A stretch of 64,000 nucleotides of DNA from a bacterium (lineage in GTDB: Bacteria > Deinococcota > Deinococci > Deinococcales > Deinococcaceae). Made by a program: the position numbers and the translations under genes. The notes below the pieces were generated by a model. That model did not search any database, was not told the DNA's origin, and worked only from the letters and a program-made list of their open reading frames with translations. The first letter of the stretch is position 1; every line of letters begins with the position of its first letter. Location of the stretch: NCBI GenBank assembly GCA_021810505.1, contig JAJZIR010000005.1, positions 1-64,000 on the forward strand, read 5' to 3'. Positions 1 to 64,000 of this stretch are shown piece after piece.

Positions 1-83
1 GCCTGGCTGATCTGCACCAGGGGTAGGGCCACCTCGATGAGCTTTCTGCTTCTGGGCCTGGCGGACCTAGCTGGACCTAGCAT
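1..83 (-). CDS. DUF1156-like adenine-specific DNA methylase, N-terminal fragment
   Basis: Only the first 27 codons lie in the window; the gene continues beyond base 1. The reading starts at ATG 83-81 and contains R-K-L-I-E-V-A-L-P-L, which resembles the N-terminal KLIEVALPL signature that I know from DUF1156 proteins, large adenine-specific DNA methylases often found in DNA-modification or anti-phage loci. A TAGCAT box (90-95) lies exactly six bases upstream of the ATG, the leaderless layout seen throughout this window, which supports this start. The family call rests on a very short stretch and is tentative. Confidence 0.5.
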   Translation of the reverse strand, partial: MLGPARSARPRSRKLIEVALPLVQISQ

Positions 84-89
84 GCGGGC

Positions 90-95
90 ATGCTA
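90..95 (-). promoter_or_regulatory. Leaderless -10 box of the DUF1156-like gene
   Basis: TAGCAT read on the minus strand, six bases before ATG 83. No Shine-Dalgarno fits between the box and the start codon. Confidence 0.5.
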
Positions 96-296
96 ACAGG
101 CTAGGTGGACAGGGAGTGACAGAGGGAGGAACATTCGCAGCCCTGAACTGATTGAACTGATAAAGACCGGCGAGTTTTCCTGATCTCTCAACAGGGGTCT
201 TCGTCTACCCCGTCAGAGGGAGCGTATCCCGTGCTCGCTCTGCGCTAGGCGAGCAGCAGGGGATTCCCCCGAGGGACCGAGAGAGATCGCCCGAGC

Positions 297-1124
297 TCAG
301 AATCGGTCTTCTACAAACCTGATCTTCAAAAAGCGGGGGGTGCCGTTCAGATCACGACGCATCTCTAAAGCAGCCGATCCGGCTAGTTCTTGCAGAAGCG
401 GGGCTACCCCTGAAGGGTCTAGTTCGATCATCAAGGCACCCCCTGGGCGCAGCCAGGTCCTAGCCTGCACGATCAGCGGGCGAATCAGGGCTAGGCCGTC
501 CGAGCCCCCGAAGAGGGCTGCGGCAGGCTCACGGCGGACCTCTTCGGGCAGAGGCGCTCCTAAGGGTAAGTAAGGGAGGTTGGCCACGATCAAGTCGAGC
601 CCCTTGGGGATAGAGACCAGCAAGTCCCCGAGCTTGAAGGAAATCTGCAGGCCCAGGCGGCGCGCATTGCGCCGAGCCAAGCGCAACGCCCGCGGGTTCA
701 GATCGCTTGCCCACAACGCCACCTCGGGGTGCTGGGCCGCTAGAGCCAGGGCGACCGCACCGCTCCCAGTACCGACGTCTGCAACCCGCGACCAACCTGG
801 TTGCCAGGAGCGCAGGGCCCAATCGACTAGCTGCTCGGTCTCCGGCCTAGGGATCAACACGCCTCGGCAAACCTGCAGGCGCAAGCCAAAGAATTCAGTC
901 TCTCCCAGCAACCACTGCAAGGGTTCTCCGGAGAGCCTGAGGCGCAGCAGTCGGGTCAACTTACGGGACTGGCCTGGCAGCAACGGGGTATCCGGAGCCA
1001 ACAGTTGGCCCAGGGAATCTATACCCGTTACCGCCTGCAGCAGCAGGGCAGCCTCTCCAGGAAACTTACCAGCTCGCTCGAGGGAAGCGCCGATCTCTCT
1101 GCGCAGCTCTCCCAGAAGCTTCAC
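297..1124 (-). CDS. prmC: Peptide chain release factor N5-glutamine methyltransferase PrmC (HemK)
   Basis: SAM-dependent enzyme that methylates the GGQ glutamine of release factors RF1/RF2 in the cytoplasm. The 275 residues match the family length. A small N-terminal helical domain is followed by a Rossmann methyltransferase domain with the SAM loop DVGTGSGAVALALA (about residue 115) and the catalytic NLPY motif (N-P-P-Y in most homologues; the first Pro is Leu here). The start is GTG 1124, which overlaps the jag stop as GTGA, so the two are probably translationally coupled. Very confident family call. Confidence 0.93.
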   Translation of the reverse strand: MKLLGELRREIGASLERAGKFPGEAALLLQAVTGIDSLGQLLAPDTPLLPGQSRKLTRLLRLRLSGEPLQWLLGETEFFGLRLQVCRGVLIPRPETEQLVDWALRSWQPGWSRVADVGTGSGAVALALAAQHPEVALWASDLNPRALRLARRNARRLGLQISFKLGDLLVSIPKGLDLIVANLPYLPLGAPLPEEVRREPAAALFGGSDGLALIRPLIVQARTWLRPGGALMIELDPSGVAPLLQELAGSAALEMRRDLNGTPRFLKIRFVEDRF

Positions 1125-1687
1125 TTGGGATGGATCACCACGTGCCGATTCTCGCCCTCCCCTTCGGACTCGGTGCTGACCCCGGGCGACTCCTTCAGGA
1201 CCAAGTGGATGATCCTCCGGTCACCAGGGGGCTGAGGCGCTAGATGAACTGCCTCCCCTGACTTCATCGCCTGGACCGCGCTGCGCTGCGCCAGTTCGGC
1301 CAGCTGCTCTTCATGGCGGCGACGGTAACCGGCGGCGTCGACCTGAACCCTGAGTTCGGTCCTGGCACAATCCCGCATCAGCCTGGTATAGGCCAGCAGC
1401 TCGATCGCCGCCAGCGTCCGACCCTCTTTGCCGATTAGCGAAGCAGCCCCGCTCCCCTCGATCTCGGCGGCGATGGTATCGCCCCGGGTATGCACGCTGA
1501 GTTGCAGAGAAGGCTTGATCCTGCGCAGCAGCCCTTCCAGAAAGGCGCGGACGACCTGTTCGGGGCTCTGACCTGGCAGGACACCCTCCGCGGCCGGCAG
1601 CGTGGCCGCCGGCTCCGCCTCAACCTCGCCGCCCTCGCTGATCCCCAGGTCGGCGAGATACTCGTCGAGATTGGTCTTTTTTTCCAC
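1121..1687 (-). CDS. jag: Jag/SpoIIIJ-associated RNA-binding protein (KH-R3H)
   Basis: Predicted cytoplasmic RNA-binding protein of the Jag/EloR/KhpB family. From the chosen start the 188 residues hold an acidic N-terminal Jag-like segment, a KH-II domain with a GKEG loop (S-L-I-G-K-E-G-R-T-L) and a C-terminal R3H domain ending with ...ESEGEGENRHVVI. A longer reading from ATG 1828 exists, but its extra 47 residues do not resemble the family. GTG 1687 begins VEKKTNLDEYLADLGI and sits six bases from a TACACT box, so I chose it. In most bacteria jag follows yidC; here its upstream neighbour is a DAHP synthase gene. Confidence 0.82.
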   Translation of the reverse strand: MEKKTNLDEYLADLGISEGGEVEAEPAATLPAAEGVLPGQSPEQVVRAFLEGLLRRIKPSLQLSVHTRGDTIAAEIEGSGAASLIGKEGRTLAAIELLAYTRLMRDCARTELRVQVDAAGYRRRHEEQLAELAQRSAVQAMKSGEAVHLAPQPPGDRRIIHLVLKESPGVSTESEGEGENRHVVIHPK

Positions 1688-1693
1688 GTTTCC

Positions 1694-1699
1694 AGTGTA
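1694..1699 (-). promoter_or_regulatory. Leaderless -10 box of jag-prmC
   Basis: TACACT on the minus strand, six bases (GGAAAC) before GTG 1687. It is one of the sites that fixes the jag start downstream of the longer open frame. Confidence 0.6.
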
Positions 1700-1928
1700 A
1701 TACACGCGGCGCAGCTGGCTGGGGAGAAATGACGCCGGCACAGCCAAGCGGATGCGCCGGGTGCGACCTCGCCTATCATCCTCCGGAGAGCTCCAGGCCG
1801 ACACCTTAAGCCCTGTCCCAGCTTCCACCGGGCCCCCAGCTCGTTAGCTCCAGCCCCAGCCACGCGGCGCCGCGAACCGACCCTCAGAAAGTGGGGCGCA
1901 GCACCCTGCCTGGATTAGCGCAAGGTTC

Positions 1929-3014
1929 TCAGCTCTTGGCCAGCACCGGGGTGGTCAACAGCGGCTGCAGAGCGTCTTGAAAGCGGGTGAACCCAGCGAA
2001 ATCAAGCTGCTGCTCGTTGTCGCTGAGCGCCGTCGCCGGGCTGGGGTGAACCTCGACGTGGATCCCATCGGCCCCTACTGCCAAGGCAGCCCGAGCCAGC
2101 GGCAGCAGCAGGTCCCGGCGGCCGGCAGCGTGGGTCACATCGACCACTACCGGCAGGTGGGTCTCCTGCTTGGCCAAGGCGACCGCCGAGAGATCCAAGG
2201 TGTTGCGGGTCCACTTCTCGTAGGTCCGGATACCGCGCTCGCAGAGAATTACCTCAGAGTTCCCCTCCGAGAAGACATACTCGGCAGCGTAGATCCACTC
2301 CTCGATGGTGGCCGAGAACCCCCGTTTGAGCAGGACCGGCTTGTGGGCCCGGCCCACCTCTCTGAGCAGCGAGAAGTTGTGCATGTTACGGGCACCGACC
2401 TGCAGGATGTCCGCGTACTCGGCGACGATCTCCACGTCGCGGGTATCCATCACCTCGGTCACGAACAGCATCTTGTTCTGGTCCGCCGCTCGCCGGCCTA
2501 GGATCAGGCCGTCGACACCCATCCCCTGGAAGCCATAGGGGCTGGTCCTAGGCTTGTAAGCACCGCCGCGCAGGATCTTGACGCCGCGGCCCCCTAGGAA
2601 AGCAGCGGTCTGCTCCATCTGCTCCTCGGATTCGATCGAGCAGGGACCGGCGATCAGCACCGGTGGTTCACCGGCACCGATGCGCACATCGCCGATGCGC
2701 AGCACGGTATCCTGCGCCTTGACCTTGCGGGAGACCAGCAGCTGCTTCTGGTCCTGATCCTCTTCGAGGTCTAGGCTGGCCTTGAAGATCTCCTTGAACA
2801 GCTTCTTGACTGTGGCCTCCGGAAAAGGACCGCGGTTGGCCTTGGCCAGATTGCGAAGCATCTCTTCCTCGCGGGCCGGATCGTAGTGGGGCTTGCCGAG
2901 CAGGGAGTGCTGCTGGCCGATCTGGACGACGATCCTGGCGCGCTCTGAGAGCAGATCGAGCAGCTGAGCGTTGATCTCGTCAACTTTGGCACGAAGGGTT
3001 GCGATCGAATCCAT
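1929..3014 (-). CDS. aroF: Bifunctional chorismate mutase / 3-deoxy-7-phosphoheptulonate synthase
   Basis: First enzyme of aromatic amino acid synthesis: condenses phosphoenolpyruvate and erythrose-4-phosphate to DAHP. Residues 1-90 form an AroQ-type chorismate mutase helical domain (LRAKVDEINAQLLDLLSERA) fused to a type I-beta DAHP synthase barrel with AGPCSIES (about residue 125), GGAYKPRTSPYGFQG and the KRGFS motif. This fused layout is known from Bacillus, where the mutase domain mediates feedback by chorismate or prephenate. It is transcribed alone from its own leaderless promoter. The symbol varies between genomes (aroF, aroA, aroG). Confidence 0.93.
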   Translation of the reverse strand: MDSIATLRAKVDEINAQLLDLLSERARIVVQIGQQHSLLGKPHYDPAREEEMLRNLAKANRGPFPEATVKKLFKEIFKASLDLEEDQDQKQLLVSRKVKAQDTVLRIGDVRIGAGEPPVLIAGPCSIESEEQMEQTAAFLGGRGVKILRGGAYKPRTSPYGFQGMGVDGLILGRRAADQNKMLFVTEVMDTRDVEIVAEYADILQVGARNMHNFSLLREVGRAHKPVLLKRGFSATIEEWIYAAEYVFSEGNSEVILCERGIRTYEKWTRNTLDLSAVALAKQETHLPVVVDVTHAAGRRDLLLPLARAALAVGADGIHVEVHPSPATALSDNEQQLDFAGFTRFQDALQPLLTTPVLAKS

Positions 3015-3020
3015 GGGCGG

Positions 3021-3026
3021 AGTCTA
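3021..3026 (-). promoter_or_regulatory. Leaderless -10 box of the DAHP synthase gene
   Basis: TAGACT on the minus strand, followed by six bases (CCGCCC) and ATG 3014. Confidence 0.65.
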
Positions 3027-3079
3027 GCCCCCCACCCGACTGTGACGGGGGAGTTGCACAGTCAACTTCTAGACAGCAT

Positions 3080-3829
3080 CTAGCTGGAGCTGGTCGCGGC
3101 CGCCGAGCGCCTGCGCAGCGCCAGCCAGCGACCTAAGGCGATCGCTCCTTCATAGAGCAGCAAAAGCGGCAGGAACACCAAGGTGGGGAGCACGATGGGG
3201 TCGGCGACCGGGGTAACCAGCTCGGCGAAAGCGAACATCGCGAAGTAGCCTACCTTGCGGTGTTTACGGAAGAACTCGGGGCGCACCAGACCCAGCGCCA
3301 TCAAGGTCACCATGACCACCGGGAACTGAAAGCTGAGGCCCATGGCGATCATGAAGAACAGCGCCATGTTGATGTAAGCGGTGACCGAAGGCAAGTAGCG
3401 GATCTGGCTGCCGAACTGGGCCATCAGGAAGCGCAGCGCCGGGTTGAGCAGCAGGTAGCCGGCCAAGGCCCCCACCAAAAAGAGCACCACCACGCTGATC
3501 AGGGCCGGGACCACCACCCGCCGCTCCCCCCCGGTGAGACCGGGCAGGATGAAGGAGAGCAGCTGGTACAGCCAAAACGGCGAGGAGAGCACCAAGCCAG
3601 ACCAGAAGGCCAGCTGCAGTCGGATGGTGAAGCCGTCGACTGGGCCGAAGGCCACCAGGTGCAGCCCCCCCAGCGGGCGGTCCAGCCAGAACAGCAGCCA
3701 GGAAGAGGCGAAGTACATGGCTACCGTAGCAGCGGCGATGAACGCCAAGGAAGCCAGGATTCTCCAGCGCAGCTCCTGGAGGTGATCGATCAGGCCCATG
3801 GCCGCCTGGCGGTCGCGCCGGCGAGCCAC
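3080..3829 (-). CDS. tatC: Sec-independent protein translocase TatC
   Basis: Polytopic inner-membrane receptor of the twin-arginine translocase, which binds RR signal peptides of folded exports. The 249 residues contain the cytoplasmic N-terminal L-x-E-L-R-W-R signature (DHLQELRWRIL), six hydrophobic segments and the conserved FQFPVVM region near TM4. Start taken as GTG 3829, preceded by CCGGAG as ribosome-binding site and separated from the tatA stop by a few bases. It ends a lgt-glmU-tatA-tatC operon. Confidence 0.93.
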   Translation of the reverse strand: MARRRDRQAAMGLIDHLQELRWRILASLAFIAAATVAMYFASSWLLFWLDRPLGGLHLVAFGPVDGFTIRLQLAFWSGLVLSSPFWLYQLLSFILPGLTGGERRVVVPALISVVVLFLVGALAGYLLLNPALRFLMAQFGSQIRYLPSVTAYINMALFFMIAMGLSFQFPVVMVTLMALGLVRPEFFRKHRKVGYFAMFAFAELVTPVADPIVLPTLVFLPLLLLYEGAIALGRWLALRRRSAAATSSS

Positions 3830-3835
3830 TCCGGA

Positions 3836-4048
3836 TCAGGCCTTCTTCTGCTCGGAATCCGGCGCTGGCCGCTCCGGACGGTCGTCGAGCGCGCCCTTCA
3901 GCTCCTCCTGGGCGTCCTTAGCGGAGTTCCTGAAGTCGCGGATGGCCTTGCCGAGATTCTTGCCCAGCTCCGGCAACTTGGCCGGCCCAAAGACCAGCAG
4001 GGCGATCAGCACGATGATGACGATGTGGATGGGTTGCAGACCGAACAT
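3836..4048 (-). CDS. tatA: Twin-arginine translocase pore subunit TatA
   Basis: Seventy residues: one N-terminal membrane helix (IHIVIIVLIALLVFGP), the FGPAKLPELGK hinge, an amphipathic helix (LGKAIRDFRNSAKDAQEEL) and a charged tail. It oligomerises to make the Tat passage. GGGAGG lies seven bases before ATG 4048. Its direct linkage to tatC gives a minimal TatA-TatC pair; no tatB is present here. Confidence 0.93.
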   Translation of the reverse strand: MFGLQPIHIVIIVLIALLVFGPAKLPELGKNLGKAIRDFRNSAKDAQEELKGALDDRPERPAPDSEQKKA

Positions 4049-4080
4049 GTCCGACCTCCCAAAGGTGCGCCGGGGCGCGC

Positions 4081-5535
4081 TCAGCGCTCTAGCGGGACCT
4101 CTTTCTCAGTGTGCTCCAGCCAAGCCAACAGGACTGGGTGTTTGGCCGCCAACTCGCCGCGGTGCGCCGACCAGAACTTCCTGGCCCGGTCAGCCAAGTT
4201 CTGCTGGCGCTGCCGGGCGATGGCCAAGCTGCCCTCCGGGACGTCCTGGTAGATCGTGCTCCCCGCCGCGACCATGGCGCCGCGGCCGACCAACAGCGGG
4301 GCGATCAGCACCGCATTGGAGCCGATGAAAGCGCCGTCGCCCACCCTGGTCTCCGACTTCTTCAAGCCGTTGAAGTTGGCAAAGATAGTCCCCGCCCCGA
4401 TGTTGACCTCTCGGCCGATCTGGGCGTCTCCTAGATAGGCCAGGTGGCCGGCCTTGGTGCCCTGGCCCAAGCGGGCGTTCTTCACCTCGACGAAGTTACC
4501 GACCTGTACCCCCTGATCCAGCTGACTACCTGGCCGCAGGCGGGCAAAGGGGCCGGCCGAAGCGCCCTCGGCCAAGGTAGCGCCTTCCAAATTGCTGTGG
4601 CTGGCGACTGCGGCGCGGTCCGCTAGGTAGCAGTCTTTGAGCTGGCTGTAGGCCCCGATCTGGCAGCCCTCGCCGATCTCGGTCCGGCCCAGCAGCAGGG
4701 CGCCCGGACCGATCAGGCTGTCTCTGCCGATCTGGACGCCGTCGTCGATGTAGGTCGCCTCCGGGTCGATCAGAGTGACGCCGGCGAGCAGGTGGCGCCG
4801 GTTGATCCGCCGCCGCATCACCCGGGCCGCCGTGGCCAGCTGGGCGCGGTCGTTGGCCCCCATGATCTCCTCTGGGTCGCTCACCGCCAGCGCCGAGACC
4901 GGCAGGCCGGCGGAACGGTACTGCGCGATCAGCTCGGTCAAGTAATACTCGCCGCTGACCGGAGAGGGGGGGATCTTCTCGGCCAGCGCGGCGGCCCTGC
5001 CGTCCATGGCATAGACCCCGCTGTTGACTTCGCGCAGCTGGCGCTGCTCAGGCGAGGCGTCCTTCTCCTCGACCACCGCTAGGACCTCCTGGCCGCTCCG
5101 CACTACCCGCCCATAACCGTGGGGATCAGCCAGCTCAGCGCTGAGCAGCACCAGGCCACCACCCTGCCGGCGGTGCGCCGCCAAGAGGGCATTCAAGGTC
5201 CATTCGGTCAGGAGCGGGGTGTCGCCGTACATCAGCAGGATCTGCCCGGCTGACCCCAGCTGGTAACGCCGCGCCGCTACCAGAAAGGCGTGGGCAGTCC
5301 CCAACAGCTCGGGTTGGCGCGCGTAGCGCAGCGGCCAGTCGGGCAGGGCTCCCTCGACCAGCTCGGCCTGGTGGCCGGTCACGACGATGGGGGAGGTTGC
5401 ACCCAGGCGGATGGACAACCCCACCACGTGTTCCAGCATGGGCTTGCCACACAGGGGGTGCAGCACCTTGGGCAGCGAGGACTGCATCCTGGTCCCCTGG
5501 CCGGCAGCCAGGATGACAGCCTCAAGCGTTGCCAT
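4081..5535 (-). CDS. glmU: Bifunctional N-acetylglucosamine-1-phosphate uridyltransferase / glucosamine-1-phosphate acetyltransferase
   Basis: Makes UDP-GlcNAc for peptidoglycan from glucosamine-1-phosphate, acetyl-CoA and UTP. The N-terminal nucleotidyltransferase half has LAAGQGTRMQSSLPKVLHPL (residues 9-30) and LYGDTPLL-type motif LMYGDTPLLT; the C-terminal half is a left-handed beta-helix of hexapeptide repeats with the acetyltransferase segment VKNARLGQGTKAGHLAYLGDAQIG. The 484 residues are slightly longer than E. coli GlmU (456). The start overlaps the end of lgt by 14 bases, so both are in one operon. Confidence 0.95.
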   Translation of the reverse strand: MATLEAVILAAGQGTRMQSSLPKVLHPLCGKPMLEHVVGLSIRLGATSPIVVTGHQAELVEGALPDWPLRYARQPELLGTAHAFLVAARRYQLGSAGQILLMYGDTPLLTEWTLNALLAAHRRQGGGLVLLSAELADPHGYGRVVRSGQEVLAVVEEKDASPEQRQLREVNSGVYAMDGRAAALAEKIPPSPVSGEYYLTELIAQYRSAGLPVSALAVSDPEEIMGANDRAQLATAARVMRRRINRRHLLAGVTLIDPEATYIDDGVQIGRDSLIGPGALLLGRTEIGEGCQIGAYSQLKDCYLADRAAVASHSNLEGATLAEGASAGPFARLRPGSQLDQGVQVGNFVEVKNARLGQGTKAGHLAYLGDAQIGREVNIGAGTIFANFNGLKKSETRVGDGAFIGSNAVLIAPLLVGRGAMVAAGSTIYQDVPEGSLAIARQRQQNLADRARKFWSAHRGELAAKHPVLLAWLEHTEKEVPLER

Positions 5536-6481
5536 GGCGCTTCTGGGGAGCCGAATTGGACACCGGTTGCGGCTCCGGGTCGGGCTCGGTCCTGCGGATC
5601 CGGTAGAGCATGTAGGCGGACAGGATGATCACCGGGATAGAGGCCAACTGGGCCGCGGTGAAGAAGCCGATCCCAGGCTTGTGCAGCCCCTGCGAGAGGT
5701 ACACCGGCCACCAAAGGGGGTTGAGGCGGAAAGGCTCCTCGACCAGCGACCTGAGGATGCTGTACCAGAGCAGGAATTGCCAGAAAACCCAGCCCGGCCT
5801 CCTGGAGCGCAGCCAGTAATAGGAGGCGATCAGCAGGATGACCCCGATCAAGACCCCGTACGCGTCGGTGAGGTGTACCGGACCCCGGAGCACCTTGCCG
5901 GCGCAGTAGCCACCGGCCAACACCATCTGGCCGTGGCCGTTGTTGGTGCAGATCCCCGGAAAGCCGGTCCAGTTGCTGGCGCTCCTGAAGATACCCAAGA
6001 TCGGGGTGCCCGGCTTGGGCCAGGTAAAGCCGATCGGCCAGTCGGTGAGCCGGCCGACCGTGTCCGAGCCGTTGAAGAAGTTACCGATCCTGCCCCCGAT
6101 GATGCCCAGAGCCACCCCTGGAGCCATCAGGTCGGCGTAGCGGTAGAGGTTGATCTTGTAGCGCCTCTGGTAGTAGAGCAGCACCAGAATTCCGCCCAGC
6201 AGCCCGCCCTGGATGGAGATCCCACCGGCCCGGATATCGATCATCTGGAAAAAACTGGCGCCTATGAACTGGTGGTAGCTGGTGATCACGTAGGTAGCCC
6301 TAGCCGCCACCAACCCCCAGATCACGCACCAGAAGATCATGTCGCCGAGCAGCTGGACGTTGAGTCCTCGCCTCCTGGCGAAGCGCTGCGCGATCACCAC
6401 GCCGATCAGGATGCCCAGGGTGATCAGCACTCCATACCAACGAATGGAAAACCCGCCGATCTGTAGGAAGATGGGGTGCAT
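5522..6481 (-). CDS. lgt: Prolipoprotein diacylglyceryl transferase
   Basis: Integral membrane enzyme that transfers diacylglycerol from phosphatidylglycerol to the lipobox cysteine of prolipoproteins. The 319 residues begin MHPIFLQIGGFSIRWYG, as in the family, and contain the H-G-G-L-x-G-like segment ISIQGGLLGGILV and the signature GGRIGNFFNGSDTVGRLTDWP (Lgt motif G-R-x-G-N-F-x-N). About seven membrane helices. A TAGAGT box (6491-6496) lies nine bases before the ATG, so the transcript would have only a 2-3 base leader. First gene of the lgt-glmU-tatA-tatC operon. Confidence 0.95.
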   Translation of the reverse strand: MHPIFLQIGGFSIRWYGVLITLGILIGVVIAQRFARRRGLNVQLLGDMIFWCVIWGLVAARATYVITSYHQFIGASFFQMIDIRAGGISIQGGLLGGILVLLYYQRRYKINLYRYADLMAPGVALGIIGGRIGNFFNGSDTVGRLTDWPIGFTWPKPGTPILGIFRSASNWTGFPGICTNNGHGQMVLAGGYCAGKVLRGPVHLTDAYGVLIGVILLIASYYWLRSRRPGWVFWQFLLWYSILRSLVEEPFRLNPLWWPVYLSQGLHKPGIGFFTAAQLASIPVIILSAYMLYRIRRTEPDPEPQPVSNSAPQKRHGNA

Positions 6482-6516
6482 ATTGGTTTTACTCTAGTGC
6501 ATCAGAGATGAAAAAC

Positions 6517-6759
6517 CTAGGACGTTTTTCCCAACCGGCCCATGAGCGCAGCCAGGTCGATCGGGGCCTTGGCCAACACCTGCCCTCCGCGCACGAGCAC
6601 CGGAATCTCCAGGCCGTAGCGGATCTCCAGCTCGACGTCGGTGGAGATATCAGTCCAGCGGAAAGGCACCCCTAAGGCGCGCAGCTGATCCGCTAACTCC
6701 TCGCAGAGGTGACAGCCGGAGCGGCCGAATAGGGTCAGCTGTGCACCGGGGCTTTTCAT
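6517..6759 (-). CDS. Glutaredoxin-like protein with CxxC motif
   Basis: Eighty residues with a thioredoxin-fold pattern: beta strand LTLFGRSGCHLCEELADQLRAL carries the redox-active C-H-L-C, then an RWTDISTDVELEIRYGLEIPVLVRGG segment with the cis-proline IPV. It fits the glutaredoxin-2-like/DUF836 group of small dithiol proteins. ATG 6759 overlaps the stop of the upstream ybaK-like gene (ATGA). A longer open frame through 7056 is out of register with that gene and is rejected. Last gene of the proC operon; the substrate is unknown. Confidence 0.8.
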   Translation of the reverse strand: MKSPGAQLTLFGRSGCHLCEELADQLRALGVPFRWTDISTDVELEIRYGLEIPVLVRGGQVLAKAPIDLAALMGRLGKTS

Positions 6760-7304
6760 CCACCCTCGCTGAGGTCCAGGACCTGACCCCCACTCAGAGC
6801 GATCAGTTCCTGCGGGCTCAGCCGGGCCACGCTCCACCTGGATCCGGCAGCGATCCAGACGGCCGGCTCCTGCAGCAACGCGGCGTCGATCATGACGCGC
6901 AGCGCGCCTTGGTGGCCCAGCGGGGAAACACCGCCGGGCTCGAAGCCAGTGCAACCCAAGACGAACTCGGCTGTGGCCACTGAGACCTTGCTGCCCAGCG
7001 CAGCCCGCAGCTTGGCGGCCGAGACCCGGCGGTCTCCGGGGGCGACGACCAAGCAAGCGCGCTCGCCAGCCCGAAAGACCACCGACTTGGCGATCTGGCT
7101 GACCCGGCAGCCCACCGCCTGCGCCGCTTGTTCCGAAGTAGCCGTGGAAGCTGGATAAGTCCTCACCCGGTCCCCCAGGCCAGCTCGCTCCAGAGCCTCT
7201 CGCACCCGCGCAATGGCTTGTTCCCCGCGCGTGACGGGGTCTAGTTCCCCGCGCGTGACAGGATCCAGTTCCCCGGGCACGCCGGGGGGTGGTTCCCCGC
7301 TCAT
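6756..7304 (-). CDS. YbaK/ProX-family aminoacyl-tRNA deacylase
   Basis: The core (about residues 30-175) matches the YbaK/aminoacyl-tRNA editing domain: V-G-C-x-V-S-Q-I-A-K-S-V-V-F, LVVAPGDRRVSAAKL, GFEPGGVSPLGHQG. Relatives hydrolyse mischarged Cys- or Ala-tRNA(Pro). An unusual N-terminal extension of about 28 residues holds a tandem D-P-V-T-R-G-E-L repeat coded by 24-bp DNA repeats; it is not part of the known fold. ATGA overlap with the gene upstream and with the glutaredoxin gene downstream. Confidence 0.85.
   Translation of the reverse strand: MSGEPPPGVPGELDPVTRGELDPVTRGEQAIARVREALERAGLGDRVRTYPASTATSEQAAQAVGCRVSQIAKSVVFRAGERACLVVAPGDRRVSAAKLRAALGSKVSVATAEFVLGCTGFEPGGVSPLGHQGALRVMIDAALLQEPAVWIAAGSRWSVARLSPQELIALSGGQVLDLSEGG
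7221..7292. repeat. 24-bp tandem repeat inside the ybaK-like gene
   Basis: Three 24-bp units at 7221-7244, 7245-7268 and 7269-7292, each beginning ttcccc. Units 1 and 2 differ at three positions; the third is diverged. Being a multiple of three, the repeat keeps the frame and codes for D-P-V-T-R-G-E-L twice. Confidence 0.85.
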
Positions 7305-7855
7305 GGCGACGACTTTACCAGATCGACCACGCCCCCGGAGGTCACGTAGCGCACCGTCCCCAGGCCAGGGACGAAGTAGCTCTCCTCCAGGCTCTTGGCC
7401 CCTGAGGAGGTCTGGATAGCCGTCTCGATGATCAGGGCATTGAAGGTCCCCAGCGGCAGGCTGATGGCCGTCTCGCCGACCACCTCCGCCGAGAGGCGCA
7501 CCCGCAGGCCACCCGTCTGCAGGGCCTGGCTGCTCCAGCGCAGGCCGGGGGTGAGGGGGGACTTGGGGTAGATCAGCAGGGGGGGAGTGTACAGCAAGCG
7601 CTTTCCGGAGATCTCCTGCCCGACCAAGTAGACCCCGCTGCTCCGGTAGCTGATCAGGTCCACCGAAGCCAACTGCTTACCGAACAGGTGGTCCAGTTCA
7701 GCGACCTGCTGGCCGCCGATCTGGACCTCGCGGGCGATCCGCTGCACCTCTCCGTCGCTGTAGGTCCAGCTCTCCTTGAGCTGGTGGGGGTAGTAGGAGG
7801 CCAGCGCGGCAAGGCTCAGCGCGGCAGTCAGGGCAGCGCAGACGGCCCGTCTCAC
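7301..7855 (-). CDS. Predicted exported protein of unknown function
   Basis: The 184 residues start with a signal peptide ([19 protein letters not shown]) and continue as an all-beta domain. The C-terminal pattern [11 protein letters not shown] ... [14 protein letters not shown] resembles periplasmic proteins of the DUF3108/TapB type, in which a modified side chain or ligand is not known. GTG 7855 overlaps the proC stop (GTGA). Its position in the proC-ybaK operon gives no clear functional clue. Confidence 0.7.
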
Positions 7856-8646
7856 GAAGCCAGGTCCTCACCTAGCTCCAGGCTGCGCTTGGTAGCCGCC
7901 TCAACCGCCTGAATCAGAGCGGCGCGGAAGCGGTAGCGCTCCAGCTCGGCCAGCCCGGCTATGGTGGTCCCGGCCGGGCTGGCCACCTCGTCCTTGAGGA
8001 CAGCGGGGTGAGCCTTGGCAGCCAGCAGCTCCGCGCTGGCCGCCAGCACCTTCACCACCAAGGAGTTGGCCAGCTGCCTGGGCAAGCCCATACGGACTGC
8101 GCCATCGGCCAACGCCTCGGCGAAGACAGCCACGTAGGCTGGCCCGGAGCTGCTCATCCCGGTGAAGACGTTGAACAGGCTTTCCTGGATCTCGTAGACT
8201 TCCCCGACGGCCCCGAAGAGGCTCAGGCCGAAGGCATAATCCCCGCTCTCGACCGCCTCCCTGGGAGCGGTGATCGCGGTAGTCGAGCAACCGATGGTCG
8301 CAGCCAGGCTGGGCATGGCCCGTACCACCCGCCGGGTACCCAGGTGGCGAGCCAACGCAGCGGTGCTGACACCGGCCATGGTGGAAAGGTAACCGGTGGC
8401 CGGATGGGCCAGCTGGTCAGAGACGGGGAAGAACTGTCCAGGTTGTAGGGAGATCACCACCCGCTCCACCCCGGACAGGTCCTTCAGCTCCAGGTGGCGT
8501 ACCCCGAAGCGCTCGGATAGGGAGGCGGAGCGCGCCGCGTCGCGGTCCAGGATCCCGATCTCCTGGGCTGGCAGCAAGCCGCGCTGCAAGACGCCGGAGA
8601 GCAGCGCCGAGCCCATCTTGCCCACGCCGACAATGGCCAATTTCAC
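7852..8646 (-). CDS. proC: Pyrroline-5-carboxylate reductase
   Basis: Last step of proline synthesis: NAD(P)H reduction of pyrroline-5-carboxylate in the cytoplasm. N-terminal Rossmann fold with [12 protein letters not shown] (residues 7-18); C-terminal dimerisation domain with the family signature around [33 protein letters not shown] and [20 protein letters not shown]. The 264 residues fit the family. Start GTG 8646 with a TATACT box six bases upstream. First gene of a four-gene operon and divergent from pheA across 57 bases. Confidence 0.95.
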
Positions 8647-8652
8647 CGGCTC

Positions 8653-8658
8653 AGTATA
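8653..8658 (-). promoter_or_regulatory. Leaderless -10 box of the proC operon
   Basis: TATACT on the minus strand, then GAGCCG (six bases) and GTG 8646. Confidence 0.7.
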
Positions 8659-8691
8659 GCCCGGCAGTTCACGCCCGGCAGGTCGGCGGGC

Positions 8692-8697
8692 TAGACT
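8692..8697 (+). promoter_or_regulatory. Leaderless -10 box of pheA
   Basis: TAGACT, then CCCAGG (six bases) and ATG 8704. TTCACG lies 18 bases upstream as a possible -35. The divergent proC promoter shares this 57-base gap. Confidence 0.7.
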
Positions 8698-8703
8698 CCC
8701 AGG

Positions 8704-9546
8704 ATGCAGAGCCAGCAGGTCATTACCGTCGCCTTCCAGGGGGTAGCCGGCGCTTACAGCGAGGAGGCGGCGGCCAGCCTGGGCCCCTCGGTCCAGGCCG
8801 AAGGTCTACCCAGCTTCGCCGAGGTCTTCGCGGCCGTGCAGTCAGGGCGCTGCGCCGCCGGCGTGGTCCCCATCGAGAACAGCTTGGCCGGCACGGTCTA
8901 CCAGGTCATCGACCTGCTCTACAGCAGCGACCTCTACGTGGTCGGCGAGGCGATGGTGCGGGTACGCCACCAGCTGCTGGCCCGGCCGGGAACTCGCTTG
9001 GAACAGGTACAAGAGGTCCTGAGCCACCCGCAGGCCCTAGATCAGTGCGCCGGCTACCTGCGCAGGATGGGCCTGCGCGCGGTCCCGGCCTACGACACCG
9101 CCGGCGCCGCCCTACAGCTGCTCGAGCGAGAGGACCAAAGGGTGGCCTGCATCGCCTCCCGGCGCGCCGCCGACCTCTACGGTCTGGACATCCTGGCCGA
9201 GGACATCGAGGACGAGGACTTTAACACCACCCGCTTCTTGGTCCTGTCTCGGGACCGCACGCCGCTCACCGGGGGCAGCGACTACAAGACCAGCCTGGTC
9301 TTCGCCGTCCGCCACCAGCCGGGAAGCCTGGTGGCGGCGCTCAAGGCCTTCGGGGATCACGGCGTCAACATGTCCAAGCTGGAGTCGCGCCCAAGACGAG
9401 ACCGCAACTGGAGCTACCTGTTCTTCGCCGACCTGGAGAGTGGCCTCTCCGACCCCGCCCTGCAGGCCGCCCTGAGCGAGCTGATGCACAGCGCCAGCTT
9501 CGTCAAGGTGCTGGGGTCCTACCCGAGTGCCAAGGAGAGCGCCTAA
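8704..9546 (+). CDS. pheA: Prephenate dehydratase
   Basis: Converts prephenate to phenylpyruvate for phenylalanine synthesis. Monofunctional (280 residues, no chorismate mutase). Periplasmic-binding-like catalytic domain with [24 protein letters not shown] and the catalytic N-T-T-R-F (about residue 178); C-terminal ACT domain with G-A-L-like QPGSL and the E-S-R-P motif ([12 protein letters not shown]) that binds phenylalanine as feedback inhibitor. With the DAHP synthase and mutase at 1929-3014, the phenylalanine branch is represented nearby. ATG start is leaderless. Confidence 0.95.
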
Positions 9547-9550
9547 GCGG

Positions 9551-10714
9551 TCAGCGAGCTGGTCCGGAGCGGGCGTCCTTGGGCAGCGCGGCGATCAGCG
9601 GGATCGCCAGCAGCGAGAAGACGGTCAGCCAGGTGAGCGAGGCAGCCACGCCGAAGCGGGCCGAGAGCAGGCCCATCACGAAGACCCCTAGGGCTCCCAG
9701 GAAAGTTCCGGAGCCGAGGGAGATACCCGAGGCCATGGAGTGGCGCCCTGGGAACAGGTCCTGGCCCATCAGCATGGTGATGGGGGCAGTGGCGAAGGTC
9801 GAGATCCCCAGCAGAGCCAAGACCACCCACCACCAAAAACCGCCGCTGACCAGGAAGAGTGCTAGGAACAGGGTGGACAAACTGCTGGCTGCCAGCAGCA
9901 CCCGCCTGCGCCCGAAGCGGTCGGCCAGGATGCCGCCGGAGAAATTGCCGATCACCCCCACGCCGAGCATGACGCTGATCAGCGAAGCGCCGCCGATCAG
10001 CGAGCCGCCCAGCTGGTGCCAGAACAGCGGGACGAAGGTGGCCACGCCGAAGGTCACCAGGCCGCGTAAGCCCACGAAGCCGACCAAGGCGCTGACCCGC
10101 GCCCAAGGAACCCGCAGCGCACCGGCCTGCGCCGCGCTCCTGGGGGTCAAACTGGGTGTCCGCGCCGCCAGCAGCGGCAGGGTGAGCAGGCCGGGGATAG
10201 CCAGCAGCCACAGCGAGGGGAGGCCGAGGGCGCTGACGATCAGCGCAGCCACGCTGGGCCAGACCCCCCGGCCCAGCTCGCCGCCGATCAGGAACAGCGA
10301 CATGTGGCTCCCCTTGCCGCGCCCCACCGCCCTGGCCTGAGCCAAGGCCTGGGGATGGAAGATAGCGCTGCCGACGCCGGCCAGCATCAGGGTGGCGATG
10401 AGCAGGGGGTAGCTGCCGATCAACCCGACCGCGCTGGCACAGATCGCGCTCACGGCCAGGCCGGCTATGACGAAGCGGCGGCCACCCAGGTGGTCGGCTA
10501 AGGCACCGAATAATGGTTGGAGCAAAGACCCTAAACCCTGCACCGCCAGGATCAGGCTGCCGACTAGGCTGAGCGGGATGTGGCGCAGCACCAACAGGGC
10601 CGGAAGGACTGCCGGCAGGTAATTGATGTAGCCGTCGTTGAGGAAGTGCGCCCAGCCGAGCGCGCCGAGCGCGGCTACCGGGTGTTCGGCGGGGTGGGAC
10701 GCTGCAGTAGCCAT
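9551..10714 (-). CDS. MFS transporter, fosmidomycin-resistance (Fsr)-like
   Basis: Inner-membrane drug/metabolite efflux carrier of the major facilitator superfamily: 387 residues, about 12 hydrophobic segments, and the MFS motif A-like segment LFGALADHLGGRRFVIAG between TM2 and TM3, repeated as LADRFGRRRVLL in the second half. The opening WAHFLNDGYINYLPAVLP resembles Fsr proteins (HxxNDxYxxxLPxLLP). SD GGAGG lies before ATG 10714. It is divergent from the BTAD regulator, its plausible controller. Substrate unknown. Confidence 0.85.
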   Translation of the reverse strand: MATAASHPAEHPVAALGALGWAHFLNDGYINYLPAVLPALLVLRHIPLSLVGSLILAVQGLGSLLQPLFGALADHLGGRRFVIAGLAVSAICASAVGLIGSYPLLIATLMLAGVGSAIFHPQALAQARAVGRGKGSHMSLFLIGGELGRGVWPSVAALIVSALGLPSLWLLAIPGLLTLPLLAARTPSLTPRSAAQAGALRVPWARVSALVGFVGLRGLVTFGVATFVPLFWHQLGGSLIGGASLISVMLGVGVIGNFSGGILADRFGRRRVLLAASSLSTLFLALFLVSGGFWWWVVLALLGISTFATAPITMLMGQDLFPGRHSMASGISLGSGTFLGALGVFVMGLLSARFGVAASLTWLTVFSLLAIPLIAALPKDARSGPAR

Positions 10715-10751
10715 GGTGTCCTCCGGCGGCTGAGAGAGCAGCCGGAGCCAT
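10715..10751 (-). promoter_or_regulatory. MFS mRNA leader with 5' hairpin
   Basis: A TAGCAT box at 10751-10756 (minus) would start the transcript about 30 bases before the ATG. The leader can fold GGCUG/CAGCC at its very 5' end, or alternatively CUCCGGC with GCCGGAG, which buries the GGAGG ribosome site. Two mutually exclusive stems could set translation, but this is inference. Confidence 0.4.
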
Positions 10752-10858
10752 GCTAGGTCATGTGTCAGTCAAGATTCGGTGAGTTGGAGCACGCCGGGAC
10801 GTATATCCTGAGAAAGTGGTGTATAAGATGAGACAGGGCTGGTGCCCGGAGGCGTGCG

Positions 10859-11668
10859 GTGCACATCCATTTTCTCGGCCAGAGCGAACTCAGCGGTACC
10901 CAGATCCCCCTGCAGGCCAAGCGCCTGCTCGGGCGCCTGATCGCCGTCCCTGGGAGCAGCAGGGACCAGCTCATCACCGACCTATGGGATGAAGATCCCT
11001 CGCCGGTCACCCACAACCGGCTGCGGGTGGCGCTGTTCCGGCTGCGAGCGGCGCTGGGGCAAGGAGCGGTGGCGGAGTGCGAGGGAAGGCTCTCGCCGGC
11101 AGCAGAGCTGCTGGCAGATTCGGACGTGGGCCGCTTCCAGGCCACCGCCTCCCTGCTGGGCCGCCCGCAGGCCGACCTGGCCGAGCTCCAGGCGGCTCTA
11201 GAGCTCTACGGGGGCGACTTCCTTCCGGAGGAGGCGGGTGCCTGGGCCGAGGCCAAGCGGTCAGAGCTGCGCTCGCTCTATGTCCAGCTGCAGCTGGTGC
11301 TGGCCGAGCGGGGCTGCGCCGAGCACAGCTGCCGGCTGGCAGTACGGGCTCTATCCGAAGCGCTGCGCACCGATCCCTTCCTAGGGGAAGATCTGCACCA
11401 GCAGCTGATCGCCTGCCTATCAGTGGTCGACGGCAAGTACGCCGCCGTCGCCCAGTACCGCCGCTTTCTGGACTTCCTGCAGCGGGAACTGCAGGAGCGC
11501 CCGATGCCGGAAACCGTCGCGCTGGTCGAGCAGATCAAGGCTGGCACGGCGGTCTGTATCCCCATCCGGTTGCGGCAGGAGAGCTGCCCTTACGTGGCCA
11601 GCGGTCGCTGCGGCCTGCGGGCGGCCTGGGAGGGGCTGTCCAGGGGAGAACTGGTAACGGAGCAGTAA
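10859..11668 (+). CDS. BTAD-domain (SARP-like) transcriptional regulator
   Basis: About 269 residues. The N-terminal 90 residues resemble an OmpR-type winged helix (DQLITDLWDEDPSPVTHNRLRVALFRLRAAL), followed by an all-helical BTAD domain with YGGDFLPEEAGAWAEAKRSELRSLYVQLQLVLAERG, typical of small SARP-like activators. There is no ATPase or sensory domain. Start GTG 10859 with GGAGGCG upstream. Divergence from the MFS exporter gene suggests it regulates efflux; the signal is unknown. Four cysteines lie near the C-terminus (C-I-P..., C-P-Y..., C-G-L) which could be redox- or metal-sensitive. Confidence 0.72.
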   Translation: MHIHFLGQSELSGTQIPLQAKRLLGRLIAVPGSSRDQLITDLWDEDPSPVTHNRLRVALFRLRAALGQGAVAECEGRLSPAAELLADSDVGRFQATASLLGRPQADLAELQAALELYGGDFLPEEAGAWAEAKRSELRSLYVQLQLVLAERGCAEHSCRLAVRALSEALRTDPFLGEDLHQQLIACLSVVDGKYAAVAQYRRFLDFLQRELQERPMPETVALVEQIKAGTAVCIPIRLRQESCPYVASGRCGLRAAWEGLSRGELVTEQ

Positions 11669-11702
11669 TGGACCGCTGACAAGCTAAGAGCAGGAGGTCG
11701 AG

Positions 11703-12284
11703 ATGACGACGAAAGTGCCCAGACACCTCTCCCCGATCCCGGAACCGCCCGCCGCCCGCTGGCTGTTCAGCGATCTCCGCCTGGCCCCCATCTGGCTGGT
11801 GATCCGGCTCTACGCCGGCTACGAGTGGGCCAGCGCTGGCTGGGAGAAGCTGCACAGCCCAGCTTGGGTGGGACCCGGCGCCGGCAGCGCGCTGCGCGGC
11901 TTCCTCGGAGGGGCCATCCGGGCCGGCGCCGGCGCCCACCCGAACGTGCAGGGCTGGTACCTGTGGCTGATCCACCACCTCTTCCTGCCGGCCGCCCCAG
12001 GCATGAGTTACCTGGTCAGCGCCGGCGAGTTCGCGGTCGGTATCGCCCTGATCCTAGGGCTGTTCACCGGGATCGCCGCCTTCTTCGGCGGATTCATGAA
12101 CGCCAACTACCTGCTGGCCGGAACGGTCTCCACCAACCCCGCCCTGTTCATCTTGGCCACCCTGCTGGTCTTGGCCTGGAGGGTCAGCGGGTATTGGGGA
12201 ATCGACGCGTGGCTGCTGCCCGCACTGGGGGTGCCGGGATATCCCGGCAAGTGGTTTCGCGGGGCACAGCAGGGTCGCGTATGA
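11703..12284 (+). CDS. DoxX/DoxD family membrane protein
   Basis: The 193 residues contain four hydrophobic segments and the DoxX pattern: RLYAGYEWASAGWEKL (first helix), then LVSAGEFAVGIALILGLFTGIAAFFGGFMNANYLLAG. Archaeal DoxD is the small subunit of thiosulfate:quinone oxidoreductase, but most DoxX proteins have unknown roles. GGAGGTC lies before the ATG, 34 bases after the BTAD gene, so the two are probably cotranscribed. The frame ends at TGA 12282-12284, where a second frame coding a YHS domain takes over. Confidence 0.78.
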   Translation: MTTKVPRHLSPIPEPPAARWLFSDLRLAPIWLVIRLYAGYEWASAGWEKLHSPAWVGPGAGSALRGFLGGAIRAGAGAHPNVQGWYLWLIHHLFLPAAPGMSYLVSAGEFAVGIALILGLFTGIAAFFGGFMNANYLLAGTVSTNPALFILATLLVLAWRVSGYWGIDAWLLPALGVPGYPGKWFRGAQQGRV

Positions 12285-12429
12285 CCCGGTCTGCGGGGCG
12301 TGGCTGGTTCGGGGCAGGGGAATCTCTACCGACTACCTGGGACACCTCTACCACTTCTGCAGCCAGACCTGCCGCGATGAGTTCCTGAAGTACCCGGAGC
12401 TCTACGGGGATCAAGATCAGGATAGCTGA
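12280..12429 (+). pseudogene. YHS-domain coding segment, +1 out of frame with DoxX
   Basis: From base 12280 a different frame reads Y-D-P-V-C-G-A-W-L, then D-Y-L-G-H-L-Y-H-F-C-S-Q-T-C-R-D-E-F and K-Y-P-E-L-Y before TGA 12427-12429: a clear YHS domain with its four expected metal-type cysteines and YHFCS core (50 codons). There is no ATG, GTG or TTG just upstream in this frame. Either it is the frameshifted C-terminus of the DoxX protein, a separate gene with an unrecognised start, or an assembly indel. The DoxX stop is TGA followed by C, a weak termination context. Confidence 0.55.
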
Positions 12430-12450
12430 GGGCGCCCTCAGCTATCCTGA
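12417..12450. repeat. 34-bp perfect palindrome after the YHS segment
   Basis: Two 17-base arms meet without a loop at 12433/12434; the left arm contains the YHS stop codon. No T-run follows. It may be a U-less transcription terminator/mRNA 3' stabiliser or a dyad binding site. Confidence 0.85.
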
Positions 12451-12483
12451 GGGCGTGCGCGCGCGGGCTCTAGGAAGACCCCC

Positions 12484-13935
12484 TTGCAGCTGAGCCGGCT
12501 GCTGGAGCTGGCTGGGTACGGGATCCACCTCCCGGGAGGGGATCCCGAGGTGGAGAGCGTCACCCACCACTCCGGCTGGGTGCGGCCGGGCAGCCTGTTC
12601 GTGGCCATCCGCGGGGCGACAGATGGACACCGCTACCTGGGGGCGGCCCTGGCTGCGGGGGCGGTGGCGGTGGTGGGGGAGGGACCCCAGCTGCAGCTGC
12701 CGGTACCCTACCTGGTCGTCCCCGACGCCAGGGCCGCCCTGGCCGATCTGGCCGCGGCCCTGGAAGGCTGGCCGTCGCGCGACCTGGCGGTGGCTGGAAT
12801 CACCGGCACCGACGGCAAGACCACCACCACCTGGCTGCTACAACACCTGCTGCGCGGACCGGGAGAGCCCTGCGGCCTGCTGTCGACGGTGGGCTATGAC
12901 CTGGGGGATGGCGAGCTGACGGAGTTCCCAGCGCACTTCACCACCCCGGAGGCCCCCCAGATCCAAGGGGTGCTCGCCGAGCTGCGCCGCAGGGGAACCC
13001 GCCGGGTGGCCATGGAGGTCAGCAGCCACGCCCTGGCGCTGCAGCGAGTGCGCGGGGTACGCTTCGAGCTAGCCATCTGGACCAACCTGTCCCCCGAGCA
13101 CCTCGACTTCCACGGGACCATGGAGAATTACTTCGCCGCCAAGCGCAGCCTGATCGAGCGAGCTCCCTTCGCCGTGCTCAACGCCGAGGATCCTTGGGCT
13201 AGGCGCCTCGCCGACCGGCCGCACTGGTCCTACGGCCTGGCCCCCGCGGCCGACTGGTATCCCCTGCAGCTCCTAGATCTACCGGAAGGACAGGCCCTGC
13301 GGGTCCGCTCGCCCCTGGGCGAGCTGGAGACGGTGCTGCCCATGCTCGGGCGTTACAACGCCGCCAACGCCTTGGCTGCGCTGGCGGCGGCGGCCAAGAT
13401 GGGCGTGCCCCTAGCCGAGCTGGCCCGCCGGCTGCGCAGCTTCCCCGGGGTGCCCGGACGGCTGCAGCTGCTGATCCACAACCCCTTCCGGGTGGTGGTG
13501 GACTTTGCCCACACCCCTCCGGCGCTGGGCAAGGTGCTGGCGACGCTGCGGGAGACCACTTCGGGGCAGCTGCGGGTGGTGATCGGCTCGGCCGGCGGCC
13601 GGCGCGATCCCAGCAAACGCGCGCCGCTGGGGGAGACGGCGACCACCTGGGCCGACTGGGCCTACTTCACCGAGGAAGATTGCCGTGACACCCCGGTGGA
13701 ACAGATCCTGGCCGAGATGGAGCGGGGCGCGCTGGCCTGCGGGAAGCGCAACTTCAGCTCGGTCCCGGACCGCACCCAGGCCATCTTCACCGCCCTCAGC
13801 GAGGCCAAAGCCGGGGATACCGTGCTGCTGGCCGGCAAGGGCGTCGAGCCGACCCTGGAGCGAGGGGGTCAAGTCCTCCCCTGGAACGAAGCCGGGGTCG
13901 CCCGCAGCGCGCTGGCCGAGTTGGGCCTGGGCTGA
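12484..13935 (+). CDS. murE: UDP-N-acetylmuramoyl-tripeptide synthetase MurE
   Basis: Adds the third amino acid to UDP-MurNAc-L-Ala-D-Glu in peptidoglycan synthesis. Three Mur-ligase domains are visible: N-terminal UDP-binding (VESVTHHSGWVRPGSLFVAIRGATDGHRYL), central ATPase with GITGTDGKTTTTWLL (about residue 105) and the C-terminal domain with DFAHTPPAL and SAGGRRDPSKR. The meso-DAP recognition motif D-N-P-R is not present; the equivalent stretch reads T-E-E-D-C-R-D-T-P. So the third residue is probably ornithine or lysine, as in Deinococcota. Start TTG 12484 is the first plausible codon (SD AGGAAGA upstream). Confidence 0.92.
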   Translation: MQLSRLLELAGYGIHLPGGDPEVESVTHHSGWVRPGSLFVAIRGATDGHRYLGAALAAGAVAVVGEGPQLQLPVPYLVVPDARAALADLAAALEGWPSRDLAVAGITGTDGKTTTTWLLQHLLRGPGEPCGLLSTVGYDLGDGELTEFPAHFTTPEAPQIQGVLAELRRRGTRRVAMEVSSHALALQRVRGVRFELAIWTNLSPEHLDFHGTMENYFAAKRSLIERAPFAVLNAEDPWARRLADRPHWSYGLAPAADWYPLQLLDLPEGQALRVRSPLGELETVLPMLGRYNAANALAALAAAAKMGVPLAELARRLRSFPGVPGRLQLLIHNPFRVVVDFAHTPPALGKVLATLRETTSGQLRVVIGSAGGRRDPSKRAPLGETATTWADWAYFTEEDCRDTPVEQILAEMERGALACGKRNFSSVPDRTQAIFTALSEAKAGDTVLLAGKGVEPTLERGGQVLPWNEAGVARSALAELGLG

Positions 13936-13937
13936 AG

Positions 13938-13961
13938 GGCTGGCCGGCCCCAGCCTTTTTT
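13938..13961 (+). terminator. Intrinsic terminator of murE
   Basis: GGCTGG / CCAGCC stem (13938-13943 with 13950-13955), six-base loop, then TTTTTT (13956-13961), directly after the murE stop. The best classical terminator in the window. Confidence 0.88.
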
Positions 13962-14015
13962 GCTAGAGTGGGTTTCCACGCCGGGATCAGACCCGAGCGA
14001 GATGGAGGATCCACC

Positions 14016-14234
14016 GTGAAAAGCGAAATCCACCCCAAGGTTGTGCCTTGCAAGATCGTCTATCAGGGGCAGGTGGTCATGGAGACCCTCTCCACCCGTC
14101 CGGAGATCCACGTGGAGGTCTGGTCGGGTGTGCACCCTTTCTGGACCGGCCAGCAGCGCTTCATCGACGCCGAGGGCCGGGTGGAGAAGTTCAACAGGCG
14201 CTTCGGTTCGGCCTCGTACCGCAAGTCCAAGTAG
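14016..14234 (+). CDS. rpmE: 50S ribosomal protein L31, cysteine-free type
   Basis: Seventy-two residues from GTG 14016, with GGAGG seven bases upstream. The pattern MKSEIHPKVVPCKIVYQGQVVMETLSTRPEIHVEVWSGVHPFWTGQQ matches L31. In zinc-binding L31 the site is a C-x-x-C plus C-x-K-C-H; here HVEVWSGVHPFWTG replaces the cysteine pair and only one cysteine is left, so this is a zinc-independent (C-minus) form. A TAGAGT box at about 13964 lies just behind the murE terminator and could serve as its promoter. Confidence 0.92.
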   Translation: MKSEIHPKVVPCKIVYQGQVVMETLSTRPEIHVEVWSGVHPFWTGQQRFIDAEGRVEKFNRRFGSASYRKSK

Positions 14235-14236
14235 TC

Positions 14237-14296
14237 CGACCTATCCAAGCCGTCAGGGCGGGGATGCATCCCCGCCCTGACGGCTTGGATAGGTCG
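14237..14296. repeat. 60-bp perfect palindrome between rpmE and glnA
   Basis: Two 30-base arms meet without a loop at 14266/14267 (centre ATGCAT), starting three bases after the rpmE stop. No T-run follows; the next 100 bases turn AT-rich. It may be a terminator-like hairpin, a cruciform or an assembly artefact. Confidence 0.9.
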
Positions 14297-14399
14297 CCCT
14301 CTACCAGCATTTCGTTCAACAAAAAATAGACAAAATACACGAAATTACGAGTTTAAGCCTAAATCTACCAGCGATCTCTGCAAAATGTATAAGAAAAAG

Positions 14400-14428
14400 T
14401 TGACGAAACGCCAGAACATCTCTATACT
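14400..14428 (+). promoter_or_regulatory. Canonical sigma-70 type promoter of glnA
   Basis: TTGACG (14400-14405), 17-base spacer, TATACT (14423-14428). The 90 bases upstream are the most AT-rich non-origin stretch in the window and may act as an UP element. GTGAC-CGGT-GTCAC, a short inverted repeat at 14438-14451, sits just after the predicted start site and could be an operator. Confidence 0.8.
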
Positions 14429-14476
14429 CGCCGCTAAGTGACCGGTGTCACTTCGCACCGCGCCCAAGGAGACCGC

Positions 14477-15895
14477 ATGTTCAAGTCCGCCAGCGACCTG
14501 ATTGCCTACCTGAGAGACCACGACGTCGCCTTCGCCGACTTCCGCTTCGTCGACCTTCCTGGCAAGGAACAGCACTTCACCGCCCCAGCCAGCGAGATCG
14601 ACGAGAGGACCTTCTCGGTGGGCGTCGGCTTCGACGGATCCTCGATCCGCGGTTTTCAGGAGATCCACGAATCGGACATGCTGCTGCTGCCCGATCCGGC
14701 CACCGCCTTCCTCGACCCGTTCTTCGCCGACAGGACCTTGGTGATCACCTGCTCCGTCGTCGATCCCAGCAGCGGGGAGCCCTACTCGCGCGACCCGCGG
14801 CGGGTCGCGCGGGCCGCCGAAGCCTATCTGCGCGGCAGCGGGATCGGCGACACCGCCTATTTCGGCCCAGAAGCCGAGTTCTTCCTGTTCGACTCGGTCT
14901 CCATCGCGACCTCGGCGCACCAGAGCGGCTTCGAGATCGAGGCCGAGGAGGCCCACTGGGGGAGCGAGCTCCCCGGGGACGGCTACAGCATCCCAGCCAA
15001 GGGCGGCTACTTTCCGGTCCCACCGACCGATAAGTACCAGGACCTGCGCAGCCGGATCACCACGCTGCTGGTCGGGATGGGCGTGCCGATCGAGGTCCAC
15101 CACCACGAAGTGGCCTCGGCCGGGCAGACCGAGATCGACATGCGCTTCGGCACCCTGACCGAGATGGCTGACCGGGTGCTCAAGTACAAGTACGCGGTCA
15201 AGAGCGCGGCCGCAGAGGCCGGCAAGACCGCGACCTTCATGCCCAAGCCGCTGTTCGGGGATAACGGGTCGGGCATGCACGTCCACCAGTCCCTCTGGAA
15301 GGGCGGCCAGCCGCTGTTCTACGAGCAGGGGGGCTACGCCGAACTCTCCGGAGTGGCTATGCAGTACGCTGCCGGCCTGCTGAAGCACGGTCCGGCTTTG
15401 GCGGCGATCACCAACCCCTCGGTCAATAGCTACCGCCGCCTGGTGCCCGGTTACGAGGCTCCGGTCAACCTGATCATCTCCGCCCGCAACCGCAGCGCGG
15501 TCATCCGGGTCCCTATGTACTTCCGCGGCCCCGAGTTCGCCAAGGCCAAGCGCATCGAGTACCGAGCGCCCGATCCGATGGCCAACCCCTACCTGGCCTT
15601 CGCCGCCCTGCTGATGGCCGGTCTAGACGGTATCGAGCGCGACCTCGAGCCGCCCAATCCGGTCGACCGCAACCTCTACAGCTTGAGCCCTAGGGAAGCC
15701 AGGCGGATCAAGACCCTGCCAGCCAGCTTGGATCAGGCTCTAGACGCCCTGGAGGCCGACCACGACTTCCTGCTCAAGGGAGGTGTCTTCACCGCTGACC
15801 TGCTGGAGAGCTTCATCGCCCTCAAGCGGCAGGAGGCCGACGCGGTGCGCTTGCGGCCGACCCCTTTGGAGTACGCCATGTACTACGACGCCTGA
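14477..15895 (+). CDS. glnA: Glutamine synthetase type I
   Basis: ATP-dependent synthesis of glutamine from glutamate and ammonia, a dodecamer in the cytoplasm. The 472-residue frame from ATG 14477 (SD AAGGAG) has the beta-grasp signature GFDGSSIRGFQEIHESDMLLLPD, the metal-binding FGPEAEFFLFD, the ATP-site KPLFGDNGSGMHVHQSLWKGG and the flap segment NPSVNSYRRLVPGYEAPVN. A N-L-Y-S-L-S region replaces the adenylylated tyrosine loop N-L-Y-D-L-P, with Tyr kept. An upstream GTG at 14438 is in frame but lies close to the promoter and has no SD. Confidence 0.95.
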   Translation: MFKSASDLIAYLRDHDVAFADFRFVDLPGKEQHFTAPASEIDERTFSVGVGFDGSSIRGFQEIHESDMLLLPDPATAFLDPFFADRTLVITCSVVDPSSGEPYSRDPRRVARAAEAYLRGSGIGDTAYFGPEAEFFLFDSVSIATSAHQSGFEIEAEEAHWGSELPGDGYSIPAKGGYFPVPPTDKYQDLRSRITTLLVGMGVPIEVHHHEVASAGQTEIDMRFGTLTEMADRVLKYKYAVKSAAAEAGKTATFMPKPLFGDNGSGMHVHQSLWKGGQPLFYEQGGYAELSGVAMQYAAGLLKHGPALAAITNPSVNSYRRLVPGYEAPVNLIISARNRSAVIRVPMYFRGPEFAKAKRIEYRAPDPMANPYLAFAALLMAGLDGIERDLEPPNPVDRNLYSLSPREARRIKTLPASLDQALDALEADHDFLLKGGVFTADLLESFIALKRQEADAVRLRPTPLEYAMYYDA

Positions 15896-15978
15896 GTGCA
15901 CTAGGGTGGCCTGCGTCACCCAGGTCACCTTCCCCTCCCAGGGAGCGGGTTAGAGTCGGAGCGATGCGGCCGGGCCGC

Positions 15979-16103
15979 ATTCCTTCGGGGTGGGGTGGAA
16001 TTCCCTACCGGCGGTCAAAGTCCGCGAAGCCGGGCCAATCCGGCCCGGCCCGAGCCGGTGCGATTCCGGAACCGACGGTCAAAGTCCGGATGGGAGAAGG
16101 AGT
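15979..16103 (+). promoter_or_regulatory. FMN riboswitch (RFN element)
   Basis: Conserved FMN aptamer landmarks in order: TTCGGGG-TGGGGTGGAATTCCC, ACCGGCGGT, AAAGTCCGCGA, GCCGGTGCGATTCCGG, AACCGACGGT, AAAGTCCGGATGGGAGAAGG. The closing helix P1 pairs ATTCCTTC (15979-15986) with GAAGGAGT (16096-16103). The 3' strand of P1 holds the GGAG ribosome-binding site for GTG 16113, so FMN binding could block ribD translation directly. It controls the riboflavin operon downstream. Confidence 0.95.
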
Positions 16104-16106
16104 GCA

Positions 16107-16138
16107 GGCAGCGTGCCCCGTGCGCTGCTGTTTTGTTT
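16107..16138 (+). terminator. Candidate riboswitch terminator hairpin
   Basis: GCAGCG / CGCTGC stem (16108-16113 with 16123-16128), then TTTTGTTT. It directly follows the FMN aptamer and overlaps the GTG start proposed for ribD. It could be a transcription attenuator, in which case ribD would have to start further downstream. Confidence 0.5.
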
Positions 16139-17237
16139 GGCACAGCAAGCTATCTTCAGCGAGTCCGACGCGCAGTGGATGCGCCTGGCCCTAGAGGCCG
16201 CCGCGAGAGGGTTGGGGCGGACTTCGCCCAATCCCCCGGTGGGCTGCGCCCTGGTCTCGGAGGGGGAGCTGGTCGGGGTGGGCCACCATGCCAGAGCCGG
16301 GAGTGACCACGCCGAGGTGGTGGCCCTGCGGGAGGCTGGGGCGCGGGCCAGAGGGGCGACCGCCTACGTGACCCTGGAACCCTGCACCCACCACGGGCGT
16401 ACCCCCCCCTGCAGCGAAGCGCTCTTGGCCGCCGGCATCCGCCGCGCCGTCATCGCCACCTTAGACCCCGATCCCCGGGTCTCCGGCCGTGGCCGGAGAC
16501 GGCTGCTCCAAGAAGGGGTCGAGGTAGCCACCGGCCTGCTGGCTGAGCAGGCCCTGGAGCAGCAAGCCGGCTTTCGCAGCCGGGTGGTGCGCGGCCGGCC
16601 TTGGGTCACCGTCAAGTGGGCGATGACCTTGGACGGCAAGGTGGCCACCCCGGGCGGCGAGAGCCGCTGGATCAGCGGCGAGGCCGCCCGGCAGGAAGCG
16701 CATAGGCTGCGCGACCGCTCAGACCTGGTCGCCGTGGGCAGCGGTACCGTCCTCGCCGACGACCCAGCGCTCACCACCCGGCTCCCGGAGGGTGGAAGAG
16801 ACGCGGTCGCCGTGCTGTTCGACCGCAGCGGCAAGATTCCGCTCGACGCCAGGGCGGTCCGCCCCGGCACGGTGGTGGTGACCGCCCCCGAGCAGGCTGG
16901 GCGCTGGTCGGAGCGGCCGGTCAGGGTCCTGCCCGCCCCCGATCTGGAAGAGGCTCTCACCGCTCTGGCCAGCTGGGAGTTCTGCAACCTGCTGCTCGAG
17001 GGGGGACCGGGCTTGACCTCGCAGTTCCTGGCCCACGATCTGATCGACGAGGTCTGGGTAGCTCTAGCCCCTAAGCTGCTGGGGGCGGGCCTGCCCCCCC
17101 TCCACGGCCCGCAGCGGCCGCTCCGCCTGGCCGCGGAGCTGCAGGGAGTCCGCAGCGCACCGCTGGGGGGCGACCTGCTGGTCCGAGGGAGGCTCCACCC
17201 GGTCCCTGAGCTGACCGCAGCCGAAGGAGGTGGCTGA
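16113..17237 (+). CDS. ribD: Bifunctional riboflavin deaminase-reductase RibD
   Basis: Second and third steps of riboflavin synthesis: deamination and then NADPH reduction of the pyrimidine intermediate. N-terminal deaminase with SPNPPVGCALV, the zinc motif H-A-E (DHAEVVAL) and P-C-x-x-x-G-R-T-P-P-C (EPCTHHGRTPPC); C-terminal reductase with VTVKWAMTLDGKVA and LLLEGGPGLTSQFL. Start is uncertain: GTG 16113 has GGAG ten bases upstream but lies inside a hairpin; TTG 16137 and ATG 16179 are alternatives, the last matching WMRLALEAA of homologues. The stop overlaps ribE (TGATG). Confidence 0.93.
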   Translation: MPRALLFCLAQQAIFSESDAQWMRLALEAAARGLGRTSPNPPVGCALVSEGELVGVGHHARAGSDHAEVVALREAGARARGATAYVTLEPCTHHGRTPPCSEALLAAGIRRAVIATLDPDPRVSGRGRRRLLQEGVEVATGLLAEQALEQQAGFRSRVVRGRPWVTVKWAMTLDGKVATPGGESRWISGEAARQEAHRLRDRSDLVAVGSGTVLADDPALTTRLPEGGRDAVAVLFDRSGKIPLDARAVRPGTVVVTAPEQAGRWSERPVRVLPAPDLEEALTALASWEFCNLLLEGGPGLTSQFLAHDLIDEVWVALAPKLLGAGLPPLHGPQRPLRLAAELQGVRSAPLGGDLLVRGRLHPVPELTAAEGGG

Positions 17238-17845
17238 TGTTCAGCGGCTTGGTGGAACAGCGCGCGCGCGTCAGCGGCGCCGAGGTAGAGAGCGGGCTGC
17301 GGCGGATTACCCTGGTGCCGGAGCGGCCCCTGACGGAGCTGGCGCTGGGCGAGAGCGTGGCGGTGAACGGTGCCTGCCTCACCGCGGTCTCCTTGGACCC
17401 CTTGGGTTTTGAGCTCTCCGAAGAGACCCTGGCTCGCACCGCACCGCGCTGGGAAGTAGGGCAGCAGGTCCACCTGGAGCGGTCGCTGCGGCTGAGCGAC
17501 CGCTTGGGTGGCCACTTGGTCCTAGGCCACGTCGACGGCGTCGCCGAGGTGCTAGAGGCCACCCGGAGCGAGGGCGCGCTGCAGTTGACCCTGCGCTTAC
17601 CCGCCCAGCTGGGGCGCTACCTGGTCCCTAAGGGCAGCCTAGCAGTGGACGGGGTCAGCCTGACCCTGGCGGAGGTAGGGCCGCAGCCCGGGCTGGGCTG
17701 GGCCGACTGCCGGCTGTGGATTATCCCTCACACCCTACAGGTGACTGCCCTGGGGGAGCTGCGACCGGGAGACCTGGTCAACGTCGAGGCGGATTACCTA
17801 GCCAAGATCGTCGAGCGCCTGCGCAGCGCAGGGGAGGGCGCATGA
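17237..17845 (+). CDS. ribE: Riboflavin synthase alpha subunit
   Basis: Dismutates two 6,7-dimethyl-8-ribityllumazines to riboflavin. The 202 residues contain two lumazine-binding barrels, each with the family pattern: [25 protein letters not shown], then [14 protein letters not shown] and [13 protein letters not shown], ending with [35 protein letters not shown] 17237 overlaps the ribD stop; the ribE stop overlaps ribBA (ATGA). Confidence 0.95.
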
Positions 17846-19029
17846 TCGCCACAGTCCCAGAACTGCTAGAAGAGTTCCAGGCGGGGAGACCCATCGTCTT
17901 GGTGGACGACCAGAACCGCGAGAACGAAGGCGATCTGGTGATCGCCGCCGAGTTCGCCAGCCCAGCAGCGATCACCCTGATGGCCCGCGAGGCCTGCGGG
18001 CTGATCTGCGTCTGCCTGACCCCTGAACGGGCAGCGCAGCTGGACCTGTCCCCGATGGTCGTCCACAACACCGACCCCAATGCCACCGCTTTCACGGTCA
18101 GCGTCGACGCCCAGGAGAACAGCACCGGCATCAGCGCCTTCGACCGGGCCGCGACCGTGGCCAAACTGATCGACCAGCAGGCCAAGCCGCAAGATTTCCG
18201 CAGACCCGGCCACATCTTTCCGCTGGTCGGCCGCCCGGGCGGCGTCCTCCGGCGGGCCGGCCACACCGAGGCCGCGCTGGATCTAGCTCGGCTGGCCGGG
18301 CTCAAGCCGGCAGCGGTGATCTGCGAGATCATGGGCGAGGACGGCCACATGCGCCGCCTGGACGACCTGGTCAGCTTCGCCCGGGACCGAGGCCTGAAGA
18401 TCGGCACCATCGCCGACCTGATCGCTTTCCGGCTGCAACACGGCGACGGCTTCGTGCAGGAGGTCGCCAGGGCCAAGCTGCCCACCGACCTGGGGGAGTT
18501 CACCCTGATCGGCTTCGAGGATACCCTGCAGGGAGGCGAGCACTTGGCCATGACCATGGGGGACTTGGAGGCGGGGCCGGTGCTGGTCAGGGTCCACTCC
18601 GAGTGCCTGACCGGCGACGCCCTGCACTCGCTGCGCTGCGACTGCGGAGCGCAGCGCGACGCCGCGCTGGCCGCTATCGCGGCAGAAGGGAGGGGGGTAC
18701 TGGTGTATCTACGGCAAGAAGGGCGTGGGATCGGGCTGCTCAACAAGATCCGGGCGTACGCGCTGCAGGATCAGGGACAAGACACCGTGCAGGCCAACCT
18801 CAGCCTGGGCTTTCCCGCCGATCTGAGGGATTTCGGGATCGGGGCCCAGATCCTGCACGCCCTGGGGGTACGGGCCATGCGGCTGCTCACCAACAACCCC
18901 AAGAAGCTGCACGCTCTGGAGGGGTTCGGTCTGGTCATCACCGAACGGGTACCCCTGAAGGTCGGGGCGAACCCGCACAACCAGCGCTACTTGGATACCA
19001 AGCAGAGCAAGCTGGGGCACCTGCTGTGA
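17842..19029 (+). CDS. ribBA: Bifunctional 3,4-dihydroxy-2-butanone-4-phosphate synthase / GTP cyclohydrolase II
   Basis: Supplies both precursors of riboflavin. The N-terminal DHBP synthase half (about 1-200) has [30 protein letters not shown] and [22 protein letters not shown]; the C-terminal GTP cyclohydrolase II half has [28 protein letters not shown] (zinc cysteines) and [23 protein letters not shown]. 395 residues from ATG 17842. A longer open frame from 17716 overlaps ribE and is not used. Coupled to ribE and ribH by 4-base overlaps. Confidence 0.95.
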
Positions 19030-19499
19030 AGCGAGTGGAGGGCAGCCTCTGGGCTGCGGGGCTGACCGTCGCCCTGTTGGTCTCGCGCTGGAACGCCCTG
19101 GTGGTCGAACGGCTGGTCGAGGGCGCCGCCGAGAGCTTCCGGCAGCACGGCGGGCAAGCGGAGCGGCTGTGGCGCATCGACGTGCCCGGCAGCTTCGAGC
19201 TGCCGCTGGCGGCCCAGCGGGTAGCGGCGGGTGGGCGGGCCTCGGCCATCGTGGCCTTGGGGGCGGTGATCCGGGGCGGCACCGACCACTACACCCACGT
19301 CGCCTCGGCGGCCATCTCCGGGCTGGCCCAGGCCGGCCTACAGGCCGGTATTCCCATCGCGCTGGGGGTCCTCACCACCGACACCTTGGAGCAGGCGCTG
19401 GAGCGAGCCGGCGGCAAGGCCGGCAACAAGGGCTCCGAGGCGATGCTGGCAGCGATCGAGATGGCCAACCTGCTGGCGGCGCTGGGGGGACAGCCGTGA
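19026..19499 (+). CDS. ribH: 6,7-dimethyl-8-ribityllumazine synthase
   Basis: Condenses the two precursors to lumazine and forms icosahedral or pentameric shells. 157 residues from GTG 19026 (GTGA overlap with ribBA): [15 protein letters not shown] (F/W-N of the active site), [33 protein letters not shown] (with catalytic His in the D-H-Y motif) and [33 protein letters not shown]. Usual length for the family. Confidence 0.95.
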
Positions 19500-20302
19500 G
19501 CCTCACCGGGGTGCTGCTGGAGCGCCACCGGATCCGGCTCAGCGGGGCTGACAGCGTAGCCTTCCTGCAGGGACAGGTCAGCGGAGACCTGCGGGGGCTC
19601 TCCGAAACCAGCGTCTTGGACACGTTGTTCCTGAACCCGCGCGGCCAGATCGAACTGGCCGCCGAGCTGGTACGCAGGCCGGAGGAGATCTGGCTGCTGG
19701 TCCAGGAACCGTACGCGCAGGCGCTGGCGGCGCGCCTGCGCCGCTACATCGTCTTCGACCAGGTCGAAGTGGGGCCAGCGGAGCCGCTGCGGGTCCTGCA
19801 CCTGCTGGGGCCTGAGTGGCCCGAAGGGTTCAGCGGCGCCCTGGAGCACGACCGCTACGGCCTGGGCGGACACGACCTGATCGGCGTTCCGGAAGACCCC
19901 TCGCTCGGCGGCCGCGTCGAGCTGGCGGAGGCGGCGGCGCTGGAGCGGCAGCGGATCCGCGCTGGCCGCCCCGACCCGGCCTCGGACCAGCTGCTCGGCC
20001 GGTTGCCCCAGGAGTGCGGCCTGGGCCATTGGGTGGCTCGGGGCAAGGGCTGCTACGTGGGGCAGGAGATCATGGCCCGCCTCGAGGCCCGCGGGCAGGT
20101 CCGCCACCGCCTGGCCCGGCTGCAGGCCCTCGGGCCGCAGCTCAGAGGCAGGGCGGAGGTGCGGCGAGACGGCAAGGTGGTGGGGTGGTGCGGAGCCAGC
20201 GATGGCGGGGAGGCGCTGGCCAGCCTGAGGAGCGAGCTGGCAGCCGACGACCTGGTGGAGGTGGAAGGGCAGGCTGCACGGGTCGCCGAGGTGCTGGGCT
20301 GA
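19496..20302 (+). CDS. ygfZ: YgfZ/GcvT-like folate-binding protein
   Basis: 268 residues from GTG 19496 (GTGA overlap with ribH). Tetrahydrofolate-binding fold of YgfZ/IbaG57-type proteins, known to support repair or assembly of certain Fe-S enzymes. The family signature K-G-C-Y-x-G-Q-E is exact (GKGCYVGQEIMARLEARGQVRHRL, about residue 182). Being in the riboflavin operon is unusual and suggests it serves flavin- or redox-dependent enzymes; that part is inference. Confidence 0.9.
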   Translation: MSLTGVLLERHRIRLSGADSVAFLQGQVSGDLRGLSETSVLDTLFLNPRGQIELAAELVRRPEEIWLLVQEPYAQALAARLRRYIVFDQVEVGPAEPLRVLHLLGPEWPEGFSGALEHDRYGLGGHDLIGVPEDPSLGGRVELAEAAALERQRIRAGRPDPASDQLLGRLPQECGLGHWVARGKGCYVGQEIMARLEARGQVRHRLARLQALGPQLRGRAEVRRDGKVVGWCGASDGGEALASLRSELAADDLVEVEGQAARVAEVLG

Positions 20303-20700
20303 AGCGCGGCGGGCTCCTGGGGCTGCGGGCCAATTCGCCGGCCCGGCAGTGGCGCCGGGCCGCCAGCGCGCTGTTCTGGATCACTTTGGCCGGAATCGTC
20401 CTGCCGGCCGCCGCGCTCAGGGCCGCCCTGGGGGTCCAAGGCAGCACCCTCCCGGTGGGCGACTGGCTGGGGTTCTGCGCCCTGCTGTGGGTCGCCGTCG
20501 CGCTGCTCCCGCTCCGGCGCAGCCGGCCAGCCCCGGAGCGGTTGGCCCGCTCTTCGCTGGACGCAGCGCCGCCCGCGACGGCGCTGCTGCTGGCCCTGCT
20601 CAGCTGGCCGGACTGGGGAGGGGTGCTGCTGTTGGCTGCCCTAGCCGCCTTGGAGGTGGCAGCCTCGCTGCTGCGGATCCACGGCCGTTTTCCGGCCTGA
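20299..20700 (+). CDS. Small membrane protein, unknown function
   Basis: About 133 residues with three to four hydrophobic segments (ALFWITLAGIVLPAAALRAALG, WLGFCALLWVAVALLPL, ALLLALLSWPDW-GGVLLLAALAALEVAASLL). No ATG, GTG or TTG starts the frame near ygfZ; CTG 20299 overlaps the ygfZ stop (CTGA), in the same 4-base pattern as every other junction of this operon, so I propose it as start. I do not recognise the family. Last gene of the riboflavin operon; a riboflavin link is only by position. Confidence 0.6.
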   Translation: MKRGGLLGLRANSPARQWRRAASALFWITLAGIVLPAAALRAALGVQGSTLPVGDWLGFCALLWVAVALLPLRRSRPAPERLARSSLDAAPPATALLLALLSWPDWGGVLLLAALAALEVAASLLRIHGRFPA

Positions 20701-20701
20701 A

Positions 20702-21907
20702 TCAGGGGACGGCTAGGGCGGCCAGCCGCTCAGCCGAAAGGGCCCGCAGAGAGGCGAGATCGGCCGAACCGCGGGCCAGCCGGTCGCTGCCGCCCCCCTT
20801 CCCACCCAGGTCTGCGAGCAGCGCGGCCAGCAGCGCGCGCGCCGAGATGGCGCAGGAGGAGGCCACCAAGAGCTGGCTTCCGGCGCTGACCACGGTCAGC
20901 GCCGGGGGGAGGTCGGCGGCCAGGGTAGCCAGGGCGTCCAAGAGGTCCTCCTCTTCGGGCCGCAGCGACAAGTAGCGCAGCGCAGCTCCCGGGAGGGGGT
21001 GGGATTGGACTGAGGCCAGGCGCAACCCGGCCTCACGCAGGCGCAGCCGCCGCAGCTCGGCCTGCTGGTCCGCCAATTGCTCGGCCAAGCCGAGCACCCG
21101 CTCCGGGACCTCCTCGTCGCGGCAGGAGAAGCGAGCAGCCAAAGCCTGCAGGCGAACCCGGCCCTCTTCCAGATAGCAGCGCGCCTCCTCGCCGGCCAAG
21201 AAGTACACCCTGGTCCCGCCCTTGCGGACAGCCTCGCCGCGGAGCACCGTGACCGGGATGGCCTGGGCTGCCGAGGAGAGGTGGGTTCCGCCGCAAGCCG
21301 AGACGTCCCAGAACCCGCTGGGATCCTCAGGGTCGGCGACGGCCACCAGCCGCACCCGCCCCTGCACCTGCGGCGGCCGGCGCAATGGAAAGCGGTCCAG
21401 CTCGCTCTCCTCCACTTCAAAGCTGGTGATGGGCAGGTCGCGGTAGAGCTGGGCGTGTAGCAGGGCGCTGGCCGCCTGGATAGCCGCCGGATCGGGGTGA
21501 CCGGCTAAGTCCATGGTGCAGCGGGGCTGGGACAGGTTGATCGCGAGCACCGAGAAAGCTCGGTCCACCCGAGAGAAGGCCTGGGCCAGCAGGTGCTGCG
21601 CGCTGTGGCGCTGCATGTGGCGCAGGCGCCTGGGCCAGTCCAGCTCCCCCACAGCGGGGTCGCCTACGGCGACCTCTCCGGCAGCGGGGCCCTCTAGGCG
21701 GTGCCAGACCTGGCCGTCCTTGGTCACTTCGGTCACGGAAAAAGCTCTGCCGGCGATCTCCAGCGTTCCCAGGTCGCAGGGTTGGCCACCGCCGGTAGGG
21801 TAGAAGGCGGTATCGAGCAGCCAGACCCACAGCGAGCCCTGCCAGGTGCGCAGGCCGCCGACCTGGCTCTGAAAACGGCGCCGGTAGGCGTCTCGGTGGT
21901 AGAGCAT
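20702..21907 (-). CDS. Alanyl-tRNA editing protein, AlaX-L type
   Basis: Stand-alone relative of the editing domain of alanyl-tRNA synthetase, expected to hydrolyse Ser- or Gly-tRNA(Ala). N-terminal beta-barrel (AFYPTGGGQPCDLG), zinc site H-M-Q-R-H-S-A-Q-H and C-G-G-T-H (WDVSACGGTHLSS), central coiled segment LAEQLADQQAELRRLRL and a C-terminal DHHA1-type domain with G-G-K-G-G-G-S. About 401 residues, the long AlaX form. Start ATG 21907 (MLYHRDAYRRRF); GTG 21922 would add five residues. The gene ends one base after the convergent membrane-protein gene. Confidence 0.88.
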   Translation of the reverse strand: MLYHRDAYRRRFQSQVGGLRTWQGSLWVWLLDTAFYPTGGGQPCDLGTLEIAGRAFSVTEVTKDGQVWHRLEGPAAGEVAVGDPAVGELDWPRRLRHMQRHSAQHLLAQAFSRVDRAFSVLAINLSQPRCTMDLAGHPDPAAIQAASALLHAQLYRDLPITSFEVEESELDRFPLRRPPQVQGRVRLVAVADPEDPSGFWDVSACGGTHLSSAAQAIPVTVLRGEAVRKGGTRVYFLAGEEARCYLEEGRVRLQALAARFSCRDEEVPERVLGLAEQLADQQAELRRLRLREAGLRLASVQSHPLPGAALRYLSLRPEEEDLLDALATLAADLPPALTVVSAGSQLLVASSCAISARALLAALLADLGGKGGGSDRLARGSADLASLRALSAERLAALAVP

Positions 21908-21943
21908 GCCGCATTCTGACACCCCGGCGGCTAGGCCCCTGGC

Positions 21944-21949
21944 TATACT
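21944..21949 (+). promoter_or_regulatory. Leaderless -10 box of the C39-like peptidase gene
   Basis: TATACT, then GGATGG (six bases) and GTG 21956. Confidence 0.7.
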
Positions 21950-21955
21950 GGATGG

Positions 21956-22525
21956 GTGCCCTGGCTGCGCCGTACCGCTTGGCTGCTCGCTCTGCTGCTG
22001 GGCGGCGGCCTGGCTGGCTCCCTACCGAGAACGGTCTATCTCCCGCACATCCCCCAGGTCTGGCAGACCTACGACAACTGCGGGCCCGCCAGCCTGTCCG
22101 AAGTGCTGGCCTATTACGGAATTACCCGGTCCCAGGGGCAGATCCAGGCGCTGCTCCGCCCGACCGGGGGGTACATGAGCGACCTAGTGATCCCCTGGTA
22201 CGTCCAGCGCTTCGGGTTGCAGGCGACTATCTTCCGCGGAGGTACCATCGCCGAGCTGGAGAGGGTTCTGGCGCTGGGTATCCCGGTCATCGTCCTGCAG
22301 TGGCTGGACCAACCCGGCCAGGTCGCACACTTCCGGGTGGTGCGCGGCTACCAGCAGGTGCAGCGGCGCATCTGGGTCAGCGATCCGATGTTTGGGAACG
22401 CGGCCTACCTCTCCTACCACAACTTCCTCAGGCTCTGGACCGTGAGCGATGACGAGTTCATCCCGGTCTACCCACCGGCCTGGTCCGGACGGCTAGCCGG
22501 GGCGCTGGGGCTCAAAAACTCGTGA
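21956..22525 (+). CDS. Exported C39-like peptidase-fold protein
   Basis: 189 residues: signal peptide (RRTAWLLALLLGGGLAGS) followed by a papain-like C39 fold. Catalytic residues are visible: Cys in YDNCGPASLSEVLAYYG, His in QVAHFRVVRGY and Asp in VSDPMFG. C39-like proteins include bacteriocin-leader peptidases and many uncharacterised exported proteases. Here it is not fused to an ABC exporter. GTG 21956 is leaderless; the stop overlaps tsaB (GTGA), so it heads a two-gene unit with a tRNA-modification gene, an unexpected pairing. Confidence 0.82.
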   Translation: MPWLRRTAWLLALLLGGGLAGSLPRTVYLPHIPQVWQTYDNCGPASLSEVLAYYGITRSQGQIQALLRPTGGYMSDLVIPWYVQRFGLQATIFRGGTIAELERVLALGIPVIVLQWLDQPGQVAHFRVVRGYQQVQRRIWVSDPMFGNAAYLSYHNFLRLWTVSDDEFIPVYPPAWSGRLAGALGLKNS

Positions 22526-23076
22526 CGGACCTGGCCATCGACAGCTCTGGGCCCTGGCTCAGCTTGGCCGTGCGGCGGGGTGAGCTCCGGGCCGAGCGGG
22601 CGGTCCACCTGGGGCGGGCCCACTCGGTACAGCTCCCGGCCCGAGTAGGGGAGCTGTACCGCGAGCTCGGCCTACCCTTTTGGGCCGATCGGGTGATTCT
22701 GGGCAGCGGGCCGGGGTCCTACACCGGCCTGAGGGTGGCCCAGGCCTACGCCCTGGGGCTGGCTTCGGCCTGGGGGGGAACGGCGCTGCTCGGGGTCAGC
22801 AGCCTGGCGGGCATGGTCCCCCTGGACCGAGCAGGCCGTTGGCTGGTCGCTACGGACGCCGGCAGGGGACGCTTCTACAGCGCGGCTTACGCGGTGGGCA
22901 GTGGGCACCTGACCTGCCTGGCGGCCGAGGCCAAGCGGGAAGAGGGGGAGCTGCGCCAGCTGGAGGCCGAGCTCGGCCTCCAGCTGGCGCAGGCCACTTT
23001 CCCCAGCGGCCTAGCGCTGCTGGAGCTGGCCGAGCTCGGCCTCGGCCGCGCGCCGCCCCAACTGCAGTACCTCTAG
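22522..23076 (+). CDS. tsaB: tRNA threonylcarbamoyladenosine biosynthesis protein TsaB
   Basis: Non-catalytic partner of TsaD and TsaE in t6A37 tRNA modification. The 184 residues show the ASKHA fold: LAIDSSGPWLSLAVRRG, HSVQLPARVGELY, ILGSGPGSYTGLRVAQAYALGLA and LLGVSSLAGM. Slightly shorter than typical TsaB (about 210-230), with a reduced C-terminal region. GTG 22522 overlaps the peptidase stop. Confidence 0.9.
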   Translation: MTDLAIDSSGPWLSLAVRRGELRAERAVHLGRAHSVQLPARVGELYRELGLPFWADRVILGSGPGSYTGLRVAQAYALGLASAWGGTALLGVSSLAGMVPLDRAGRWLVATDAGRGRFYSAAYAVGSGHLTCLAAEAKREEGELRQLEAELGLQLAQATFPSGLALLELAELGLGRAPPQLQYL

Positions 23077-23088
23077 GCCACCGCGTGG

Positions 23089-23130
23089 TAAGCTGGAATT
23101 CCGAAGGCGGCCTGCCTTCGGTTTTGTTTT
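23089..23130 (+). terminator. Hairpin with T-tract ahead of pyrG, overlapping a -10-like box
   Basis: CCGAAGGC / GCCTTCGG stem (23101-23108 with 23114-23121), then TTTTGTTTT: a strong intrinsic terminator for tsaB. A TAAGCT box (23089-23094) sits so that the predicted transcript would begin at 23101, the first base of the hairpin. It may be both the end of tsaB and an attenuator at the 5' end of pyrG. A second stem with GCCGGC arms (23131-23136 with 23145-23150) follows. Confidence 0.75.
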
Positions 23131-23159
23131 GCCGGCTGGACTCGGCCGGCGGGGGAGAC

Positions 23160-24869
<1,710 letters not shown>

Positions 24870-24880
24870 GGATAGCCCGC

Positions 24881-25462
24881 TCAACCGGGCTGCAGCTGCA
24901 GGCGAAGGAGCAGGGCGTCCAGGGCAGCCTCCAGCTCAACCAGGCTTCCAGTATTCTCCAGGACAGCGCTGGCCAGGGCTCGCTTGGTGTCCGCCGGAAG
25001 CTGCAGGGCGTCGCGGCGACGGGCGTCCGCCTCCGGCAGCCCCCTGCGGCTGAGCCGCTCCAGGCGCTGCGGCAGCGGGGCGTCGACCACGATCACCGAG
25101 TCGTAGCTGCCCTGGAGCCCGCTCTCGTAGAGCAGGGGGACTTCCTCGAAGACAGTCTCGGCTCCCAGCGCCTCGCGACGGCGGGCCAGCTCGGCGCGCA
25201 CCCTGGGGTGGATCAGGGCGTTAAGCCTAGCCAGGGCCTCAGGATCCCCGAATACCCGCCGGGCCAGGGCGGCGCGGTCCAACCGACCAGCCCGCACTAC
25301 CTCCGGCCCAAAGGTGAGCAATTCGCTCAAGACCTCGGGGCAGCCGGTCAGCTCTCTGGCGATCTGATCGGCGTCCAGGACCGCGAAGCCTCTAGCTCTG
25401 AGCAGGCTCGCCACCGTGCTCTTGCCGCTGCCGATACTGCCGGTAAGACCGATGCGTTTCAT
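24881..25462 (-). CDS. coaE: Dephospho-CoA kinase
   Basis: Final step of coenzyme A synthesis. 193 residues with P-loop GLTGSIGSGKSTVASLL (residues 5-21), FEEVPLLYESGL and a lid region with RLERLSRRGLPEADARRR. ATG 25462 is preceded by GAGGAG. The gene converges on pyrG with an 11-base gap. Confidence 0.94.
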   Translation of the reverse strand: MKRIGLTGSIGSGKSTVASLLRARGFAVLDADQIARELTGCPEVLSELLTFGPEVVRAGRLDRAALARRVFGDPEALARLNALIHPRVRAELARRREALGAETVFEEVPLLYESGLQGSYDSVIVVDAPLPQRLERLSRRGLPEADARRRDALQLPADTKRALASAVLENTGSLVELEAALDALLLRLQLQPG

Positions 25463-25698
25463 GCTAGACTCCTCGCAGATCGGGCTTGACCTGCCGGAAG
25501 CCTAGCATAGCGGTGCGAGCCAGCTGGCTTCCGATCCTCCGCGCCGCGCGGGCCCCTTCTCACAACTGCTTCACATGGCTTCAGCCACTTGCCCCTATGA
25601 TGCCTTGTGGCAGCGGCAAGCAGGGTACAGATCGGATCCGCCGGAGTGCCAGGCCAAAAGTGGAGCGACCCCGGAAGCTGGGGTTGGGAGGTTTATAG

Positions 25699-26823
25699 GT
25701 GAAGCGAATCTTGGTGTTTGGGCTGTGTGCGCTGTTGCCCCTGCTGGCAACCCTGACGGCGGCCGAGGCACAATCAACTCCGTCCAGTAGCACGCAATCC
25801 GCTCCCACAGGGAAGAACCAGCCATCCAACCTCAGCGCCAGCAACTACATCACCCTGGGGCGCTACTACTTCCAGATGGGCCAGTACGACTCGGCCTACG
25901 TCTCCTTCCGAGCGGCTCTAGACCTGGAGCCCAACAACAGCGAGGCGATGCTCTATCTGGGACAGGCCCAGATCCGGCTGGGACTCTACTCCTCGGCAAT
26001 CTCCACCTTCCGCAAGCTGATCAAGATCAGCCACCACCACGTCGCGCCTTACATCTTCCTGGCCCAAGCCTACCAGGCCCAGCACGACCACTCTCGCCAT
26101 CCCTCCAAAGTTGCCGGCGACCTGGAACGCGCTCTGGCGGTCTTGGACGAAGCTGTCCTGGTCAATCCCAAGTCCGCGGCGATCTATAACGAGCGGGCGA
26201 TCATCTATAAGGATCAGGGCAACCTCAAGGCGGCCATCGGTGCCCAGAAGGAAGCGCTCTCCCTGGCGCCCAAGAACCCGGTGGTCCTAGCCAACATGGG
26301 GCACCTCTACTACAGCGCTGGGAACTTTCTCCAGGCCGACAAAGTCTTGGAGCGCGCGGTGATCGCCGACCCGCTCAATGCCCAGACCAGATCGCTCTAC
26401 GCCCTGGTGCTGATGCGCATCGGCAATTCCAAGAGGGCTCTGCCGGAGATCGAGCAGGCGGTCAACATCAGCCCCAAAGACGCCGAGGTGGTCGGTAACT
26501 ACGGGATCATCTTGTTCCTGCAGAAGAAGTTCACCAGCTCGCAGCAGAACTTGCAGGAGGCCGTCAAGCTCGATCCGCTCAACTACCCGATCTTCTACTA
26601 CTACCTGGGGCGAATCGCCCTGCAGATGGGGCTAGCCAGGGAGGCGCGCCTCAACCTGACCAAGGCGGTCGCCTTGGACGGCTCGCAGGCGGCCTACCAC
26701 TACTATCTGGGAGAGGCCCTAGTCGCCATCGGAGATGTCAAGGACGCCAAGCTGCAGTTCGAGCAGGCGCTCAAGATCGACCCCAAGAGCAGTTCGGCCA
26801 AGGACGCTCTAGCCAAGCTGTAA
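25699..26823 (+). CDS. Exported TPR-repeat protein
   Basis: 374 residues: signal peptide (MKRILVFGLCALLPLLATLTAAEAQ), a Ser/Thr/Gln-rich linker of about 20 residues, then roughly nine TPR units (for example YYFQMGQYDSAYVSFRAALDLEPNN, IIYKDQGNLKAAIGAQKEALSLAPKN, GEALVAIGDVKDAKLQFEQALKIDP). Likely a periplasmic or envelope scaffold; partners are unknown. GTG 25699 with GGGAGG eight bases upstream. The 235 bases before it hold a TATGAT box (about 25597) as possible promoter. Confidence 0.85.
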   Translation: MKRILVFGLCALLPLLATLTAAEAQSTPSSSTQSAPTGKNQPSNLSASNYITLGRYYFQMGQYDSAYVSFRAALDLEPNNSEAMLYLGQAQIRLGLYSSAISTFRKLIKISHHHVAPYIFLAQAYQAQHDHSRHPSKVAGDLERALAVLDEAVLVNPKSAAIYNERAIIYKDQGNLKAAIGAQKEALSLAPKNPVVLANMGHLYYSAGNFLQADKVLERAVIADPLNAQTRSLYALVLMRIGNSKRALPEIEQAVNISPKDAEVVGNYGIILFLQKKFTSSQQNLQEAVKLDPLNYPIFYYYLGRIALQMGLAREARLNLTKAVALDGSQAAYHYYLGEALVAIGDVKDAKLQFEQALKIDPKSSSAKDALAKL

Positions 26824-26868
26824 TCCGCCGGGCGCGCACCGGAGCTAGACGGCACCACCTCCAGTGCG

Positions 26869-26996
26869 CTACACTCGCACGGGTCGCCCTGCGACCATCC
26901 GTCTGACTGCAACGCCGCAGAGGCCGGGAGTGTCCCCTGCGGTATCCATGCGGTGAGCCCGGAATCTCCAGAGCAACGCTCCCAGAAAGAAGCCGT
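26869..26996 (+). promoter_or_regulatory. rpsB promoter and long structured leader
   Basis: TACACT at 26869-26874 would give a leader of about 115 bases. The leader can form a CCGCAG/CTGCGG stem (around 26915-26943). Autoregulation of rpsB-tsf by S2 through the leader is known in other bacteria; here the role is inferred. Confidence 0.45.
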
Positions 26997-27778
<782 letters not shown>

Positions 27779-27779
<1 letters not shown>

Positions 27780-28588
27780 TGCTGGAGTCGATCAAGAAGC
27801 TCCGGGAGATGACCGGGGCGGGCATGATGGACGTCAAGCGCGCCCTGGAGGACGCCGCGGGGAATGAGGAGCAGGCGGTAGCCCTGCTGCGGGAGCGCGG
27901 CATCGTCAAGGCCGCCAAGAAAGCCGGGCGGGAGGCCCGCGAGGGTCTGATCGCGATCGAGCTGGCGCCGGACGGCAAGGAAGCCGCCATGGTCGAGGTC
28001 GACTGCGAGACCGACTTCGTCGCCAGGAACAGTGACTTCCAGGAACTGGTGTCCTCGGCCGCACGGCTGGTCTTGGCTCGGCGGGACGCAGACCTGGACA
28101 GCCTGCAGTCCAGCGCGCTGCGCCCGGGGATCTCGGTGGAGCGCGCGCTGCAGGAGGCCATCGCCAAGATCGGCGAAAACCTGGTGTTGAGCCGGGCAGC
28201 CTACCTGCAGAGCCCCGGCGTGGTCGCGGGGTACGTGCACAGCAACGGGAAGATCGGCGTCCTGGTGGCCCTGGAAGGCGAGGGGGCCGCCGAGGTAGCC
28301 AAGGATATCGCCCTGCACGTCACCGCTGAGCGACCCCGCTACCTCAGGCGCGAGGAGGTCGACCAGGAAGTCCTCGCCAAAGAGCGGGAGATCCTGGAGA
28401 ACAAGGCGCGCAACGAGGGTCGCCCGGAGAACATGCTCGAGCGCATCGTCAGCGGCCAGTTGAGCAAATTCTACGAGGAGAACGTCCTTCTGGAACAGAA
28501 ATTCGTCAAGGACCCCTCCAAGAGCGTGGCCCAACACCTGGGCAAAGCCACCGTCGGCCAATTCGTGAGGTTCGAGATCGGCAGCTAG
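27779..28588 (+). CDS. tsf: Elongation factor Ts
   Basis: Guanine-nucleotide exchange factor for EF-Tu. 269 residues: N-terminal UBA-like IKKLREMTGAGMMDVKRALEDAAGNEEQAVALLRERG, then EVDCETDFVARNSDFQELV and the dimerisation region. Coupled to rpsB by an overlap. Confidence 0.96.
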
Positions 28589-29308
<720 letters not shown>

Positions 29309-29333
29309 GCAACCAGCTTAGCCTGGAGGTGGC

Positions 29334-29876
29334 ATGAAAGCGATGTTTCAAGAGGCAAGGCACCGCATGGACCGGGCCTTGGAGAGCCTGGAGAGCAATC
29401 TGGCCGTCCTCAGGACCGGCCGGGCCAATCCGGCGCTGCTGCGCAAAGTGGTGGTGAGCCATTACGGGACGATGCTCCCCATCGACCAGGTGGCGAGCAT
29501 CACCGCCCTCGACGCCCGGACCCTGGCGGTCACCCCCTGGGACCGCAGCGCTCTCAGCGCGATCGAGAAAGCCATCCGGGAGAGCGACCTGGGGCTGAAC
29601 CCAGCCAACAAGGGCGACGCCCTCTACATCGCCATCCCGGCCCTGACCGAGGAGCGCCGCAAGGAGCTGGTGAAGAACGCCAAGGCCTACGCCGAGGAAG
29701 CCCGGATAGCGGTGCGCAATCTCCGGCGCGAGCTGCTCTCGGAAGTCACCAAGCAGGCTGGGCTGGGCGAGGACGAGCGCAAACGAGATGAGGCTGAGGC
29801 CCAGAAAATCACCGATGAATACATCGCCAAGATCGACAGCGCGCTGGCCCACAAAGAACAGGACATCCTGAACTGA
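29334..29876 (+). CDS. frr: Ribosome recycling factor
   Basis: Splits post-termination ribosomes with EF-G. 180 residues: [29 protein letters not shown]-like [16 protein letters not shown], then the three-helix bundle with [39 protein letters not shown] before ATG 29334. In many genomes uppS follows; here cdsA follows directly. Confidence 0.96.
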
Positions 29877-29902
29877 ATCCGGAGGCGGGCTAAGGGTAGA
29901 AC

Positions 29903-30742
29903 GTGAGCTCCTTGCGCTCCAGAACACTTTCGGCGCTGGTCGCGCTGGCGGTGCTCTGGGTGGTGGTGTGGGCGGGGTTGCCGCTGATGATCCCGGCCGT
30001 CTTGGTGGTGAGCTACCTGGCGCTGGGGGAATACGTCGGCCTGCTGCGCCGGCACGATATCGACGTGCGGCGCAACTCCCTGCTGCTCTTCGCTGTGCTG
30101 ATCTTGGCCGCTTCCTACCCCAACCTGCCGATCGTGCCGTGGATCGGTGGCTCCTGGAGGGAAGTGGTGTTGACCGTGGCGGTAGGTTACCTGCTGATCG
30201 TCGAGGTGATCCAGCCCGGGGAGCGCCCGCTGGAGCGCATCGTCTACACCCTATTCGGCTTGCTGTACATCCCCTGGCTGCTGGGCTACTTCCTGCTGCT
30301 GCGCTATACCCCAGACGGGCAGCTGGGGCTGGGCTACTTGTTGATGCCGTTGCTGGCCTCCTTCGCCAGCGACGTCGGGGGATTCTTCTTCGGGAGCCTG
30401 CTGGGGAAGCGGCCTTTGGCCCCGGACATCTCCCCATCCAAGACGCTGGAGGGGGCCATCGGCGGCCTGGTGGGCAGCTTCTTGGTGGTGCTGCTGGGCG
30501 GGCTCTGGCTCACCCGGCTCAGCGTCACCCTAGACCCCTGGATGGAGCTGCTATTCAGCGTGCTGGTCAGCAGCTCCGCGCAGCTCGGCGACCTGACCGA
30601 GAGCCTGATCAAGCGCACCCTGGACGCCAAGGATTCCGGCAACTTCCTACCTGGCCACGGTGGGATCCTGGACCGATTGGACTCCCTGCTGTTCGCGGTA
30701 CCGGCGACCTATTTTTTCATCACCTTGGTGGTCGCCCGCTAG
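29903..30742 (+). CDS. cdsA: Phosphatidate cytidylyltransferase
   Basis: Membrane enzyme forming CDP-diacylglycerol from phosphatidic acid and CTP. 279 residues, about eight hydrophobic segments and the signature S-x-x-K-R near L-I-K-R-T-L-D-A-K-D-S-G-N-F-L-P-G-H-G-G-I-L-D-R-L-D-S; SPSKTLEGAIGGLVGS is the second conserved block. Start GTG 29903; the upstream sequence has GGAGG at 29880 only. Confidence 0.94.
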   Translation: MSSLRSRTLSALVALAVLWVVVWAGLPLMIPAVLVVSYLALGEYVGLLRRHDIDVRRNSLLLFAVLILAASYPNLPIVPWIGGSWREVVLTVAVGYLLIVEVIQPGERPLERIVYTLFGLLYIPWLLGYFLLLRYTPDGQLGLGYLLMPLLASFASDVGGFFFGSLLGKRPLAPDISPSKTLEGAIGGLVGSFLVVLLGGLWLTRLSVTLDPWMELLFSVLVSSSAQLGDLTESLIKRTLDAKDSGNFLPGHGGILDRLDSLLFAVPATYFFITLVVAR

Positions 30743-30757
30743 GGAGGAAATCGGCCG

Positions 30758-30763
30758 TAGCAT
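30758..30763 (+). promoter_or_regulatory. Leaderless -10 box of dxr
   Basis: TAGCAT, then GTCGGC (six bases) and ATG 30770. It allows dxr-rseP expression separately from the rpsB cluster. Confidence 0.6.
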
Positions 30764-30769
30764 GTCGGC

Positions 30770-31894
30770 ATGCGCGTCGTCTTGCTGGGTTCCACCGGAA
30801 GCATCGGCCGACAGGCCTGTGAGGTCGTCCGCCGGGAAGGTCACCGGATCGTCGGCTTGGCAGCCGGGAACAACCTAGAGGCCCTGGCCGAGCAGGTGGC
30901 CGAATTCTCGCCGGCGCTGGTCAGCGTGGAGGAGGCCCGTAGGGGGGAAGCCGAGCGCTTGGGCGTCAAGCTGGCCAGCCCTGGCGAGGTCGCCGAGCTG
31001 GAGTGCGACGCGGTGGTGGCGGCTATCCCAGGCCTAGCCGGCTTAGAGCCGGTCCGGCGGGCGCTGGCGGCGGGCCGGCGGGTCGCCCTGGCCAACAAGG
31101 AGAGCATGGTGGTGGCCGGGCCGCTGATCTGGGAGTTGGTCGCCCGCTGCGGCGGCTCCATCGTCCCGGTGGACAGCGAGCACAGCGGACTGTACCAGTG
31201 CCTGGTGGGAGAGCCGTTAGGCAGCGTCGCCGAGCTCATCCTGACGGCTTCTGGGGGACCTTTCCGCAGCGAGCCGGCCGATCTGCGCGCGGTCAGCAAG
31301 GAGATGGCCCTGCGGCACCCCACCTGGAGGATGGGCGCCAAGGTGACCATCGACAGCGCCACCTTGATGAACAAGGGCCTAGAGATCCTGGAAGCCGCCG
31401 AGCTGTTCGGGTTCCCCCTGGAGCAGATCCGCGTCCTGATCCAGCCCCAGAGCCTGATCCACGCACTGGTCCGCTTCGTCGATGGAAACTACAAGGCCCA
31501 GCTGGCTCAGCCCTCGATGGAGCTGCCCATCGCCTACGCTCTGGGCTGCCCGGGCATGCGCTGGCCCGGGGACGTCGCGGCCGGGCACCGCGCCGCCTTT
31601 GCCGGCGCACCGCTCCCGCTGGGCAGCTTCGAGCTGGGCGAGCCCGACCTGCTGCGCTTTCCCGCGCTCTCCCTGGCTACCGAGGCCGGCCGGCGCGGGG
31701 GTCTGGCTCGAGTGGCCCTGAACGCAGCCGACGAGGTGGCGGTGGCCGCGTTCCTGGCCGGACGGCTGGACTTCCCAGGGATCTCCAGGGTGATCGAGGA
31801 GGTGTTGGCCGGAGCACCTTCTGGGCCGCTGGATTGGTCTAGCATCGCAAGCGTGGACGCCTGGGCCCGCCGCAGGGCAGAGGAGCTTTTGTGA
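30770..31894 (+). CDS. dxr: 1-deoxy-D-xylulose-5-phosphate reductoisomerase
   Basis: Committed step of the MEP isoprenoid pathway and target of fosmidomycin. 374 residues: NADPH fold [30 protein letters not shown], substrate/metal motif [25 protein letters not shown] and [14 protein letters not shown]. Coupled to rseP by a 4-base overlap (GTGA). Confidence 0.96.
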
Positions 31895-32970
31895 GCGCAG
31901 CCGCCTGGCTGGGAGCAGCCCTGCTGTGGCTGGTGATCATCGATGTCGGGGTAATCCTGCACGAGGGGGTGCACTTGCTGGTGGCCAGGGCCCAGGGCGC
32001 AGCGGTCAAAACCTTCTCGCTGGGAATGGGGCCAGTGCTGCTGCGCAGGCAGCTGGGCGGGACCGAGTGGCGGCTGAGCGCCTTCCCGGTCGGCGGCTAC
32101 GTGGAGATCGACGGCATGGCCCAGCCCCCGGGGGAGCCGCCCCGGGGCTTCAGCCGGCTCCCCCTGCTGGGCAAGCTGGCCACCCTGCTCGCGGCACCTC
32201 TGTCCAACCTGGCCCTGGGCGTCCTGCTGCTCGCAGCCGTCTTCATGGGGCAGGGAGTGGTCACCGCCACGCACGCGGACCAAGCCGAGATCTACAGAGT
32301 CCTCCCGGGCAGCGCGGCCAGCCACTCCGGGCTGGAAGCAGGAGACCGGATTTCGGCTATCGATGGCCGGCCGCTGCCCAAGTCGGGCAGCGGCTACCTG
32401 GCCCTCGGGCGGGCCATCAAGGCCGGAGGGACCATCCAGCTGACACTGCTGCCACCAGGCCGCTCCCGGCCGGAGCAGCTAGCGGTGCACTGGACCCCAC
32501 ATGGCCACGCCCTGTTCGGCGTCTCCTACGGTCCCGCCACCATCACCCGCAAGCCGGGGATCCTAAGGGCCTTGGCCCTGGCGCTCGGGCGCACCACCTC
32601 GCTGCTCCCAGCTGCTACCAGCTCTCTGCTGCACGGGGTCGCTTCGGTGATCGCCCGGCCGCTACGGCCCAGCAAGCAGGTGGTCGGGCCGATCGGATCG
32701 GTACAACTGGTCGGCCGATCGGTGCAGCAGGGCGGGCTGTGGGGGTTCTTCGAGATCGCCTACCTGATCAATCTGAGCCTGGGGCTCTTCAATCTGCTGC
32801 CGATCCCCGGTCTGGACGGAGGCAGAGCGCTGCTAGTGCTCCTTAGGGCTCTGATCGGACGGCGCTTCAAGAGCACGCTGGAAGACGCGGTCAACCTGGT
32901 CGGCTTCGCCTTCCTGATCCTGTTCATGGCCCTGGTGGTGGTGAGCGACGTCGTCCGGGTGAGCCGCTGA
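31891..32970 (+). CDS. rseP: Site-2 zinc metalloprotease RseP/RasP
   Basis: Intramembrane protease that cleaves anti-sigma factors and signal peptide remnants. 359 residues: zinc motif H-E-G-V-H in the first membrane helix ([16 protein letters not shown], with Gly-Val where most have F/L-G), one PDZ domain (about residues 130-190, [15 protein letters not shown]), [12 protein letters not shown] and the third metal ligand motif [11 protein letters not shown]. Start GTG 31891 overlaps dxr. Confidence 0.93.
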
Positions 32971-32981
32971 GAGCAGCGGCT
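32962..32981 (+). terminator. Hairpin over the rseP stop codon
   Basis: AGCCGCTG / CAGCGGCT eight-base stem with AGAG loop; the left arm holds the end of the rseP frame. No T-run, so a U-poor terminator or mRNA end. Confidence 0.55.
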
Positions 32982-33006
32982 TGCCTCGCAGCGTCTTGGC
33001 TTGGTG

Positions 33007-33012
33007 TAGACT
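33007..33012 (+). promoter_or_regulatory. -10 box upstream of the glycosyltransferase gene
   Basis: TAGACT. GTG 33020, seven bases on, opens a 7-codon frame ending at TAG 33041; the gene ATG 33031 lies inside it and has GGTGAGG as SD. Confidence 0.55.
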
Positions 33013-33030
33013 GAGCCGGGTGAGGTTTAC

Positions 33031-33675
33031 ATGGCCACGGTAGGAGTGATCATTCCTGCCCACAACGAAGAGGACACCATCTCCGAGGTGGTTTATGTGG
33101 CCCGATCGGTCAGCCAAGAGATCTGGGTGATCAGCGACGGATCGGTCGACCGGACGGCTGAGGAAGCCAAGCGAGCCGGCGCGCGAGTGATCGAGCTCCC
33201 GGAGAACGTCGGGAAGGGGGCCGCCATCGAGATAGGGCTCAGGCAGCTGAACACTGAGGTGGTGCTACTCCTGGACGCCGACCTGCTGGGCCTGACCGAG
33301 GAACACCTGCGCAGCTTGATCTCCCCGGTGTCCAGCGGGGAGCTGGATATGACGATCGGCGTCTTTCGGGATGGCGGTTTCATGACCGACTTCGGAAATC
33401 GGGTGATCCGGAACCTCAGCGGGCAGCGCGCTTGTAGGCGCTCCTGGCTGCTGCAGGTACCGGGGCTCTCGGCCGAACGCTGGCCGGAGCCGGCTATCAC
33501 CGACCACCTACGCGGCTCGCTGGCCCGCTGGTCCTACGTGGAGCTTCCTAACCTCACGCAGGTGATGAAGGAGGAGAAGCGCGGCTTCTGGCGGGGAATC
33601 CAGCACCGGTCGCGGATGTACCTGGACCTGCTGGGGTACCGGCGCCGTACCCGCAGCCCCCTGTCTAAGTACTGA
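33031..33675 (+). CDS. Family 2 glycosyltransferase, GpgS-like
   Basis: 214 residues: GT-A fold with VGVIIPAHNEEDTISEVV, V-I-S-D-G-S-V-D-R-T, the NVGKGAAIEIGL motif and the D-x-D site L-L-D-A-D-L. The layout resembles glucosyl-3-phosphoglycerate synthase (compatible-solute or polysaccharide precursor), though it is shorter than mycobacterial GpgS (about 320). Sugar donor and acceptor are not certain. The tail is rich in Arg. It stands between rseP and a thiolase gene. Confidence 0.75.
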   Translation: MATVGVIIPAHNEEDTISEVVYVARSVSQEIWVISDGSVDRTAEEAKRAGARVIELPENVGKGAAIEIGLRQLNTEVVLLLDADLLGLTEEHLRSLISPVSSGELDMTIGVFRDGGFMTDFGNRVIRNLSGQRACRRSWLLQVPGLSAERWPEPAITDHLRGSLARWSYVELPNLTQVMKEEKRGFWRGIQHRSRMYLDLLGYRRRTRSPLSKY

Positions 33676-33729
33676 GTACCCTCTGGAGGCCGGGTTCCCG
33701 CTCGGCCTGAACTGCAGGGAAGGAGCAGG

Positions 33730-34908
33730 ATGAGACGAGCTGTGATCGTATCGGCCAGCCGGACACCGGTTGGTAAGTTTCAAGGCGGCCTGAGCCCCCT
33801 CAGCGCAGTGCAGTTGGGGGCGTTGACCCTAAACGAGACGCTGAGGCGCGGGGGGATCGCCCCCGGCCTGGTCGAGGAGGTGATCCTGGGGCAGGTGCTG
33901 CAAGCAGGTTGCGGGCAAAACCCAGCCCGACAGGCCGCGCTGCAGTCTGGCCTCCCCAGCAGCGTGGGCGCCTTCACCGTGAACAAAGTGTGCGGCTCTG
34001 GCCTCAAGGCAGTCCTGCTGGCGGCGCAGTCTATCCTGGCCGGCGACCAGGACGTGGTCTTGGCGGGGGGGATGGAATCGATGAGCAACGCCCCCTACTT
34101 GCTGCCCGGAGCCCGCAAGGGTTACCGCTCCGGGCACGCTCAGGTCCAAGACGCCAACCTGCGCGACGGCCTCTGGTGCGCTTTGACCGATCAGCACATG
34201 GGTATGACCGCCGAGCGGGTGGCCAAGAAGTACGGCATCTCCCGCGAGGAGCAGGACCGCTACGCGCTGGAGAGCCACCGCCGCGCTATCGCCGCCACCG
34301 ACGAAGGGCGTTTCAGCGAGGAGATCCTCTCGGTCGAGGTTCGGAGCGGTAAGTCGGTCGAATTGGTCTCCACCGACGAAGGGCCCAGGCGGGACACTAG
34401 CCTGGAGGCCTTAGCCCGGTTGAAACCGGCCTTCGACCCCAAGGGGACCGTCACCGCCGGCAACGCCCCGGGCCTGAACGACAGCGCGGCGAGCTTGCTG
34501 CTGATGTCCGAGGAGCGGGCCAAAGACTTAGGTGTCCGGCCGCTAGCCGAGATCGTCGGCTACGCCACTGCCGGCCTGGATCCCGAGTGGGTGATGATGA
34601 CACCGGTACCGGCTACCCAGAAACTGCTCAAGAGGATCGGCTGGTCCAGCTCAGACGTGGGCCTGTGGGAGATCAATGAAGCCTTCGCGGTACAGGCGCT
34701 GGCCGTGACCAGGGAGCTGGGTCTCGACCCAGGGCAGGTCAACGTCCACGGGGGAGCCGTCGCCCTGGGGCACCCCATCGGCGCCTCCGGGGCGCGCATC
34801 CTGGTGACCCTGCTGCACGCCCTGCAGCAGGGCAATCTGCGCACCGGGATCGCCACGCTGTGCATGGGCGGCGGCAACGGCTTGGCCACCGCGATCCGGC
34901 TGCTGTGA
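33730..34908 (+). CDS. Acetyl-CoA C-acetyltransferase (thiolase)
   Basis: 392 residues: reactive Cys in [16 protein letters not shown] (about residue 88), [42 protein letters not shown] with catalytic His and [14 protein letters not shown] with catalytic Cys. Makes acetoacetyl-CoA or acts in fatty-acid/butyrate metabolism. SD GGAAGGAG before ATG 33730. The stop overlaps the next gene (GTGA), whose product uses the thiolase product or substrate. Confidence 0.94.
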
Positions 34909-35753
34909 GCGCCGAGGCAGACCGCGTCGGCGTGATCGGAGCCGGCCAGATGGGCTCCGGCATCGCCCAGGTGGTAGCTCAGGCTGGGCTGGAAGTGTGG
35001 CTGCACGACACCCCAGAAGCCCTGAAGCGCTCTAAGGCCAGCATGGAGGACAGCTTAGGGCGCCTCTCGGCGCGGGGTCGGCTGCAGGAGGCGCCGGGCG
35101 CGGTCCTGGAAAGGGTGCATCCGGCGGCGGAGCTGGAAGACCTGGCCGGGGTGCGCACCCTGCTGGAAGCGGTCACCGAGGACTGGGGAGTCAAGTCCGG
35201 GATCTTCGCCCGGCTGCGGGAGCTGCTGAGCGAGGACGCGCTGGTCGCCACCAACACCTCATCCATCCCGATCACCCAGCTGGCCAGCAGCTACGGCCGG
35301 CCGGGGCGCTTCTTGGGGCTACACTTCATGAACCCGGTCCCGGTCATGCCCCTAGTCGAGGTGATCCGGGGCCTGGGCACTGCCGAGGAGGCTGTCGCCC
35401 AGGCGCTGGATTTGGTGGGGCGTTTGGGTAAGACGGCGGTGCAGTGCAACGATTATCCAGGATTCGTCAGCAACCGGATCCTGATGCCGATGCTCAACGA
35501 GGCCATCCAGTGCGTGATGGAAGGGGTAGCCGAGCCGGAGGCCATCGACCAGATCATGCGGCTGGGCATGAATCACCCCATGGGACCGTTGGCGCTGGCC
35601 GATTTCATCGGCCTCGACACCTGCCTGGCGATCCTAGAAGTGTTGCACAGCGGTCTCGGCGACCCCAAGTACCGTCCCAGCCCGCTGCTGCGGAAGATGG
35701 TCGCCGCCGGGTGGCTGGGCAGAAAGAGCGGCCGGGGGTTCTACCGCTACTGA
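34905..35753 (+). CDS. 3-hydroxybutyryl/3-hydroxyacyl-CoA dehydrogenase
   Basis: 282 residues from GTG 34905: NAD fold [28 protein letters not shown], catalytic His in [19 protein letters not shown], substrate segment [17 protein letters not shown] and [24 protein letters not shown]. Same length as clostridial Hbd. It forms a pair with the thiolase for acetoacetyl-CoA/3-hydroxybutyryl-CoA interconversion. An extension to 34860 would overlap the thiolase and is not used. Confidence 0.94.
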
Positions 35754-35754
35754 T

Positions 35755-38646
35755 TCAGCGCCCGAAATACTCCGGAAGGTCCTCCTTGCCGATCAGCACC
35801 TCTCTGGGCTTGCTGCCCTGATGCTTGGAGACGATCCCCATCGCCTCTAGGAGGTCCATGAGCTTGCCAGCCCGAGCGTGCCCGACCGATAGCCGCCGCT
35901 GCAGCCGGGAGACGCTCCCTTGGCCCTCCTCGATGCAGATCTCAGCGGCCTGGCGCAGGTAGGGATCGGAGAAGTCCTGGGCAGTGGGGCTGGCTGGTCC
36001 CTGGCTCTGGCCGCCGTCCTCGAAATCGTCGGCGTAGCTCTCGGCGAAGTCGTCCTCGAAGATCTGCCTGCGCAAGAAATCGGTGATGCGTACCGTCTCG
36101 TTCTCGCTGATATAGGGAGCCTGCAAGCGCACCGGCTTGACCAGACCGGGCTGGTAGAAGAGCAGGTCGCCCATCCCGGTCAGGCGCTCCGCTCCGGTGC
36201 TGTCCAGGATAGTCCTAGAGTCGTGGGAGCTGGAAACCGCGAAGGCTAACCTGGCCGGGACGTTGACCTTGATCAGGCTGGTCAGGATGTCGACGCTGGG
36301 CCGCTGGGTGGCCAAGATCAGGTGCATACCGGTGGCCCGGGCCATCTGGGCCAGGCGCATGATGGCCGATTCCACCTCCTTGGGGCTGGTGATCATCAAG
36401 TCGGCCAGCTCGTCGATGATGATGATCAGGTAGGGCAGCGGGCTGCCCCCCTGCGCTTCGACCTTCTGGTTGTACTGATCCAGGTTCTTGGCCCCCAGCT
36501 GGCTCATCATCTTGTAGCGGCGCTCCATGTGACCGACTGCCCCCAACAGGACGCTGGCTGCCTCGGAGGGGTTGGTGACCACCGGGCGGACCAGGTGGGG
36601 GATGCCGTCGTAAGGGGTCAGCTCGACCATCTTGGGGTCGACCATGATGAAGCGCAGCTGCTGGGGCAGCAAGGTGTAGATCAAGCTCATGATCAGGGTA
36701 TTGACCGAAACCGACTTCCCGGAGCCGGTGGAGCCGGCGATCAGCAGGTGGGGCATCCTGGCCAGGTCGGCGATCAACATGTCCCCGTCGATGCTCTTGC
36801 CCAGAATCAGCGGCAGGCGAGCCCGGCTGTGCAGGAAGGCGGCGTGGGCGGCAGCGGCGTGGAAAGTCACCGGCTCCCGCTCGGCATTGGGAACCTCCAA
36901 GCCGATCACGCTCTTGCCTGGGACTGGAGCTTCGATCCGCACGCTCCCCACTGCCAGGGCCCTAGCGATGTCGTTGGCCAAGCTGGCGATGCGGCTGATC
37001 TTCTCGCCGGGAGCCGGTTCTAGCTCGTAGCGGGTCACCGTGGGTCCCCTGGCCAGGTCAACCACCCGGCCCTGAAGGCTGAATTCGGCCAGGGTGGCAT
37101 TGATGAGCTCCGCCCGGCTCCTGGCCTGGATCTCCAGAGCCCGGGTATCGAGGGCAGCTGCGGGAATAGGGTCCAGCAGGTCGAATCCGGGCTTGGCGAC
37201 CGGGATGGCGCCAAGGCTCTCCTGGACGGCGTGGACAGGTGCTTCGGGTGGTCCGAGCGGTGCCTCCAAGGCGGAGAAGTCCAGCTCGAAGACCACCCCT
37301 CCCCCTCCTCTCGTGGGCTGAGTCCCGGAAGGGGGGAGGGCTTCCGATCCAGGCGGCGAAGCCGGTGGGAGATCAATGGGGGCTTGTGGAGGGGGCGCGA
37401 ACTCGGCCAGGGCCGCCGCACACTCCGCGTCGAGCCGGGCCCAGTCGGCTGCCACCGGAAGGCCACGAATCCAGTCCACCCAAGCCGCGTAGGCAGCTGC
37501 CCCGGAGGCCCAGCCGTCCTGGACGGTCACCCAGCTCTTCCAGGAGGACAGGCGCTGGACATGGTCTCGCTGCGCCCGCAGCAGTTCCCCTACCGAGGCC
37601 CGCTCGGTCGCGCGCACCTGCTCCTCGGCGAGGCGGATCAGCTGCCGGGCTTCGGCCTGCAGCGAAGCCGCGTCCCCACGCAAGCGCTCCTGCCAGGCCT
37701 GCAGCAGCGGAGCGCTCCGCTGTAGCTGGGCGGGAACGCTGCAAGGAGGCAGCGCTGCCAGGCGTTGGACCCGGGCGGCCTGGTCTGCGGGCGCTTCCGA
37801 GGCGATGGCCAGGGCCAATACCCGCCTCTGGCGATCGGCCAAGGCGGCCAGGGCCTGCTGCCAGGCAGCCAGCTGGTCCCGGCTGGCGGCCCTGGCCGCC
37901 GGGTCCTGGGCCGCCAGCTCGGCGCTGAGCGAACGGGCGCGCTCCAGCTGCCCGCCCAAGTCCCCCCCGGACAGCTGGGCCAGGTCGGTCAGGTCAGCAG
38001 CGTAGCGTTCCACCTCGGCGCGCAGGGCAGACCGGTCTCGAGCCTCAGCCGCCAGGCGGCGGGCCTTGGAGAGCTGCGCGGCCAGCCAGCGAACCGAGCG
38101 ACCGCCGGAGCGCGCCGCGCCGCGCAGCAGGCTGAAAGCCGGACGGCGCAAGATCCATTCCAGCGCCAGGCTGGCGACCAGCAAGAGGACCAGGAAGCTC
38201 AGCGGCTCGCTGAACTGCGCCGCCCTCTGGGCCAAACCCTGCAGCCAGCGCCCACCCAGTTCGGCGTGGACCATGTCGCTGGCCGCCAGGGCAGCACCGA
38301 TCCCTGCCAGACCTCCCCATACCAGGCGGTGAACCCCTTGGAGGAGGCGGGGGAAGAACAAGGCCGCCCCGTAGAGCAGAAAGGGGAACGGCGAGAACCA
38401 ACTCCCCCAGCCGAGGCCGGTGCGCAGCGATGACCTGAGCAAGCCCTCCAGGCCCCCGAGCGAACCGGAGGGCAAGTAAAGGCTGAAGGCTAGGAGGATC
38501 CCCAGAGCGGCCAAGATCAGCCCTGCCGCCTCGGCGTCAAAACGCGCCGACGACGGGGAGGCGGGGGGCTGAGGTCGCTTTCCCCGAGCAGCCATGGGGA
38601 CTTTTCTCTTCGACCTTCCCCGAACAGCCTGCTTCGGTCTGGTCAC
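35755..38646 (-). CDS. ftsK: DNA translocase FtsK/SpoIIIE
   Basis: Septal motor that pumps chromosomal DNA during division. 963 residues: N-terminal membrane part (four hydrophobic stretches within residues 30-180), a long Ala/Arg/Gln-rich helical linker (about 190-430) and a Pro-rich stretch, then the RecA-like motor with Walker [20 protein letters not shown] and Walker [14 protein letters not shown], and the winged-helix gamma domain at the end ([30 protein letters not shown]). GTG 38646 is leaderless (TACCCT box). Confidence 0.95.
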
Positions 38647-38652
38647 GCCCGT

Positions 38653-38662
38653 AGGGTATCAT
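38653..38662. promoter_or_regulatory. Overlapping divergent -10 boxes of ftsK and the JAMM gene
   Basis: TACCCT on the minus strand (38653-38658), six bases before GTG 38646 of ftsK; TATCAT on the plus strand (38657-38662) for the JAMM gene. The two boxes share two base pairs, so polymerase cannot occupy both at once. Confidence 0.55.
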
Positions 38663-38703
38663 GCCCAAGGAGGGGTTTGTGCGCGCCGGCGCCCCTGGAG
38701 AGC

Positions 38704-39141
38704 ATGCCCCTATACCTTCCTAGATCCATCCAAGAGCAGCTCTGGGAGCGAGCCCTAAGGACCCCCGCAGAGGAGGTGGTCGGGGCTATCTTCCGCACCG
38801 GAACCGCGCTGCGGGTTGAGCCGCTGCGCAACCGAGCCAGGGACCGGGCAGACAGCTTCTTGGTCGACCCGGAGGAATGGATTCGCGTCTTCCTAGGCGG
38901 CCGCGCCCTGGGGTCCAGCCTCTGGGCGATCTACCACAGCCACCCACAGGGACCTGCCGCCCTCAGCGCCAGGGACCGAGAGGATGCCTACCCGGTCATC
39001 CAGCTGGTCCTAGACTTGCGCGAACTCAGGCTACACGCCTTCTCGCCCCCCCTCTGGACCGAGCTCGCCCTGCGGCCCGCTGTCCACCCCCGAGAGGGAT
39101 CAGGCAGGGCCAGCGGCACCCCCCCGCGCCCACCCCTCTAG
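38704..39141 (+). CDS. JAMM/MPN+ zinc metallopeptidase
   Basis: About 145 residues with the JAMM pattern: catalytic Glu in AEEVVGAIFR and metal ligands H-x-H-x(n)-S-x-x-D in YHSHPQGPAALSARDRED. Bacterial members cleave ubiquitin-like tails or cysteine/sulfur-carrier fusions. No ThiS/MoaD-like or E1-like partner is adjacent. Start ATG 38704 (SD GGAG); TTG 38677 would add nine residues. Confidence 0.85.
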   Translation: MPLYLPRSIQEQLWERALRTPAEEVVGAIFRTGTALRVEPLRNRARDRADSFLVDPEEWIRVFLGGRALGSSLWAIYHSHPQGPAALSARDREDAYPVIQLVLDLRELRLHAFSPPLWTELALRPAVHPREGSGRASGTPPRPPL

Positions 39142-39190
39142 GGGCACCGCTAACGAGAATAGGGAATCAATAACTCTCATCTATATCAGC

Positions 39191-39196
39191 TAAGCT
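39191..39196 (+). promoter_or_regulatory. Leaderless -10 box driving a 5-codon leader ORF
   Basis: TAAGCT, then six bases and GTG 39203, the start of V-S-E-P-A. Confidence 0.55.
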
Positions 39197-39202
39197 ACCG
39201 GG

Positions 39203-39220
39203 GTGAGCGAGCCCGCATGA
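39203..39220 (+). CDS. Candidate leaderless 5-codon leader peptide (VSEPA)
   Basis: GTG AGC GAG CCC GCA TGA. Its stop overlaps ATG 39217 of the next gene (ATGA). Six bases separate GTG 39203 from a TAAGCT box. Inferred role: bring ribosomes to the downstream start by termination-reinitiation. There is no good SD before ATG 39217. Confidence 0.4.
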   Translation: MSEPA

Positions 39221-40089
39221 TCGATCTCTGGAGCCCACCTTCGGGGCTCGCCCCGGCAGCGATCCTCTTGACCGCTGTGCTGCTCGGGATCGTGCACGGC
39301 ATCACCCCGGACGAGCACACCTGGCCCATCACCTTCAGCTACTCCATCGGCAGCTACAGCGCCGAGGGAGGCCTGAAGGCAGGGCTGAACTTCTCCCTAG
39401 CCTTTACCCTGCAGAGAGCCCTGGCCAGCCAGCTGGCAGCTCTATCTCTTATCGGCTTCCTCCGCGACCCGAGCTTCAACGCCTACGTGTACCTGATCGT
39501 CGGATCGGTCATGGCGCTCTCGGGTTTCTGGATGTGGAGGGGCAGGGCAGTCCTCCACCTCTTTCACCAGCACCCGCTCTCCGGAGAACAGCCCAGAGCC
39601 CCTTCGGCGACCATGCCCTGGCTACACGGGTTTGTGGCGGGATGGGGGGTCGGGGCATTCGCGCTCATCACTTACAGCGTGCTGGCCCCGGCGATGCCCA
39701 GCGTCTGGCTGGGTTGGGCGCCAGGGGCCTGTTTCGGCCTGGGGACGACCTTGGTGCAGGCGATTTTCGGTGGCCTGTTCGGGCGCTGGATGTCCAAGCG
39801 CCGGTTGAGCGAGCGCGCGCGCAGCTACGTCGCCAGAGCCGTGGCCAGCCGGGTATTGCGCTGGGGGGGGTCAGCCTTCGTGGCCGCGGGCCTGGTCGGG
39901 GTAGCCGACCCCGCCGCGATGCGCTGGGGCTTGCCCACCGGTATCCGCGTGCACAACCTGCACAGCCTGGGCATCGGATTTCTTCTGGCGGTCATCGTCC
40001 TGTTCACCAGCGCCGCCTACGCTTTCACGCTCTCCCTCAGGGAAGCCAGGGCGCGCTTCGTGCTGGAGGGGCCTGTGGGAGAAGGGTAG
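39217..40089 (+). CDS. Polytopic membrane protein, NiCoT/UreH-like
   Basis: 290 residues, about six to seven hydrophobic segments. The first helix ends with G-I-V-H-G-I-T-P-D-E-H-T-W-P, close to the H-x4-D-H signature of nickel/cobalt transporters (NiCoT, RcnA, UreH), with an extra Glu. A His-rich stretch (LHLFHQHPLSG) lies in a loop. A role in transition-metal transport is plausible, not proven. Start ATG 39217 has no clear SD but overlaps the leader ORF stop. Confidence 0.65.
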   Translation: MIDLWSPPSGLAPAAILLTAVLLGIVHGITPDEHTWPITFSYSIGSYSAEGGLKAGLNFSLAFTLQRALASQLAALSLIGFLRDPSFNAYVYLIVGSVMALSGFWMWRGRAVLHLFHQHPLSGEQPRAPSATMPWLHGFVAGWGVGAFALITYSVLAPAMPSVWLGWAPGACFGLGTTLVQAIFGGLFGRWMSKRRLSERARSYVARAVASRVLRWGGSAFVAAGLVGVADPAAMRWGLPTGIRVHNLHSLGIGFLLAVIVLFTSAAYAFTLSLREARARFVLEGPVGEG

Positions 40090-40144
40090 GAGGCAGGTAC
40101 CTGGCCAGGCTGGACTTTCGGACCCGTACCGCGCACACTGAAAG

Positions 40145-41350
40145 GTGTCGAGCCTGCTCTTGCTCACCGCTCATCTCAGCATCTATCCCGCTCTGGCTGC
40201 GCTCCGCCAGTCGCTGACCGTCCCCACCGACCACTTCAGTTTTGAACTCACCCGTTCGGAGCTGCAGGACCTGGTCCCCGGAAGCTTGCAGCTCCGCGGG
40301 GTCGGGGTTCGACAGGCCACCGAGAGCGCCACCGGTGGCCTGGAATCCGAGGTCGGACGGATCCTGGACATCCCAGGAAAGCACGGACCGCAGGCGGTCA
40401 AACTGATCCGGCTATCCGGTCAAGGGGAGGTCTGGGTCCAGAATCTGGTCCAGGGGGTCTATCAGAAAATTCCCTCTTCCGAACTGGAGTTCCCGATCCT
40501 CCCCCCGGAACGGCTCGAGCGGATCGCTTTCGTGTTGAGCCGCCCAGGGCCAGCCACCTTGAATTACCAGACCACGGCAGTCAGCTGGAGCGTGGCCTAT
40601 CTCTTCCAGAAGCAAGCCGGTGGCCTCGGGACGATTACTGCCCAGGCCGAGATCAAAAATCGCCTGAATCGGGCTTGGAATGTCACGTCGGCGGAATTGA
40701 TTACCCAGAATCCCGGCCAGTTCCAGCTCGCCGCCGGGCCCAGTTTCAACCGGATCGCCCTGGCTTCCCAGCCCCCGACCCCGCTCGCAGAGAGCGTGGT
40801 CGCTGGTGCGCACCGCTACCGGATCGATGGGCCACTCCGGCTCCCAGCTGCAGCGACCGTGACGATCCCGTTCTTCAAGGTATCCAGCGCGATGCGGCAT
40901 TTTCTGGAACTCACCGCACCCTTCGAGCCCGCCAGCTCCCACGGCGCCTTGGAGAGCGTGTTCCGAATTCGTCCCAAGCGCTTCCTGCCGGCCGGTAGGG
41001 TCGCCCTGACCGATAGCGGCGTCCTGCTGGGCATTCAGGCGATACCCAACGAGGCGGCCGGACAGCCCTTTCAGATCGATCTGGGACCGGACCCTTCCGC
41101 CACCTACACCCAGACCGTCCGCCTGCTCCAGAAGACCTCGACCGCGGAGGTGTTCGCCGAGAGCTGGCGCATCGAGAACCACTCCAGCCATCCGATCGAC
41201 ATCCGTATCCGCCAAGACCTGCAGGCCTCCGAAGTAGCGGTGGGGCAGCGATCCGGGCAACCCATCGCGATCTCCGGGACCATCCCGGCCGAGGGATCGC
41301 TGGCGCGCACTTACCTGATCGACCTAGTCCTCGGCTCCAGCCACCCCTGA
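40145..41350 (+). CDS. Exported DUF4139-like protein
   Basis: 401 residues. A short hydrophobic N-terminus (SSLLLLTAHLSIYPALAAL) acts as signal peptide; the rest is beta-rich, with RSELQDLVPGSLQLRGVGV and a central domain whose L-N-Y-Q-T-T-A-V-S-W-S-V-A-Y resembles DUF4139. No enzyme motifs. Function unknown. GTG 40145 follows CACACT by five bases. Located just upstream of dnaA, 141 bases apart. Confidence 0.65.
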   Translation: MSSLLLLTAHLSIYPALAALRQSLTVPTDHFSFELTRSELQDLVPGSLQLRGVGVRQATESATGGLESEVGRILDIPGKHGPQAVKLIRLSGQGEVWVQNLVQGVYQKIPSSELEFPILPPERLERIAFVLSRPGPATLNYQTTAVSWSVAYLFQKQAGGLGTITAQAEIKNRLNRAWNVTSAELITQNPGQFQLAAGPSFNRIALASQPPTPLAESVVAGAHRYRIDGPLRLPAAATVTIPFFKVSSAMRHFLELTAPFEPASSHGALESVFRIRPKRFLPAGRVALTDSGVLLGIQAIPNEAAGQPFQIDLGPDPSATYTQTVRLLQKTSTAEVFAESWRIENHSSHPIDIRIRQDLQASEVAVGQRSGQPIAISGTIPAEGSLARTYLIDLVLGSSHP

Positions 41351-41481
41351 CCTCTGGCAACTTCCCTCCGGCCACCGCCGTAGCGGCCGGCTTCCCCCTC
41401 CACCTGCGTGCGGCGAGCGGCCCGCCGGGCTAAACTAGGAAGGCGGGACTGAGTAGAAGGTAGCGGGGCGGGACTTTGCCT

Positions 41482-41487
41482 TATACT
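41482..41487 (+). promoter_or_regulatory. dnaA -10 box
   Basis: TATACT. By the spacing of other promoters here, transcription would start near 41494, two bases after the first base of the TTG 41492 codon. Confidence 0.65.
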
Positions 41488-41491
41488 CCCA

Positions 41492-42865
41492 TTGCTTTGC
41501 GAAAGGGGTGTCGGCATCTCGCAGGAAATTTGGTCTGACGTCTTGGAATTCGTGCGTAGGCACGTATCTGACGTTGAGTACCATACCTGGTTCGTCAACG
41601 TCAAACAGCTCGGGGTCCGCGATGGAGAACTGATCCTAGGCCTCCGCAACGCCTTCGCCCAGGACTGGTTTCGGGCGCACTACCAGGAGTTGATCGAGCG
41701 AGGTTTACGCCAGCTGGGCGCCCAGGCACCCAAGGTCAGTTTCCAGGTGCTCCCGGTGGTCCAAGAGGCGCTGCTCGGCAATGACGCCAGCTACCCGAGC
41801 GATGGGCTGACTTCCGTCGCGGACTCGGCAGAGACCGCGTCGAACCGGCTCAATCCCAGATATACCTTTCGTAATTTTATCGTCGGGGCCAACAACAATC
41901 TGGCGCACGCCGCAGCGATGGCGGTAGCCGAAGCGCCCGGGAGAGCCTACAATCCCCTGTTCATTTACGGCGATGTCGGCCTCGGGAAGACCCACCTCAT
42001 GCACGCCATCGGGCACTCGGTAGCCAGCCGCAGCTCTGAGGTGCGGGTGGAATACGTATCGACCGAGAGCTTCACCAACGAGATGATCAATGCGATCCGG
42101 GATGACCGAATGGCCAGCTTCCGCAACCGTTATCGGTCGATCGACTTGCTCTTAGTGGACGATATCCAGTTTCTGGCAGGGAAAGAAGGTACGCAGGAAG
42201 AGTTCTTCCACACCTTCAATGCCCTGCACGAAAACCACAAACAGATCGTCTTGTCCAGCGATCGCCCACCGCGCGACATTCAGCCCCTGGAAAGCCGGCT
42301 CCGTTCCCGCTTCGAGTGGGGGCTCATCACAGATATCCAGAAGCCGGGGTTTGAGACCCGGGTCGCGATCCTAAAAATGAATACCGAGCGGCAGCAAGTG
42401 GTAGTCGAGCAAGAAGTTCTAGAGCTGATCGCTCGCCAGATCACCAGCAATATCCGCGAACTGGAAGGGGCGCTGATGCGGGTGATCGCCTATGCCAGCC
42501 TCAACAACCTGGAGCTCAACCGCAATACCGCCAGCAGAGCCCTCTCCGAAGTCTTCTTTACCCAGGAGGAAAAGCTGGAGATCGAGGATATCCTGCTAGC
42601 GGTCGGCGATCACTTCGGGGTCACCGAGGAATTGCTCAAGGCCTCTGGCCGGGCCAAGGAGATCGTGATCCCGAGACAGATCGCGATGTATTTGGCCCGC
42701 ACCCTGACCTCCTATTCCTTGCCAGAGATCGGGCAGGTCTTCCACCGCGATCACAGCACGGTGATCTATTCCATCCAAAAAGTTACGGACCAGCTGCAGC
42801 ACGACGAGGAGACCATCCGGATCGTCTCCCAGATCAAGCATAGGCTCAACACCAGGCAGGAGTGA
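41492..42865 (+). CDS. dnaA: Chromosomal replication initiator DnaA
   Basis: Initiator ATPase that binds TTATCCACA boxes and opens oriC. Domain I (residues 9-90, [26 protein letters not shown]), domain II linker, domain III AAA+ from [22 protein letters not shown] with Walker [17 protein letters not shown] and Walker [15 protein letters not shown], domain IV with the DnaA signature [12 protein letters not shown]. Start is uncertain. TTG 41492 is the first canonical codon, but homologues begin at S-Q-E-I-W and AUC 41516 has AAAGGGG seven bases upstream; the TATACT box would start the mRNA after TTG 41492. Confidence 0.96.
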
Positions 42866-42903
42866 CCTCCCTTGCTGGAAAGCTCGTGAAAGAAACTAGG
42901 ATT

Positions 42904-43120
42904 TGTGGATAACCCTGTGGATAAGCTGTGGATAACCCTGTGGATAAGCTGTGGATAAGTACGCCCAAAAAACTCCTGTGGATAACTGGCCAGTTATCCA
43001 CAGCTTATCCACAGGTGTGGCCAGTTATCCACAGGAGTTATCGACAATGAATTTACTGTCTCAGACAGGCCGTAGGGCACTTCTCAACATTTTCCACAGG
43101 ACCTACTACTACTACTACTA
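42904..43120. other. Chromosomal replication origin oriC
   Basis: The 323-base gap between dnaA and dnaN. Exact TGTGGATAA boxes at 42904, 42916, 42927, 42939 and 42950 (starts 11 or 12 apart) and 42977; opposite-strand TTATCCACA at 42994, 43005 and 43025; one-mismatch boxes TTATCGACA 43038 and TTTTCCACA 43090. Boxes at 42977 and 42994 make a 28-bp palindrome centred on TGGCCA. After the last box comes GGAC, then CTA x6 (43103-43120) and a T-rich stretch. Confidence 0.96.
43090..43120. promoter_or_regulatory. DnaA-trio unwinding element
   Basis: TTTTCCACA box (43090-43098), GC-type spacer GGAC, then CTA x6, i.e. 3'-GAT-5' trios on the minus strand, followed by the AT-rich TTCTTTTATTG. This order matches the box/GC-cluster/DnaA-trio element described in Bacillus subtilis oriC, from which DnaA loads on single-stranded DNA. 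Confidence 0.8.
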
Positions 43121-43188
43121 TTCTTTTATTGTCTTTAGTAGTTATAGCGAGGGGCTCGGGAGGACGCCGAGTCGACATGGAGGCTCTG

Positions 43189-44286
43189 ATGCGAGTGCAA
43201 GTAGATAAGCGCCAGTTGGACGGGTCCCTGAGCCTGATGCAGGGCGTCTTTTCCAGCCGTCCAGCTAAACCGATCGAAGGGTATATCCACCTCTGGGCTG
43301 GGGAAGGGGCGCTCACGCTCCTGGTGACCAACGCCGACCTAGATCTACGGGTAACAGCGCCGGCTGAAGTGACTTCAGCCGGCGCTGTCCTGGTCCTCGG
43401 GCAGCTTTTCCCGGGAATCGTCAACAACTGCCCGGAAGGGCCTCTGGATCTGTATACGGACGGACAGCTCTTTCGGGTAGAGGCTCCCGGTGCACACTTC
43501 AACCTGCAAACCGGCCCCTTGGCCGACTTTCCGGAGCTGGAATTCATCGGTCCGGGAGACGACGCGGTAGTCCTGGATAGCAAGAAGCTGCTGACTGCCC
43601 TAGAGAACGTCGAGTACGCCGCCGGCAAAAACTCCTATCAGGCTACCCTGCGCGGCATCAAGTTCGAGTTGGCCCCCGGTCACCTGCGCACGGTGGCCTC
43701 GGACGGCTTCCGGATCGCCCTGAGCGAATTCGAAGCCGAATTCGCTGGAAAGCGGGAATTCATCGTGCCTGTGGGGGCCGTGAGGTGGCTGGTCAAGATG
43801 CTCCAGGCGGGGGATACCGAGGCGCGCGTCGCTGCGGCTGAGGGGGTCCTTCGGGTGCGTTGCGGGCAAGCCGACCTGAACATCCGTTTGTTGGACGGCG
43901 ATTTCCCAGACTACTGGCGCAGCATCCCCCCTGAGGCGAGATTCACGATCGAGTTGGAGGCTTCTGACCTGAGGCGGACCTTGGAGAGGGTCGATGTGAT
44001 GACCGACAAGTCGACCCATCACGGCGTAGAGTTCGTGATCACCAAGGACCGGCTGCAGGTTCTCGGGGAAAGCGGCCTTGGACGGGCGGTCAGCGAGCTG
44101 GCGGTGCGCTCTTTCGGTGTGGAACAGCCCATCTCCCTGAGCCTGAACGCCGAATTCGTCATCCAGGCGATCCGCCAGGTCAAAGGTGCGGTGGCGCTCG
44201 GCATCAACTCCGACACCTCGCCCATCGTCCTCTCGGCGGCGACCCCCAACAGCTATAAGGCGGTGATGCTGCCGCTGCGAATCTGA
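43189..44286 (+). CDS. dnaN: DNA polymerase III beta sliding clamp
   Basis: Processivity clamp. 365 residues from ATG 43189, which has GGAGG five bases upstream; ATG 43177 and the longer frame from 43129 are less likely. Three clamp domains: MRVQVDKRQLDGSLSLMQGVFSSRPAKPIEGYIHLWAGEG..., SYQATLRGIKFELAPGHLRTVASDGFRIALSE and the C-terminal part ending VMLPLRI, with a hydrophobic cleft residue set typical of the family. Confidence 0.96.
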   Translation: MRVQVDKRQLDGSLSLMQGVFSSRPAKPIEGYIHLWAGEGALTLLVTNADLDLRVTAPAEVTSAGAVLVLGQLFPGIVNNCPEGPLDLYTDGQLFRVEAPGAHFNLQTGPLADFPELEFIGPGDDAVVLDSKKLLTALENVEYAAGKNSYQATLRGIKFELAPGHLRTVASDGFRIALSEFEAEFAGKREFIVPVGAVRWLVKMLQAGDTEARVAAAEGVLRVRCGQADLNIRLLDGDFPDYWRSIPPEARFTIELEASDLRRTLERVDVMTDKSTHHGVEFVITKDRLQVLGESGLGRAVSELAVRSFGVEQPISLSLNAEFVIQAIRQVKGAVALGINSDTSPIVLSAATPNSYKAVMLPLRI

Positions 44287-44295
44287 GCCCGGCGC

Positions 44296-44331
44296 TGTGG
44301 CTTCCTCGGTGCCGCAAGCCACACCGGCTAT
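44296..44331 (+). promoter_or_regulatory. dnaN-eno gap: hairpin and eno promoter
   Basis: TGTGGCTT / AAGCCACA stem (44296-44303 with 44316-44323) without T-run, then TATAGT (about 44326-44331) that would give eno a leader of about 60 bases. Confidence 0.5.
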
Positions 44332-44333
44332 AG

Positions 44334-47082
<2,749 letters not shown>

Positions 47083-47163
47083 CGCATACCCGAGAGCGCG
47101 GACATACGCTTTCCATGAACGCTCCGCTGGAGGATCCGTCAGAAATCATCAGCTTTCCGGTGT

Positions 47164-47169
47164 TATTCT
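47164..47169 (+). promoter_or_regulatory. -10 box ahead of a 24-codon leader ORF
   Basis: TATTCT; ATG 47177 is seven bases on. Confidence 0.45.
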
Positions 47170-47176
47170 CGGCGAG

Positions 47177-47251
47177 ATGGCCAGCCTGAAGATCGTTCTG
47201 GGTGGTATACCGACCCTAGGCAGCGGGGAAGGCCACCTCCCCGATGCCTGA
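47177..47251 (+). CDS. Candidate 24-codon leaderless leader ORF of the guanylyltransferase gene
   Basis: Starts ATG GCC AGC CTG AAG and ends TGA 47249-47251, overlapping ATG 47244 by eight bases. It contains the downstream SD (GGGGAAGG). No homology is recognised; possibly only a leader. Confidence 0.35.
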
Positions 47252-48296
47252 GTTCGTCGCCCTGATCTTAGCCGGAGGGAGCGGTGAGCGGTTCTGGCCG
47301 CTTTCCAGACAGCACAACCCCAAGCAGTTCCTAAAACTGGATTCCAGCGGTCTCAGCTTGCTGCAAGCGACGGCTGCGCGGCTCTCCCCCCTGACCTCGG
47401 GTACGGACCGGCTGTACGTGATCACCGGGGAGGCTTATTGCCAGCTGGTGGCTGCGCAGCTCCCGGATCTCCCCCCCGATCACCTGATCGTCGAGCCGGT
47501 CGCGCGCGATACCGGACCAGCTGTTCTGTACGCGGCTCTCCGGATCGCTGCGCTGCACCCGGATGCGGTGATGGGCGTCTTCGCTGCAGATCACCGCATC
47601 ACCGACATCGGCCAGTTCCAGTCGACCATCCGCGGCGCTGCCGACCTGGCGGCCCAGTCTTCCTGGATCATCACCTTGGGGATCCACCCCACCTACCCCG
47701 CAACTGGGTATGGCTACATCGAACAGGGTGAGCAGCTCGGAGGTACCCCGGCAGCTTTTCGGGTGCGCCGTTTCACCGAGAAACCCGATGAGCAGACCGC
47801 CCGCCGTTTCCTCGAGGCTGGCGGCTACAGCTGGAACAGCGGGATGTTCATGTGGAGGATCTCCACTATCCTGCACGAGTTCGCCTGCCACCGGCCCGAG
47901 ATGTTCCGCACCCTGCAAGCCGACCTCAGCCCGAAATCCTTCGCGAGCCTTCCCAAACTCAGCATCGACTATGCCATCCTCGAGCTTTCTGAGAACGTCG
48001 TGGTCATTCCCAGCGAGTTTGGTTGGGATGACCTGGGGGACTGGAACGCCCTGGAGCGCCTCCTGCGCTCGAACTCCCCGAATGTGGTGGTCGGTACCCA
48101 TGTCGGCATCGACACCGCTGGTGCCCTGCTCTACACCACCAGCGGGGATGACCTGATCGTCACCATCGGGCTCGACGATGTGGTGATCGTGCGGGCCGGG
48201 GAGGTAACCCTGGTAGTGCGCAAGGACCGGACCCAGGACATTAAAAAGGTAGTCCAACAGCTCAAGGCCAATCCTGAGCTGGAGCGCTTCGCTTGA
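47244..48296 (+). CDS. manC: Mannose-1-phosphate guanylyltransferase
   Basis: Makes GDP-mannose for polysaccharides or glycans. 350 residues with the nucleotidyltransferase signature [47 protein letters not shown]-like [11 protein letters not shown] and NSGMFMWRI. No fused mannose-6-phosphate isomerase domain; an unfused cupin lies next door. SD GGGGAAGG thirteen bases before the ATG. Confidence 0.93.
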
Positions 48297-48308
48297 GCCC
48301 GGGAATGC

Positions 48309-48314
48309 TATCCT
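48309..48314 (+). promoter_or_regulatory. Leaderless -10 box of the cupin gene
   Basis: TATCCT, then six bases CGCCGC and ATG 48321. Confidence 0.65.
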
Positions 48315-48320
48315 CGCCGC

Positions 48321-48731
48321 ATGCACCCCTCTGGTAGCCCGCTGTTCAGCCCCAAAGTGGTCGAAAAACCCTGGGGAAGAGAGATCTGGTACGCCGAGCA
48401 GGCCGACTACGCCGGGAAGCTGCTCTACGTCCGCAAAGGGGGGCGTCTGAGCTTGCAGTTCCATCGCCGGAAGGTGGAGACCCTCTACCTTCTGCGCGGC
48501 GAGATCCTGTTGACTTACCAGCCGGCCGACGAGGCCGAGGCCGTCGCCCCGCAAGCCCTCACGACCTACCTGTGGGGAGCCGGACTAGCCCTGCACGTCC
48601 CTGCGCGCACCCTGCACCGCTTTGAGGCCCTGGAGGACAGCGAGCTGTTGGAAGTCTCTACCCCCTATCTCGGGGACGTCGTTCGCCTCTCCGACGACTA
48701 CGGCCGCCAAGACGGAGACGGGGGGTGCTGA
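48321..48731 (+). CDS. Cupin, mannose-6-phosphate isomerase type II-like
   Basis: 136 residues forming one cupin barrel: VEKPWGREIWYAEQADYAGKLLYVRKGGRLSLQFHRRKVETLYLLRGEILLTY and LHVPARTLHRFEAL. The P-W-G-x-x-x-W and L-S-L-Q-x-H motifs match the isomerase half of bifunctional ManC/AlgA proteins. Beside manC it probably supplies mannose-6-phosphate, though sugar-nucleotide cupins of other function look similar. Own leaderless promoter. Confidence 0.75.
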   Translation: MHPSGSPLFSPKVVEKPWGREIWYAEQADYAGKLLYVRKGGRLSLQFHRRKVETLYLLRGEILLTYQPADEAEAVAPQALTTYLWGAGLALHVPARTLHRFEALEDSELLEVSTPYLGDVVRLSDDYGRQDGDGGC

Positions 48732-48739
48732 AGGCGGCC

Positions 48740-49615
48740 TCAGCGCCCCCTGGGGTCTAGGGCGTCCCTCAGGCCGTCTCCGATGAAGTTGACGGCCAAG
48801 ACGGTGATCAGGATGGCCAGACCCGGGAAAGCGGCCAGCCAGGGGGCGCTGATCACGAACGACTGGGCGTTCTGCAGCATGGATCCCCAAGACGCCGTGG
48901 GCGGTTGCACACCGAAGCCGAAGAAGGATAGGACCGACTCGGTGATGATGTTGTTGCCCACGAGCAAGGTCGCGTTGGCGATCAAGGGCGCTAAGGCGTT
49001 GGGCAGGACGTGCCGCCACAGGATCCGCCTCCGGCTGGCTCCCAAAGCCTGCGCCGCCTCCACGTAGAGCTCCTGTCTCAGCTGTAGGACCTCTGCGCGC
49101 ACGATCCTGGCGGTGTACATCCAAGACAGGATGGCGATGATCACGACGATCTTGGTGATCCCGCCGCTGATGATCACCGACAACACGAACAGGATCAGGT
49201 ACAGGGGAAAAGACAGCATCAGATCGGTGAGCCGCATCAGGACCGCGTCGATCGCCCCGCCGACGAAACCGGCGATTGCTCCGATGACCGTTCCGAGCAG
49301 GACCGCCGATAGCATCGAGGAGAAACCGATGAGCAGGGAGATCCGGGCCCCGTATAGCAACCTAGACAGCACGTCGCGGCCGTCGGTGTCGGTTCCGAGC
49401 AGGTGCTGCCAGGAAGGGGGGAGGACCTGCTGGCTGGGGTGGATGGCGTTGGGTGGGTAGGGGCTGATCCAGGGCGCCAGCAGGGCCAGCAAGACGATCA
49501 CGATGAGGACGACCGCTCCGGCGACCGCCAAGCGGTTGCGGCGGAATTTCTTCCAGGCCAGACTCCACTGGGTGTCGGCCTTGGGCTGTGCGGCGGCTGC
49601 CTTGGCGACCTGCAT
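48740..49615 (-). CDS. Peptide/nickel ABC transporter permease, DppC-like
   Basis: 291 residues, about six hydrophobic segments; N-terminal FRRNRLAVAGAVVLIVIVLLALLAPWISPYPPN is the OppC N-terminal domain, and EAAQALGASRRRILWRHVLPNALAPL is the EAA loop contacting the ATPase. It ends with SFFGFGVQPPTASWGSMLQ, the DppC landmark. Partner of the upstream DppB-like permease and the peptide-binding protein; no ATPase gene follows. Confidence 0.9.
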   Translation of the reverse strand: MQVAKAAAAQPKADTQWSLAWKKFRRNRLAVAGAVVLIVIVLLALLAPWISPYPPNAIHPSQQVLPPSWQHLLGTDTDGRDVLSRLLYGARISLLIGFSSMLSAVLLGTVIGAIAGFVGGAIDAVLMRLTDLMLSFPLYLILFVLSVIISGGITKIVVIIAILSWMYTARIVRAEVLQLRQELYVEAAQALGASRRRILWRHVLPNALAPLIANATLLVGNNIITESVLSFFGFGVQPPTASWGSMLQNAQSFVISAPWLAAFPGLAILITVLAVNFIGDGLRDALDPRGR

Positions 49616-49616
49616 G

Positions 49617-50564
49617 TCAGGCTAGCTGGATCCTGGGATCCAAGACGGTATAGGCCAGGTCGGCTAACAGGTTGGCCACGATGACCACAGCGGCGGAGAT
49701 CAGCAGGATGCCCATGATCACCGGGTAGTCGCGGTAGGTGAGCGAATCGTAGAACAGCCTGCCCATCCCCGGCCAAGCGAAGATGGTCTCGGTGATGGTC
49801 GCTCCACCGATGACCGATCCGACATCGAGGGCGAAGACGGTGACGAAGGGGATCAGGGCGTTGCGCAGAACGTGGCGGACGATCACTTTAGACCGGGTTT
49901 GGCCCTTGGCGTGGGCGGTGCGCACGTAGTCCTGCCCCAAGACCTCTAGGACATTGGCCCGCACGTACCTGCTCCAACGGGCCACGAAGAAGACCGTGAG
50001 GGTGATAGCTGGCAGGACCAAGTGGTGCAGGTTGCTCAGCAGGCTGGGGTTGCTGAGATTGTTGTAGCCCTGCACCGGGAAGATCGGCCAGGTGATCGAG
50101 AAGACCAGGATCAGCATCACTGCGAACCAGAAGACCGGCATGGAGACACCCAGGTAGGCCAAGAAAGTGAGCGCGTAGTCCAACCAGCTGAAGCGGCGCG
50201 TGGCTGAGACGACGCCGATGACCAGCGACAAGACCAGGGCAAAGGCGAAGGACGCGAAGGACAGTTCCAGGGTAGGGGGTAGGTGCGCCCCGATCAGGCG
50301 GATCACCTGCTGCCCGGTGTTGTAGGACCTGCCCAGGTCACCTTGCAGGACCGCTCCCAGCCAGCTGAAGTACTGGGTGATCAGCGGCCGGTCGAGCCCG
50401 AGGTCGCGGATCAGGGCTTTCTTGGCCGCCTCGGTGAGCATGGGGTTATTGGCGAAGGCGGCGAGCACGCCGCCGGGCATGGCGTGGACCAAGCCAAACA
50501 CGGCGACGGTGCTGAGCCACAGGAGCAAGATGGACTGCAGGATCCGGTTGACCAGATAGCGCAC
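49617..50564 (-). CDS. Peptide/nickel ABC transporter permease, DppB-like
   Basis: 315 residues: MRYLVNRILQSILLLWLSTVAVFGLVHAMPGG..., DRPLITQYFSWLGAVLQGDLGRSYNTGQQV (DppB hallmark) and EAA loop DYVRTAHAKGQTRSKVIVRHVLRNALIPFVTV. Starts GTG 50564, one base after the binding-protein stop; one base before the DppC start. Inner membrane. Confidence 0.9.
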   Translation of the reverse strand: MRYLVNRILQSILLLWLSTVAVFGLVHAMPGGVLAAFANNPMLTEAAKKALIRDLGLDRPLITQYFSWLGAVLQGDLGRSYNTGQQVIRLIGAHLPPTLELSFASFAFALVLSLVIGVVSATRRFSWLDYALTFLAYLGVSMPVFWFAVMLILVFSITWPIFPVQGYNNLSNPSLLSNLHHLVLPAITLTVFFVARWSRYVRANVLEVLGQDYVRTAHAKGQTRSKVIVRHVLRNALIPFVTVFALDVGSVIGGATITETIFAWPGMGRLFYDSLTYRDYPVIMGILLISAAVVIVANLLADLAYTVLDPRIQLA

Positions 50565-50565
50565 C

Positions 50566-52185
50566 TTACTTGCTCACCCACCACTCCCAGCTATTCCAGG
50601 TGTCATAGGCGAAGTTGTTCTGGTTGTAGTTGTGCAGTCTGGTGCTGTTGACCGCCAGGTTGGGGGGGGCGTACAGGTAGATCATCGGCACCTGGGCGGC
50701 GGTGATCCGGCCGATCTCGTGGTAGATGTGCATGAGCTGCTTGGGGTTTACGGTCACGTTCATCTGGTGGATCAGGGCGTCGACCTTGGGGTTGTTGTAG
50801 TGTTCGTAGTTCTGCCCGTTGGGCGGGATCTTGTTCGACTCATAGAAGTTCGGCAGGTAGAGGCCCGGCGAGGGCAGGTTGAGCTCCTCGAACTCCATGG
50901 CGTCGGCCTTGCCCTTGGGGACGATGGTACCGAAGAAAGTGGAGGCCGGGTAGTTGACGATCTTGACCTGGATCCCGAGCTTGCCCCAGTCGGACTGGAC
51001 GATCTGCTCGTCCTGAGAGCGCCAGGGGTTCCCGGAGGTGGTCGAATAGACGATGACGAAGGGTTTTCCGTTCTTCTCCAGCATCCCGTTAGAGCCCTTG
51101 ACCCAACCGGCTTCCTTGAGCAGCTGAGCCGCCTTGGCTGGGTCGTAGGGGAGCGGCTTGATCGAGGGATCGTAGCTGACGTCGCCGGGCGGCTGGGCGT
51201 TGGCGATGGGCAGCGCCAGGTTGTGCCAGACGTCTTTGATCATCTGCTCGCGGTTGAGGCCGTAGGTCAAGGCCAACCGGACCTTAGTTGACTTGAGGGC
51301 CGGGTCCTGCTCGTTGAGCCAGATCGACTCCCAGCCTGGGGGCACGGTACCCAGGGTCAGCTTGAAGCCGCGCATGCTCTTGAGCAGGCTGTACTGGGTG
51401 ATCGGCAGGAAGTAGCCGATGTCGGCCTCCCCGGCCTTGAGGGCCAGGAGCTGGGTGTTCTGGTCGGGGACGATCTTGAAAATGATGCTGTTCAGGTAGG
51501 GGTAGCCCTTGCGGTAGTAGTAAGGGTTGCGCACCACGGTGATGTGGTCGCCGACCACCCACTGCTTCAGCATGAACGGCCCGCTGTAGGCCCCCGGGTT
51601 ATGCAGGAACTTACCCACGCCGATCTGGGAAGGCGGGGTGTGGTCCAGGATGTGCTTGGGAACCGGCATGTAGTAGTTGGCCCAGGCGTACAGGAAGGGC
51701 GGGAAGACTTTCTTGAGGTGGAAGACCACCGTGGTGCTGTTAGGGGTGCTGACGCTGGCGATGTCCGGGTAGCCGATCTTGGAGGTCCCGGCGTACTGAG
51801 GGTTTTTCCACAGGTTAGCGGTAAAGGCGATGTCGGCGCTGGTCAGCGGCTTGCCATCCGACCACTTCAGCCCCGGGCGCAGGTGAAAAGTGTAAGTCAG
51901 GCCGTTTTTGGAGATCCCGCCGTTCTGCAGGCTGGGGACTTCGCTGGCCAGCCCTGGGCGCAGGTTACCGTGCGGCCCGGTGTAGAGCAGCGGCGTGAAC
52001 AGCGTGTTCTGCACCATCTCGGCGAAGACCATCGGCGCACCGGCGTTGGGCAGGATCGAATCTGGCTCCTCGTAAAGGGAATCGACCACTGTCCCGCCGC
52101 GCACCGGCGTCGCTGACTGCGCCAGTGCGGCGGGGATCAGGGTGCTGGCTGCCATCAGACCTACCCACAGGGACCACTGCTTCAT
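50566..52185 (-). CDS. ABC transporter peptide-binding protein, SBP family 5
   Basis: 539 residues from ATG 52185 (GGGGAGG before it): signal peptide MKQWSLWVGLMAASTLIPAALAQ, then the periplasmic-binding fold with YEEPDSILPNA, LRPGLKWSDGKPLTSADIAFTANLWKNP and YGLNREQMIKDVWH. Periplasmic receptor for oligopeptides or similar. Gram-positive lipobox absent, so it is soluble. First of binding protein-DppB-DppC. Confidence 0.9.
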   Translation of the reverse strand: MKQWSLWVGLMAASTLIPAALAQSATPVRGGTVVDSLYEEPDSILPNAGAPMVFAEMVQNTLFTPLLYTGPHGNLRPGLASEVPSLQNGGISKNGLTYTFHLRPGLKWSDGKPLTSADIAFTANLWKNPQYAGTSKIGYPDIASVSTPNSTTVVFHLKKVFPPFLYAWANYYMPVPKHILDHTPPSQIGVGKFLHNPGAYSGPFMLKQWVVGDHITVVRNPYYYRKGYPYLNSIIFKIVPDQNTQLLALKAGEADIGYFLPITQYSLLKSMRGFKLTLGTVPPGWESIWLNEQDPALKSTKVRLALTYGLNREQMIKDVWHNLALPIANAQPPGDVSYDPSIKPLPYDPAKAAQLLKEAGWVKGSNGMLEKNGKPFVIVYSTTSGNPWRSQDEQIVQSDWGKLGIQVKIVNYPASTFFGTIVPKGKADAMEFEELNLPSPGLYLPNFYESNKIPPNGQNYEHYNNPKVDALIHQMNVTVNPKQLMHIYHEIGRITAAQVPMIYLYAPPNLAVNSTRLHNYNQNNFAYDTWNSWEWWVSK

Positions 52186-52203
52186 GCTTGACCTCCCCGG
52201 CAT

Positions 52204-53394
52204 TCAGGACGCCGTTGCCAGAATCTTATGGACTAAACCGATGAAGACGACGACCCCGTTGCGCATGGCCGCCTCGTCGATGGTGAACCTGGGGTGATGG
52301 TGGGGAAAGTCGCTCTCCAGATCGGGATTTCCCGATCCGACGATGAAGAAGCTGCCGGGTGCCTTCTGCTGATAGGCCGAGAAGTCCTCTCCGCCCATGC
52401 TCGGCCGGATCACCTCTAAGTGCTCCCCCCCCAGCTCGGAGCGCACCACCTCAGCGACCCATTCGGTGACGGTGGCGTCGTTGATGACCGGCCGGTAGCC
52501 CCTCCGGTACTCGAAGCTGTAGTGGGCCCCGTGGGCCTCGCAGATGCCGCGGACCACCCGCTCTAGGCGCTGAGGCATGCTGTCGCGCAGGGCGGGGTCC
52601 AAGCTGCGGACCGTTCCGCCCATCCAGGCCGAGCCGGGGATCACGTTGTCCGCTGTCCCGGCCTGGAGCTGGGTCACCGAGACCACGATCGAGTCCAAGG
52701 GATCGATGTTCCGCGCGACGATGTGCTGCAGATTGGTGATGACCTGGGCGGCGATGGCCACGCTGTCGACGGTTTGATTAGGATGGGCGGCGTGGCCGCC
52801 GCTCCCCACTACGGTGATGGAGAAGGTATCCGGGGCGGCCATCATGGCCCCCAAGCACACCCCGATCTTGCCGGTAGGTAGCGAGGACCCCAGGTGGGCC
52901 CCCACTACCGTGTCGACCCCTTCCATCACCCCAGCGTCGACCAGCTGCTGTCCGCCTCCGGGAAAGAGCTCCTCGGCGTGCTGGAAGAACAGCCGCAGCT
53001 CTCCGCGCAAGGAGCTGCGCTGCTCGGCCAACAGCTTGGCTGCCCCAAGCAGCATGGCGGTATGGCCGTCGTGCCCGCAGGCATGCATCACCCCCGGGAT
53101 CTTCGAGGCGAAATCGAGCGCGTTCTCTTCTTGGATGGGCAGCGCGTCCATGTCGGCCCGCAGCGCCAAGGTAGGCCCAGGCCGGCCGGTGATGAGCCGT
53201 GCCACCACCGAGGTCTCGGTCGGTCGACTCAGCTCGTAACCCCCGAAATCGGCCAGCCGGTCATACACAAAGGCCGCCGTCTCCTGCTCCTGAAAGGAGA
53301 GCTCGGGGTGTTCGTGGAAATGCCTGCGCCAGGCGACTAGTTGGGGAAATAACCAATCGACCTTTTCCTGAATGCGATCTGTGAGTGCGGTCAT
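52204..53394 (-). CDS. M20 family amidohydrolase
   Basis: 396 residues, N-acyl-amino-acid amidohydrolase type. Metal ligands in MHACGHDGHTAMLLGAAKLL and the acidic EELFPGGGQQLVDAG; RRHFHEHPELSFQEQET marks the family. The lid domain is VGSGGHAAHPNQTVDSVAIA. Likely releases amino acids from imported acyl-peptides, since it precedes the peptide-binding gene; exact substrate unknown. GGGAGCG lies ahead of ATG 53394. Confidence 0.9.
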   Translation of the reverse strand: MTALTDRIQEKVDWLFPQLVAWRRHFHEHPELSFQEQETAAFVYDRLADFGGYELSRPTETSVVARLITGRPGPTLALRADMDALPIQEENALDFASKIPGVMHACGHDGHTAMLLGAAKLLAEQRSSLRGELRLFFQHAEELFPGGGQQLVDAGVMEGVDTVVGAHLGSSLPTGKIGVCLGAMMAAPDTFSITVVGSGGHAAHPNQTVDSVAIAAQVITNLQHIVARNIDPLDSIVVSVTQLQAGTADNVIPGSAWMGGTVRSLDPALRDSMPQRLERVVRGICEAHGAHYSFEYRRGYRPVINDATVTEWVAEVVRSELGGEHLEVIRPSMGGEDFSAYQQKAPGSFFIVGSGNPDLESDFPHHHPRFTIDEAAMRNGVVVFIGLVHKILATAS

Positions 53395-53801
53395 CTCGCT
53401 CCCTTGAACTGCCGGTGCATTTCAGCGTCCGCTCGGTGAGCGAACGTCTTGCTGAAATATGACATTTACCATAGGGACCTGGCACAATCCGTACCATACG
53501 CCATATTGCTTAATTCCGAAAGTCGATTCCCTGAAGCGCGTCCCAAAGCAGCCCCGCGCCCCACCTGAAAGGCCGGGCAGCTATCCCCTCAGCGCCTTCC
53601 GAGGGGACATTGGACAATCGCGACCTGAGTCACTGTTACAGCGCCGCCGCCTTTTCTACGCTTTTAGTCGTCCAATGAAGACGGCTTCGGAGAGCCCGTT
53701 GAGTTTTTGTCGGATCGGTAGGGGAACGCGCAGGTACCAGATCTAAGCGCAGGATCTAGATGACACTGCGCCCGAACACCGAGTCCGCTGGGGGGTCACA
53801 C
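53395..53801. promoter_or_regulatory. 407-base divergent regulatory region between the two transporter sets
   Basis: No gene was seen. It holds an inverted repeat ATTTCAGC (53419-53426)/GCTGAAAT (53451-53458) with an inner CGCTC-ggt-GAGCG stem, upstream of the M20 gene, and a CCCCTC/GAGGGG stem (53585-53590 with 53601-53606). Some -10-like sites are visible but none is decisive. A binding site for a shared regulator is possible. Confidence 0.5.
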
Positions 53802-55316
53802 ATGTACCGATACCGGGTGCTTACAGGGATGGCAGTCCTAGCCGCGATGCTGGGCGGCGGCTTAGCTTTGGCGAACAGCGCCTGCGGGGTGCGCGGTGGG
53901 TCGATCACCATCGGCCTCAACGACGAGCCGATCACCATGGACCCTGCGCTGTCCGGGGCGGTGGTCGACCGCGAAGTGCTCCAGAATATCTACGCCAAGC
54001 TGATCGACACCAACGCCAAATCTCAGCTGGTTCCGGATCTGGCGACGTCTTGGTCGGTGAGCGACGGCGGCAAGACCTTCACCTTGCATTTGCGCTCTGG
54101 GGTGGTGTTCCAAGACGGCACCCCCTTCAATGCCCAAGCGGTCAAGTTCAACCTCGAGCGGGATCTGACCCTGAAGGGTTCCGTCCGGGTCAGCGAGGTC
54201 AACGACATCTCCAGCATCAAAGTGCTCAGCCCGCTCGAGGTCCAGATCAATCTCAAGGCCCCCTTCAGCCAATTCCTCTACGTCCTGACCGGTCGTACCG
54301 GGATGATGGTCTCACCGACCGCGGCCAAGAAGTGGGGCAACAACTACGCCCTGCACCCGGTAGGGGCGGGCCCGTTCCGCTTCGTCGAGCACATCCCTCA
54401 GGACAAAATCGTGTTGGCCAGGAATCCCCACTACTACGCCAAGGGTGAGCCCTGCCTGAACCAGGTGGTCTATAAGTTCTTCATCAACGGCAGCGCCAGG
54501 CTGGCCAATCTGCTCTCCAACAACGTCCAGATGGTCTACTTGCTGGATCCTTCTACCTTGTCGGAGGCTAAGGCCAACCCGGCGGTGGTCATCAAGCGCA
54601 ATCCCTTTGGCTGGCAGGGGATCTACCTCAACATGACCAAGCCCCCGTTCAACAACTTGCTGCTCCGGCAGGCCTTGGCGGACACCATCAGCCGGAGGCA
54701 GCTGATCCAGGTCGCCCTCGATGGCGCGGGTGTTCCCGCCTTCGGCCCGATTTTCCCGGGCAACTACGCCTATCCAGGTATCCCCGCTCCACACCAGAAC
54801 ATCGCCGAGGCCAAGGCGCTGCTCAAGAAGGCCGGTATGCCCGGCGGCTTCACCTTCACGCTCAAGACCGCTACCGGGAGCGCCAATGCGCTCGAGGCCC
54901 AGGTGATCCAGTCGATGGCGGCCCAGGCGGGGATCCAGGTCAAGATCGACCAGGTAAACTTCGGGACCCTGCTCTCCCAGGAGCGAGCCCTGGACTACCA
55001 GGGTATGGCCTTAGGCTGGTCAGGGCGCCCCTGGCCGGACGGCAACATCTACGCCTTCGTCACCACCGGCGGCTCGTTCAACGAAGAAGGGTACAGCAAC
55101 CCCAAGGTGGACAGCCTGCTCAACCAGGCTAGGACGACCTCCAGCGCGGCGCGGCAGAAGCAGCTCTACGGGCAGGCCGAGAGAATCTTGGTCCAGCAGC
55201 TGCCGATCATCTTCCTGTATTACCCCACCAACCTGTTGGCTTACCGCAATACGGTAACCAACTATTCCAACAACCCCGACAGCGTGATCCGCCTGACCGA
55301 CGTCTGGCTCAAGTGA
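53802..55316 (+). CDS. ABC transporter peptide-binding protein, SBP family 5
   Basis: 504 residues from ATG 53802 (SD GGGGGG): signal peptide MYRYRVLTGMAVLAAMLGGGLALA, then ITIGLNDEPITMDPALSGAVVDREVLQNIYAKL, LRSGVVFQDGTPFNAQAVKFNLERD and LADTISRRQLIQVALDGAG. Periplasmic peptide or nickel receptor, a different sequence from the one at 50566. ATG 53760 is in frame but would precede the signal peptide. Confidence 0.9.
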   Translation: MYRYRVLTGMAVLAAMLGGGLALANSACGVRGGSITIGLNDEPITMDPALSGAVVDREVLQNIYAKLIDTNAKSQLVPDLATSWSVSDGGKTFTLHLRSGVVFQDGTPFNAQAVKFNLERDLTLKGSVRVSEVNDISSIKVLSPLEVQINLKAPFSQFLYVLTGRTGMMVSPTAAKKWGNNYALHPVGAGPFRFVEHIPQDKIVLARNPHYYAKGEPCLNQVVYKFFINGSARLANLLSNNVQMVYLLDPSTLSEAKANPAVVIKRNPFGWQGIYLNMTKPPFNNLLLRQALADTISRRQLIQVALDGAGVPAFGPIFPGNYAYPGIPAPHQNIAEAKALLKKAGMPGGFTFTLKTATGSANALEAQVIQSMAAQAGIQVKIDQVNFGTLLSQERALDYQGMALGWSGRPWPDGNIYAFVTTGGSFNEEGYSNPKVDSLLNQARTTSSAARQKQLYGQAERILVQQLPIIFLYYPTNLLAYRNTVTNYSNNPDSVIRLTDVWLK

Positions 55317-55322
55317 GCTGTC

Positions 55323-55336
55323 CCCACCTCGGTGGG
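55323..55336 (+). other. Intergenic hairpin between binding protein and permease
   Basis: CCCACC / GGTGGG stem with TC loop six bases after the binding-protein stop. Probably lowers permease expression relative to the binding protein, as in other ABC operons; this is inference. Confidence 0.55.
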
Positions 55337-55341
55337 CTACC

Positions 55342-56289
55342 GTGATCCAGTACGTTCTGCGCAGGATCCTCACCACTATCCCCACCCTCTTCCTGATCAG
55401 CGTGGCCACCTTCTTGGTGGTCCATCTGATCCCGGGAAGCCCGGCTCTGGTCCTAGCCGGAGAAGCCGCAACTCCCCAGGTCGTCGCCAACCTGACCAAG
55501 GTCTACGGCCTAAACCGCCCCTTGGTGGTGCAGTACGGGGCCTGGCTCTGGCAGGTCCTTCAGGGCAACCTCGGGTACTCCTATCAAGATCACCTCCCGG
55601 TGCTGAGCCTGCTGCTCCAGAAGATCCCAGTGACGCTGGAGCTCTCGGTCCTGGCCGTGCTGATCTCGCTGCTCATCGCCATCCCGACCGGCATCCTCTC
55701 CGCGCTGCGCCGGGGGAGCGCGATCGATCTGGGCGCCACTTTGGTGGCGCTGGCTGGGGTCTCTATCCCGACCTTTGTCGTCGGGATCCTGTTGATCCTC
55801 TGGCTGGCGGTGCTCTGGCCAGTGTTGCCTCCCAGCGGCTACGTGAGCCCGCTGCGCAGCCTGGCTGGCAACCTGAGCCACATGCTGCTCCCCGCGATTA
55901 CCCTGGGGGCGGCCTTGGCTGCGCTCAACATGCGCCTGATCCGCTCCAGCCTGATCGAGATCCTGCGCAGCGACTTCGTCCGCACCGCTTTCGCCAAGGG
56001 GCTGCCCAAGGCCAGGGTGGTCTGGCACCACGCCATGAAGAACGCGGCGATCCCGGTGGTCACCGTGGCCGGTTTGCAGCTAGGAACCCTGCTGGGCGGA
56101 GCCGTGTTGACCGAGCAAGTCTTCAACATCCCGGGTTTCGGCCAGTTGCTGATCAATGCCATCTACAGCCGCGACTACCCGACCCTGCAGGGAGCGGTTC
56201 TATTCGCCGCCTTGGCGGTCGTTGTGGTGAACCTCGTGGTCGATTTGCTCTACGCCCTGCTCGATCCCAGGATCCGGTTACGACCTTGA
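55342..56289 (+). CDS. Peptide/nickel ABC transporter permease, DppB-like
   Basis: 315 residues starting GTG 55342: VLRRILTTIPTLFLISVATFLVVHLIPGSPA, VYGLNRPLVVQYGAWLWQVLQGNLGYSYQD and EAA loop DFVRTAFAKGLPKARVVWHHAMKNAAIPVV. Six hydrophobic segments. Ends inside the next gene (TTGA overlap). Confidence 0.9.
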   Translation: MIQYVLRRILTTIPTLFLISVATFLVVHLIPGSPALVLAGEAATPQVVANLTKVYGLNRPLVVQYGAWLWQVLQGNLGYSYQDHLPVLSLLLQKIPVTLELSVLAVLISLLIAIPTGILSALRRGSAIDLGATLVALAGVSIPTFVVGILLILWLAVLWPVLPPSGYVSPLRSLAGNLSHMLLPAITLGAALAALNMRLIRSSLIEILRSDFVRTAFAKGLPKARVVWHHAMKNAAIPVVTVAGLQLGTLLGGAVLTEQVFNIPGFGQLLINAIYSRDYPTLQGAVLFAALAVVVVNLVVDLLYALLDPRIRLRP

Positions 56290-57119
56290 GATCTAGGGCC
56301 CTGCGCCGCTTTCTCCGCAACCGCCCCGCTGTGGTCGGTTCAGCTGTGGTGGTCGCCTTCATCCTGTTGGCCCTGTTGGCCCCCTGGGTCTCCCCCTACA
56401 GCCCGACCGCGGCCAACTTCTTGGCAGTCATGCGGCCTCCTTCTCCGGCCCATCTCCTCGGTACGGACGAGTTGGGCCGCGACATCCTCAGCCGAGTCAT
56501 CTCGGGGGCCAGAGTCAGCCTTTCGGTAGGGGTAGTGGCCGTGGCCATCGCCATCCTGATCGGCGTGCCCATCGGTATGGTCGCGGGGTTGGCCGGCGGC
56601 TGGACCGAGGAGCTGATCATGCGGGTCACCGACGCGCTCCTGGCCTTCCCTTTCCTCATCTTCGCGCTGGCCTTGGCGGCTATCCTGGGGCCTTCTCTGC
56701 AGAATTCCATGCTGGCGATCGGCTTTGCCTCCTTGCCGGTCTACGTGCGGATCGCCCGGGGGCAAGTAGTGGCGGAGCGAGGCAAGGAGTACGTCCAAGC
56801 GGCGGTGGCTCTGGGATCCGGCTCTGGACGCCTGCTGCTGCGCCACCTGCTCCCCAACATCGCCAGCGTCTTGCTGGTTCAGGCCACCCTCAACGTGGCG
56901 ACCGCGATCATCGCCGAGGCCAGCCTGTCTTTCCTGGGCCTGGGTGTCCAGCCACCGACGCCGTCCTGGGGCTCCATGCTCAATACCGCCGACAACATCG
57001 GCTACCTCCACGCCGCGCCCTGGATGGCGGTCGCCCCCGGCGCCACCATCCTGATCGCAGTGCTGGCCTTCAACCTGTTGGGTGACGGCCTGCGCGATGC
57101 CCTAGACGTGGCTAGCTGA
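56286..57119 (+). CDS. Peptide/nickel ABC transporter permease, DppC-like
   Basis: 277 residues from TTG 56286, overlapping the previous stop. RFLRNRPAVVGSAVVVAFILLALLAPWVSPYSP is the OppC N-terminal domain; LGTDELGRDILSRVISGARVSLSVG and EAA loop QAAVALGSGSGRLLLRHLLPNIASV follow; ends with the SFLGLGVQPPTPSWGSMLN landmark. No ATPase gene follows. Confidence 0.9.
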   Translation: MRSRALRRFLRNRPAVVGSAVVVAFILLALLAPWVSPYSPTAANFLAVMRPPSPAHLLGTDELGRDILSRVISGARVSLSVGVVAVAIAILIGVPIGMVAGLAGGWTEELIMRVTDALLAFPFLIFALALAAILGPSLQNSMLAIGFASLPVYVRIARGQVVAERGKEYVQAAVALGSGSGRLLLRHLLPNIASVLLVQATLNVATAIIAEASLSFLGLGVQPPTPSWGSMLNTADNIGYLHAAPWMAVAPGATILIAVLAFNLLGDGLRDALDVAS

Positions 57120-57159
57120 TTCCCCCCAGAGCCACGGCCTCCCTGTGTCACACTGGGAG

Positions 57160-57774
57160 GTGTACGTCCCAGCCCCTTTCCGAAACCAAGACGCCGAGGT
57201 CCTGATCGCTTTCATGCGGGAACACGGCTTTGCGACCCTCATCTCCGCTCCGGGTGGGCGGCCCTGGGCGACGCATCTCCCCTTGCTGGTGGAGCGGTCT
57301 GGTGACGCTCTGCTGCTCAGGTCGCACCTGGCCAGAGCCAATCCGCAGTGGACCCACTTTCCTGAGGCTGACGTCCTAGCCATCTTCGGAGGACCACACG
57401 CCTTGATCGACCCCTCCTGGTACTTCTCCAGACCGAACGTTCCGACCTGGGACTATATCGCTGTCCACGCCTACGGCCCGGCGCGGCTCGTGGAGGGTCC
57501 AGCGACTCGCGAGATCGCTTACGGCTTGGTGCAGCGCTACACTCCGGCGATGCCGCCCATCCCCAAGGACTTCGAGGAAGGGATGCTCAGGGCCGTAGTC
57601 ACTTTCGAAATCGAAGTGTCTAGCCTGATCGCTAGCTACAAGCTCAGCCAGAACAAGCCGGCGGCTGACCAAGACAGCGTGGCGCAGCACCTCGCGCAGA
57701 GCCCCCTGGAGCACGAGCGGGCTATCGCCCGGGCGATCTCGCTGCTGAGGGAGAGGGGGGAGGCGGACCGGTGA
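57160..57774 (+). CDS. PaiB-like FMN-binding protein
   Basis: Split-barrel FMN-binding fold of PaiB/pyridoxamine-oxidase-like proteins. From GTG 57160 it starts M-Y-V-P-A-P-F, the usual PaiB opening; GTG 57145 would add five residues. 204 residues, with FATLISAPGGRPWATHLPLLVE, LRSHLARANPQW, FGGPHALIDPSWY and SYKLSQNKP. PaiB represses protease genes in Bacillus; the role here is unknown. Confidence 0.82.
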   Translation: MYVPAPFRNQDAEVLIAFMREHGFATLISAPGGRPWATHLPLLVERSGDALLLRSHLARANPQWTHFPEADVLAIFGGPHALIDPSWYFSRPNVPTWDYIAVHAYGPARLVEGPATREIAYGLVQRYTPAMPPIPKDFEEGMLRAVVTFEIEVSSLIASYKLSQNKPAADQDSVAQHLAQSPLEHERAIARAISLLRERGEADR

Positions 57775-58385
57775 GGATCCTCTCGGTCAACCTAGCCGGG
57801 CCGCGCCCGATCCAGCTCGCGGGCGGGCCCCAGCTGACGGGGATCTACAAGCAGCCGGTCTCCGGGGCCGGGGTCGGCCCGGATGGCTTGATCGGGGATG
57901 CGGTCGTCGATGGCCGCAATCACGGTGGACCGGACCAGGCGGTCTATCTCTACAGCTGGTCCGACTATCAGGTCTTTGCCGCCATGGGCCTGGCGGTTGC
58001 GCCGGCCCTCTTCGGCGAAAACCTCACCGTAGACTTCTGGGACTACGCCTCTCTGCGGATCGGCGACCGATTGGTCGCCGGGACGGTCGAGCTGGAACTG
58101 GCCGCTCCCCGGATCCCCTGCGCCAAGCTAGCAGCCCGGGTGGGCCGGTCGGACTTCGTCAGGACCTTCACCGCCGAGCGCCGCTTCGGCGCTTACGCCC
58201 GGGTGCTCCGGGGAGGTGAGGTGGCTGTTTCCGACCAGGTCGTTTGCCGGCCCGCTCAGGGCACGCCCACCTTGCTGGAAGCCTTCGATCTTTTCCTCTC
58301 ACCCCAACCCGACCCCGCTTTGCTGCGCGCGCTGCTGGCTGCGCCGGTGGCCCAGCGGATCCGCGCCCGCTACCTGGCCAGCTGA
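57771..58385 (+). CDS. MOSC-domain protein, YiiM-like
   Basis: 204 residues from GTG 57771, overlapping the previous stop (GTGA). MOSC fold, the sulfur-carrier domain related to Moco sulfurase C-termini: VDGRNHGGPDQAVYLYS, LFGENLTV and conserved Cys in PRIPCAKLAARVG. The YiiM type lowers toxic N-hydroxylated bases using molybdenum cofactor. Substrate not determined. Confidence 0.88.
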   Translation: MRILSVNLAGPRPIQLAGGPQLTGIYKQPVSGAGVGPDGLIGDAVVDGRNHGGPDQAVYLYSWSDYQVFAAMGLAVAPALFGENLTVDFWDYASLRIGDRLVAGTVELELAAPRIPCAKLAARVGRSDFVRTFTAERRFGAYARVLRGGEVAVSDQVVCRPAQGTPTLLEAFDLFLSPQPDPALLRALLAAPVAQRIRARYLAS

Positions 58386-58393
58386 CCGAGGTT

Positions 58394-59680
58394 CTAGGGT
58401 CTCGCCTGGGGTCCGCTCTGGGTTTGCTGGTCGAGTTCGCTGATAGCGGCGGCCAGACCGGGGTCCTTGCCGCTCTCGGTGAGCTCCAGGGGTGGGCTGG
58501 AGACCAGGAGATTGGGCGTGACCCTGGCGGGATAGGGGTCCTTGGGAGCGAACAGGCTGCGGGCTACGGCGACGCTGAGCCCGCCGCCGCCTGGGAGCGA
58601 GAACAGCTCGGTGACCGTGTTGGCGATCCCGTCGGTAGGTTCCCCGATCACCGTCGCCCGGTGGTAGTGCTGCAGGGTGAGCGCGAAGGCCTCCCCGCAG
58701 GAGGCGGTTTGCCGGTTGACCAACACGGCGACCGGTGCGTTCCACAGGGCAGCTACCCCGGGCTGTTCTTGGTAGGAGCCCGACCCCCTGCCCGCCCCAC
58801 TGCCCACCAGCGTCACCGTGATCCGCCCCTGGGAGACCTCGTAGCGGTACAGCGCGTGCCTGGACTCCTCGTAAAAGTTGAAATTGGGGACGAACGAGGA
58901 AGCAGCGGTGTAGCACTGCACCAGGGCCCCCCCGGGGTTATAGCGCAGATCGATGATCATCCCCTTGGCCCGATTCTGCTCGGCTCGCGCGACCAGCTGG
59001 CTGACGGTCTCCGCGGTTTTCGGGGAGGTGAAGCTGGGGATCTGCAGGTAGGCTAGATCGCCCAGCATGGCCAGATCAGGAAGTTGGTTGGAGTTGCTCG
59101 GCCGAGGGGAGATCTGGCGGAGGAAGGTTTTTCCCAGCTGCTCGACCGTGAACAGGGCGCTCTTGCCGTCCAGCCTGGTCCGAGTCAGGGCGCTCTGGGT
59201 GGCCGGCTCCCCATCCAGCTCTACGATCAGGTCGCCTCGCTGTAGGCCAGCTTGGGCGGCTGGCCCTCCCGGCTGGACCTGGGCGATCCACAGCCCCGAG
59301 GGGAGCGCGATAGTCGATATCCCGAAGCTCATCCTGCGGGAACCGGCGATGGCGTGCTCCAGGGGCAGCAGCTGCGCGGCGGTCAGGTAGAAGGTGTGGG
59401 GATCCCCGAGCTGCTGCAGCAGCGAGTCGATCAGAGCGCCGACTTGACGCAGCGAGCAGGGGCGTGTGGCCGCTGCCGCGCAGGTGTGCTGTAGATCTAG
59501 CTGGTAATCCCCGAGTAGGCTGGGGAGCGCAGCGGTGTGATACCCGAAGTAGTGCTTGGATAGGTCGTGGCGCACGGCGCCGAACAGCGAGATCCCCTCT
59601 CCGGGTCCGACCGGCTTGGCTAGGCCGAGGGGCAGAGCCAGTATCAAAGCTACAGCGAGTTTTTGCCGCCCTCGCCACAT
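58394..59680 (-). CDS. S41 family C-terminal processing peptidase (exported)
   Basis: 428 residues: signal peptide WRGRQKLAVALILALPLGLA; PDZ domain (PSGLWIAQVQPGGPAAQAGLQRGDLIVELDG); S41 core with the nucleophile in N-R-Q-T-A-S-C-G-E-A-F, where a Ser is followed by Cys-Gly-Glu (S-C-G-E instead of common S-A-S-E), and RYNPGGALVQCYTAAS. Two cysteines in the helical N-terminal segment (H-T-C ... R-P-C). Leaderless start with a TATACT box. Confidence 0.88.
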   Translation of the reverse strand: MWRGRQKLAVALILALPLGLAKPVGPGEGISLFGAVRHDLSKHYFGYHTAALPSLLGDYQLDLQHTCAAAATRPCSLRQVGALIDSLLQQLGDPHTFYLTAAQLLPLEHAIAGSRRMSFGISTIALPSGLWIAQVQPGGPAAQAGLQRGDLIVELDGEPATQSALTRTRLDGKSALFTVEQLGKTFLRQISPRPSNSNQLPDLAMLGDLAYLQIPSFTSPKTAETVSQLVARAEQNRAKGMIIDLRYNPGGALVQCYTAASSFVPNFNFYEESRHALYRYEVSQGRITVTLVGSGAGRGSGSYQEQPGVAALWNAPVAVLVNRQTASCGEAFALTLQHYHRATVIGEPTDGIANTVTELFSLPGGGGLSVAVARSLFAPKDPYPARVTPNLLVSSPPLELTESGKDPGLAAAISELDQQTQSGPQARP

Positions 59681-59687
59681 CTCCCTG

Positions 59688-59693
59688 AGTATA
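59688..59693 (-). promoter_or_regulatory. Leaderless -10 box of the S41 peptidase gene
   Basis: TATACT on the minus strand, seven bases before ATG 59680. Confidence 0.6.
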
Positions 59694-59734
59694 GCCAGCT
59701 CCTTCGCGCTCCCCTAGGGACAGCGCCACGGTAC

Positions 59735-59784
59735 CGCGTGCTAAGCTCCACAAAGCTTACGCGTGCTAAGCTCCAGAAAGCTCA
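59735..59784. repeat. Tandem 25-bp repeat with dyad symmetry
   Basis: Two units, 59735-59759 and 59760-59784, each containing CGCGTGCTAAGCTCCA. Each holds a dyad of the form TAAGCT-N6-AGCTTA (perfect in the first, one mismatch in the second). The layout looks like paired operator sites, between the S41 and LuxR-type genes. Confidence 0.8.
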
Positions 59785-59952
59785 GCGGTTTTCTGGGACT
59801 GCGCGCTGTCCGGTTGAAGAAATCCTGATAGGGGGTGATCTAGGCGGGAAGCTTATGTCTCGGCTGCCAATTTGGTGAGGGGTCCCAGTGAGGAGGCCGG
59901 GGAGCTATTGCCAGAGAGCTAGCTGGCCGGGGGGGTCGGCTGGGGTCGCGGG

Positions 59953-60213
59953 GTGAGTGGGCGCCTGCCCCAGGGTCCGACTTCCCCCCTGAGCCCCAGA
60001 GAGCTCCAGGTCCTCGGCCTGGTGGCCGGCGGGGCGACCAATAAGGAGGTAGCTCGCCTCTTGCAGATTAGCCACCGCACAGTCCAGGTGCACCTCTCCA
60101 GCATCTACGGCAAGCTGGGCGTGCCCAACCGTACCGCTGCGGCCCTGTTGGCTCTGCGCGCAGGGTGGATCGGCCGAGATGAGCCGGGCGACTCGGGCGG
60201 CGCGCTTCCTTGA
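59953..60213 (+). CDS. Single-domain LuxR-type HTH regulator
   Basis: 86 residues consisting almost only of the GerE/LuxR DNA-binding domain: LSPRELQVLGLVAGGATNKEVARLLQISHRTVQVHLSSIYGKLGVPNRTAAALLA. No receiver or ligand domain in frame upstream (TAG 59920). Start GTG 59953 lacks a clear SD. A response regulator gene follows, but it carries its own output domain. May bind the tandem repeat upstream; inferred. Confidence 0.82.
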   Translation: MSGRLPQGPTSPLSPRELQVLGLVAGGATNKEVARLLQISHRTVQVHLSSIYGKLGVPNRTAAALLALRAGWIGRDEPGDSGGALP

Positions 60214-60286
60214 ACCCCCGCTCGGTTAGCCCCCGGCCTTGGGTGGTCGGCGGGGCGTCTCCGGCGGCGTCGGATCTGGGCTCTGA

Positions 60287-60292
60287 TATGCT
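60287..60292 (+). promoter_or_regulatory. Leaderless -10 box driving a 14-codon leader ORF
   Basis: TATGCT, then GCGGGC (six bases) and ATG 60299. Confidence 0.6.
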
Positions 60293-60298
60293 GCGGGC

Positions 60299-60343
60299 AT
60301 GCCCCAGAACTCCCGATATCCACGGGTTTGCCAGAACCCGTGA
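60299..60343 (+). CDS. Candidate leaderless 14-codon leader peptide
   Basis: ATG CCC CAG AAC TCC..., 14 codons (M-P-Q-N-S-R-Y-P-R-V-C-Q-N-P) and TGA 60341-60343 overlapping GTG 60340 of the response regulator (GTGA). The -10 box is exactly six bases before ATG 60299, so it should be translated leaderless. It probably couples translation to the regulator. Confidence 0.5.
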   Translation: MPQNSRYPRVCQNP

Positions 60344-61374
60344 GCAGGGCCTGGGATCCGGGACCGGGGAATCCGGCGAGGATCTTGGTCGTGGACGACC
60401 AGAAGACCAACTTGCTGCTTCTGGCCCGCTTGCTGGAGCGCGGTGGGTACCACCAGATCTCGACCCTGGCTGACTCCAGGGCGGTCATCCCGGTGGTGCG
60501 CGACTTCCTGCCCGATATCATCCTGCTCGACCTGCATATGCCCGGAATGGACGGTTTTGCAGTTCTGGAGCTCTTGGCTGCCGAGATCTCTCCGGAAGAC
60601 TTCCTGCCGATCATCGTCCTGTCGGCGGACGCCGCGGCGGAGTCGCGGAAGCGCGCCTTGAGCCTAGGGGCTAAGGATTTTTTGAACAAGCCTTTCGACG
60701 AGATCGAGGTCCGATTGCGGGTGCGCAATCTGCTGGACGCGCGCGCCATGTATCAGAGCCTGCAGAGCCAGAACCGCAATCTCGAGGTCCAAGTCCGGCA
60801 CCGTACGCTGGAGCTGGAGAACTCACGCTTCGAGGTCCTGGACAGGCTGGGGCGGGCAGCTGAGTACCGCGACGACGTGACCGGAGGGCATATCCGCAGG
60901 GTGGCTACCCACGCTGCCCGGCTGGCCACGGCCCTCGGCCTACCCTCGGCTTCGGTCGAGCAGATCCGGAGGACTTCTGCTCTGCACGACGTCGGCAAGA
61001 TCGGGATTCCCGACGCCATCTTGCGCAAGCAAGGCCTGCTCACCTTAGAGGAGCAGCGCGTCATGCGTACCCACACCGAGATCGGCCAGCAGCTGCTGGA
61101 GGGGGCCGAGTCGGACCTGTGTAGGCTGGCCGAACAGATCGCCTATGCCCACCACGAGCGCTGGGATGGCCGCGGATACCCCAGGGGGCTGGTTGCCGGC
61201 GAGATCCCCTTGGCCGCCAGGATCGTGGCCTTAGCCGATGTCTACGACGCTTTGATCCAGGAACGCCCTTACAAGCCCTCCTGGCCGGCCGAGCAAGCCA
61301 GAGCCGAAGTGGCCAAGGGCCGCGGGACCCATTTCGACCCTGAGCTCACCGATCTGTTCTTGCAGCTCCTCTGA
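60340..61374 (+). CDS. Response regulator with HD-GYP phosphodiesterase domain
   Basis: 344 residues: receiver domain with phospho-acceptor D in DIILLDLHMPGMDGF (about residue 50) and conserved Lys in FLNKPFDE; coiled linker; HD-GYP domain with H-D in TSALHDVGKIGIPDAIL and H-H-E-R-W-D-G-R-G-Y-P. Likely degrades c-di-GMP, changing motility/biofilm or adhesion. GTG 60340 overlaps the leader ORF; TTG 60328 is an alternative. No sensor kinase is adjacent. Confidence 0.92.
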   Translation: MSRAWDPGPGNPARILVVDDQKTNLLLLARLLERGGYHQISTLADSRAVIPVVRDFLPDIILLDLHMPGMDGFAVLELLAAEISPEDFLPIIVLSADAAAESRKRALSLGAKDFLNKPFDEIEVRLRVRNLLDARAMYQSLQSQNRNLEVQVRHRTLELENSRFEVLDRLGRAAEYRDDVTGGHIRRVATHAARLATALGLPSASVEQIRRTSALHDVGKIGIPDAILRKQGLLTLEEQRVMRTHTEIGQQLLEGAESDLCRLAEQIAYAHHERWDGRGYPRGLVAGEIPLAARIVALADVYDALIQERPYKPSWPAEQARAEVAKGRGTHFDPELTDLFLQLL

Positions 61375-61486
61375 GCGGACCTGACACCGGCGCTCCGGTT
61401 CGCCCAGGAGGCTCCGTTTTTTGGGCGTTGGCCGCGCAGCCTGAGCTGGTACTCGGCCCTATCCAGTCTGAGAGGCGGGAAACCGC

Positions 61487-61492
61487 TAGACT
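61487..61492 (+). promoter_or_regulatory. Leaderless -10 box of the agmatine deiminase gene
   Basis: TAGACT, then TAGCCC (six bases) and GTG 61499. Confidence 0.7.
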
Positions 61493-61498
61493 TAGCCC

Positions 61499-62557
61499 GT
61501 GCAAGCGCGCGATGCGATCCGCCCATCCGAGCTCCCCCCGGTGCATTTTGGCTTTAGCCTCCCCCCGGAGTGGGCCCCGCACGCCGCTACCTGGACCTGC
61601 TGGCCCTCCGGAGAAGAGCTCTGGTCTGGGTACCTCTCCAGCGCGCGTCAAGAGATGGCCGATCTGATCGAGGCGATCGCTTCGGCCGAGGGGGTGCACC
61701 TGCTGGTCACCGACCAAGAGGCCGCCGAGGACGCGGCGGGCCGGCTGGGCTCGGGGGTCACCCTGCACTTAGTCCCCCTCGACGATATCTGGCTCAGGGA
61801 TAGCGGCCCCATCTTCTTGCGCTCTGGGCCGGACGTCAGCCTGATCTGCTTTCAATTCAATGCCTGGGGAGAGAAGTTCGCCTACCAGAACGACGCGGCG
61901 GTGGCGCGCTGGATCGCCCATTGGCTCGGCGCTCCTCACTTCCTGAGCCAGCTCACCTTGGAGGGTGGTTCGGTCGAGGCCAACGGAGCTGGCTTGGCGA
62001 TGACCACCCGGCAGTGCTTGCTCGAACCCCACCGCAATCCCGGGTGCAGCCAGGGCCAGCTGGAGTCGGAGCTGCGCGCCGCCCTGGGGGTGGACTTGAT
62101 CTGGCTGGAAGAGGGCTTGGAGGGGGACCACACCGACGGCCATATCGATACCCTGGCTCGCTTTGTCTCTGAGCGCCAGGTGGTCTGCTGCCGAGAACGG
62201 CGCCGCTCTGACCCGAACTGCGAGGTCACCGCGGGCAACTGGCAGGTCCTGAGCCGCTTTCAGGACGCCCAAGGTGGCCTCGAGATCACCGAGCTGCCTC
62301 TCCCGCAGCGCCGCCTGGAGCAGGACGGCGCCCGCCTGGCAGCCAGCTACGCCAACTACTACCTGGCTGGCGACCTGATCCTAATCCCGCAATACGGCGA
62401 CCCCAATGACTCTCTGGCCCTGGATATCCTAGCCGGCCTCTTTCCGGACCGCAGGGCCATCGGGCTTTCCGCTCGGGCGTTGATCACCGGCGGCGGCGCC
62501 TTCCACTGCGTCACCCAGCAGCAGCCGGCCGGCCGGCTCTGGAGTATGCGTGGCTGA
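61499..62557 (+). CDS. aguA: Agmatine deiminase
   Basis: Converts agmatine to N-carbamoylputrescine. 352 residues: W-x-x-P-P-E-W-like LPPEWAPHAATWTCWP, LDDIWLRDSGPIFL, EGDHTDGHIDTLARF and the nucleophile Cys in ITGGGAFHCVTQQQP. Its stop overlaps the next gene by eight bases, and the two make the agmatine route to putrescine. Confidence 0.94.
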   Translation: MQARDAIRPSELPPVHFGFSLPPEWAPHAATWTCWPSGEELWSGYLSSARQEMADLIEAIASAEGVHLLVTDQEAAEDAAGRLGSGVTLHLVPLDDIWLRDSGPIFLRSGPDVSLICFQFNAWGEKFAYQNDAAVARWIAHWLGAPHFLSQLTLEGGSVEANGAGLAMTTRQCLLEPHRNPGCSQGQLESELRAALGVDLIWLEEGLEGDHTDGHIDTLARFVSERQVVCCRERRRSDPNCEVTAGNWQVLSRFQDAQGGLEITELPLPQRRLEQDGARLAASYANYYLAGDLILIPQYGDPNDSLALDILAGLFPDRRAIGLSARALITGGGAFHCVTQQQPAGRLWSMRG

Positions 62558-63419
62558 CACCCTGCGGCTGGCGGCCGCGCAGCTCTCCATGGCCGAGTCG
62601 GTCGAGGAGAACCTGGGCCGTGCCGAGGAGGCGGTGCTCCGTGCGGCTCGGCTCGGGGCCAAAGTGGTGCTGTTGCCCGAGCTGTTCGCCTACCGCTACT
62701 TCCCTCAGCGCGAGGACGAAGCCTGGTTCTCTTGGGCCCACCCGGTGGAGGGCCACCCCTACTTGGGCCGCTTCGGGGACCTGGCCCGCCGGCTTGGACT
62801 GGTCCTGCCGGTGAGCTTCTTCGAGCGGGCCGGGCAGGCCTACTTCAACAGCCTGGCCCTGCTGGGCCCGGAGGGTCTGCTCGGGGTCTACCGCAAGGCG
62901 CACATCCCCGACGGCCCGGGTTACGAGGAGAAGTTTTATTTTGCCGGCGGCGACCGCGGTTTCCCCTGCTGGGAGACGCCGTTCGGGCGTATCGGTACGG
63001 CGATCTGCTGGGATCAGTGGTTTCCGGAGGCGGCGCGCTGCATGGCCCTACAGGGCGCCGACCTGTTGCTCTACCCCACGGCGATCGGCTCGGAGCCCGA
63101 GGAGGCCGGGGAGCTGGATACCCGGGCGATGTGGCGTTTGGCCATGCTGGGCCATGCTGTCAGCAATTCCTGTTACCTGGCCGCCGCCAACCGCGTCGGC
63201 CAGGAGGGCGCGGCCATTTTCTACGGAAACTCCTTCATCGCCGACCCCAAGGGCACGGTCCTGGCCGAGGCTTCCTCGGAGGCGGAGGTGATCTTCGCGG
63301 ATCTGGACCTGGCTTGGGCCCGCCGCTTTCGAGCTGGGATGGGGTTCTTCAGGGATCGTCGCCCGGAGCTCTACGCCCCTCTGCTCACCCTGGATGGGCG
63401 CGGCGGGTCCGCTAAGTAA
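62550..63419 (+). CDS. aguB: N-carbamoylputrescine amidase
   Basis: Nitrilase-superfamily enzyme that yields putrescine, CO2 and ammonia. 289 residues: catalytic triad Glu in [15 protein letters not shown], Lys in [15 protein letters not shown] and Cys in [19 protein letters not shown] 62550 preceded by GGAG. Coupled to agmatine deiminase. Polyamines are expected in thermotolerant or radiation-tolerant relatives. Confidence 0.94.
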
Positions 63420-63473
63420 CCCCTGCGCTCGGTATCCCGTCGGGATGGCTCGGGGCGCGGTGTAAACTCAGCC

Positions 63474-64000
63474 ATGCCACATCTGGTGCTCGGCATCGAT
63501 ATCGGTGGGAGCGGCATCAAGGGGGCTCCGGTCGACTTGGAGACCGGAGCCCTGCGGGCCGATCGCTGGCGTATCCCTACCCCCCAACCGGCCACTCCGG
63601 AAGCGGTGGCCCAGGCGGTAGCTGAGTTGGTCCAGCACTTCGCCTGGAGCGGACCGGTCGGCTGCGCCTTCCCGGCCGTGGTGATTTCTGGGGTGACCCG
63701 CTCGGCAGCTAACGTCGATGCCGCCTTCATCGGCCTGAATACTGGACAGCTGTTGGCCTCGGCGACCGGTTGCCCGCTCCATCTGATCAACGACGCAGAC
63801 GCAGCTGGGCTGGCCGAGGCCCGCTGGGGTGCCGGAAAAGGCTGCTCCGGGCGCATCTTGCTGCTCACTTTCGGCACGGGGATCGGCAGCGCGCTGATCG
63901 ACAGCGGGCGCCTGATCGCCAACACCGAATTGGGCCACCTCCAGCTGGGCAAGCATGAGATAGAGCCCTGGGCCTCCGAGCAGGCCAGAGAAGAGCAAGG
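63474..64000 (+). CDS. ppgK: ROK family polyphosphate glucokinase, 5' part
   Basis: The gene runs past the right edge; 175 codons are visible. ROK fold: [38 protein letters not shown] (with catalytic Asp) and [14 protein letters not shown]. The downstream [19 protein letters not shown] is typical of actinobacterial polyphosphate glucokinases, which phosphorylate glucose using polyphosphate or ATP. TAAACT lies five bases before ATG 63474. Confidence 0.85.

Follow-up and report, generated by a model that had tools for sequence, protein, structure and literature searches.

An ATC codon as the probable start of dnaA in a likely deep-branching genus of the Deinococcaceae

The closest precedent for a DnaA protein translated from a codon of the ATN type other than ATG appears to come from Deinococcus. 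By N-terminal proteomics, Baudet et al. (Mol Cell Proteomics, 2010) reportedly found that DnaA of D. deserti starts at ATC and RpsL at CTG. Papers that cite this work (PMC3313959, PMC5559785) credit it with several non-canonical starts and with an ATT start for infC. In E. coli, a GUG start and a poor ribosome-binding site lower dnaA translation and keep the initiation frequency low (PMC5835720), and in S. aureus the non-canonical starts AUA and AUU were measured to reduce expression roughly tenfold (PMC13009471).

Here we analyze the dnaA gene in a 64,000-nucleotide stretch of bacterial DNA (the window) and compare its start with those of relatives, for which 111 genomes of the phylum were searched. 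Initiation codons that themselves look regulatory are rare, and a conserved non-AUG start on the gene for the replication initiator is one such case; automatic annotation will misplace the DnaA N-terminus in this lineage. Because the Deinococcus case was reportedly described in 2010, an ATC-started dnaA is largely known already in that genus, and the gain from this locus is confirmation and a wider taxonomic range, extended by the window and by a second genome, G001.

The dnaA start region

A profile search found a single dnaA in the genome of the window (Bac_DnaA PF00308, E=1.3e-75), encoded on the plus strand. The codons TCG CAG GAA ATT TGG (SQEIW) are preceded by ATC (41516..41518), which we propose as the initiation codon; from there the coding sequence runs to 42865 and encodes 449 aa plus stop. 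Counted back from the conserved W codon, the frame remains open for 26 codons; ahead of SQEIW it contains only one ATG, GTG or TTG, the TTG at 41492..41494, from which the product would be 457 aa long. Between the two candidates lies AAAGGGG (41502-41508), separated from the ATC by a 7-nt gap (TGTCGGC) and forming part of a Shine-Dalgarno (SD) element, AAAGGGGTG (41502..41510). Paired with a canonical anti-SD, which we assumed because the 16S 3' end of this genome was not recovered (a 16S model search of the family's genomes found no rRNA), AAAGGGGTG forms a duplex of -10.8 kcal/mol with a 5-nt spacer to the ATC. Counting both strands, the window contains 2185 ATC trinucleotides, of which 35 (1.6%) follow an SD of this kind (duplex at least as stable as -10.6 kcal/mol, spacer of 3-8 nt). 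Strength and spacing both match those of Thermaceae-type dnaA genes, whose SDs average about -11 kcal/mol with spacers mostly of 4-7 nt.

The likely choice of automatic annotation would instead be the TTG at 41492, used in a leaderless or SD-independent manner. No other canonical start lies in frame, TTG serves as the dnaA start in Thermaceae-type relatives, and D. deserti has leaderless transcripts (PMC5552922). However, this TTG has no SD (+1.3 kcal/mol against the same canonical anti-SD) and lies only 4 nt after a -10-like hexamer, TATACT (41482..41487), so that transcription initiating 6-7 nt past the -10 would exclude all or part of the TTG codon from the transcript. The TTG would also place the conserved W 13 codons downstream of the start, compared with 6-8 codons in nearly all relatives, and in G001 it has no counterpart and the upstream frame is shifted. 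On SD energy, promoter distance and the alignment with G001, we rejected the TTG and regard initiation there as quite unlikely.

Measured to the ATC, the distance from TATACT is 28 nt. In dnaA loci of family f4, relatives of the Thermus/Meiothermus type in which a TTG start follows TAGAAT or TAAAAT, the -10 most often lies 27 or 28 nt before the start. An earlier note on this DNA had proposed TATACT as a promoter, with transcription starting at about 41494. The distance of the hexamer to the start and a CTTTGCCT(T)ATA block that the window has in common with G001 support this proposal, whereas a sigma-70 scan of the dnaA upstream region called no promoter and found no consensus -35, which we attribute to a poor -35. 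We thus consider the TATACT promoter less certain than the other elements of the dnaA start. The hexamer, the TTG, AAAGGGG, the 7-nt gap and the ATC all lie where the earlier note had placed them, and its proposal of the ATC as initiator agrees with the SD strength and spacing, the promoter distance, conservation in G001 across a frame-breaking length change and the position of the start in relatives. From this combination of sequence features, we consider it highly probable that dnaA starts at ATC 41516 and not at an ATG.

Non-canonical starts among relatives

At the family level the comparison comprises two sequences, the window and G001, which represents another genus and whose DnaA is identical to that of the window at 301/446 residues. 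G001 has ATC at the homologous codon (ATC TCG CAG GAA ATC TGG), with an SD of -10.6 kcal/mol and a 6-nt spacer. The elements ATCTCGCAGGAA and GAAAGGGGTG are kept in G001, the latter as ten bases identical in the two genomes. The gap between AAAGGGG and the ATC is seven bases long in the window and eight in G001; this 1-nt length change puts the common SD block in different frames, so the block is conserved as RNA and not as protein, as expected of an SD but not of coding sequence. The second genome also bears on the possibility that the ATC is a base-calling error, or a mutation from ATG, GTG or TTG, in the assembly. Single-base errors do occur, and the assembly that contains the window is in 26 contigs, but the homologous codon is also ATC in G001, an independent genome from a different genus, and we regard such an origin as exceedingly improbable.

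Two canonical codons also precede the ATC in frame in G001, an ATG at 36 nt and, within the SD, a GTG at 9 nt. This raises the possibility that the true start is the SD-embedded GTG (GGGGTG), which in G001 would give MPNISQEIW and a distance of 8 codons to the W, a spacing that some relatives share, and that the corresponding frame in the window was broken by a sequencing indel. Such a start would need an assembly error in the window, and the GTG belongs to the SD duplex, so that the SD left to serve it would be weaker (-6.2 kcal/mol). Moreover, infC of the same genome has an equivalent SD-embedded GTG that is followed by an in-frame TAG before its ATA, and because of this TAG the infC GTG cannot be the start. 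Given the SD energy, the frame shift relative to G001 and the infC parallel, we rejected the SD-embedded GTG and judge it a very unlikely start for dnaA.

The infC gene itself (L213, contig C12 of the window's genome, G000) has an ATA start immediately after the TAG, behind the SD GGAGGTG (-14.1 kcal/mol, spacer 5), and no other canonical start was found ahead of its conserved N-terminal domain. An AUN codon other than AUG behind a strong SD is present at both dnaA and infC of this genome. In relatives, the infC position holds ATA, ATT or ATC (two with ATC), with the exception of f2 (GTA) and of most of f3, in which no clear codon was seen. In rpsL (L227, contig C13), the sequence CTG CCC ACT GTC CAG has CTG before PTVQQ, and this gene probably starts at CTG. 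The same CTG occurs in G001 and most relatives examined; G003 and f2 have ATG.

Beyond the ATC in G001, aligning the dnaA starts of relatives, a check that the earlier note had suggested, showed that the same position is the start codon in other families. Among the numbered families f1-f5, in which the names for f1, f3 and f4 are our interpretation and f5 is Trueperaceae by a named locus (L032), the codon is GTG in f2, TTG or GTG in f3, TTG in f4 (49/49) and mostly ATG in f5. None of the 69 dnaA loci of f1-f4 has an ATG at the start position, and, as read from these loci, weak dnaA starts are the rule in the four families. In G002 and G003, whose contigs break off immediately upstream of dnaN, the search gave no dnaA match. 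There was no Deinococcus dnaA DNA among the genome-contig matches listed or among the best plasmid matches listed, and a pattern scan of viral contigs for the dnaA start returned nothing.

Placement of the organism and the origin region

The earlier note had also linked this DnaA to Deinococcus, and two other proteins point the same way. The best PDB match for the window's DnaN is 4TRT, the D. radiodurans clamp (219 bits, with the next at 112), and the closest PDB entries for ribosomal protein L2 are 1NKW and related entries (500 bits, compared with 476 for the next group), which we take to be D. radiodurans. D. radiodurans and G001 group together in the L2 tree (95/92), with the window branching more deeply at a weakly supported position; families were poorly resolved by the DnaN comparison. 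Together, the L2 and DnaN matches and the L2 tree suggest that the family is probably Deinococcaceae and the window probably a deep-branching genus within it. The DnaN of the window (43183-44283) is unusually divergent, at about 34% identity to members of its own family; for DnaA, identity to the G001 protein is 68%.

Between dnaA and dnaN lies oriC (42904-43120), with ten perfect TTWTCCACA boxes, compared with 0.14 expected in the whole window. The first six are on the minus strand and the last four on the plus strand, and the region contains perfect inverted repeats of 22 nt. After the last box, TTTTCCACA at 43090, come GGACC and CTACTACTACTACTA-like repeats, an arrangement that fits the DnaA-trio (3'-GAT-5') unwinding element described in PMC8287927. 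The oriC of G002 (L247) is arranged in the same way.

Within 250 nt upstream of the window's dnaA (41260-41510), we found no DnaA box, even with one mismatch allowed. A perfect box does lie upstream of dnaA in G001, in 3/4 f2 loci and in 14/46 f4 loci. The lack of such a box at the window's dnaA leads us to speculate that translational limitation of DnaA could matter more in this organism.

Possible control of DnaA synthesis and comparison with known systems

We propose a model in which dnaA would be transcribed from a promoter with the -10 TATACT, with transcripts starting at about 41494, and the extended SD AAAGGGGTG would select ATC 41516, which initiator tRNA would read as fMet; the Met would then probably be removed to leave an SQEIW N-terminus. 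As a fixed attenuator, the non-AUG codon would hold down the amount of DnaA made per mRNA, with ATC taking the role that UUG or GUG has in dnaA of related families. By analogy with the GUG start and poor ribosome-binding site of E. coli dnaA and the AUA and AUU starts of S. aureus, the rare codon probably limits the level of DnaA. That ATC is found in two genera, and that sister families have weak UUG or GUG codons at this site, suggests that selection has persistently favored low DnaA translation. IF3 discriminates against AUN start codons other than AUG, and for this reason DnaA output may respond to the level of IF3; such sensitivity is plausible by analogy with infC. In a broader proposal, the ATC of dnaA would be ancestral to the Deinococcaceae and maintained by selection, and alongside the non-AUG starts of infC and rpsL it would tie DnaA synthesis to the level of IF3 and hence to the translational state; we consider this unlikely.

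Among described systems, D. deserti is the most similar, with the same codon reported for the same gene and with non-canonical infC and rpsL starts in the same lineage. N-terminal peptides were measured in D. deserti, whereas the start of the window's dnaA is read from DNA, in two genera and with an order-wide comparison. The genus of the window is also deeper-branching, with a 2.3-Mb genome, and its infC has ATA in place of ATT. The E. coli infC gene, with its AUU start and IF3 autocontrol, resembles the window's dnaA in having an AUN codon behind an SD, at which IF3 discrimination would be expected. However, the product here is DnaA and not IF3, and there would thus be no direct feedback loop. 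In E. coli dnaA, as would be the case here, a weak initiation codon lowers DnaA synthesis, although the codon in the window is AUC instead of GUG and the SD is strong instead of poor.
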